DNA of 29,432 bases, taken from positions 1 to 29,432 of the IMG/VR virus record IMGVR_UViG_3300030118_003786; one strand, given 5' to 3'. Below the pieces are notes generated by a model. That model was given only the letters and a program-made list of their open reading frames with translations. It made no database searches and was not told where the DNA came from. This DNA is from a virus. How positions within the stretch are numbered: the stretch's first letter is position 1; each line of letters opens with the position of its first letter. The position numbers and the translations under genes were made by a program. This document shows positions 1 to 29,432 of this stretch, in pieces.

Positions 1-87
1 ACAACAATGGCAAGGTTGGAAGACAGCACTGAAACCAAGTCACGAACCTATTGTGATGGCAAGGAAGCCTTTTAAAGGTTCAACCAT
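1..87. repeat. Terminal near-repeat, left copy
   Basis: These 87 bases match the last 87 bases of the window (29346-29432) except at positions 38-40, 70 and 73. Both copies lie in the same methyltransferase reading frame. The differences are AGT/TCA (both Ser), CCT/CCG (both Pro) and TTT/TTC (both Phe), so every one is silent. This looks like strain-level variation at the joint of a circular map rather than sequencing error. A second tandem methyltransferase copy is the alternative. Confidence 0.9.
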
Positions 88-1087
88 AGACAATGTATTG
101 ACACACGGTGTTGGAGCACTCAACATTGATGCCACAAGGATTAAATGGGATGAAAAAGCACAAGCCCGCATAGAAAACAGCAACAGCAATGGTGGCATTA
201 AGATAGGACACGGCATCTCTAAATATGGAAGCATAGGAGAAGATGTTGGAGTAACTGAAGACAAGGCTCTGCTTAATGAACAAGGTAGGTTTCCATCGAA
301 TGTGATAGGTGAAGTGGCAGAAGGTTATCAAAAGTATTTCTATTGTCCCAAAGTGTCAAGGCGAGAAAGACATTGTGGATTTGAACAACAAGGACCCACA
401 CAAGCAGAAATGTTAGAACTGATGGGCGGACATTATATTGATGCCCCTATAAATCAAAATGTTTGGTTGCCTCGTATTGGCAACATTAAAATACACGGAC
501 TCAAACACGAGTATGAAAAATGGTCTAAAAACAAAGACCCCCTCGCACACATTCCAGCACCATTTGGTGATGTAAAAGGTGCTTATCAAAATGGAGAAAG
601 ATTTGCGGCAGTTCATCAGAAACTACAAGACCCCCTCTATAATGATGATGGAACAAAAAATAGTGGTATAAAAGGTGATTTTTGGTCGAACAATATGGCA
701 GATTATGGACACAATAAAAAAGACCCCCTCGCACACATTGATGTGGTAAATCAAGGTGGCCCTAAAGGTTTGATAGGCCCCGATGGCAAAATGAATCACC
801 ATAGAGCCAGTCAAATACAAGTGGGCAACAATCACCCCACCGTAAAGCCTGTTGAACTGATGAAGTATTTGATACGATTGGTAACACCTGCCAACTCACA
901 TGTATTGGATCCTTTCTGCGGCAGTGGTAGCACAGGCATGGCGGCAGTGGAACTGGGGCACACATTCACAGGAATAGAACTGGATGCCAACTATGTTGAA
1001 ATAGCCAAACGAAGAATAGAAGGTTGGAACAAACCTCGAGAAACAGGCAACACATATGATGAACTGTTCGAGGAACACGATGCCTAG
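2..1087 (+). CDS. DNA methyltransferase (beta class, N6-adenine/N4-cytosine), C-terminal part
   Basis: This is the C-terminal part of a DNA methyltransferase whose first part lies at 28891-29432. Joining 28891-29432 to 88-1087 gives 1542 nt, an intact frame of 513 residues. The frame is open at the left edge (the opening residues read QQWQGWKTALKPSHEPIVMA). The SAM-binding motif DPFCGSGSTG is at 908-937, preceded by the HPTVKPVELM element. The catalytic DPPY is in the N-terminal part, so the order is DPPY then FxGxG, which defines the beta class. The middle third is the expected target-recognition region and carries three degenerate 31-residue repeats. Such phage enzymes modify phage DNA, often to evade restriction; no partner endonuclease is visible. 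Base specificity cannot be read from the sequence. Confidence 0.93.
   Translation, partial: QQWQGWKTALKPSHEPIVMARKPFKGSTIDNVLTHGVGALNIDATRIKWDEKAQARIENSNSNGGIKIGHGISKYGSIGEDVGVTEDKALLNEQGRFPSNVIGEVAEGYQKYFYCPKVSRRERHCGFEQQGPTQAEMLELMGGHYIDAPINQNVWLPRIGNIKIHGLKHEYEKWSKNKDPLAHIPAPFGDVKGAYQNGERFAAVHQKLQDPLYNDDGTKNSGIKGDFWSNNMADYGHNKKDPLAHIDVVNQGGPKGLIGPDGKMNHHRASQIQVGNNHPTVKPVELMKYLIRLVTPANSHVLDPFCGSGSTGMAAVELGHTFTGIELDANYVEIAKRRIEGWNKPRETGNTYDELFEEHDA
533..811 (+). repeat. Three degenerate 93-bp tandem units inside the methyltransferase
   Basis: The decamer agaccccctc occurs at 535, 628 and 721, exactly 93 bp (31 codons) apart each time. The encoded units begin KDPLAHI, QDPLYND and KDPLAHI, and each has a KG dipeptide near position 15-17. 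The first and third units share 21 identical bases from the repeat start. The repeat sits in the probable target-recognition region, about residues 330-420 of the joined protein. Confidence 0.75.
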
Positions 1088-1355
1088 ACCACAGCACTAT
1101 ACCAGATTACACAACACTTTAAAGTCAGGTGACATGTGTGAAACATTGGCATTGGGTTCAGACCACATGTATGGTATCAAATATAATGAACAGTGGGTAA
1201 CCATATGCAAAGAAGACACATTTAGATTGTGCAAGGGCCAATCATATCGCAAATATACCAGATTGTTTTTTGCTACTCGTAAGTCAGCACAAACACAATG
1301 TGATAATTTAAACAATATGTTTAAAACTAATCAATACAAAGTTACCAAAGTATAA
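1080..1355 (+). CDS. Hypothetical protein (91 aa)
   Basis: Not recognised. The ATG at 1080 overlaps the methyltransferase stop by 8 bp, the close coupling typical of co-transcribed phage genes. An in-frame ATG at 1056 lies deeper inside the methyltransferase and is less likely. The product begins MPRPQHYTRLHNTLKSGDMC and is basic, with no membrane segment or clear domain. The middle (DHMYGIKYNEQWVTICKED) looks like a small folded beta-rich unit, but this is only an impression. The coupling suggests it is made with the methyltransferase and might be an accessory to it. Confidence 0.7.
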   Translation: MPRPQHYTRLHNTLKSGDMCETLALGSDHMYGIKYNEQWVTICKEDTFRLCKGQSYRKYTRLFFATRKSAQTQCDNLNNMFKTNQYKVTKV

Positions 1356-1399
1356 ACACATCAAAATTCACCTATAATCCAGGGTATTTTTGGTGTTTT
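1354..1399 (+). terminator. Possible weak terminator hairpin
   Basis: AAACAC (1354-1359) and CAAAA (1362-1366) can pair with TTTTG (1388-1392) and GTGTTT (1393-1398), with a 2-nt bulge. The T-rich tail is short. It lies between the methyltransferase/1080 transcript and the next promoter, where a terminator would be expected, but the stem is AT-rich and weak. Confidence 0.35.
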
Positions 1400-1417
1400 A
1401 TGTAAATACAATAGCAG

Positions 1418-1447
1418 TTGACAAACTTTGTTGTCATATGCTACAAT
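1418..1447 (+). promoter_or_regulatory. Sigma70-type promoter: TTGACA-N18-TACAAT
   Basis: A perfect -35 box TTGACA (1418-1423) and a near-consensus -10 box TACAAT (1442-1447), 18 bp apart, lie 25 bp upstream of the start codon of the 1473 gene. A Shine-Dalgarno aaaggag follows. This is one of several TTGACA promoters in front of the non-structural genes. Confidence 0.8.
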
Positions 1448-1472
1448 AAAAATAAACTAAAAGGAGAAACAA

Positions 1473-1769
1473 ATGACTAAAAATAAAATGTATGTTTGGA
1501 GAATAGGAGAACACAAAGATGGTGGACTTTATACTGTTGCTTCAAAAGAGTTAAGGGAATTAGACCTTGCTCGTTACAACAAAATCAAAAAAGATGATAA
1601 TATTGAATTGTATGCATTCATCCAATACTTATCAAAAACATATTTAACCAAATACAAGGGTGATATTTCCATAAGTGAATATGCTTCATATGAAGATTGT
1701 ATGAGGAATATAAACCAAAAAGGACATGACATAAAATTTGAAAGTCATGAAGCCCCTACTCAACACTAA
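1473..1769 (+). CDS. Hypothetical protein (98 aa), promoter-proximal small gene
   Basis: Not recognised. The start is well supported: a consensus promoter at 1418-1447 and the Shine-Dalgarno aaaggagaaac just upstream of the ATG. The product opens MTKNKMYVWRIGEHKDGGLY and is soluble, rich in charged residues and tyrosine, with no cysteine motif except a single Cys near the end and no membrane segment. First in its transcript, small and strongly expressed by its signals, it fits an early host-takeover protein, but nothing in the sequence shows a function. Confidence 0.85.
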   Translation: MTKNKMYVWRIGEHKDGGLYTVASKELRELDLARYNKIKKDDNIELYAFIQYLSKTYLTKYKGDISISEYASYEDCMRNINQKGHDIKFESHEAPTQH

Positions 1770-1782
1770 AGGTTATAGTCAA

Positions 1783-1816
1783 GTAAGCCTCTGCTCCTAA
1801 CATTCCAGGGGCTTAC
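1783..1816 (+). other. 11-bp stem-loop between the 1473 and FkbM genes
   Basis: GTAAGCCTCTG (1783-1793) pairs with CAGGGGCTTAC (1806-1816), eleven pairs including one G-T, around a 12-nt loop. No T-run follows, so it is not a standard terminator. It lies 18 bp before the next start codon, which has no obvious Shine-Dalgarno, so it could affect translation of the methyltransferase gene or act as an RNA-stability element. Confidence 0.6.
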
Positions 1817-1833
1817 ACAACAAAAAAACAAGC

Positions 1834-2709
1834 ATGGAAATACAAACAATCACAACCAAAACTGGCAGATGTTATGCAATTGAAAAAGATGATAAACTGT
1901 ATGCTCAAAGATTGAGTGCAGGGTCAATGCATTATCAACTCACCAACATAAGATTTGGTGCTGAAATATGTCTTGCCAAAGGCTCTGTTGATACCATAAT
2001 TGATGTGGGTATGAATGTGGGCATGAACACAGTGGAGTATGGCACATTTGCTCGCAGAGTGATTGGCTTTGAACCCACACCGGAAATATTTAATTTAGCA
2101 ATACAAAACATCACACACAACACATTGAATTGGAATGACGAACTGCCTTACATATGGGATTGGAGTCGCAAGATCACTGCTGACATCCACACACACAAAG
2201 TTGGACTCAGTGATACAGCTGGCACATTTAAATTTATCAGCCATCCTAGGAACAGAGGACACAACCACAAATACAATGGCAGAAGACAAACTGAAAAAGA
2301 CATGTTCGATGGTGAGATGAAAAGATTAGATGATTATGCATTCACTGGCATTGACTATATCAAAATAGACACCGAAGGACATGAATTACCACTGTTGCAA
2401 GGTGGTGCAAAAACCATTGATGGCAATAGACCAGTGGTGCAGTGCGAGATTATGCCAGATCAGTGTCGTCGTTATGATTACATTGCCATGGACTTGTGGC
2501 AGTTCTTTACAGAAAGAGATTATCGCATATTCACACGAGATGGTGTTGAAAGAGCTATGGTGGATATGGAAATAAGATTTTTAGGTGCAGACAAAAGATT
2601 TAGAATGTTTCACCAAGGACAAGAAATAGTAAGACAAATGGACTATTGGTTTGTGCCAGCGGAACATCCATGGATCCAAAACAATCCAAAATATCGATTG
2701 TTTGCATGA
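1834..2709 (+). CDS. FkbM-family SAM-dependent methyltransferase
   Basis: A 291-residue protein with the two landmark motifs of the FkbM family: the SAM-binding strand and glycine loop TIIDVGMNVGMNT at residues 54-66, with acidic E80 in the next strand (VIGFEPTP), and YIKIDTEGHELPLLQGG at about 175-191. FkbM proteins O-methylate small molecules, sugars or lipids. In phages they may modify host surface glycans or a virion component; the substrate here is unknown. No Shine-Dalgarno is evident before the ATG, and a stem-loop lies just upstream. It is probably transcribed from the 1418 promoter. It is a clear accessory gene, not needed for virion assembly by known logic. Confidence 0.88.
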   Translation: MEIQTITTKTGRCYAIEKDDKLYAQRLSAGSMHYQLTNIRFGAEICLAKGSVDTIIDVGMNVGMNTVEYGTFARRVIGFEPTPEIFNLAIQNITHNTLNWNDELPYIWDWSRKITADIHTHKVGLSDTAGTFKFISHPRNRGHNHKYNGRRQTEKDMFDGEMKRLDDYAFTGIDYIKIDTEGHELPLLQGGAKTIDGNRPVVQCEIMPDQCRRYDYIAMDLWQFFTERDYRIFTRDGVERAMVDMEIRFLGADKRFRMFHQGQEIVRQMDYWFVPAEHPWIQNNPKYRLFA

Positions 2710-2815
2710 ATCTAATTGTGTTGTGGATAACATTACACACAAGTTAGGAAACAGTGAGATAATGTTTTCAAGTCATATTTTCTTATTTGGATATGGCGAT
2801 CTGGAAAAAAGAAGT

Positions 2816-2874
2816 GTGTTGCATTCACAACACTAGATACTAAATGTAGTCAATCTCACCACTACATATAGTAT
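2816..2874 (+). other. Two stacked stem-loops in the FkbM 3' region
   Basis: Hairpin 1 is GTGTTG (2816-2821) with CAACAC (2828-2833). Hairpin 2 is ATACTA-A-ATGTAGT (2837-2850) with ACTACAT-A-TAGTAT (2861-2874), thirteen pairs with one A-A mismatch and a 10-nt loop. They stand directly before the terminator at 2878. The 2710-2877 stretch holds no convincing gene, so this may be a structured 3' UTR or a small RNA released from the FkbM transcript. Confidence 0.6.
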
Positions 2875-2877
2875 TGC

Positions 2878-2922
2878 AAAAACCCCCATTTTTCTTTAGT
2901 CATTTTGATGGGGGTTTTTTTT
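2878..2922 (+). terminator. Strong intrinsic terminator
   Basis: AAAAACCCCCAT (2878-2889) is perfectly complementary to ATGGGGGTTTTT (2908-2919), and the T-run continues to 2922. The stem has a GC core and the expected U-tract, so it should end the transcript that carries the 1473 and FkbM genes. A new promoter begins three bases later. Confidence 0.9.
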
Positions 2923-2924
2923 GG

Positions 2925-2955
2925 TTGACAGAATCTAAAAAGATGTTATTATAAT
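2925..2955 (+). promoter_or_regulatory. Sigma70-type promoter: TTGACA with TATTAT/TATAAT -10
   Basis: TTGACA (2925-2930) is followed after 16 bp by TATTAT (2947-2952), which overlaps TATAAT (2950-2955, spacing 19). The block agatgttattata and the following TATAAAC are shared with the promoter at 3792, so the two look like related copies. Confidence 0.8.
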
Positions 2956-2982
2956 ACTATAAACTAAAAAATGGAGAACAAA

Positions 2983-3243
2983 ATGACTAAACAAGAACTA
3001 AACGAGTTGGCTAAACTAGACCAACAATACACCCAACAATTTTATGATTTTATCAATGCCAAATTCAAAAATGGTGGTGATTCTGTAGTGGTATCACTTG
3101 ATGAATTAGAGAATTTGTTTATGCACAAATCACGAACTGAAATGATGATTCGTTTGTTGAACACCAAAACTGTCGAAAACGATAAAGTTGCTGATGTGAG
3201 AATAGATCAAGTTAAATTTAATTCACACAAGGAGGCAAAATGA
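2983..3243 (+). CDS. Hypothetical protein (86 aa)
   Basis: Not recognised. The ATG at 2983 is preferred over the in-frame ATG at 2971 because GGAG (2973-2976) then falls at Shine-Dalgarno distance and the leader matches those of the 1473 and 3852 genes. The product opens MTKQELNELAKLDQQYTQQF and is mainly alpha-helical in appearance, acidic and soluble, with a central DSVVVSLDELENLF segment. It is first in a four-gene run (2983, 3240, 3557, 3621), with 4-bp overlaps or closer. A short regulator or host-interaction protein is possible, but no motif proves it. Confidence 0.8.
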   Translation: MTKQELNELAKLDQQYTQQFYDFINAKFKNGGDSVVVSLDELENLFMHKSRTEMMIRLLNTKTVENDKVADVRIDQVKFNSHKEAK

Positions 3244-3560
3244 CACAACTACAAAGAACTACATTTAAACAAATGTATTACAAGTATGGCGGCACTTGGG
3301 GTTTAGGCGACATGACTATTGATTATGCTCGTTTGGTATCACTGTTTGGTGAGCCTGATGCTGGTGATGGTGACAAAACAGATGCTGAATGGAGATTTAT
3401 TTTCAAAGATCAACCACTCACTATTTACAACTACAAAACTGGTATCAATTACAGAAAGCACCGTGGCTCTGCTACAGAGGACATTAAATTATGGCACATC
3501 GGTGGCAATGATGCAACAGATGTTGAAGCCTTCAAAAAGTTATTAGAGGAGGCCAATTGA
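3240..3560 (+). CDS. Conserved-type phage hypothetical protein (106 aa)
   Basis: ATGA overlap with the previous stop and an upstream aaggagg Shine-Dalgarno support the start. The core (LFGEPDAGDGDKTDAEWRF, then LTIYNYKTGINYRKHRG, then IKLWHIGG) resembles, from memory, a widespread phage protein of unknown function with a DAEW strand, an IYNWK strand and a WHIGG end. The pattern suggests a compact beta-rich fold of about 100 residues. I do not know a function; the family is common among small early or accessory genes of marine phages. Confidence 0.82.
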   Translation: MTQLQRTTFKQMYYKYGGTWGLGDMTIDYARLVSLFGEPDAGDGDKTDAEWRFIFKDQPLTIYNYKTGINYRKHRGSATEDIKLWHIGGNDATDVEAFKKLLEEAN

Positions 3561-3628
3561 AAATCACCGTTATATCAATATTGGTGATATATTGGATAAT
3601 CATAATAGGAGCAACATGGTATGGATGA
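3557..3628 (+). CDS. 23-residue membrane peptide
   Basis: A TTG start at 3557 overlaps the previous stop (ATTGA) and is preceded at 4 nt by a very strong Shine-Dalgarno, agaggagg. The peptide reads MKITVISILVIYWIIIIGAT and ends WYG, and nearly all of it is one hydrophobic transmembrane segment. It overlaps the next start (ATG at 3621) by 8 bp, so it bridges the two neighbouring genes without a gap. The arrangement argues for real translation. Its role could be inner-membrane interference, superinfection exclusion or lysis help; none is shown. It could also be only a coupling leader. Confidence 0.6.
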   Translation: MKITVISILVIYWIIIIGATWYG

Positions 3629-3806
3629 TAAAAAACAATTAGAATTATTTGAACCTTATGAATTGGATCCCCACAAATCATATCAACAATTTATGTGGAC
3701 GAAGAATGGACACCAAACCATATATTGGCCTACACAACAAGAATGGAATGAAATGTGTGAAAACCGTGAAACATTTTCTTCCAAAAAAGACTTGACAAAT
3801 ACTTGA
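3621..3806 (+). CDS. Hypothetical protein (61 aa)
   Basis: Not recognised. The start ATG at 3621 has AGGAG about 10 nt upstream and overlaps the end of the 23-residue peptide. The product starts MDDKKQLELFEPYELDPHKS and is rich in aromatic residues (YQQFMW, TIYWPTQQEW), with no membrane segment. The promoter for the 3852 gene lies inside its 3' end (TTGACA at 3792), so the -35 box is also coding sequence. No function is proposed. Confidence 0.75.
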   Translation: MDDKKQLELFEPYELDPHKSYQQFMWTKNGHQTIYWPTQQEWNEMCENRETFSSKKDLTNT

Positions 3807-3819
3807 AAGATGTTATTAT
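3792..3819 (+). promoter_or_regulatory. Sigma70-type promoter: TTGACA-N16-TATTAT
   Basis: TTGACA (3792-3797) and TATTAT (3814-3819) are 16 bp apart. The context aaagatgttattata, a few bases, then TATAAAC repeats that of the 2925 promoter. It overlaps the end of the 3621 gene and serves the 3852 gene. Confidence 0.8.
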
Positions 3820-3851
3820 AGTATTATAAACAAAACAAAAAGGAGAACACA

Positions 3852-4097
3852 ATGGATAGAAATTACGAAGCATATCCGGATAAAGCAGGGTATATACAAA
3901 TTGAAGATAACAGAAGCAAAGACTTATTAATATACAAAGTGGATAACATAAGATCTTATGCAAAGTTTCATTTTAGAGGTGAAAATACCGTAAGGGCAAA
4001 TATATACATACCAAATATAAGACCACTGCCAAATTACGAAAAACATAAGATACAAAATTTAACATATCCTTATCCGGATTTGTATAAAGAAATTTAG
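3852..4097 (+). CDS. Hypothetical protein (81 aa)
   Basis: Not recognised. A dedicated promoter (3792) and the Shine-Dalgarno aaaggagaac support the start. The product opens MDRNYEAYPDKAGYIQIEDN and is basic, rich in Tyr, Asn and Lys, with alternating polar and hydrophobic residues suggesting beta strands; there is no membrane segment. The stop codon is itself part of a stem-loop (4094-4126). It is the last gene before the structural operon and may be made early, separately from the virion proteins. Confidence 0.8.
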   Translation: MDRNYEAYPDKAGYIQIEDNRSKDLLIYKVDNIRSYAKFHFRGENTVRANIYIPNIRPLPNYEKHKIQNLTYPYPDLYKEI

Positions 4098-4177
4098 AGG
4101 GGTTTAGTTTTCCATATCCTCTCTAATAGTTAGGTAAGTTAATCGGGTATGTCATAATACTTGCCTCACTACCTAAC
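4094..4177 (+). other. Two stem-loops in the terminase leader
   Basis: Stem 1 is TTAGAGGG (4094-4101) with CC-T-CTCTAA (4118-4126), with one bulged T. Stem 2 is GTTAGGTA (4129-4136) with TACCTAAC (4170-4177), 8 perfect pairs. Inside stem 2 lies TGTCATAAT (4150-4158), which fits an extended -10 element (TGn then CATAAT) with a poor -35. The 190 bases between the 3852 gene and terminase hold no gene; they hold these stems and the duplicated terminator stem that follows. Confidence 0.55.
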
Positions 4178-4184
4178 TACCACG

Positions 4185-4267
4185 AAGGGCACTCTTATTA
4201 TGATCTTTATTGGAGAGTGCCTTTAAGGGCACTCTTATTATGAACCTTAGGAGAGTGCCCTTTTTTT
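4185..4267 (+). terminator. Tandemly duplicated terminator stem before the large terminase
   Basis: The sequence aagggcactcttattatga occurs at 4185 and again exactly 40 bp later at 4225. Each copy heads a stem: 4185-4195 with 4214-4224 (11 pairs, one G-T) and 4225-4235 with 4252-4262 (11 pairs). Only the second is followed by a T-run (4261-4267), making it a strong intrinsic terminator. The first arm can also pair with the second closing arm. Terminase starts 19 bp later, so read-through, antitermination or a promoter inside the leader is needed. Confidence 0.85.
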
Positions 4268-4285
4268 ACGGCATAAATATCTGTA

Positions 4286-5527
4286 ATGCCGTTATCACCC
4301 GCACAAAAGACCATAGCAGACAGCAACAAGAGATTTAGAGTCCTTGTTTCAGGTAGAAGATTTGGTAAGACACATCTGGCTATCCGTGAACTTTGCAAGG
4401 CGGCAACTCTGCCAAATCGCAAGGTATTTTATGTGGCACCATCATACAGAATGGCAAAACAAATTGTGTGGGAACAACTCAAAAAGAAACTGAGAGAATT
4501 AAGATGGGCAGATAGGATTAATGAAAGTGATCTAAGCATCAAACTAATCAATGGCAGTTTAATTTGTTTGAGAGGTGCTGACAATGAAGATAGTTTAAGA
4601 GGTGTTGGATTGGACTTTATCGTGTTGGATGAGTTTGCAGACATTGATGCCAAAGCATGGCACGAAGTGCTTAGGCCCACACTGTCAGACACTGGTGGCA
4701 GTGCTTTATTTTGTGGCACACCCAAAGGCATTGGTAATTGGGCATATGACATATTCCAACATTCCAAAACAGATGTTGACAATTGGCAATCGTTCCAGTA
4801 TACTACGATAGAAGGTGGGCAAGTTCCACAACAAGAGATTGAACAAGCACAACAGGATTTAGATGCAAGAACATTTAAACAAGAATATGAAGCCTCTTTT
4901 GAAACTTATTCAGGCACCATATACTATAACTACACTCAAGACTCTGTATATAAAGAGGATAAAACACCATTAAAAGATGCCAAACACATTTATATTGGTA
5001 TGGACTTTAACATTGATCCTATGAGTGCATGTGTGGCAGTAAAAACACAAAAAGGTTTGGTTGTGATAGATGAAATAAGCATATATGGAAGCAACACAGA
5101 TGAAATGGTAGATGAAATACGAACAAGATATCCCCAAAAGCATATCATGGTGTTTCCAGATCCAGCATCAAGGCAGAGAAAAACATCAGCCGGTGGTAGA
5201 ACAGATTTAAGCATATTGGTGAATGCTGGTTTTAATGTAAAAGCCAAATCACAACATCCTGCTGTGAGAGATAGAATAAATGCAGTCAATTCTGCACTCA
5301 AATCCGCGGATGGGCAACAAAAATTATGGATAACACCCAACTGCAAACAAGTGATTAGATCACTGTCAAGACAAATATACAAACCAGGCACATCACAACC
5401 CGACAACAATGAAAACTTGTCGCACATGAATGATGCATTAGGATATATGGTAGAATACCTATATCCCGTGACGAGAAACCGTATAAATACAAATGCACCA
5501 ACTACCTGGACAATGAAAGTAAAATAG
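4286..5527 (+). CDS. terL: Terminase large subunit
   Basis: The DNA-packaging motor ATPase and nuclease, 413 residues. Motifs are in order: Walker A SGRRFGKT at 22-29, Walker B FIVLDE at 111-116, coupling motif LFCGTPKG at 141-148, then the RNase-H-like nuclease with IGMDFNIDP (first catalytic Asp D240), FPDPAS and a late NDALGY segment with the final acidic residue. It docks on the portal during packaging and works with the small subunit at 28415. The length is normal to slightly short for the family. The ATG has no evident Shine-Dalgarno and lies 19 bp after a terminator T-run, so its expression is probably regulated by read-through or by leader structure. Confidence 0.97.
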   Translation: MPLSPAQKTIADSNKRFRVLVSGRRFGKTHLAIRELCKAATLPNRKVFYVAPSYRMAKQIVWEQLKKKLRELRWADRINESDLSIKLINGSLICLRGADNEDSLRGVGLDFIVLDEFADIDAKAWHEVLRPTLSDTGGSALFCGTPKGIGNWAYDIFQHSKTDVDNWQSFQYTTIEGGQVPQQEIEQAQQDLDARTFKQEYEASFETYSGTIYYNYTQDSVYKEDKTPLKDAKHIYIGMDFNIDPMSACVAVKTQKGLVVIDEISIYGSNTDEMVDEIRTRYPQKHIMVFPDPASRQRKTSAGGRTDLSILVNAGFNVKAKSQHPAVRDRINAVNSALKSADGQQKLWITPNCKQVIRSLSRQIYKPGTSQPDNNENLSHMNDALGYMVEYLYPVTRNRINTNAPTTWTMKVK

Positions 5528-5537
5528 AGGACACAGC

Positions 5538-7100
5538 ATGGCAACAATTTATGATGCTTTTGATGTTGAGTATAGATTAGAATATCTTGGATTACCTGTT
5601 CACCCTGAATGGAGAAAGAACATCAAAAGATGGACTTATTATTCTGATTCATTCAACGGAGGCAATGATTTTAGATCAGGACAATACTTGATAAGATATA
5701 TCCTGGAAAGTGCAGAAGAATACGAAAACAGACTCAAAGCAACACCATTGGACAATCATTGCAAGTCAGTGGTAGAAACATACAATTCATTTTTATTTAG
5801 AACACCACCCAAGAGAGATTACGGCACACAGGTAGCAAACGATCCAGCATTGGATCCATTTTTAAATGATGCTGACTTAGACGGCAGATCATTCAATTCA
5901 TTCATGAGAGATTGTGCTACATTTTCAGCGGTGTATGGACATGTTTGGGTAATGGTGGACAAGCCCACCACACAAGTGTCAACAAGGGCAGAAGAATTAC
6001 AACAAGAGATTAGACCATATGTTTCAATCATCACACCGGAGTCAGTGATTGATTGGCAATACATGAGAAAACCAAACGGTGTGTATGCATTATCATCATT
6101 GACATTATTAGATGGCATAGATGAAAGAGCCGCATACTACAGAACAATTACAGCTACTGAGACAACAATATACACAAGAACATCCGAAGATCAACAAGCA
6201 AACATCGTGGATGTTATTCCAAATCCAATTGGAGCAGTTCCTTGCATACCAGTTTATGCAGGTAGAACACAAACCAAAGGACTCGGCATATCAGACATAT
6301 CAGACATTGCTGACATGCAAAGATCATTGTATAATGAATTAAGTGAACTTGAACAACTTATAAGGATTTCCAACCATCCAAGTCTATGTAAAACATCATC
6401 CACACAAGCATCAGCAGGTGCAGGAGCGGTTATAGACCTACCGGATGATTTGGACCCCAACCTGAAACCATTTTTGTTGGAGCCTAGTGGCAGTGGTATA
6501 GAACAAATCATTGCTTCAATCAATGAGAAAACAAACTCCATAAACAGGATGGCTAATATGGGTGGGGTAAGATCAACAGCAACTAGACAATTGAGCGGTA
6601 TTGCTATGCAAACAGAAAGAGAACTACTCAATGCTAGATTATCACAAAAAGCAGACAACCTAGAACTTGCTGAAGAGCAAATTTGGAGGATGTGGGCACT
6701 GTGGCAAGGCAAAACATTTGATGGTGTTATTGATTATCCAGATTCATTCAATATACATGACAAAGAAAACACAGTGGCATTGCTTAAATTAGCCAAAGAG
6801 TCAAAACCAGAGAATGCAGAATTATTAAAACAAATTGACATCATGTTGGCTAAAGCACTTATCAAAGATGAAGATATATTAGAAAAAGTAATGGAACAAC
6901 AAGAAGAAGTTGGTGAAGTTCAAACACAAGCACCATTACAAACTGAAATGCAACACCCTACCATAGAGTCAGTGGACAAATTGGTAGCACATTTGAGAGA
7001 GATGGTGGAGCAGGGGTATACCAATGAACAAATTATTCAACTACATCCGGAACTATCTGGATTTTTCAATAATCAAAATGGAGGAAATGACAATGGCTAG
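5538..7100 (+). CDS. Portal protein
   Basis: A 520-residue protein directly after the large terminase, the canonical portal position. The early part (MATIYDAFDVEYRLEYLGLP, then SAEEYENRLKATPLDNHCKS) fits the family: helices followed by VVETYNSFLFRTPPKRDYG, then a wing domain. The ELSELEQLIRISNHPS and NSINRMANMGGVRSTATR segments match the long stem/crown region of portals. The C-terminus is acidic and Gln-rich. It forms the dodecameric channel at one capsid vertex and is the docking site for terminase and connectors. The ATG at 5538 follows gaggaca, 10 bp after the terminase stop. The last 8 bp overlap the next small gene. Confidence 0.93.
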   Translation: MATIYDAFDVEYRLEYLGLPVHPEWRKNIKRWTYYSDSFNGGNDFRSGQYLIRYILESAEEYENRLKATPLDNHCKSVVETYNSFLFRTPPKRDYGTQVANDPALDPFLNDADLDGRSFNSFMRDCATFSAVYGHVWVMVDKPTTQVSTRAEELQQEIRPYVSIITPESVIDWQYMRKPNGVYALSSLTLLDGIDERAAYYRTITATETTIYTRTSEDQQANIVDVIPNPIGAVPCIPVYAGRTQTKGLGISDISDIADMQRSLYNELSELEQLIRISNHPSLCKTSSTQASAGAGAVIDLPDDLDPNLKPFLLEPSGSGIEQIIASINEKTNSINRMANMGGVRSTATRQLSGIAMQTERELLNARLSQKADNLELAEEQIWRMWALWQGKTFDGVIDYPDSFNIHDKENTVALLKLAKESKPENAELLKQIDIMLAKALIKDEDILEKVMEQQEEVGEVQTQAPLQTEMQHPTIESVDKLVAHLREMVEQGYTNEQIIQLHPELSGFFNNQNGGNDNG

Positions 7101-7179
7101 GAAACCAATGATGGGTCGTAAGAAAAAAGACGACAAGAAGAAAAAGTCAAAAAAATCAGGTAAAAAATCAAGAGGCTAG
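7093..7179 (+). CDS. 28-residue lysine-rich protein
   Basis: A tiny gene (MARKPMMGRKKKDDKKKKSK, ending KSGKKSRG) overlapping the portal stop by 8 bp, with the Shine-Dalgarno ggagg about 7 nt before the ATG. Its stop overlaps the GTG start of the next gene by one base (TAGTG), so it is tightly built into the operon. About half the residues are Lys or Arg. It is likely nucleic-acid- or scaffold-binding, perhaps neutralising packaged DNA, but no family is recognised. Its placement between portal and head-assembly genes suggests a head role. Confidence 0.68.
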   Translation: MARKPMMGRKKKDDKKKKSKKSGKKSRG

Positions 7180-7580
7180 TGATAGTCCAAGAAAGATACC
7201 GTGAAGTTGATTGGGAGCAATACTTCCAATCAATTTCTGATGTATGCCCATGGAGTCTCGAGGCATACCAAAATGATCTAATTAAATTTGCAAGATATTC
7301 AGATACCAAAGTATTTTACCACGATGAAACATGGAACACAAGAAAACACATGGCTGTAATTTATTATGATGTTTCATCAGATGTGGATGACCTTATTTGG
7401 ACAGTGGATCAATTTGATGCATTGCCCAATACCATTTGCTTTTGGAGTCATCCAGACCATACCAAAGGCAAAAACAAACAATGCAACATTCCTATCATAA
7501 TTCAACAGGGCAGACAAACCCTAGAAGCGATTAGGAAACAGCATAAATATAACAAACAATCGCAAAGATTGGACAGTTAA
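7179..7580 (+). CDS. Hypothetical protein (133 aa) between portal and scaffold
   Basis: Not recognised. It starts with GTG at 7179, overlapping the previous stop by one base. The product opens MIVQERYREVDWEQYFQSIS, has many Trp and Tyr, and contains IYYDVSSDVDDLIWTVDQFD and CFWSHPDHTKGKNKQCN. Two Cys residues and two nearby His could bind a metal, but the spacing is not a known finger. It looks like a compact soluble enzyme-like or adaptor fold. The place in the operon is where heads often encode a protease or minor capsid protein, yet no Ser-His-Lys/Asp protease signature is visible. Confidence 0.8.
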   Translation: MIVQERYREVDWEQYFQSISDVCPWSLEAYQNDLIKFARYSDTKVFYHDETWNTRKHMAVIYYDVSSDVDDLIWTVDQFDALPNTICFWSHPDHTKGKNKQCNIPIIIQQGRQTLEAIRKQHKYNKQSQRLDS

Positions 7581-7606
7581 ACTCATAACTTTAAAGGAGG
7601 ATTTAC

Positions 7607-8305
7607 ATGAGTGATATGGAACAAAACACAGAGCAGACTCAAGCTCCAGTAGAAACAGATGCACCAGCAACTGAAGATGCTGTAACTGAGGCGAAAACTT
7701 TTACACAGGCTGACTTAGATAAGATTGTGGCAGACCGTGTTTCGAGAGAAAGACGAAAGTTTGAAAAGAAGTATGAAGGAATAGATCCAGAATACTACAC
7801 AGAATTATCTGCAAAGGCTGAAAAGGAGAAACAAGACAAACTGAAAGCAAAAGGCGAGTTTGAACAAATTTTAAAAGACAGCATGTCCAAAAAAGATGAA
7901 CAAATTAGTGCTTTACTTAATCAAGTGAAAACTATCAAAGTTGATGGTAATTTACTTGATACTGCTTCTAAACATAAAGCAATAAATCCAGGGCAAGTTA
8001 CACAACTGCTCAAAGATCAAGTGCAAATGAATGAAGCAGGTGATGTTGAGATTGTTGATCCTAAGACAAAACAAGTGAGATACAATGACAAAGGTGAACA
8101 CCTTTCAGTATCAGAACTTGTTGCAGAATTTTTAACGGCGAACCCACACTTTGTAGCCGCAACACCATCAGGTGCAGGCACTACATCAAAAGTTGGCGAT
8201 GCTGGGAGCAGTGAAAAGTTTGATATAACAAAGTTAGATATGAATAAAGCAGAAGATAGGAAGATTTATGCTGAATATCGTAAGCAACATGGCATATCGA
8301 GGTAA
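7607..8305 (+). CDS. Capsid scaffold protein
   Basis: A 232-residue protein just before the capsid gene with the scaffold layout. It has an acidic, Ala/Pro/Thr/Gln-rich N-terminus (1-30), a long charged helical region around 34-105 (VADRVSRERRKFEKKYEG, KAEKEKQDKLKAKGEFEQIL) predicted to be coiled coil, and a basic C-terminal helix (EDRKIYAEYRKQHGISR) of the kind that binds the capsid shell. It would fill the procapsid during assembly and leave before DNA entry. The start is supported by aaaggagg 8 nt upstream. No protease domain is visible, so it probably leaves intact unless a host protease acts. Confidence 0.88.
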   Translation: MSDMEQNTEQTQAPVETDAPATEDAVTEAKTFTQADLDKIVADRVSRERRKFEKKYEGIDPEYYTELSAKAEKEKQDKLKAKGEFEQILKDSMSKKDEQISALLNQVKTIKVDGNLLDTASKHKAINPGQVTQLLKDQVQMNEAGDVEIVDPKTKQVRYNDKGEHLSVSELVAEFLTANPHFVAATPSGAGTTSKVGDAGSSEKFDITKLDMNKAEDRKIYAEYRKQHGISR

Positions 8306-8341
8306 ATTAAACTTTAATAACCATTTAAGGAGAAACATAAA

Positions 8342-9211
8342 ATGGCAGGCGAAATCAAATCGACTACTACTACTTTAGATGATCTTATTGCTCCAATCGT
8401 GGCAGAAGCACAGTTCGTAGCGGCAGAAAGATCAATCATGAGAGGCCTTGTAAAGCAATTTAACATTCCAGCAAACTCTGGAAAAGTTTTACAGGTTCCA
8501 ATCTACCCAACACAAACAGCGGAAGTTTTAACTGAAGCTGACGACTTATCACCAGCGGCAATCTCAACATCAAAAGTTGACATTACATTAAGAGAAGTTG
8601 GTTTAATGACTAATGTATCAGACCTAGCATTAAATCACTCAGAAACTAATGTAATTCAAGATGTTGGAAGATTGTTTGGTGAAGCAATCGCAACAAGAAT
8701 TGACCGTGACTTAACAGCATTATTTGGCGGTTTTTCAACAACTGTAGGTTCAGCTACAACGGCGGCAACAGCGGCACTTGTATTTGAAGCAGTTGCAAAA
8801 CTAAGAGCGAATGCAGTTCCACCAAGTGACCTAGCATTGGTATTACACCCGCTAGTGGCACATGATCTTAAATCAACTATCACATCAACATTCGCGGCTC
8901 CGGCTAGTGATGTTGGTAACGAAGCATTAAGATCAGGTTTCGTAGGTATGTTAGCAGGTGTTCCAGTGTATGAAACATCAAACATGGCAGACTCATCAGG
9001 TAATTTCCCAGGCACAACTGGTGATTACAAAGGTGCAGTATTCCACAGAGATGGTTTAGCAATGGCAATGAGCGGCGACATCAAAATCGAAACTCAAAGA
9101 GATGCATCAGCAAGAGCAACTGAGATAGTTGGTGTTGCAACATATGGTGTAGCAGAGCTACAAGACACATATGGTGTTGAACTTGAGTTTGATTCTTCAA
9201 TCCAATCATAA
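8342..9211 (+). CDS. Major capsid protein (HK97-type fold expected)
   Basis: A 289-residue protein immediately after the scaffold gene, with the strong leader aaggagaaac. Its composition is typical of a shell protein: Ala/Thr/Ser-rich, few Cys, with a G-loop-like EVLTEADDLSPAAISTSKV region, a spine-helix region (LFGEAIATRIDRDLTALFGG) and a P-domain part (GVPVYETSNMADSSGNFPG, DGLAMAMSGDIKIETQRDAS). The C-terminal strand ATYGVAELQDTYGVELEF is characteristic of capsid proteins of this type in small siphoviruses. Hundreds of copies form the head. The coding sequence is less AT-biased than the early genes, consistent with high expression. Confidence 0.92.
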   Translation: MAGEIKSTTTTLDDLIAPIVAEAQFVAAERSIMRGLVKQFNIPANSGKVLQVPIYPTQTAEVLTEADDLSPAAISTSKVDITLREVGLMTNVSDLALNHSETNVIQDVGRLFGEAIATRIDRDLTALFGGFSTTVGSATTAATAALVFEAVAKLRANAVPPSDLALVLHPLVAHDLKSTITSTFAAPASDVGNEALRSGFVGMLAGVPVYETSNMADSSGNFPGTTGDYKGAVFHRDGLAMAMSGDIKIETQRDASARATEIVGVATYGVAELQDTYGVELEFDSSIQS

Positions 9212-9282
9212 TTTGGATAAAGAAACAACACATATTTTGGGGCAGTGGCAACATTGCCCCAACATAACAACAGGAGAAACAG

Positions 9283-9735
9283 ATGAGCAACTATTCAACG
9301 GATACAGATGTATTAGAATACGAACCACAGATTAAAGAATTTGGTATCATTGATTTTTCAGCATACCATGCCAAAACAACAGCAGATATTCAAAGACTGC
9401 TTCGTATAGAATGGTGGCCTCGTGTTTCTAGAACAACAGGTAATTATTCATATTTCCAAACAACAGACTTGGAAATGAACAACACAAAACTACAAGCGGC
9501 ACAATTCACTCGTGCGGCAGTGTTTCATGTATTAGCATACTACATACTACCACAACTAACACAGCATGGACCTGAGAGAGATAGATTCAGAGAAATGATT
9601 GACTTTTACAAAGGTAAATTTAGAGAAGAATTTGATCTTATACTGCAAGATGGTGTTGAATATGATTATGATGGTGATGGCACGATAGATAATACTGAAA
9701 AACAAACACAACACTACAACAGATTGATTAGATAA
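9283..9735 (+). CDS. Head-tail connector / adaptor protein
   Basis: A 150-residue, largely helical protein right after the capsid, the usual position of a gp6/gp15-like head completion protein sitting under the portal. It opens MSNYSTDTDVLEYEPQIKEF, with helices around AKTTADIQRLLRIEWWPR and LQAAQFTRAAVFHVLAYYIL. An acidic loop YDYDGDGTIDNTEK resembles a calcium-binding DxDxDG element. The Shine-Dalgarno caggagaaac supports the start, and the stop overlaps the next ATG by one base (TAATG). Confidence 0.78.
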   Translation: MSNYSTDTDVLEYEPQIKEFGIIDFSAYHAKTTADIQRLLRIEWWPRVSRTTGNYSYFQTTDLEMNNTKLQAAQFTRAAVFHVLAYYILPQLTQHGPERDRFREMIDFYKGKFREEFDLILQDGVEYDYDGDGTIDNTEKQTQHYNRLIR

Positions 9736-10190
9736 TGGCAAATGTAAGAGAACAAATTGCTGAAGACATAGTAACTGATCTACAGGGTATCACAACACCT
9801 GGTGTTGTTATAGTATCAAGGAACCCAATCAACACTACAGACTTGTCTATAGCACAGTATCCAGCCATAATGGTAAGGACTACAACAGAGTCAAGAGAAG
9901 ATGCCACTATGTCAAATTCAAATTTGAGATTTGGCACAATTGACTACACAATAACAGGATTTGTGAGAGCGGAATCATCCGCAACCACTGTGAACAATTC
10001 AATTGATACACAAAGGAACACATTGATTGAAGCGATTAGTGAAAAACTTGAAGAAGATAGAACAAGAAATTCAAAAGCATTAAATTCATTTGTAACTGAA
10101 GTGACAGTGGATGATGGCACAGTATTTCCAATTGGTAGGATAGATATTACCTTCCGTGTTCTATATAAATACACACGAGGAACTTTATAA
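9735..10190 (+). CDS. Tail terminator / minor tail connector protein
   Basis: A 151-residue protein coupled by TAATG to the preceding connector. It begins MANVREQIAEDIVTDLQGIT, then strands around VVIVSRNPINT and PAIMVRTTTESR, a central IDYTITGFVRAES strand, a helix (IDTQRNTLIEAISEKLEED) and a final strand FRVLYKYTRGTL. This alpha/beta pattern, with an N-terminal helix and a final beta hairpin, fits tail terminator proteins (lambda gpU / SPP1 gp17 type) that cap the tail tube. The assignment rests on fold pattern and gene position, not on a catalytic motif. Confidence 0.68.
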   Translation: MANVREQIAEDIVTDLQGITTPGVVIVSRNPINTTDLSIAQYPAIMVRTTTESREDATMSNSNLRFGTIDYTITGFVRAESSATTVNNSIDTQRNTLIEAISEKLEEDRTRNSKALNSFVTEVTVDDGTVFPIGRIDITFRVLYKYTRGTL

Positions 10191-10429
10191 TGGGACTTAG
10201 AATTATATACAAAAGTGGTGAACAAAAAGCATGTTCACTCACAGAAGCACAAAATTTAGTAGCCAATGAAGGTTGGAGTTGGACTGACTCTGCACCTGCA
10301 CCAAAGGCTGTTAAAAAAACTGCCAAACCTAAAAAAGCCAAAGTTGAGGTTGAAGCAGTTGAATTGAAACCTGTCGAAGGTGAAGATTTAAAAATCATAG
10401 ACTTTGGCAACATTGACGAGGAGAAATAA
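10190..10429 (+). CDS. Small head-tail region protein (79 aa)
   Basis: Not recognised. Its ATG overlaps the previous stop (TAATG) by one base. The N-terminal 35 residues (MGLRIIYKSGEQKACSLTEA, then NEGWSWTDS) look folded. They are followed by a Lys/Ala/Pro-rich linker (APAPKAVKKTAKPKKAK) and an acidic tail (EGEDLKIIDFGNIDEEK). The basic-linker-acidic design suggests a flexible adaptor. It lies between the tail terminator candidate and the tail tube, so it may belong to the neck, but there is no direct evidence. Confidence 0.75.
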   Translation: MGLRIIYKSGEQKACSLTEAQNLVANEGWSWTDSAPAPKAVKKTAKPKKAKVEVEAVELKPVEGEDLKIIDFGNIDEEK

Positions 10430-10431
10430 AC

Positions 10432-10875
10432 ATGGCAACATATACAGGCTTTGATGGAGTTATCAAACTTGCTGACAGTGGTGATTCTTTATCATCAACT
10501 GCAATCGGCAACTTAAGAAACTTCACAGTAGAGCAAACTCAAGACACAATTGAAGATACTGCAATGGGTTCAACAGGTATGAGAACATACAAACCTGGTT
10601 TAAGCACATTCACTATCTCAGGTGATGTTTTCTTTGATCATGCAGACGGTGTCCAAGCAAAAATCGATGAATTGGTATCAAAAACAGGTCAAGAAACATT
10701 AGCAACTTTTGAAGTATATCCATCAGGAACAGGCACTTCAGAAACACCTGCCAACAGTAAATTATCTGGATCTTGCATCATTACAAGTTTCTCAATCACA
10801 TCATCAGTTGATGGCATGGTTGAGGCTTCATTTGCGGCACAAGGATCCGGTGCATTAACTATTGCAACTATCTAA
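10432..10875 (+). CDS. Major tail tube protein
   Basis: A 147-residue beta-rich protein opening MATYTGFDGVIKLADSGDSL, with gaggagaaataac just before the ATG. It has the features of siphovirus tube subunits: NLRNFTVEQTQDTIEDTAMG and MRTYKPGLSTFTISGDVFFD near the start, a CIITSFSITSSVDGMVEASF strand pair near the end and a closing FAAQGSGAL. Stacked hexamers would form the tail tube around the tape measure. The position before the tail assembly chaperone and tape measure supports this. Confidence 0.88.
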   Translation: MATYTGFDGVIKLADSGDSLSSTAIGNLRNFTVEQTQDTIEDTAMGSTGMRTYKPGLSTFTISGDVFFDHADGVQAKIDELVSKTGQETLATFEVYPSGTGTSETPANSKLSGSCIITSFSITSSVDGMVEASFAAQGSGALTIATI

Positions 10876-10890
10876 TAGGGGTATAGTATT

Positions 10891-11193
10891 GTGTTGAAAA
10901 CAAAACTTACAGGTGATCTTGATTTATCCGATTTAAAAAAAGAAATTGATTCTTTTATAAAAGATTTATCAAAACAAACCATAAGGGTTGCAAGACAGAA
11001 TACCCCTATTGACACAGGTCGTGCTCGTAAAGGTTGGACTAGATCCAATTCCAGACAAGGTTTTGAGGTTGAAAACTCAGTGCCTTACATTGGTTTCTTG
11101 GAAAAAGGAATATCTAAACAAGCACCCAAAGGAATACTAAAACCAACAGTCCGTAAGGTGACTGGTAACATACAGAGGAGAATTACACGATGA
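10891..11193 (+). CDS. HK97 gp10-like tail completion / neck protein
   Basis: A 100-residue basic protein. The segment KQTIRVARQNTPIDTGRARK followed by GW and a later VPYIGFLEKG is the hallmark of the HK97 gp10-like family (TPVDTG...L..S...S.PYa..lE.G), proteins that join head and tail. A GTG at 10891 followed by TTG is the most upstream start, with aggggta upstream. The placement is unusual in being after the tube gene rather than before it. Its stop overlaps the next ATG by 4 bp (ATGA). Confidence 0.82.
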   Translation: MLKTKLTGDLDLSDLKKEIDSFIKDLSKQTIRVARQNTPIDTGRARKGWTRSNSRQGFEVENSVPYIGFLEKGISKQAPKGILKPTVRKVTGNIQRRITR

Positions 11194-11540
11194 CTCAATC
11201 GGTTAAAGATAAAGCCATATCTCATTACAAACAGAGATTGGCAAGTAAATTATACAAATACCATGTAGAAGAATGGGATTGTGACATTTACTATAGATCT
11301 ACAAGTTCAATGAGAACTGAATCAAAAATCATGGCACTTACCCAACAAGGTAAAAGTGCAGATGCTTTGGTGGAATCAATTATCCTTAAAGCATTAGACC
11401 AAGATGGCAAAAGAGTTTTTAATGACAGTGACAGGGCATCCATGTTAAATGAAATGGATCCAAATGTTATTATCAAAGTTGCATCGCAACTTAATAACAC
11501 ACCCGAAGATGAAACTATAGAGGCTATCGAAAAAAACTAA
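11190..11540 (+). CDS. Tail assembly chaperone, short (G-like) form
   Basis: A 116-residue protein ahead of the tape measure gene. The middle (ESIILKALDQDGKRVFNDSD, then RASMLNEMDPNVIIKVASQL) matches the phage tail assembly chaperone pattern. The protein coats the tape measure during tail assembly and is absent from the finished virion. The 0 frame ends in a TAA immediately after the heptamer A AAA AAC (11531-11537), a canonical -1 slippery site. The -1 frame continues for 63 residues, so a longer G-T form is predicted. Confidence 0.88.
   Translation: MTQSVKDKAISHYKQRLASKLYKYHVEEWDCDIYYRSTSSMRTESKIMALTQQGKSADALVESIILKALDQDGKRVFNDSDRASMLNEMDPNVIIKVASQLNNTPEDETIEAIEKN
11531..11537 (+). promoter_or_regulatory. 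Programmed -1 ribosomal frameshift site A AAA AAC
   Basis: The 0 frame reads GAA AAA AAC TAA, which contains the X XXY YYZ heptamer in the correct phase with a stop codon directly behind it. Twelve bases further on, GGCGA (11549-11553) can pair with TCGCC (11568-11572) as a possible stimulatory stem. The G/GT chaperone frameshift ahead of the tape measure is widely conserved in long-tailed phages. Confidence 0.88.
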
Positions 11541-11728
11541 AAGGGGACGGCGACTTATACAGTATGTTCGCCCTGGCAGATCATCTTAAGCAACCTTTGG
11601 ATGCTGTCATGAACATGTCCCACTTGGAGTTTAAGGGTTGGATTGCTTATCTTAATGTTAAGCATGAACGACAAGAGAGAGATTTGAAGAAGCATGGCAA
11701 CACAAAAAATCATCATAGAAGCCGTTAA
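11537..11728 (+). CDS. Tail assembly chaperone frameshift extension (T domain)
   Basis: The part of the long chaperone read after the -1 slip, ending at TAA 11726-11728. The joined product (11190-11537 then 11537-11728) has 179 residues. The extension contains MFALADHLKQPLDAVMNMSH followed by LEFKGWIAYLNVKHERQERD. The EFxGWIAY element is typical of T domains, which bind the tape measure and recruit tube subunits. It overlaps the tape measure start (11694) by 35 bp. An independent start at ATG 11564 is possible, but the nearest purine-rich site is too far away. Confidence 0.85.
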   Translation, partial: LKGDGDLYSMFALADHLKQPLDAVMNMSHLEFKGWIAYLNVKHERQERDLKKHGNTKNHHRSR

Positions 11729-14141
11729 TAAAACTGGGGCGGCATTGGGTAAAATCCAAAACGACCTCAAAGGTATTAACACTGCTACTAATTCATTGTC
11801 CAGTGGATTTAGTAGATTGCAAACATTAATTGTTGGTGCGGCGGCGGCCTTTGGTGGTTTGAAAGTTGCATCAGGCTTTTTAGATACTGCTCGTCAATTA
11901 GAAAATTTAGGTATCCAACTTAAATTTATTACAGGCTCTGCAGAAGAAGGTGCAAAAGCCTTAAACATAGTCAAAAGTGCGGCAGCCAATTCAGCATTTC
12001 AACTTGCTGAAATGGCTCAAGCATCACCCTTATTGCTCACTGTAGCAGACTCAACAGAAGAACTAAATGAACTATTAGCAATCACTGGCGACTTGGCAGT
12101 CGCATCAGGATTAGACTTTGTAACCACAGCAGAACAAATTCAAAGATCATTTTCAGGCGGTATAGCGGCGGCTGATTTATTCAGAGAACGAGGTATTAAA
12201 GCACTGTTAGGTTTCCAAGAAGGTGTGCAATTTTCTGCAGAAGAAACCAAAAGAATAATCACTGAAGGATTTGAAAATGGTGCATTTGCCATAGCAGGTG
12301 CGGCGGCAGAAATGGCAACATCATTTGATGGTGCTGTATCAATGCTACAAGATGGATTGTTCCAATTCCAAGCACAGGTAATGGATTCAGGCCCATTTGA
12401 AATGCTTAAAAGCACCATAGCATTGGCAGTTGAAGCCATTGGTGATAACTTTGGTAGCATACAAGATGCGGCAACTGGAATGGGGCAAAAAATAGTTTCA
12501 GTGGTTGAAGGAATAGTTATAGGATTTGGTGTGTTGTTGGATGCAATATCACCAGTGTTTAAGTTTGTAAGATCATCAGTTAATGGATTGGTTGAATTTA
12601 CAAATGCTTTACCACCTACCATAAAAACACTTGGTATAATTGGATTCCTTGCACTTGGACTCAAAGGTAAAATTATTGTTGCAACAATTGGTTTGGTTAT
12701 TGACAATGTCCAAACATTATTTTCAGGATTTTTAAAATTTGTAGGCAACATCACAAGAAAGATAGCCAATGCCGCGGAGGCAATTGGATTAGATTCATTG
12801 GCAAGCAAGATGAGAGGCTTCGCCGATGACATTACCAACAAAGCAGACCAATTGGGAGAAGATTTAAAGAAAACAATCACAACTTTGGATGATTTAGTCA
12901 ATACCAACATTGGTAAGATACCTGGCTTCCCAGAACCAGAAGCAATGGGCAAATATGAAACATTGTTTAGAGGATTCCTTGGTAGAATCCAGCAAATCAC
13001 TGATGAAAGATACAAAAAACAACAAGAGCAAGATGAAACTGCCGCTGAAGCACAAGTTCAAACACAACAAGAAGCATTATCAAAAGAACAACAGATATTA
13101 GAAAAGAAACTTATACAACTTCAAGAAGCATTGATGAGTGAAGTTGAAACTATCGAAAACACTAGAAAAAAACAATTAGACATAATTGAAAAAAATTTAA
13201 AAGAACAAATAATCACAGAACAAGAAGCACAAGATTTAAGAGTAAAAGTCAATGCTGAAGCAGATGAAAAAATAAATGCTTTCAAACAACAAGCATTGGA
13301 TGAAGCCACTGCACAAACCAAGAAAGCACTTGAAATGCAAGCCAAGGCAGAAGAAGCCTTGCATGATCTTAAGGTTGAATTATACAACACAGAAGAAGAC
13401 AACATCAGAGATGCTTATGCCAACAGATTAAAAATAGTTGAAGATGCATTAAATCAAGAGATTATAGCAGAAGCGGAAGCGGCTAAAATTAAAGCAGACT
13501 TGAACAAAAAGATGGCGGCAGAAATAGCCAAAATCAACAAAGAAGCCGCGAGAGAAAGAAGAATTGAAGCATTAATGGAAGCCGGCAGGACTAAAGAACA
13601 AGCAGAGTCACTGTTGGAATTTGAAAACAAAACAAATGCAGAAAAATCGATTTTTGCAATTCAAAAAGGCAAAGAAACATTTGAAGCATTGGGCACAATG
13701 AACAGAAAAGCATTCCAGGCATACAAAGCATTTGCAATAGCAGAAGCAATAGTATCAACATACCAAGGTGCGGCAAAGGCATTGGGTGCATTTCCACCAC
13801 CGTTCAACTTTATTGCGGCGGCGGCAGTCATAGCACAAGGATTTGCACAAGTTAATCAAATTAAATCAGCGAACTATTCAGGTAGACAAATGGGTGGGCC
13901 CGTTGGTGCTGGACAAACATACATGGTTGGTGAAAGAGGGCCTGAAACATTCCGTGCACCAGCTGGAGGAGGCACAATCATACCAAACGGACAAGGCGGA
14001 GGTGTGAATGTAAACTTCACAGTGAATGCCATTGATGCACAATCATTCAACAGTGCCTTATCAAGACAAAGAAATACTATTGTTGGAATAGTAAATGAAG
14101 CAGTAAACAACACAGGTAGGAGAGCCATTACGGCATATTAG
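11694..14141 (+). CDS. Tape measure protein
   Basis: At 815 residues this is the longest gene. Known tape measures give about 1.5 Angstrom of tail per residue, so a tail near 120 nm is expected (inference). Residues about 1-110 show the typical start (QKIIIEAVNKTGAALGKIQN, GLKVASGFLDTARQLENLG), followed by the ITGSAEEGAKAL and AEQIQRSFSGGIAAADLFRE elements of tape-measure N-terminal domains. Hydrophobic segments occupy the middle (about 250-370), a long charged coiled coil runs from about 440 to 660, and the C-terminal part has a hydrophobic helix (PPFNFIAAAAVIAQGFAQVN) and a GGPVGAGQTYMVGERGPE motif common at tape-measure ends. No lysozyme or peptidase insert is seen. Confidence 0.93.
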   Translation: MATQKIIIEAVNKTGAALGKIQNDLKGINTATNSLSSGFSRLQTLIVGAAAAFGGLKVASGFLDTARQLENLGIQLKFITGSAEEGAKALNIVKSAAANSAFQLAEMAQASPLLLTVADSTEELNELLAITGDLAVASGLDFVTTAEQIQRSFSGGIAAADLFRERGIKALLGFQEGVQFSAEETKRIITEGFENGAFAIAGAAAEMATSFDGAVSMLQDGLFQFQAQVMDSGPFEMLKSTIALAVEAIGDNFGSIQDAATGMGQKIVSVVEGIVIGFGVLLDAISPVFKFVRSSVNGLVEFTNALPPTIKTLGIIGFLALGLKGKIIVATIGLVIDNVQTLFSGFLKFVGNITRKIANAAEAIGLDSLASKMRGFADDITNKADQLGEDLKKTITTLDDLVNTNIGKIPGFPEPEAMGKYETLFRGFLGRIQQITDERYKKQQEQDETAAEAQVQTQQEALSKEQQILEKKLIQLQEALMSEVETIENTRKKQLDIIEKNLKEQIITEQEAQDLRVKVNAEADEKINAFKQQALDEATAQTKKALEMQAKAEEALHDLKVELYNTEEDNIRDAYANRLKIVEDALNQEIIAEAEAAKIKADLNKKMAAEIAKINKEAARERRIEALMEAGRTKEQAESLLEFENKTNAEKSIFAIQKGKETFEALGTMNRKAFQAYKAFAIAEAIVSTYQGAAKALGAFPPPFNFIAAAAVIAQGFAQVNQIKSANYSGRQMGGPVGAGQTYMVGERGPETFRAPAGGGTIIPNGQGGGVNVNFTVNAIDAQSFNSALSRQRNTIVGIVNEAVNNTGRRAITAY

Positions 14142-14143
14142 AC

Positions 14144-14734
14144 ATGGCAGATTTTGACACAACATTAGGCGGCAATATTGGTGACATACAAGCAATGGAA
14201 CTAAGATCAGTGCAACCAACAGTGAGAACACAATCATTGTCAGGTAGACAACAGGTTAGAAGTTTTTCAACACAATTTTACACAGCAAGGATAGTGATGC
14301 CACAACTAACACAAGCAGACTTAAGAAGAGTGTATGCTTTTTTGGTAAAACAACAAGGTGGCTTTGGAACATTTAGTATTGCACCACACAATCTTACACA
14401 AAAGTCAGGCACACAAAACACATCAGAAGATGTAAATGCAGGGGCAGTGGGTGCAACATCAATTGCATTAGACTCTGGCACAAATAAATTTAAGATGGGT
14501 GACATGATTAAGTTTTCAGGACACACCAAAGCATATATGATTACACAAGACCAAGGTGGATCTACCACAATAAACTTTGAACCCCCATTGGTATCAGCAG
14601 TTGGTGGCAGTGAATCAGTAAAAAGTGGCACAGACTTTGAAATGACAGTGAGATTGGCTGGTGACATAAACACATACAACATGGGTCCAGATGGATTTGG
14701 CACGATAGAGTTTGATGTAGTGGAGGCTATATAA
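14144..14734 (+). CDS. Distal tail / minor tail protein (196 aa)
   Basis: It follows the tape measure, the position of the distal tail protein that closes the tube. It opens MADFDTTLGGNIGDIQAMEL. Most of it is beta-rich, with VRSFSTQFYTARIVMPQLTQ, a helix-turn segment ADLRRVYAFLVKQQGGFGTF, and the ending FDVVEAI. The Q-x-x-G-F-G-T-F-x-I-x-P segment is typical of phage minor tail proteins encoded downstream of tape measures. The gene overlaps the next by one base at TAATG. The family name is not certain. Confidence 0.72.
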   Translation: MADFDTTLGGNIGDIQAMELRSVQPTVRTQSLSGRQQVRSFSTQFYTARIVMPQLTQADLRRVYAFLVKQQGGFGTFSIAPHNLTQKSGTQNTSEDVNAGAVGATSIALDSGTNKFKMGDMIKFSGHTKAYMITQDQGGSTTINFEPPLVSAVGGSESVKSGTDFEMTVRLAGDINTYNMGPDGFGTIEFDVVEAI

Positions 14735-15390
14735 TGGCTTACAGTGGATCTAGATTCCAATCACCTTTGTATGTGGGTGATGGCACAGGTGAAGTAGAAA
14801 AAAATCAAATCAAAACATTTCATTTGATGGAACTGCATTTCAATGACACATCACAGTCATTGTTGAACAATAATTTGTATTTTACTGATAATTTTTATCC
14901 AATTGATTATGATTCTGCAACAGCACCTGACAGTGGATCCAACACATATCAAGCAGTGGGCAAATTTTTATCTTTTGGATCTGTGGTAGAGTCCACAGCA
15001 ATCAAAGTGAATGCAATCACTGTGGCATTGAGTGGTGTTGATGTAGCAGATATTTCCGATGTAGTGCATTCAAATGTGGTAAACAAAAGAGTGGTTATAT
15101 ATAGAACATTTTTAGATTCAAACAATGCTTTCCAAACCAATAGAACATTTTTATTGTTTGATGGCAACATCAAAAACTTTAATTGTGTGGAAAGCCAAGA
15201 AAAAAGCACCATTAATTTTTCAGTTGCTACACATTGGGCAAACTTTGAAGGACAAAATGGTCGCATAACCAACACCATGACACAATTTTATACCAAAAGA
15301 TATAATTCAACAGAAACATTCAGAAATGACAAAGGATTTGAATATTCATCAATATTTGTAAAGGATGTGCATTGGGGACCCAACAATTAA
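14734..15390 (+). CDS. Minor tail protein, DUF2163-like position (218 aa)
   Basis: Beta-rich tail protein beginning MAYSGSRFQSPLYVGDGTGE. The series HLMELHFNDTSQSLLN, YQAVGKFLSFGSVVESTAIK, then ALSGVDVADISDVVHSNVVN and KRVVIYRTFLDSN, followed by FDGNIKNFNCVESQEKSTIN, is the ordered pattern of the DUF2163-type baseplate hub proteins in gene-transfer-agent-like and many siphovirus tails. Its place between the distal tail protein and the tip protein agrees. In those tails the next gene is normally a NlpC/P60 peptidase; here it is an acetyltransferase. The start is coupled to the previous stop. Confidence 0.72.
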   Translation: MAYSGSRFQSPLYVGDGTGEVEKNQIKTFHLMELHFNDTSQSLLNNNLYFTDNFYPIDYDSATAPDSGSNTYQAVGKFLSFGSVVESTAIKVNAITVALSGVDVADISDVVHSNVVNKRVVIYRTFLDSNNAFQTNRTFLLFDGNIKNFNCVESQEKSTINFSVATHWANFEGQNGRITNTMTQFYTKRYNSTETFRNDKGFEYSSIFVKDVHWGPNN

Positions 15391-15857
15391 TACATATTAG
15401 ACCAGCAGAGTTTGAGGATATACCTCATCTGTTGCATCTAAGCAAACAGGAACACAAAGAAAGTGGTTGCCGTTATCCATATGCCATGAGCACATGTGAA
15501 AGAATGTTGCAGATGGTGATGTTGGATACACAAGCAGTGTGTATAGTAATCACAGTGGACAACATGCCATATGGTTACATCATTGGCGGTTTAGATCATG
15601 TGGATATGAGCAACAAGCCCATAGCCATAGCACACAAATGGTTTACTACAAATCCAATACAACATCCTGGATTGAATGATGGTGGTGCAAAACTGTTGAA
15701 AGCATTTGAACAATGGGCATACAATGTTGGTGCCACAGACACAATGATTACACTACACACAGGCGGAAAATCTGTTAAATACTATGAATATGCTTTTAAT
15801 AAAATGGGCTACAATCAAAACAGAGTCTATTACAGCAAGAGGTTAACAAATGTTTAA
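15372..15857 (+). CDS. GNAT-family N-acetyltransferase in the tail operon
   Basis: A 161-residue protein with the GNAT pattern: beta1 IHIRPAEFEDIPHLLHLSKQ (residues 7-26), beta4 NMPYGYIIGG (64-73), an acetyl-CoA loop and helix LNDGGAKLLKAFEQWAYNVG (101-120), then ITLHTGG and a YYEYAFNKMGY end (137-147), where GNATs typically have the F-Y-x-x-x-G-F motif. It would transfer an acetyl group from acetyl-CoA to an amine; the substrate is unknown. The start is TTG at 15372, with aaggat upstream and a 19-bp overlap with the minor tail gene. Its stop overlaps the tip gene. It occupies the slot where lambda-like tails carry a cell-wall peptidase. Confidence 0.82.
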   Translation: MGTQQLIHIRPAEFEDIPHLLHLSKQEHKESGCRYPYAMSTCERMLQMVMLDTQAVCIVITVDNMPYGYIIGGLDHVDMSNKPIAIAHKWFTTNPIQHPGLNDGGAKLLKAFEQWAYNVGATDTMITLHTGGKSVKYYEYAFNKMGYNQNRVYYSKRLTNV

Positions 15858-18267
15858 ATGGTGGAAAAATCTTAAGATAAAATGGGCAAAAAGAGAACTT
15901 GAAAAATATGCTCCCAAAGGCGAACACCTCGCATACATAACCAAAGAAGAAGCCAAACTATTAAAGAAACACGGTGGTGCAGGACTTAAAGTTACTGCCA
16001 CAGGTATTCCATCATTCTTCTTAGACAAGATTGGTGACTTTATTGGTGGCATTGGTGATAAGATTGGCGACATTATTGGAGGCATTGGTGACTTTATTGG
16101 TGGCATTGGTGACTTTATTGGTGGTGTGATCGGAGGCATAGTTGACTTTGCCAGCAATCTAGCATCAGGCTTTTTAGGCATGTTTGGTATGTCATTTGAT
16201 ATGCCAGAATATGACTCTCCATCATCATTTGAAGTTATGCAACAAGGTATATTGGTAAACAAACAATCATCGGTTGCTGGTATTCCTGTTGTGTATGGCA
16301 AAAGAAGGATAGGTGGCACAAGGGTGTTCTTAGACACATATGGTGACAACAATGAATACCTTGTGGTATGTTTGGCATTGGCAGAAGGTGAAATTGAAGG
16401 TGTCAACAGAATTTACATCAACGATCAAGAAATAACATTGCCCAATAGAAGTGGTTCCAATTCAGTATACACCAAAGAAACTGTTCAAGCAGTTGGATCT
16501 ACATTGGCAAATGGTGAAAAGTCACCATTCTTTGTAAACAAAAAACCAAGAGCACATTTTGAAATATTCCACGGCACAGAAGATCAACAATCATCAGCAT
16601 TGTTGAGTGGTAGTTCATTTTGGTCACCAAAGCATAGATTGAGAGGTGTTGCATACATAGCCTGTCGTTTTGAATGGGTAAAAGCAGAATTTGAAAAAGG
16701 AGAACAAACAGTATTCAATCCATGGCAAGGGGTTCCAACCATACATGTAGAAGTATTGGGTAAGAAAATATTAACAGCATATTCCAGCAGTGACAACACA
16801 GATTCAAATACATCATCATATGAAACACAACAAGCCAACACAGGAGTTGGTGCATTTGATTATTCAGATAATCCAGCCAATTGTTTGTTGGACTATCTTC
16901 GTAATCCAAGATATGGTAAGGGCCTAAATGACAACAGAATTGATTTTGGTGCATTCAGAACAGCCAAACTAACAGCAGAACAAAGCATACAGTTTTCACA
17001 AGATTTTACTGGCACATTCATGAGTTGTAATGCAGTGATAAACACAGAAGACACACTGATGAACAACACCAAAAGATTATTGCAGTCATGCAGAGGCTTC
17101 CTACCTTATGTGGATGGCAAATACAGATTAAAAATAGAAACAGCAGAAATACCAGTAGATCAATTTGAAATAACAGATGATATGATTATTGGTGACATAG
17201 CCATACAGTCAGCAGACAAGAATGCCAAATACAATGAATGTCATTTGACATATGCTGATGAAGACAAAAAGTATGAAAGCAATACATTTGTGTATCGCGA
17301 TGAAGATGCGGCGGAACAAGATGGGGAACCATTGATACTCAAAACATCATTACCAACTGTAACCAAAATTGATAGAGTAAAACACATTGCCAAATACATG
17401 GTGGATAGATCAAGAAAACAATTAACAGTGGCTATTAGAACTACCAATGAAGGACAAAGCATTGTAGCAGGTGATTTAGTAAGGATAACACACCAGTATT
17501 CAAGAACAGTGGGTGGCACTGACATAACAGATTTTCTATTCAAATCGCCTACGGGCTCAGCAGTAGATACAGTTTATTCAGCACCAAATATGATATTTAG
17601 AGTCACAGCAACCACATTGAACTATGATGGCACAGTGTCAATGCAATTGGTTGAACATGACAACTTCATATATGCAGTCACAGTGGAAGCTCCGGAGCCA
17701 ACACCACCACCAATAGAAACACCACCACCGGATCCAGATCCACCAGGGCCTACACCGGAACCACCACCACAGGATCCACCTAAGCAGTGTCCTGAAGGCC
17801 AACACTATGATTATGAAACCAATCAATGTGTGCCGGACAATCCAGCTCCGCCACCAGAGGATCCAGAATTACCACCGGAGCCAACTCCGGAACCACCGCC
17901 AAGACCTGAACAAAAGGTTAGGATAGCGACTGGTGTGAGATATGGCTATGCTGGATACATCAAGTTCACAATCAAACCATCAAGAACCACAAGGAACATT
18001 ATTAACATTGATATGACCAATGCCAACACAGGATTTAGACAGATATGGACAGTGGTGGCGGCAAGTCAAACCATAGTGTATGAGATTGCATCTGGTTCCA
18101 AAAATATGTCCATTAGACCAGGACATGTGTTGGAATGGAAAGTGTATGAAACAGACCATAATGCACAAGGCATGGTATTGTTGGAACAAGGATCTAATGT
18201 AGTGGCAGGCAGTGCCACATCAAATTCAGTTTCATCAACAAATGCAAGTGCGGGAGGATATGCATAA
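15850..18267 (+). CDS. Tail tip / central tail fibre-hub protein (gpJ/TipJ-like)
   Basis: An 805-residue protein with the layout of siphovirus tip proteins. It has a basic N-terminus, a glycine-zipper repeat (about residues 58-100), then the conserved tip core with GILVNKQSSVAGIPVVYGKR and GTRVFLDTYGDNNEYLVVCL at about 135-180, the NPANCLLDYLRNPRYGKGLN segment, and a DMIIGDIAIQSADKNAKYNE segment of the phage-tail hub domain. A proline-rich hinge covers about 615-690 and includes CPEGQHYDYETNQCVPDNP. A C-terminal beta domain (about 690-805) may contact the receptor. It starts at ATG 15850, overlapping the GNAT stop by 8 bp. Confidence 0.86.
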   Translation: MFKWWKNLKIKWAKRELEKYAPKGEHLAYITKEEAKLLKKHGGAGLKVTATGIPSFFLDKIGDFIGGIGDKIGDIIGGIGDFIGGIGDFIGGVIGGIVDFASNLASGFLGMFGMSFDMPEYDSPSSFEVMQQGILVNKQSSVAGIPVVYGKRRIGGTRVFLDTYGDNNEYLVVCLALAEGEIEGVNRIYINDQEITLPNRSGSNSVYTKETVQAVGSTLANGEKSPFFVNKKPRAHFEIFHGTEDQQSSALLSGSSFWSPKHRLRGVAYIACRFEWVKAEFEKGEQTVFNPWQGVPTIHVEVLGKKILTAYSSSDNTDSNTSSYETQQANTGVGAFDYSDNPANCLLDYLRNPRYGKGLNDNRIDFGAFRTAKLTAEQSIQFSQDFTGTFMSCNAVINTEDTLMNNTKRLLQSCRGFLPYVDGKYRLKIETAEIPVDQFEITDDMIIGDIAIQSADKNAKYNECHLTYADEDKKYESNTFVYRDEDAAEQDGEPLILKTSLPTVTKIDRVKHIAKYMVDRSRKQLTVAIRTTNEGQSIVAGDLVRITHQYSRTVGGTDITDFLFKSPTGSAVDTVYSAPNMIFRVTATTLNYDGTVSMQLVEHDNFIYAVTVEAPEPTPPPIETPPPDPDPPGPTPEPPPQDPPKQCPEGQHYDYETNQCVPDNPAPPPEDPELPPEPTPEPPPRPEQKVRIATGVRYGYAGYIKFTIKPSRTTRNIINIDMTNANTGFRQIWTVVAASQTIVYEIASGSKNMSIRPGHVLEWKVYETDHNAQGMVLLEQGSNVVAGSATSNSVSSTNASAGGYA
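16030..16125 (+). repeat. 21-bp repeats encoding IGDFIGG units in the tail tip gene
   Basis: The same 21-base unit (encoding IGDFIGG) stands at 16030-16050, at 16084-16104 and, with one silent change in its last base, at 16105-16125. A diverged copy (IGDKIGDIIGG) lies between. The protein run has glycine pairs every few residues, a glycine-zipper pattern that favours tight helix packing or membrane insertion. Confidence 0.85.
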
Positions 18268-18458
18268 TGGCAAAGAGAAGAAGAGTGCCCAAAGATAAAT
18301 CAACAGGGCTACCTAAAAAATATTTAAGTGGCATACGAGGTGGGCGAAGAAGCAGTCTAGCAAGTATAACAAAACAAATATCAAGACTTTACAAACAAGG
18401 TGCAAGGATACCACAAAGTCTTATCAACAGGAGGATTAAACTTGGCAAAAAGAAGTAA
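18267..18458 (+). CDS. Small basic protein 1 (63 aa)
   Basis: It overlaps the tail tip stop by one base (TAATG). The product begins MAKRRRVPKDKSTGLPKKYL followed by SGIRGG, and is strongly basic throughout (RLYKQGARIPQSLINRRIKL, ending GKKK). From memory, K-x-x-T-G-L-P-K-K-Y-L-S-G segments recur in small proteins of marine phages, but I cannot name a function. It is probably nucleic-acid binding or a virion component ejected with DNA. It is the first of three adjacent basic proteins placed oddly between tail genes. Confidence 0.8.
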   Translation: MAKRRRVPKDKSTGLPKKYLSGIRGGRRSSLASITKQISRLYKQGARIPQSLINRRIKLGKKK

Positions 18459-18693
18459 ACCAATTGCGGCATCAACATTAAAGACATTGAGAGCCAAAGC
18501 AAAAAAGTCAAAAACTTTTAATCTTGCTGATCTTAAGGCAGTGTATCGCAGAGGACAAGGTGCATTTTTGGGTGCAGGCAGTCGTCCTGGTGTGGGTATG
18601 GCACAGTGGGCAATGGGCAGAGTAAATAGTTTATTGAGAGGCTCTAGGAAACACGATTTGGACATTAGACGAAGAGCAAGGAAAAGAAAATAA
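18442..18693 (+). CDS. Small basic protein 2 (83 aa)
   Basis: The start is set by a perfect AGGAGG (18429-18434) 7 nt before TTG at 18442, giving an AKRSKP opening like that of its neighbours. A further-upstream frame start at 18400 lacks a signal. The core DLKAVYRRGQGAFLGAGSRP and then GVGMAQWAMGRVNSLLRGSR follows a pattern (R-G-x-G-A-...-Q-W-A-x-G-R-V-N-S-x-L-x-G) that I recall from small proteins of cyanophages and other marine phages, function unknown. The C-terminus is very basic (RRRARKRK). It overlaps the previous gene by 17 bp and abuts the next. Confidence 0.78.
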   Translation: MAKRSKPIAASTLKTLRAKAKKSKTFNLADLKAVYRRGQGAFLGAGSRPGVGMAQWAMGRVNSLLRGSRKHDLDIRRRARKRK

Positions 18694-18966
18694 ATGGCAA
18701 AGTATCAAGGCAAAACAGTTAAACTAAACACACCCATGAGAGGTGATGTTAAAAAGTTCAAAGTGTTTGTGAGAGATAGATCAACTGGCAATGTTAAAAA
18801 AATTAATTTTGGACAAAAAGGCATGACAATCAAAAGAAACAATCCAGCAAGGAGAAGGTCATTCAATGCTAGAATGGGTGCTGTATTGGACAATGTAAAA
18901 GGACAAAAAACATTAAGTGCGGCATATTGGAGTTTGCAGGCATGGAAAAAGGATTTTAAATTATAA
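18694..18966 (+). CDS. Small basic protein 3 (90 aa)
   Basis: It starts at the base after the previous stop. Two parts can be seen: a beta region KKFKVFVRDRSTGNVKKINF with GQKGMTIKR, and a C-terminal region PARRRSFNARMGAV, later AAYWSLQAW. From memory this matches a marine phage family in which the C-terminal part reads roughly RRKSFRARHxC...YWSCxxW. Here both cysteine positions and the His are replaced (Met-Gly-Ala and Leu), so a metal or disulfide site of the family would be missing. Function unknown; virion or DNA-associated role inferred from charge and context. Confidence 0.8.
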   Translation: MAKYQGKTVKLNTPMRGDVKKFKVFVRDRSTGNVKKINFGQKGMTIKRNNPARRRSFNARMGAVLDNVKGQKTLSAAYWSLQAWKKDFKL

Positions 18967-19829
18967 TGGGCACACACAACGGCACAGTATTTGGAACCAT
19001 ACTAAAGCACAAAGGCGATCAAGCATGGAGTGACTTATCCACTTGGACAGCATATGACACTTGGATAAGACATGAAGACAACACCAACAACACAGCCGGT
19101 GTGGCAAACTTGACAGCAACAGGAGCCAAAGGCACACCATTGAGATACCAAACATCAATCATTGATTTGGGTGAATCTAAATATGTGTATCCAGCAATAC
19201 AGATAGGAGCATTTGGCACAGCAAGAATCACAGTTGAATATGGTGATGCATCAGACTTATCAGACAAAACAACCATTGGCACATATACCACAAACAATGA
19301 TGTTAATGGTGTTGTAGCAACTTATTCCATACTAAATCACACAGAGCCTGGATACAGTGATGCTGGAACCACAACAATCTCATCCACAACATACAATCTT
19401 GATTACGAAGGATTCAAAGCAAGATATGTGAGAATAACTGTGTTTGTAGAAAGATTTTTGACTGCAACACAAAGAGATGCAACTGCTATTAGATCATTAT
19501 TGATTGAATTTAATGATGATCAACAAACAGAAGTGTTGTATGATGTTGATACCAGCACACTCAGTGGCACAGTAGAAGCAAGAGTTTTGGTGCCAAGAAT
19601 AGTATCATCCATAACTTCTATGCAACTCACAGCACATTCAGAAGCCAACAAGAAGTTGGTGCCACACATTGTGTCCAAAGCCAACAAAACAATTAGATTA
19701 TTAGATGCTAACACATTCTCAACAGCAGGAGTAGATGGCACAGTGGATGTTGCAATCACTGGCACACCGGAAGTCGAGGAATCACCAAATGGTTCTTTGG
19801 ATAGAAAACAAACAGGAGTAGGTAACTAA
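18966..19829 (+). CDS. Virion structural protein, tail/adhesin region (287 aa)
   Basis: Coupled by TAATG to the previous gene. The Thr/Ser/Asp-rich, beta-strand pattern (TSIIDLGESKYVYPAIQIGA, FGTARITVEYGDASDLSD, ARYVRITVFVERFLTATQRD) is that of a jelly-roll or carbohydrate-binding-like module at about residues 60-190, where 'YVRITVxV' is the closing strand of discoidin-type folds. The second half (TLSGTVEARVLVPRIVSSIT) appears to be another beta domain. It is probably a host-contact or fibre-attachment protein. The exact family is not recognised. Confidence 0.72.
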   Translation: MGTHNGTVFGTILKHKGDQAWSDLSTWTAYDTWIRHEDNTNNTAGVANLTATGAKGTPLRYQTSIIDLGESKYVYPAIQIGAFGTARITVEYGDASDLSDKTTIGTYTTNNDVNGVVATYSILNHTEPGYSDAGTTTISSTTYNLDYEGFKARYVRITVFVERFLTATQRDATAIRSLLIEFNDDQQTEVLYDVDTSTLSGTVEARVLVPRIVSSITSMQLTAHSEANKKLVPHIVSKANKTIRLLDANTFSTAGVDGTVDVAITGTPEVEESPNGSLDRKQTGVGN

Positions 19830-20575
19830 TGGCATACAATTGGCCCGTATCATCAAAAGCAGGCACCACAACAACAGATGGTGCAACGGATAGAATTGAT
19901 CTTGCAAGAGCAGACATAAATCAAAACATACAAAATGTCAATGCAATTCTTGACACATTTAACTTAGGCACAGAACCAGCCAACAACAAAATATTAAAAT
20001 ACAACACCACGACAGACAAGTTTGAACTTGCAGATGAAAGTGGTGGAGACACTGTGATTGGCACACATGAAATGTGGATACCAGCTATTCAAATGTATCC
20101 AGCAACTACTTCACCTTGTGCTAATTTAACAAGAGATGCGGCTAGTTCTGGTGTTAGCAAAAATTTTCTTGCATTTGATCCCAGCACACAAGAACATGCA
20201 CAATTTGTCATTGCAATGCCTAAGAAATGGGACGAAGGTGCTATCAAATTTAGAGCATATTGGATTGCCCACCCGGGTGTGTCTACCAGTGGAGGAGTCA
20301 CTTGGGAATTAGGCATAGAAGTAAAAGCAGATGATGCCCCTTTTAGTGCCACTTTTGTAAAAGGCACAGTGGATGACACTTATACAAATTCAAACGAAAT
20401 AATGATAACACCACAATCATCCAACATAACACCAGCAGGGTCGCCACAACCAGATCAATTGACTGTGTTTGATATTTCAAGAAAAGTTTCTGATTCCAAT
20501 GACACATTCACTCATGATGCACAGTTGTTGGGTGTTAAAATATATTTTACAACAGAGTCTGGCACAGACGATTAA
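19829..20575 (+). CDS. Tail fibre-like structural protein (248 aa)
   Basis: Coupled by TAATG to the previous gene. The N-terminus (MAYNWPVSSKAGTTTTDGAT, then RIDLARADINQNIQNVNAIL) resembles the attachment segment seen at the start of several marine phage fibre proteins. The rest is a beta-rich domain (KFRAYWIAHPGVSTSGGVTW, ELGIEVKADDAPFS, ending AQLLGVKIYFTTESG), possibly a knob. No enzymatic motif is visible. It probably belongs to the receptor-binding apparatus with its neighbours. Confidence 0.72.
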   Translation: MAYNWPVSSKAGTTTTDGATDRIDLARADINQNIQNVNAILDTFNLGTEPANNKILKYNTTTDKFELADESGGDTVIGTHEMWIPAIQMYPATTSPCANLTRDAASSGVSKNFLAFDPSTQEHAQFVIAMPKKWDEGAIKFRAYWIAHPGVSTSGGVTWELGIEVKADDAPFSATFVKGTVDDTYTNSNEIMITPQSSNITPAGSPQPDQLTVFDISRKVSDSNDTFTHDAQLLGVKIYFTTESGTDD

Positions 20576-20602
20576 TAAATACATACACAGGAGAAACATA
20601 TT

Positions 20603-21034
20603 ATGGGTTGGGCAAATGCATCAAATGTAACAACAACACACTTAGACAGTGACTCAGATTCACCAACATCAGCTAGAGTAGAACTTAAACTAGCATTAGA
20701 CGAATTAACCAATGTAATCAATGGATTGAACACAGCCAGTGGTGCATGTGGATTAGATGTAAATGGATTGGTTGCAAATTCAAGATTACCAGCTACACTT
20801 ACAACAACAGGAACCAACAATTTAATATTAGATCCAAACACTTCAATGGTAAAGATACAAAACTTTATCAATTTGGCTCCAGTGGCATATGCAAACTTGC
20901 CAACAACACCAGCACAAGGTGATGTGGCATTTTTAACCACAGATGGTGCGGGTGCAACCAAAAACAAATTGTGTTACTACAATGGCAGTGCTTGGAAATA
21001 TTTCAACGATGATTCTACAGTGGCGGCTTCATAG
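20603..21034 (+). CDS. Small tail fibre protein (143 aa)
   Basis: A separate Shine-Dalgarno (acaggagaaac) precedes the ATG after a 27-bp gap. The N-terminal helix SARVELKLALDELTNVINGL is followed by a short beta stalk (DVNGLVANSRLPATLTTTGT, NLILDPNTSMVKI) and a terminal module (AYANLPTTPAQGDVAFLTTD, ending LCYYNGSAWKYFNDDST) of the kind found at the tips of phage fibres. It could be a trimeric fibre tip or a chaperone-like end piece for the neighbouring fibres. Confidence 0.75.
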   Translation: MGWANASNVTTTHLDSDSDSPTSARVELKLALDELTNVINGLNTASGACGLDVNGLVANSRLPATLTTTGTNNLILDPNTSMVKIQNFINLAPVAYANLPTTPAQGDVAFLTTDGAGATKNKLCYYNGSAWKYFNDDSTVAAS

Positions 21035-21043
21035 GATAGGACA

Positions 21044-21262
21044 ATGAACAAAAAAGAACAAGAAAGATTGACACAGGTAGAATTAGATACTAAATCAATC
21101 TCAACAGATGTTCGCCTTATCCAAAAAGACATACACACAATCAGAGACAATCATTTGTCGCATTTAGCAGAGGATGTAAAAAAATTAGATATGAGACTAT
21201 GGGCAATACTATTGTTGCTGGTAGCATCATTGTTTATACCCTTCGTTAAATCATTATGGTAA
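21044..21262 (+). CDS. Small coiled-coil membrane protein, holin candidate (72 aa)
   Basis: A charged N-terminal coiled coil (residues 1-48) is followed by one transmembrane segment LWAILLLLVASLFIPFV (52-68). This single-span, helix-first design is like XhlA-type hemolysin/holin proteins that sit in the inner membrane and help lysis. It is the only multi-residue hydrophobic protein of normal size in the window, but no endolysin gene is recognised nearby, so the lysis role is unproven. It could also be a membrane-anchored virion or exclusion protein. It overlaps the next gene by 7 bp. Confidence 0.72.
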   Translation: MNKKEQERLTQVELDTKSISTDVRLIQKDIHTIRDNHLSHLAEDVKKLDMRLWAILLLLVASLFIPFVKSLW

Positions 21263-21471
21263 AACTTGATCCCAAAAGAATGTCAGATGAAGATAGACTC
21301 AAATATCTGCACAAAGAATTTGAAGAACTAAACATCAAAAAAATAAGATTCCAGCAAGACAAAGTTCGTGATCCCGAAGATATTGCATTCTATTTGAAGT
21401 GTAATCAACACCATATCGAAGTGATTAGACAACACATACACCAACTACAGCAAAAACTCAACAAACACTAA
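21256..21471 (+). CDS. Hypothetical helical protein (71 aa)
   Basis: Not recognised. Its ATG at 21256 overlaps the holin candidate by 7 bp. The product begins MVKLDPKRMSDEDRLKYLHK and is almost wholly charged helix, with one Cys and several His near the end (CNQHHIEVIRQHIHQLQQKL). A coiled-coil partner of the preceding membrane protein is an attractive inference from the overlap. It is the last gene before a terminator, closing the rightward transcript that starts with terminase. Confidence 0.75.
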   Translation: MVKLDPKRMSDEDRLKYLHKEFEELNIKKIRFQQDKVRDPEDIAFYLKCNQHHIEVIRQHIHQLQQKLNKH

Positions 21472-21476
21472 CACAC

Positions 21477-21508
21477 GGTGCTTAAAATAGGACTAAGACA
21501 CCATTTTT
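21477..21508 (+). terminator. Intrinsic terminator after the head/tail operon
   Basis: GGTGCTTA (21477-21484) pairs with TAAG-A-CACC (21494-21502), eight pairs with one bulged A, around a 9-nt loop, and is followed by ATTTTT (21503-21508). It lies 5 bp after the stop of the 21256 gene. The next 140 bases to 21649 hold no gene I would support, only an isolated extended -10-like TGTTATAAT at 21547-21555. Confidence 0.72.
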
Positions 21509-21649
21509 ACGACTGTATAGCCAAAAATAAACCCCCTAACACCACTTGTTATAATGCTAGAGGGTCTACTATGCGATATAAGAGTAATAACAATTTATGT
21601 TACCACATACATATTTATTATATGTTCATTGTTGATGCAAAGTCAACCA

Positions 21650-22258
21650 TTATAATGCCACTTCGCGAACTTTTGGTTGATGTGTGATTGTGTTGGTTTG
21701 TGTGCCAAGTTCAATCAATGCTTTGTCAAGATGTTCTCTGATTTGCAGTTTTAGTTTGTCATCATAACTAGGATCATTGTATATCCAATGACAGTATTCT
21801 TTTATCCAACTGTGTGTTTTTTCTAATGCATGTTCAGTAGCCCAATATGGCTCCATGTATTTTGGTATTGGTGATCCTACAGCCCATTTGTCTGAATTTT
21901 GTTTTCTCACAGTCCAATATTGGGGTGGATAAAATCCAACATCATCCATCATGTGTTGTGCGGTGTAGTTGCCCACACCATGTCCTCGTTTGATTGGGTG
22001 TTGTGAAAGTTCTTTTGTGTAATACACAGACTTTGATATTTTTAGTTGTGTTTGATAATCTTTCAAAAGATTTAATGCTTTGTGTATCACATAACCACAA
22101 TCTTGTCTGCCACTAATAATTTTCTTTACTTTGTATTTGCCTGTGTAAGGGTCTAAAGTGTTGATTGTGAGTTTTTCTGGAACACAGTATTGTGTTGCAC
22201 CGTGTTTGTGTAAGGCTTCACGATATTCGCCTAGTTGATATTGTTGTATTTGTATCAT
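21650..22258 (-). CDS. Hypothetical protein (202 aa), the only leftward gene
   Basis: Not recognised. This is the sole supported minus-strand gene. A consensus promoter (22307-22336) and the Shine-Dalgarno aaggaga, 7 nt before the ATG, support it. The product begins MIQIQQYQLGEYREALHKHG, with a basic, beta-rich first third (KLTINTLDPYTGKYKVKKII), a middle HPIKRGHGVGNYTAQHMMDD with several His, and a helical C-terminus (LKLQIREHLDKALIEL). No helix-turn-helix, membrane segment or hydrolase signature stands out. A morphogenesis-independent 'moron' gene, a regulator or an unusual lysis enzyme are all possible. It faces the terminator at 21477. Confidence 0.82.
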   Translation of the reverse strand: MIQIQQYQLGEYREALHKHGATQYCVPEKLTINTLDPYTGKYKVKKIISGRQDCGYVIHKALNLLKDYQTQLKISKSVYYTKELSQHPIKRGHGVGNYTAQHMMDDVGFYPPQYWTVRKQNSDKWAVGSPIPKYMEPYWATEHALEKTHSWIKEYCHWIYNDPSYDDKLKLQIREHLDKALIELGTQTNTITHQPKVREVAL

Positions 22259-22306
22259 GGTAACTTCTCCTTGTTGTTTTCATATTACTTCCTATATCAT
22301 CAGTTT

Positions 22307-22336
22307 ATTATAACAAATTAAACACAGTTTTGTCAA
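22307..22336 (-). promoter_or_regulatory. Leftward consensus promoter TTGACA-N18-TATAAT
   Basis: On the minus strand TTGACA (22336-22331) and TATAAT (22312-22307) are separated by 18 bp, both perfect. It lies about 50 bp upstream of the leftward gene's start codon. It is the only clear promoter for that gene, so the gene can be expressed independently of all the virion genes. Confidence 0.87.
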
Positions 22337-22346
22337 CAATTAAAAT

Positions 22347-22414
22347 GGAAGAGTGTGATATCAGTTAAAGGAAAGATACAATATGCCATTGTAAAGGTAG
22401 AATCACACTCTTCC
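22347..22414. other. 12-bp perfect inverted repeat / long hairpin
   Basis: GGAAGAGTGTGA (22347-22358) is the exact reverse complement of TCACACTCTTCC (22403-22414), with 44 bases between. Inside, TACAAT...ATTGTA forms a second, 6-bp stem around ATGCC. It lies in the 284-base gap between the leftward gene and the 22543 gene. No T-run follows either arm, so it is not a simple terminator. It may be a small RNA, a DNA cruciform or a protein-binding site pair. Confidence 0.75.
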
Positions 22415-22424
22415 TAAAAGGGAC

Positions 22425-22507
22425 AATACTATGTCTATATCGTCAATAGTATTTATTAAATACATCAAAATTACCCAATATATCGGTGTTTTTTGACTGA
22501 TTTTGAT
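22425..22507. repeat. Two further inverted repeats in the divergent intergenic region
   Basis: AATACTAT (22425-22432) pairs with ATAGTATT (22446-22453) around 13 bases. ATCAAAAT (22464-22471) pairs with ATTTTGAT (22500-22507) around 28 bases. Together with the 12-bp repeat to the left, they make three nested-free inverted repeats in about 160 bases of non-coding, AT-rich DNA. This could be an operator region or replication origin. Confidence 0.6.
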
Positions 22508-22542
22508 ATATATTATTACACAACAACAATAAAGAGGTGAAT

Positions 22543-22746
22543 ATGCAGAGTTGGAACAGAAGAACACAGCAAAAAATTGAAAGAATGGCACATGAAGCCC
22601 CAGAAAAACTAATATGGGTCTACAAAAAATTTGAACATTCAGAATATGACAACTATCGTTTGTATAGACAGATTCCTCGTGAAAATTATGGTAATATTAG
22701 AAGAGGAGGATGGATCCGCCATATTCCAGTTGACAAAAAATCGTAA
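22543..22746 (+). CDS. Hypothetical protein (67 aa)
   Basis: Not recognised. The ATG at 22543 follows gaggtg (a Shine-Dalgarno at 5 nt); a GTG at 22537 is the other possible start but would leave no room for a site. The product is basic and aromatic, beginning MQSWNRRTQQKIERMAHEAP, later YDNYRLYRQIPRENYGNIRR. No membrane segment or known domain is seen. The -35 box of the next promoter (TTGACA at 22730) lies within its last codons. It sits alone between inverted repeats and the structured non-coding block. Confidence 0.65.
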   Translation: MQSWNRRTQQKIERMAHEAPEKLIWVYKKFEHSEYDNYRLYRQIPRENYGNIRRGGWIRHIPVDKKS

Positions 22747-22759
22747 TGTTGTGTATAAT
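22730..22759 (+). promoter_or_regulatory. Consensus promoter TTGACA-N18-TATAAT ahead of the non-coding block
   Basis: Perfect -35 (22730-22735) and -10 (22754-22759) boxes with an 18-bp spacer. Transcription would start near 22766, right at the beginning of 440 bases without a supported gene but with many stems. The -35 overlaps the end of the 22543 gene. Confidence 0.85.
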
Positions 22760-22765
22760 AATGAA

Positions 22766-23168
22766 ACAATATGTCTTTATAAGAATTTTAGGAGTTACAC
22801 ACCCTCTATAATTGTGTAGGATTGACAATCCCCAACTGTTAGGCTAGGACAGTATAAACAAATGGGCAGTGATGCTAACACATTTTGGAAACTTTTGTGT
22901 GTTAGGTCTAACAAACTATAACTTTAAGTTGGGCTACAAGAGGGCTTGTTTGTTGGATGGAAGTAGTCACCCTTAATATATTAAGGTAGGTTAGATATGC
23001 AAACCCTTAACCGTAATTGATGCTGTTCTTGTTCTTGAGAGGACTTTTTACTAAAAGTTCTCTGTTGGGCGAACAAAAAGCAAATACATTCACTGTTGTT
23101 CCATAATGATCTTTATGAGAAAAGAAAAAAGTTATACGAAGTATTAACCATATGCCTTTAGGCATATG
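22766..23168 (+). ncRNA. Candidate structured non-coding RNA (or replication element)
   Basis: This stretch of about 400 bases has no convincing gene on either strand. It begins at the predicted start point of a consensus promoter. Stems in order: TACACA/TGTGTA (22796-22801 with 22813-22818); GGATT/AATCC (22819-22823 with 22827-22831); a closing stem CCCAACT/AGTTGGG (22831-22837 with 22927-22933) that encloses CTAACACA/TGTGTTAG (22875-22882 with 22898-22905); GGCTAC/GTAGTC (22932-22937 with 22963-22968, one G-T); the 16-bp palindrome 22971-22986; an 11-bp stem with a 4-base loop (23038-23048 with 23053-23063, one G-T); and CATATGCC/GGCATATG (23149-23156 with 23161-23168). No known RNA family is recognised. 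Confidence 0.55.
22971..22986. repeat. Perfect 16-bp palindrome CCTTAATATATTAAGG
   Basis: The sequence equals its own reverse complement over all 16 bases. Such a loopless palindrome is more natural as a dimeric protein-binding site on DNA than as an RNA hairpin. It sits inside the structured non-coding block, and the half-site cccttaa recurs near 23004. Confidence 0.85.
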
Positions 23169-23204
23169 CCTTACTGGAACTAATAAATAACATTGACAGA
23201 GAAG

Positions 23205-23675
23205 ATGGCAGATTTGGTTCCAGACAAAGATCAATATCTCTATGACAGTTGGTTATTCCATACACAAGTGACTGTGCCTAAGAATTACATCAAGAAATGT
23301 TGGATTTGGCAAGGGCCTATGCATGTGAATGGATATGGCAGAATATCAGTGAGAGGGCAAAGATGGTATGCCCACAGGTTATCATGGCATATACATCATC
23401 GCCAAGACATACCCAAAGGGCAAGTGATAAGACACATGTGCAATCAACCACAGTGTGTGAATCCATATCATCTCAAATTGGGCACACAGCGACAGAATGT
23501 GATGGACATGCATCTGGCAGGTAGGCAGGGATATGTGAGAAAACTCAACCCTAAACAGATATCCGAGATATTGCACAGTGATCTAACACAGTCTGCTTTG
23601 GCAAAAAAATACCAGGTTTCTAAAACAACTATCCATCGCATACTTAACATAAAGCGACAGCATAAATACAAATGA
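23205..23675 (+). CDS. HNH endonuclease with C-terminal helix-turn-helix (free-standing homing type)
   Basis: A 156-residue protein of the HNH_3 type: CWIWQGP at 32-38, GYGRI at 43-47, AHRLSW at 56-61, then the catalytic region IRHMCNQPQCVNPYHLKLGT with H77, N86 and H89 and structural Cys 79/84, followed by QNVMDMHLAGRQG. Residues about 112-150 (LNPKQISEILHSDLTQSALA then KKYQVSKTTIHRIL) form a helix-turn-helix for DNA binding. Such enzymes nick or cut DNA and often spread as selfish genes next to, or in place of, phage genes. The ATG at 23205 has a weak site; a TTG at 23193 is also possible. It follows the structured non-coding block and precedes the fibre genes. Confidence 0.9.
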   Translation: MADLVPDKDQYLYDSWLFHTQVTVPKNYIKKCWIWQGPMHVNGYGRISVRGQRWYAHRLSWHIHHRQDIPKGQVIRHMCNQPQCVNPYHLKLGTQRQNVMDMHLAGRQGYVRKLNPKQISEILHSDLTQSALAKKYQVSKTTIHRILNIKRQHKYK

Positions 23676-23689
23676 TATATCAAACAAAA

Positions 23690-23703
23690 CTTATTCGAAT
23701 AAG
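23690..23703 (+). promoter_or_regulatory. 14-bp palindrome overlapping a ribosome-binding site
   Basis: CTTATTCGAATAAG is a perfect palindrome whose right arm runs into the Shine-Dalgarno AAGGAG (23701-23706) of the 23716 gene. A stem of about 5 bp with a TCGA loop could weakly mask the site or recruit a dimeric DNA-binding protein. Confidence 0.45.
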
Positions 23704-23715
23704 GAGAAAATTTAA

Positions 23716-24174
23716 ATGTCAAATGCAAGTAATTACATGGAACTTAAATTGCTTGACCACATTCTAGGAGAAGGCAGTAGGAACTACACACCAACTACCC
23801 TTTTCATAGCATTGTTTGCCGACACAGGATCAGGTGTCGCAACAGCATTGGAGTCAGGCACATCATCAACATCAGGCACAGCCAATTGGGGCTATTATGA
23901 AATCAACAACGGCAACTATGCCAGAGTAGCTGTAAACTTCAACACAGCGGCATCAGGATCAGCCAATAATGACGGTGCAGTAACATTCAACCAAGCAACA
24001 GCAAACTACGACACAGCAGGTGGGGCAGGTAACACAGTGACACATGTGGCTATCATGGATGCCAACACAGCAGGTAATGTCCTATTTTATGGTGCATTGA
24101 GTGTTCCAAAAACAGTGACAACCGGTGACACATTTTCAATCAACGACGAAGCATTAACTGTGTCGTTGGCATAA
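23716..24174 (+). CDS. Phage tail-fibre-associated structural protein (152 aa)
   Basis: The start has a good Shine-Dalgarno (aaggagaaaa). The product begins MSNASNYMELKLLDHILGEG and has the pattern of a conserved phage protein that I know from many marine and other phages: LLDHxLG, then YTPTTLFIALFADTGSG, a central GNYARVAVNFNTA, and the ending VTHVAIMDANTAGNVLFYGA followed by TVTTGDTFSIND. It is usually encoded next to fibre genes and treated as a structural or fibre-associated protein. It opens the second structural block, downstream of the HNH gene. Confidence 0.82.
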   Translation: MSNASNYMELKLLDHILGEGSRNYTPTTLFIALFADTGSGVATALESGTSSTSGTANWGYYEINNGNYARVAVNFNTAASGSANNDGAVTFNQATANYDTAGGAGNTVTHVAIMDANTAGNVLFYGALSVPKTVTTGDTFSINDEALTVSLA

Positions 24175-24185
24175 GGAGTTGAACA

Positions 24186-25949
24186 ATGGCGAACTTAAAA
24201 CTTAGATCAACAACATCAGCAACGGATCCGGGCTCAACATCTGCCAAAGGCACAGCACTAACACATGCTGAAATGGATTCAAACTTTATTTTGTTACAGG
24301 CAGACATAAATGCAAAAGTTTCTGCGGCATCACCAACACTCACAGGCAATACCACAATTGATGACACAATAAGATTTAATGATGCAGATGACAGCAACTA
24401 TGTGGCAGTCAAAGCTCCAGACACAGTGGGCACAAACTACACATTAAAATTACCAACAGCAGATGGATCCAGTGGACAAGTATTGACAACAGATGGTGGT
24501 GGTAATTTATCATTCACCAGCAAAACAGTGGATACCACAGATTTAGTTTCAGACACAACACCACAATTAGGTGGAGATTTAGATACACAATCAAATGCTA
24601 TAACAGGAACAACTGTAACACCATCCACAGGCACATATGGTGGATTTGATTCCTCAGTTTCAAAAGCAATCAGAATACAAGGGCCTACAGCAGGCAAAGA
24701 TCATGCCATAGTGATGCAACAAACAGACACCAGTGGCGGACAAGCAGGAAGACAAAACATTGCATTCATCACAGACACAGATGGATCCTATTCAGCATCA
24801 GTCACAAATGGATCTGGATTGATATATTCACCATTGAACATGCAAGTTAGAGACCATGGACATGCAACCAAAACAAGAACAACATTTGATGTGGGTGTTC
24901 CATACAGAGGTGGCACAGGCACAACAATTACACAAGGTTCTGTAACAGGTAAACTATTGGATGTAGTCACAGGCACAAGAAAAATTTATTTACAAAATGT
25001 AAGTGGTGGTAGTTTTGCCACAAGTGCCGCAACAACAGGTAAAGTCACAGGCACAGTCACAGCAGTAAATTCAATTGGAACAAATGCAGTTGAACTTACA
25101 TATGACACTGACTTTGCCTCAACAGCAGTGGAGTCAGATTTAGCAGACATTGGTTTTGCAAGATTCAGTGCAAGAGATGTGCTTAACACAAGTGGTCTAA
25201 GAGCATCGGAACCAGAACTGCATTTAGAAGCAGGTAGAATTGCACTTGAATCCAACGGCACCAAAGTGATTGATTGCCAAGATGACGGTGGAGTTGACAT
25301 TGTTACTAGAAGCAACCAACCTATTAATATTACACCTAATGGCACAGGCCAAGTTAATATGAAAAATGTTCATATTGATGATGCAGATGGTTTGTTTGTG
25401 GGTGGCCCTGATTATGCGGATGTGGCATTATTCAGTAGAGATGCAACAGCACATGCAAACTATTCATTGGAAGTGCAGTCACAAGCAGGCAACACAGGAC
25501 TTGTGGCAGGCAATCCAGCAGGTGCATTTGGTATGGCGGCTTATGCGGATTCAGGCAACACACCAGGAACCAGCACATTCATATATGTTGGACAGATCAA
25601 TGGTGTTATTGGTGATGGAGATTCATTAACATCAGCCACTGGTGCAGACATCAACAATGGTGTTAGAGCATATGTTTACCAAAATGGTATATCAGGCACA
25701 GGCGGTGGTTTTGATGTATTGAATGCGGCAACATTTAGAAGCACCAACACTGACTTCATGCAAGAGAAGTTGAAGTTCTCACATGCCTCAAATGCAGTTA
25801 CCATAGAATCAGCAACCACAAACGATAATTTAGTTTTAAAAACAAATGGTAGCACGGGTTATATTATTTTAAGCAACTTGCCAACATCAGCAAGTGGATT
25901 ACCAACTGGTGCACTATACAATGACGGTGGCACACTAAAAATAGCATAA
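24186..25949 (+). CDS. Tail fibre protein (587 aa)
   Basis: A long, Thr/Ser/Gly/Asp-rich, repeat-like fibre. The N-terminal attachment segment is MANLKLRSTTSATDPGSTSA, then KGTALTHAEMDSNFILLQAD. It is followed by a stalk with LKLPTADGSSGQVLTTDGGG and DTTPQLGGDLDTQSNAI, a segment I associate with fibres of marine myo- and siphoviruses. Short beta repeats continue to the end, and there is no membrane segment or enzyme motif. It would form a trimeric host-recognition fibre. Shine-Dalgarno aaggag is 5 nt from the ATG, and the gap to the previous gene is 11 bp. Confidence 0.88.
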   Translation: MANLKLRSTTSATDPGSTSAKGTALTHAEMDSNFILLQADINAKVSAASPTLTGNTTIDDTIRFNDADDSNYVAVKAPDTVGTNYTLKLPTADGSSGQVLTTDGGGNLSFTSKTVDTTDLVSDTTPQLGGDLDTQSNAITGTTVTPSTGTYGGFDSSVSKAIRIQGPTAGKDHAIVMQQTDTSGGQAGRQNIAFITDTDGSYSASVTNGSGLIYSPLNMQVRDHGHATKTRTTFDVGVPYRGGTGTTITQGSVTGKLLDVVTGTRKIYLQNVSGGSFATSAATTGKVTGTVTAVNSIGTNAVELTYDTDFASTAVESDLADIGFARFSARDVLNTSGLRASEPELHLEAGRIALESNGTKVIDCQDDGGVDIVTRSNQPINITPNGTGQVNMKNVHIDDADGLFVGGPDYADVALFSRDATAHANYSLEVQSQAGNTGLVAGNPAGAFGMAAYADSGNTPGTSTFIYVGQINGVIGDGDSLTSATGADINNGVRAYVYQNGISGTGGGFDVLNAATFRSTNTDFMQEKLKFSHASNAVTIESATTNDNLVLKTNGSTGYIILSNLPTSASGLPTGALYNDGGTLKIA

Positions 25950-25961
25950 GGAGTATGCTGA

Positions 25962-27716
25962 ATGGCAACTCTACTAGGCGAAGCAACACTAACTAGTCAA
26001 TTTATATCAACATTTGATGATGTTCGTGTTGTCACGGATGATTTAAACAGGGTCACTACCACTGCTTTTCGTGATCCCACAACAGTTCATATACAAGGTG
26101 AAGGAGTCATTGACACTCGTGACTACAGGGCAATATATTTGCCCAATGTTGCTGATTATGTTGACGGTGGTTATTTTGACACAGATTATGTGTTTGATGA
26201 TCCAATATTCTCAGCAGGTTTTGCCTCACCAGGAACTTCCGAATTGCTTAAAGTGGCATATGATTTTTTAGACATTGATCCCGCCGCAACCATTAATAGT
26301 GTAGAAGTAAAGATTGATTTTGAGCCCACAGAAGCATTGGGCAGTGATCCTAATTTTGGCACATTGCAAATGGAGTTTTCAGTGAAGGGAGCATCTGGAG
26401 CCAACAATCCAATATCAACACCACAAACCATAACCAGTGGTGATCGTCAAACAATGACATTCACAATACCAGCATCAGGCACATGGCCTGTAACTGGTTT
26501 AGGTGAACATCACACTCTGTTAATGACAGGCAGTGGATCTTTCAAAGCAATGAGAATATACAGATTGCAGGCTCGTGTGAACTACACAGGTAGAACAAGA
26601 TTTACCACAGGTTTCAAATCATACACAACCAAATCGGTAACAGATTTTATACCAGGCACAGACACCAATCCACCACCCATACCCACAGAGTCAACAAGAC
26701 TATACAAAACTGAAGGATATGGATTTGCAATACCTTCTGATCATACAGTGGATGGTGTTGGAATGTTGTATGGATTTGGTGCAGTGGTAAATGGCACACA
26801 CAAAGAAATCCTACATTTCAAAAGAGATATCAGTGGCACACACACTAGAATCAGCACCGATCAAATGCAAAATATTTTTGGTGGCTTTTTGAGTGGTGGT
26901 GAAGCAAATGTTTATGCAAGATTAATCAATGTCCAAGATGAAGATAACAGTGATACTGAAATAACCACAGCAGAGGTGAATGATTCAACATTTGGGTTGG
27001 AAGCCAGATTTGCATATGAATTTGCATCAACACGACCTTCTGAGCCAGTGGTGTTTGACATAAACATAGCACATGTGGGACCAATCATATCGGGCGATAT
27101 TGGCCTAAGCACTGTATCAACCACAACAGTTGGTGCCGTACTTACACATGCAGTTGCAAGTTCAGAGATTGCAACATTTGCCAGCACATTCACAACCAGC
27201 ACATTGGGTGGATTTTTATTAATTGGTGCACCACAAACACAAGCATCAGCTGTCACAACCACTGTGGGCACAGCAGGTAGAATAAGACCAGGTGAATCTA
27301 ACATCAACACAGCATTCACAGTCACAGCATCTGCCATCAATGACTTGACAGGCTCATCAATTTCATTCCCAACTGCCACAGTCACAGTTTCATCCGCGGT
27401 TGCAAGAACAACACCAGCAACATCAAATATTGCATTCACAACAGTGTTGGGCACAGCAGGTATGACAAGGACAAACCATGCGATAACACCAAACATCACA
27501 GCAACAGTGGGTGCTGTGTCAGGCATATCAATCATAAGGGCTGTTGATGAAGAAAGAGTGTTTGTGATGGACACAGCAACTAGATCATATGTGATACCAC
27601 AAGAGATTAGAACACATGTGATACCAACACACACAAGAACACATGTGATGGATGAACAAGTGAGAACAATTGATGTAGATCAACAAACCAGAACAACCAC
27701 AGTGGAGGGCATGTAA
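25962..27716 (+). CDS. Tail/fibre structural protein with C-terminal nonapeptide repeats (584 aa)
   Basis: It follows the fibre gene by 12 bp with aaggagtatg. The first 330 residues are mixed beta domains (TRLYKTEGYGFAIPSDHTVD, HFKRDISGTHTRISTDQMQN). The middle is low-complexity Thr/Ala/Ser with repeated TTVGxxxT segments (about 360-520). The end consists of six 9-residue units beginning with Arg (residues 532-584). It is probably a long stalk or a surface-exposed virion protein; no family name is certain. Its stop overlaps the next ATG by one base. Confidence 0.82.
   Translation: MATLLGEATLTSQFISTFDDVRVVTDDLNRVTTTAFRDPTTVHIQGEGVIDTRDYRAIYLPNVADYVDGGYFDTDYVFDDPIFSAGFASPGTSELLKVAYDFLDIDPAATINSVEVKIDFEPTEALGSDPNFGTLQMEFSVKGASGANNPISTPQTITSGDRQTMTFTIPASGTWPVTGLGEHHTLLMTGSGSFKAMRIYRLQARVNYTGRTRFTTGFKSYTTKSVTDFIPGTDTNPPPIPTESTRLYKTEGYGFAIPSDHTVDGVGMLYGFGAVVNGTHKEILHFKRDISGTHTRISTDQMQNIFGGFLSGGEANVYARLINVQDEDNSDTEITTAEVNDSTFGLEARFAYEFASTRPSEPVVFDINIAHVGPIISGDIGLSTVSTTTVGAVLTHAVASSEIATFASTFTTSTLGGFLLIGAPQTQASAVTTTVGTAGRIRPGESNINTAFTVTASAINDLTGSSISFPTATVTVSSAVARTTPATSNIAFTTVLGTAGMTRTNHAITPNITATVGAVSGISIIRAVDEERVFVMDTATRSYVIPQEIRTHVIPTHTRTHVMDEQVRTIDVDQQTRTTTVEGM
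27555..27716 (+). repeat. Six 27-bp / 9-residue units at the end of the 25962 protein
   Basis: Arg codons recur at protein residues 532, 541, 550, 559, 568 and 577, each nine apart. The units read like R-[TSV]-x-V-[IM]-[PD]-x-x-[TIV] (RVFVMDTAT, RSYVIPQEI, RTHVIPTHT, RTHVMDEQV and so on), with a short final unit. The regularity suggests a beta-spiral or docking segment. Confidence 0.85.
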
Positions 27717-28036
27717 TGAGTGAATGGCAAATATACAACAAAGGTTTTTATCTGCCAGTCAAATTGGATTCTGAAACTGACTTGGCATTGGATTTCCAAA
27801 ATGAATTAACCACTGGTGATTATCTGACGACAGCAACATTTTCAACCACTGATACCGGCATAGTGATCGCCAAACAAGCACTGAGATTTGATGCCGCACA
27901 AGGATTCACAAATCCACATCAAGCACAATGCACAGTGCAAAGTTCAACCATAGGCACATATGCCATCAAGTTGACAACAACAACCAATCAAGGATTTACA
28001 CATGTCAAACACTTTGATGTGAGAATAGAAAGGTAA
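27716..28036 (+). CDS. Small beta-sandwich structural protein A (106 aa)
   Basis: Coupled by TAATG to the preceding gene. The pattern LPVKLDSETDLALDFQNELT, TGDYLTTATF, VQSSTIGTYAIKLTTTTNQG and HVKHFDVRIER matches an Ig-like module common in phage tail regions: a domain with D-x-x-x-x-L-x-T-G-D-x-I near the start and Y-x-V/I-K-x-T...T-x-x-G near the end. It is probably an adhesin accessory or decoration domain. The next gene encodes a diverged relative, so the pair looks like an old duplication. Confidence 0.78.
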   Translation: MSEWQIYNKGFYLPVKLDSETDLALDFQNELTTGDYLTTATFSTTDTGIVIAKQALRFDAAQGFTNPHQAQCTVQSSTIGTYAIKLTTTTNQGFTHVKHFDVRIER

Positions 28037-28047
28037 TAAATACAGTT

Positions 28048-28365
28048 ATGACAGCAACAACAGGATTCGAAAGAGACAATGTAGGACTTTTCATTAGGAA
28101 AGATCCTTCAGCAGTGATGGATTACACCATTGATTACACATCATTTTTAAACACAGGTGACTCTATTTCATCACAAACAACCACAGTGGACACGGGCATG
28201 ACAGTGGATTCATCCAGCATAGTGAGTGGCAATAAAAAAGTCACCATGCAAATATCAAGTGGCACAGTGGGCACAGCATACACAGTTAAAATTACTGCTG
28301 TTACTACAGATGGTTTAACATTTGTCCATCGTTTTAGAATCAAATGTGAAGAAATACATTTATAA
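28048..28365 (+). CDS. Small beta-sandwich structural protein B (105 aa)
   Basis: A relative of the preceding gene product: FIRKDPSAVMDYTIDYTSFL, TGDSISSQTTTVDTGMTVDS, VTMQISSGTVGTAYTVKIT and DGLTFVHRFRIKCEEIHL line up with it strand for strand. This KDPxAxxDYxIDxTxFLxTGDxI pattern is the usual form of the family in marine phages. No clear Shine-Dalgarno precedes the ATG at 28048, which is 11 bp after the previous stop, so it is likely translated by coupling. It ends the fibre block before the small terminase. Confidence 0.8.
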   Translation: MTATTGFERDNVGLFIRKDPSAVMDYTIDYTSFLNTGDSISSQTTTVDTGMTVDSSSIVSGNKKVTMQISSGTVGTAYTVKITAVTTDGLTFVHRFRIKCEEIHL

Positions 28366-28414
28366 TTGATAAATGGTGGGTGAACTACACCCGTTGAACA
28401 AAAAGGAGGCACTT

Positions 28415-28852
28415 ATGGAAGACAAACAAGATCCAAAGGTATCATTAGAGCAAGAACAAGTAAAATCAGAAGATAGAAAAAACCCCAAGATGGGCACCAT
28501 CACCAAAGAAGGACTTGTGGTAGGTCGTGGTGACAACAAACGAATTATTCCACCGGATGAAGTAGAAAAACTAGCATTATTACACTGCACCAACAAGGAA
28601 ATTGCGGAGTTTTTTGGCATCACTGTGAAGACATTGGAATACAATTTCGCAGAAAAAATACAAAAAGCCAGAAATGTTACTAAACAGAGGTTGAGAAGGG
28701 CACAATTAGAAGTTGCACTCAAAGGCAATGTGCCAATGTTGATCTGGCTTGGAAAGAACATATTGTCACAATCAGATGCACCATTGGATGGCGGCGATTT
28801 AGCACCCCTACCATGGACTGATGATGTGATTGACAACAAAGACAACAAATAG
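28415..28852 (+). CDS. terS: Terminase small subunit
   Basis: The start ATG at 28415 is set by AAGGAGG (28403-28409) 5 nt upstream, giving 145 residues; an upstream frame start lacks a signal. After an acidic N-terminus, PDEVEKLALLHCTNKEIAEF followed by FGITVKTLEYNF is the helix-turn-helix typical of small terminases that recognise the packaging site. Next comes RLRRAQLEVALKGNVPMLIW then LGKNILSQSD, which strongly recalls TerS of marine phages. It should form a ring that hands DNA to the large terminase at 4286. On a circular map the two are separated by the methyltransferase and the early region rather than adjacent. Confidence 0.85.
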   Translation: MEDKQDPKVSLEQEQVKSEDRKNPKMGTITKEGLVVGRGDNKRIIPPDEVEKLALLHCTNKEIAEFFGITVKTLEYNFAEKIQKARNVTKQRLRRAQLEVALKGNVPMLIWLGKNILSQSDAPLDGGDLAPLPWTDDVIDNKDNK

Positions 28853-28858
28853 TATAAT
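28830..28858 (+). promoter_or_regulatory. Perfect promoter TTGACA-N17-TATAAT for the methyltransferase
   Basis: Both boxes match the sigma70 consensus exactly with the ideal 17-bp spacer (TTGACA 28830-28835, TATAAT 28853-28858). The -35 lies within the last codons of the small terminase gene, and the methyltransferase ATG is 33 bp beyond the -10. Confidence 0.9.
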
Positions 28859-28890
28859 ACAACAAACACATAACTGCTACGGAGAAACAA

Positions 28891-29432
28891 ATGAGTTATA
28901 CAATCGTAAACGACAACAACATCACACACCTCAAAACACTTGAGGACAATTCAATAGATTCAATCATCACAGACCCACCATATGGCATTGAGTTTTTGGG
29001 CAAGGACTGGGATAAAAACACAGGTGCTGTAGAAACTTGGCAACAATGCCTCAGAGTGTTGAAACCAGGTGGATACTTACTTGCTTTCAGTGCCGCAAGG
29101 ACATATCATCATTTAGCCACCAACATAGAATCAGTGGGCTTTGAAATAAGAGACCAATTGATGTGGTTGTATGCTTCAGGCTTTCCCAAAGCACAAGACA
29201 TTGGCAAAGCCATACAAAGACGACAAGGTGTTGAACAAACTGAAGAATATAAACATAACCATCCTCGTGTTGGTGGTGATGGCGATGGTAGTGCTTGGCA
29301 ACAAAATAATATAAGGGGAACAACAATACCAACATCACCCGAAGCACAACAATGGCAAGGTTGGAAGACAGCACTGAAACCATCACACGAACCTATTGTG
29401 ATGGCAAGGAAGCCGTTCAAAGGTTCAACCAT
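28891..29432 (+). CDS. DNA methyltransferase (beta class), N-terminal part, running off the window
   Basis: This is the first 180 residues of the methyltransferase that continues at 88-1087 if the map is circular. The start MSYTIVNDNNITHLKTLEDN follows cggagaaac. The catalytic motif SIITDPPYGIEFLGKDWD has DPPY at residues 28-31, followed by CLRVLKPGGYLLAFSAARTY and then DQLMWLYASGFPKAQDIGKA, all standard for phage N6-adenine/N4-cytosine enzymes. A dedicated perfect promoter stands upstream, so it can be made independently of the structural genes. It ends mid-codon at the window edge. Confidence 0.93.
   Translation, partial: MSYTIVNDNNITHLKTLEDNSIDSIITDPPYGIEFLGKDWDKNTGAVETWQQCLRVLKPGGYLLAFSAARTYHHLATNIESVGFEIRDQLMWLYASGFPKAQDIGKAIQRRQGVEQTEEYKHNHPRVGGDGDGSAWQQNNIRGTTIPTSPEAQQWQGWKTALKPSHEPIVMARKPFKGST
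29346..29432. repeat. Terminal near-repeat, right copy
   Basis: The counterpart of positions 1-87: 82 of 87 bases match, and all five differences are silent in the methyltransferase frame. Removing one copy leaves a circle of 29,345 bases with an unbroken methyltransferase gene. Confidence 0.9.

Follow-up and report, generated by a model that had tools for sequence, protein, structure and literature searches.

The packaging RNA of phage phi29 is a small structured phage RNA. Only a few large stand-alone RNAs of phages are on record, and what they do is unknown. GOLLD and ROOL, for example, are stand-alone, structured, and pseudoknotted RNAs of phages and prophages, with unknown function (PMC12286853). 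The marine structured RNAs manA, wcaG, and PhotoRC-II come from environmental and phage DNA, and are reported from likely 5' UTRs or in association with particular genes (PMC2864571).

The locus described here lies in a phage sequence of 29,432 nt, called the window (record IMGVR_UViG_3300030118_003786, positions 1 to 29,432). An earlier note on this DNA reported a perfect TTGACA-N18-TATAAT promoter ahead of a structured block without any supported gene, and suggested, among other options, an undescribed phage RNA. The promoter does match the consensus at 12/12 positions, and is one of two 12/12 sigma-70 sites in total within the scanned part of the window (1-26000). The block also proved free of supported genes: no Pfam or PHROG family backs a gene inside it, and a six-frame check of 20 homologues revealed no frame open throughout (the longest stop-free runs were 19-62 codons over ~340 nt). 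The main features are as follows.

22730-22759, + strand: sigma-70 consensus promoter, with TTGACA at 22730-22735, an 18-nt spacer, and TATAAT at 22754-22759; predicted start near 22766
22766-23168, + strand: RNA gene, proposed from homology in 29 other contigs, covariation, and a leave-one-out covariance model; predicted transcript of ~400 nt, both ends being predicted
23205-23675, + strand: HNH homing-type endonuclease of 156 aa with a C-terminal HTH (HNH_3, 2e-8; PHROG endonucleases)

Folding energy does not single out the block as a whole (z = -1.8, with 6/100 shuffles equally good), and the energies of local windows are mostly unremarkable. Rfam 15, searched at the gathering score with the window and 11 other members of the family described below, gave no match. 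The case for an RNA was, therefore, built by comparison. Thermodynamics by itself is insufficient to reveal this structured RNA, while comparative evidence does reveal it.

Several ways of finding relatives were unproductive. Blastn of the block against 50,697 phage records returned chance matches only, the HNH, 202-aa, and 67-aa neighbours used as probes found no relatives in a close-relative search of viral contigs, and a 20-mer probe (AAGTTGGGCTACAAGAGGGC) had no matches. The gp80-like flanking gene, used as a protein query, yielded 11 loci, and comparing the block with the whole records of these loci gave one real homologue (E 7e-28, with 72% identity across 229 query nt). The two sequences share an uninterrupted match of 24 bases, which suggested the search pattern AGATATGCAAACCCTT; its 46 matches included 18 loci carrying the RNA element. 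Searching with a second pattern, taken elsewhere in the RNA, gave 11 further loci. Homologues are, in total, present in 29 IMG/VR phage contigs besides the window, a count inflated by near-identical copies and drawn from records that may be partial. Once near-identical copies were removed, 20 distinct members, the window included, were aligned. A covariance model built from the 19 other members matches the window at 226.9 bits over 22791-23067 (leave-one-out; the calibration was short and its E-value is rough), and each of the 17 records with a full-length match holds a single copy. In 84,980 prokaryote species genomes, the second pattern had three matches, none of them family-like by sequence or by model search. 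The nearest cultured relatives by portal protein include the Pelagibacter (SAR11) phages HTVC026P, 111P, 112P, and 202P, as well as phage DSL-LC06, and no copy of the RNA was found in these five. The label 'marine' is based on this relation to Pelagibacter phages.

Across the 20 members, nine helices, including one long-range pseudoknot, are kept by compensatory change. With the hand-written fold, 87.4% of the alignment cells pair; sliding the partners by 1 to 3 columns lowers this to 33-45%, and shuffling to 72%. Covariation scores are 0.432 for the fold, 0.08-0.12 for the slid controls, and 0.175 for the shuffled ones. Compensatory base changes in related phages, one of the checks proposed in the earlier note, are thus plentiful, with double-sided changes at 32/46 pairs. 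RNAalifold, run independently, recovers helices H1, A, B, C, D, and E. As modelled from this alignment, the family fold has two pseudoknots and about ten helices. Several of its unpaired segments are nearly invariant: GGAAGT, the joining strand of 21 nt, the AGATATGCAAACCC loop, and CTAAAAG. Its parts in the window, from 5' to 3', are listed below.

22791-22807, + strand: 5' H-type pseudoknot, leader GGAG (22791-22794) with the H1-loop CTCT (22804-22807)
22797-22817, + strand: hairpin H1, ACACA (22797-22801) with TGTGT (22813-22817); 94% of cells paired, 3/5 pairs double-changed
22820-22830, + strand: hairpin H2, GATT/AATC, the weakest helix; double-sided changes at 3/4 pairs by RNAalifold
22835-22853, + strand: hairpin A, ACTGT/ACAGT, with the conserved loop TAGGCTAGG; 100% of cells paired
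22854-22874, + strand: joining strand ATAAACAAATGGGCAGTGATG, a constant 21 nt, highly conserved
22875-22905, + strand: hairpin B, CTAACACA (22875-22882) with TGTGTTAG (22898-22905); paired in 20/20
22907-22957, + strand: helix C, core AACAAAC (22910-22916) with GTTTGTT (22948-22954); ~98% paired, 6/7 pairs double-changed
22920-22930 and 22931-22947, + strand: hairpins C1 and C2, enclosed by helix C
22936-23032, + strand: long-range pseudoknot, C2 loop ACAAGA (22936-22941) with TCTTGT (23027-23032), ~90 nt downstream
22959-22964, + strand: GGAAGT, invariant in the alignment
22969-22987, + strand: hairpin D, paired in 20/20 with five sequences; often a GNRA tetraloop in other members
22989-23012, + strand: helix E, GGTT/AACC, closing the conserved loop AGATATGCAAACCCTT (22993-23008); 4/4 pairs double-changed, 95% paired
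23038-23063, + strand: hairpin F, 11 bp with loop TACT; its 3' arm starts with AAAAG, and CTAAAAG is invariant in the alignment
23149-23168, + strand: terminal hairpin CATATGCC-TTTA-GGCATATG, with arms CATACGCC/GGCGTGTG in member L077; a hairpin stands there in nearly all members

Compensation is readily seen in individual helices. Hairpin A occurs as ACTGT, ACCGT, ACAGT, and CTTGT, all compensated, and the 6-bp stem of B as CTAACA, CTGACA, CTTGTT, CAGAAC, TGATGC, and CTGATC, each with a matching partner; the register of H2 is uncertain in several members. The long-range pseudoknot, for which a cross-pairing control was run, has 6/7 pairs double-changed, with variants such as GGTTCAC/GTGAACC, GGTCCAC/GTGGACC, GCACAC/GTGTGC, and ACAACG/CGTTGT. 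The 5' pseudoknot came to light by hand, in a comparison of the leader with the H1 loop. All 20 own pairings (20/20) form its 3-bp core, versus 70/178 swaps between members with differing leader cores, and its variants include AGAG/CTCT, AAAG/CTTT, AGCG/CGCT, and TGAG/CTCA.

Two of the stems previously pointed out, the 11-bp one at 23038-23063 and the 8-bp one at 23149-23168, are present and keep their position in relatives. The 7-bp stem once proposed to close a multi-branch interior (22831-22837/22927-22933) is complementary in the window but lies outside the conserved fold, being broken in relatives and clashing with two covarying hairpins. An additional helix from the covarying column pairs 212-214/273-275 was also dropped, as these columns follow clades and form no clean helix.

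A DNA-level element, such as a replication origin, a packaging site, or a cruciform, is an alternative explanation. In the counted helices outside the pseudoknot, 20 wobble cells are G-U and 4 are A-C (a raw count that ignores the kinship of the sequences), which favours a folded RNA of one strand, the + strand, rather than a DNA site. The folded molecule thus appears to be the + strand, the same strand as that of the 22730-22759 promoter. The DNA alternative draws on what lies upstream. One to three AGGCA boxes precede the RNA in 18/20 members (0.05-0.3 would be expected per 125 nt), ~30-70 nt upstream and often ~10 and 20-21 bp apart, a phasing seen in many of the 18 box-bearing members, and on this explanation the boxes would be iterons; in addition, the tail gene module ends close to the element. 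Nevertheless, the window and L077 keep the RNA without AGGCA boxes, the orientation relative to late genes varies, and the compensatory changes, which span two pseudoknots and about ten helices and favour G-U over A-C, speak against a DNA site. This explanation is unlikely. Conversely, none of the 19 other members has a consensus sigma-70 promoter at the place it occupies in the window. We infer that control normally lies with the AGGCA boxes, which the window phage has exchanged for a host-type promoter. Other paired boxes at the member loci are few and chance-like.

The genomic neighbourhood is far less conserved than the RNA. The gene families flanking it differ between members, none being common to all. 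Downstream, the nearest long gene is oriented towards the RNA in at least eight distinct members (e.g., L034, L055, L070, and L075) and away from it in others. The lack of a shared neighbour and the frequent facing orientation of the next long gene argue for a stand-alone transcript. A cis-acting leader or attenuator of the next gene, which in the window would be the HNH gene, was weighed against this. The HNH gene starts shortly past the terminal hairpin in the window and in L077, no separate promoter is seen between the two in the window, and L043, L087, L079, and L081 have a small protein gene next on the same strand. No clear T run was found at the 3' end of the RNA in the window, so the transcript could extend into the HNH gene there. 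A cis-regulatory leader should sit beside a single type of gene and share its strand. Here, what follows the RNA varies in both identity and orientation: no single family occupies the downstream position, and in at least eight other members the next long gene is directed towards the RNA. A leader is, for these reasons, improbable.

The suggested tie to the HNH gene stands for part of the family. In the window and in L077, L078, and L084, which are its closest relatives, an HNH gene occupies the same place downstream of the RNA (53% protein identity between the window and L077), but most other members have none beside the RNA. In L087, a related HNH gene lies upstream of the RNA, on the other strand. 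The link is local, and would suit a homing gene that settled beside a conserved element. The RNA might instead be a guide or scaffold for the HNH protein encoded next to it, or the RNA and the HNH gene might move together as a homing unit. This reading would fit the recurrence of one HNH family in the window and L077 and, upstream, in L087. It fits poorly with the majority of members that lack the gene, with the lack of HEARO/IscB RNA or group I/II intron matches at permissive Rfam thresholds, and with a 156-aa homing-type protein that is not IscB, and is, therefore, very unlikely.

Some other observations concern the surrounding insert. In gp80 relatives, the preceding structural gene usually ends at most ~50 bp from gp80, while in the window ~3.1 kb (20576-23715) separate a 248-aa gene from gp80. 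The RNA lies inside this interval, together with several small genes, a minus-strand gene, and the HNH gene. A minus-strand sigma-70 site at 22336-22307 (12/12) suits the 202-aa minus-strand gene at 22258-21650. Upstream of this site, a 13-bp perfect inverted repeat (GGAAGAGTGTGAT / ATCACACTCTTCC, 42 nt apart) spans 22347-22414, and the minus-strand fold of 22300-22449 has a z of -6.9; the repeat could represent a terminator or a further structured element, and an Rfam search of the repeat region gave no meaningful match. Two more hairpin-forming repeats (22425-22516) lie in the 280-nt gap upstream of a 67-aa ORF. Just past the 202-aa gene lies another minus-strand sigma-70 site (21646-21617, 11/12), and roughly 80 nt beyond it a hairpin that resembles a terminator, complete with T run; a short RNA may be made there. 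Small proteins of ~90-110 aa are found beside the RNA in L043, L048, L087, L079, L081, and L075, several of them cysteine-rich, and only weakly alike; they are candidate partners of the RNA. One conserved small protein as the partner was rejected, the similarity being weak and restricted to a subset.

Taken together, the comparison outlines a family of predicted RNAs with one copy per phage record, a conserved + strand fold, and changing neighbours. The best explanation as a whole, to which a probability of roughly 0.55 is given, is a stand-alone RNA gene with its own promoter, whose product would act in trans with a protein partner. A control region of its own is supported by the consensus promoter of the window and by the phased AGGCA boxes in 18/20 members, and action in trans by the absence of a downstream gene common to the members. 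Conserved unpaired segments, no fixed target gene, and a single copy per phage point to an RNA that acts in trans and is probably bound to protein, and the near-invariant loops suggest a specific partner. Host RNA polymerase would transcribe the RNA from the sigma-70 consensus promoter, probably early, giving a transcript of roughly 400 nt that would end near the terminal hairpin. Its action in trans would consist in offering the invariant loops to a protein of the host or the phage, as an RNA-protein particle, a scaffold, or a decoy used during infection. A bolder proposal, advanced tentatively, is a new class of phage RNA, marked by its two pseudoknots and by phased AGGCA boxes in its control region, whose role would be unlike that of any known phage RNA; it might, for instance, capture an RNA-protein machine of the host early in infection.

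How does this RNA compare with those already described? Judged against open-licence papers, the ~400-nt folded RNA probably represents a kind of phage RNA not described before, and the idea of such an RNA raised in the earlier note is strongly supported by the compensatory changes in relatives and by the lack of an Rfam match. A divergent form of a known large RNA, missed by the Rfam models, would account for a stand-alone, pseudoknotted, and phage-borne RNA resembling GOLLD and ROOL (PMC12286853). Against this, permissive Rfam searches (E up to 3-5) with the window and three members gave no GOLLD, ROOL, tmRNA, RNase P, or 6S match, ARAGORN found no tRNA or tmRNA in the window or 18 member loci, and the length of ~400 nt contrasts with the more than 800 nt of many GOLLD RNAs; such a divergent form is, accordingly, quite unlikely. 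A tmRNA, with its tRNA-like domain and tag frame, finds no support in the ARAGORN and Rfam results, both negative, and a group I or II intron was rejected, no intron-core model matching the window at E up to 5. HEARO, the omega-RNA of IscB, is likewise a structured RNA upstream of an HNH gene, as in the window, but the RNA described here has no Rfam match, and its HNH neighbour is a 156-aa HNH_3 homing-type protein, not IscB, and absent beside most members. The RNAs manA, wcaG, and PhotoRC-II are in Rfam and linked to genes, whereas the window RNA is unmatched and apparently stand-alone. Unlike the phi29 packaging RNA, it has no Rfam match and is not beside a terminase gene.

GOLLD and ROOL share with the window RNA a stand-alone, structured, pseudoknotted, and phage-borne character (PMC12286853), and are the nearest kind by way of working. 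They differ from it in sequence and covariance model, in their frequent location near tRNA islands, and in that the present family was not found in the prokaryote genomes scanned by pattern; the tests run do not support its membership in either. With compensatory changes above those of the controls, it does belong with structured non-coding RNAs in general. To these, it adds a compact family with a clear fold, for which homologues, a covariance model, and exact helices are available for testing.
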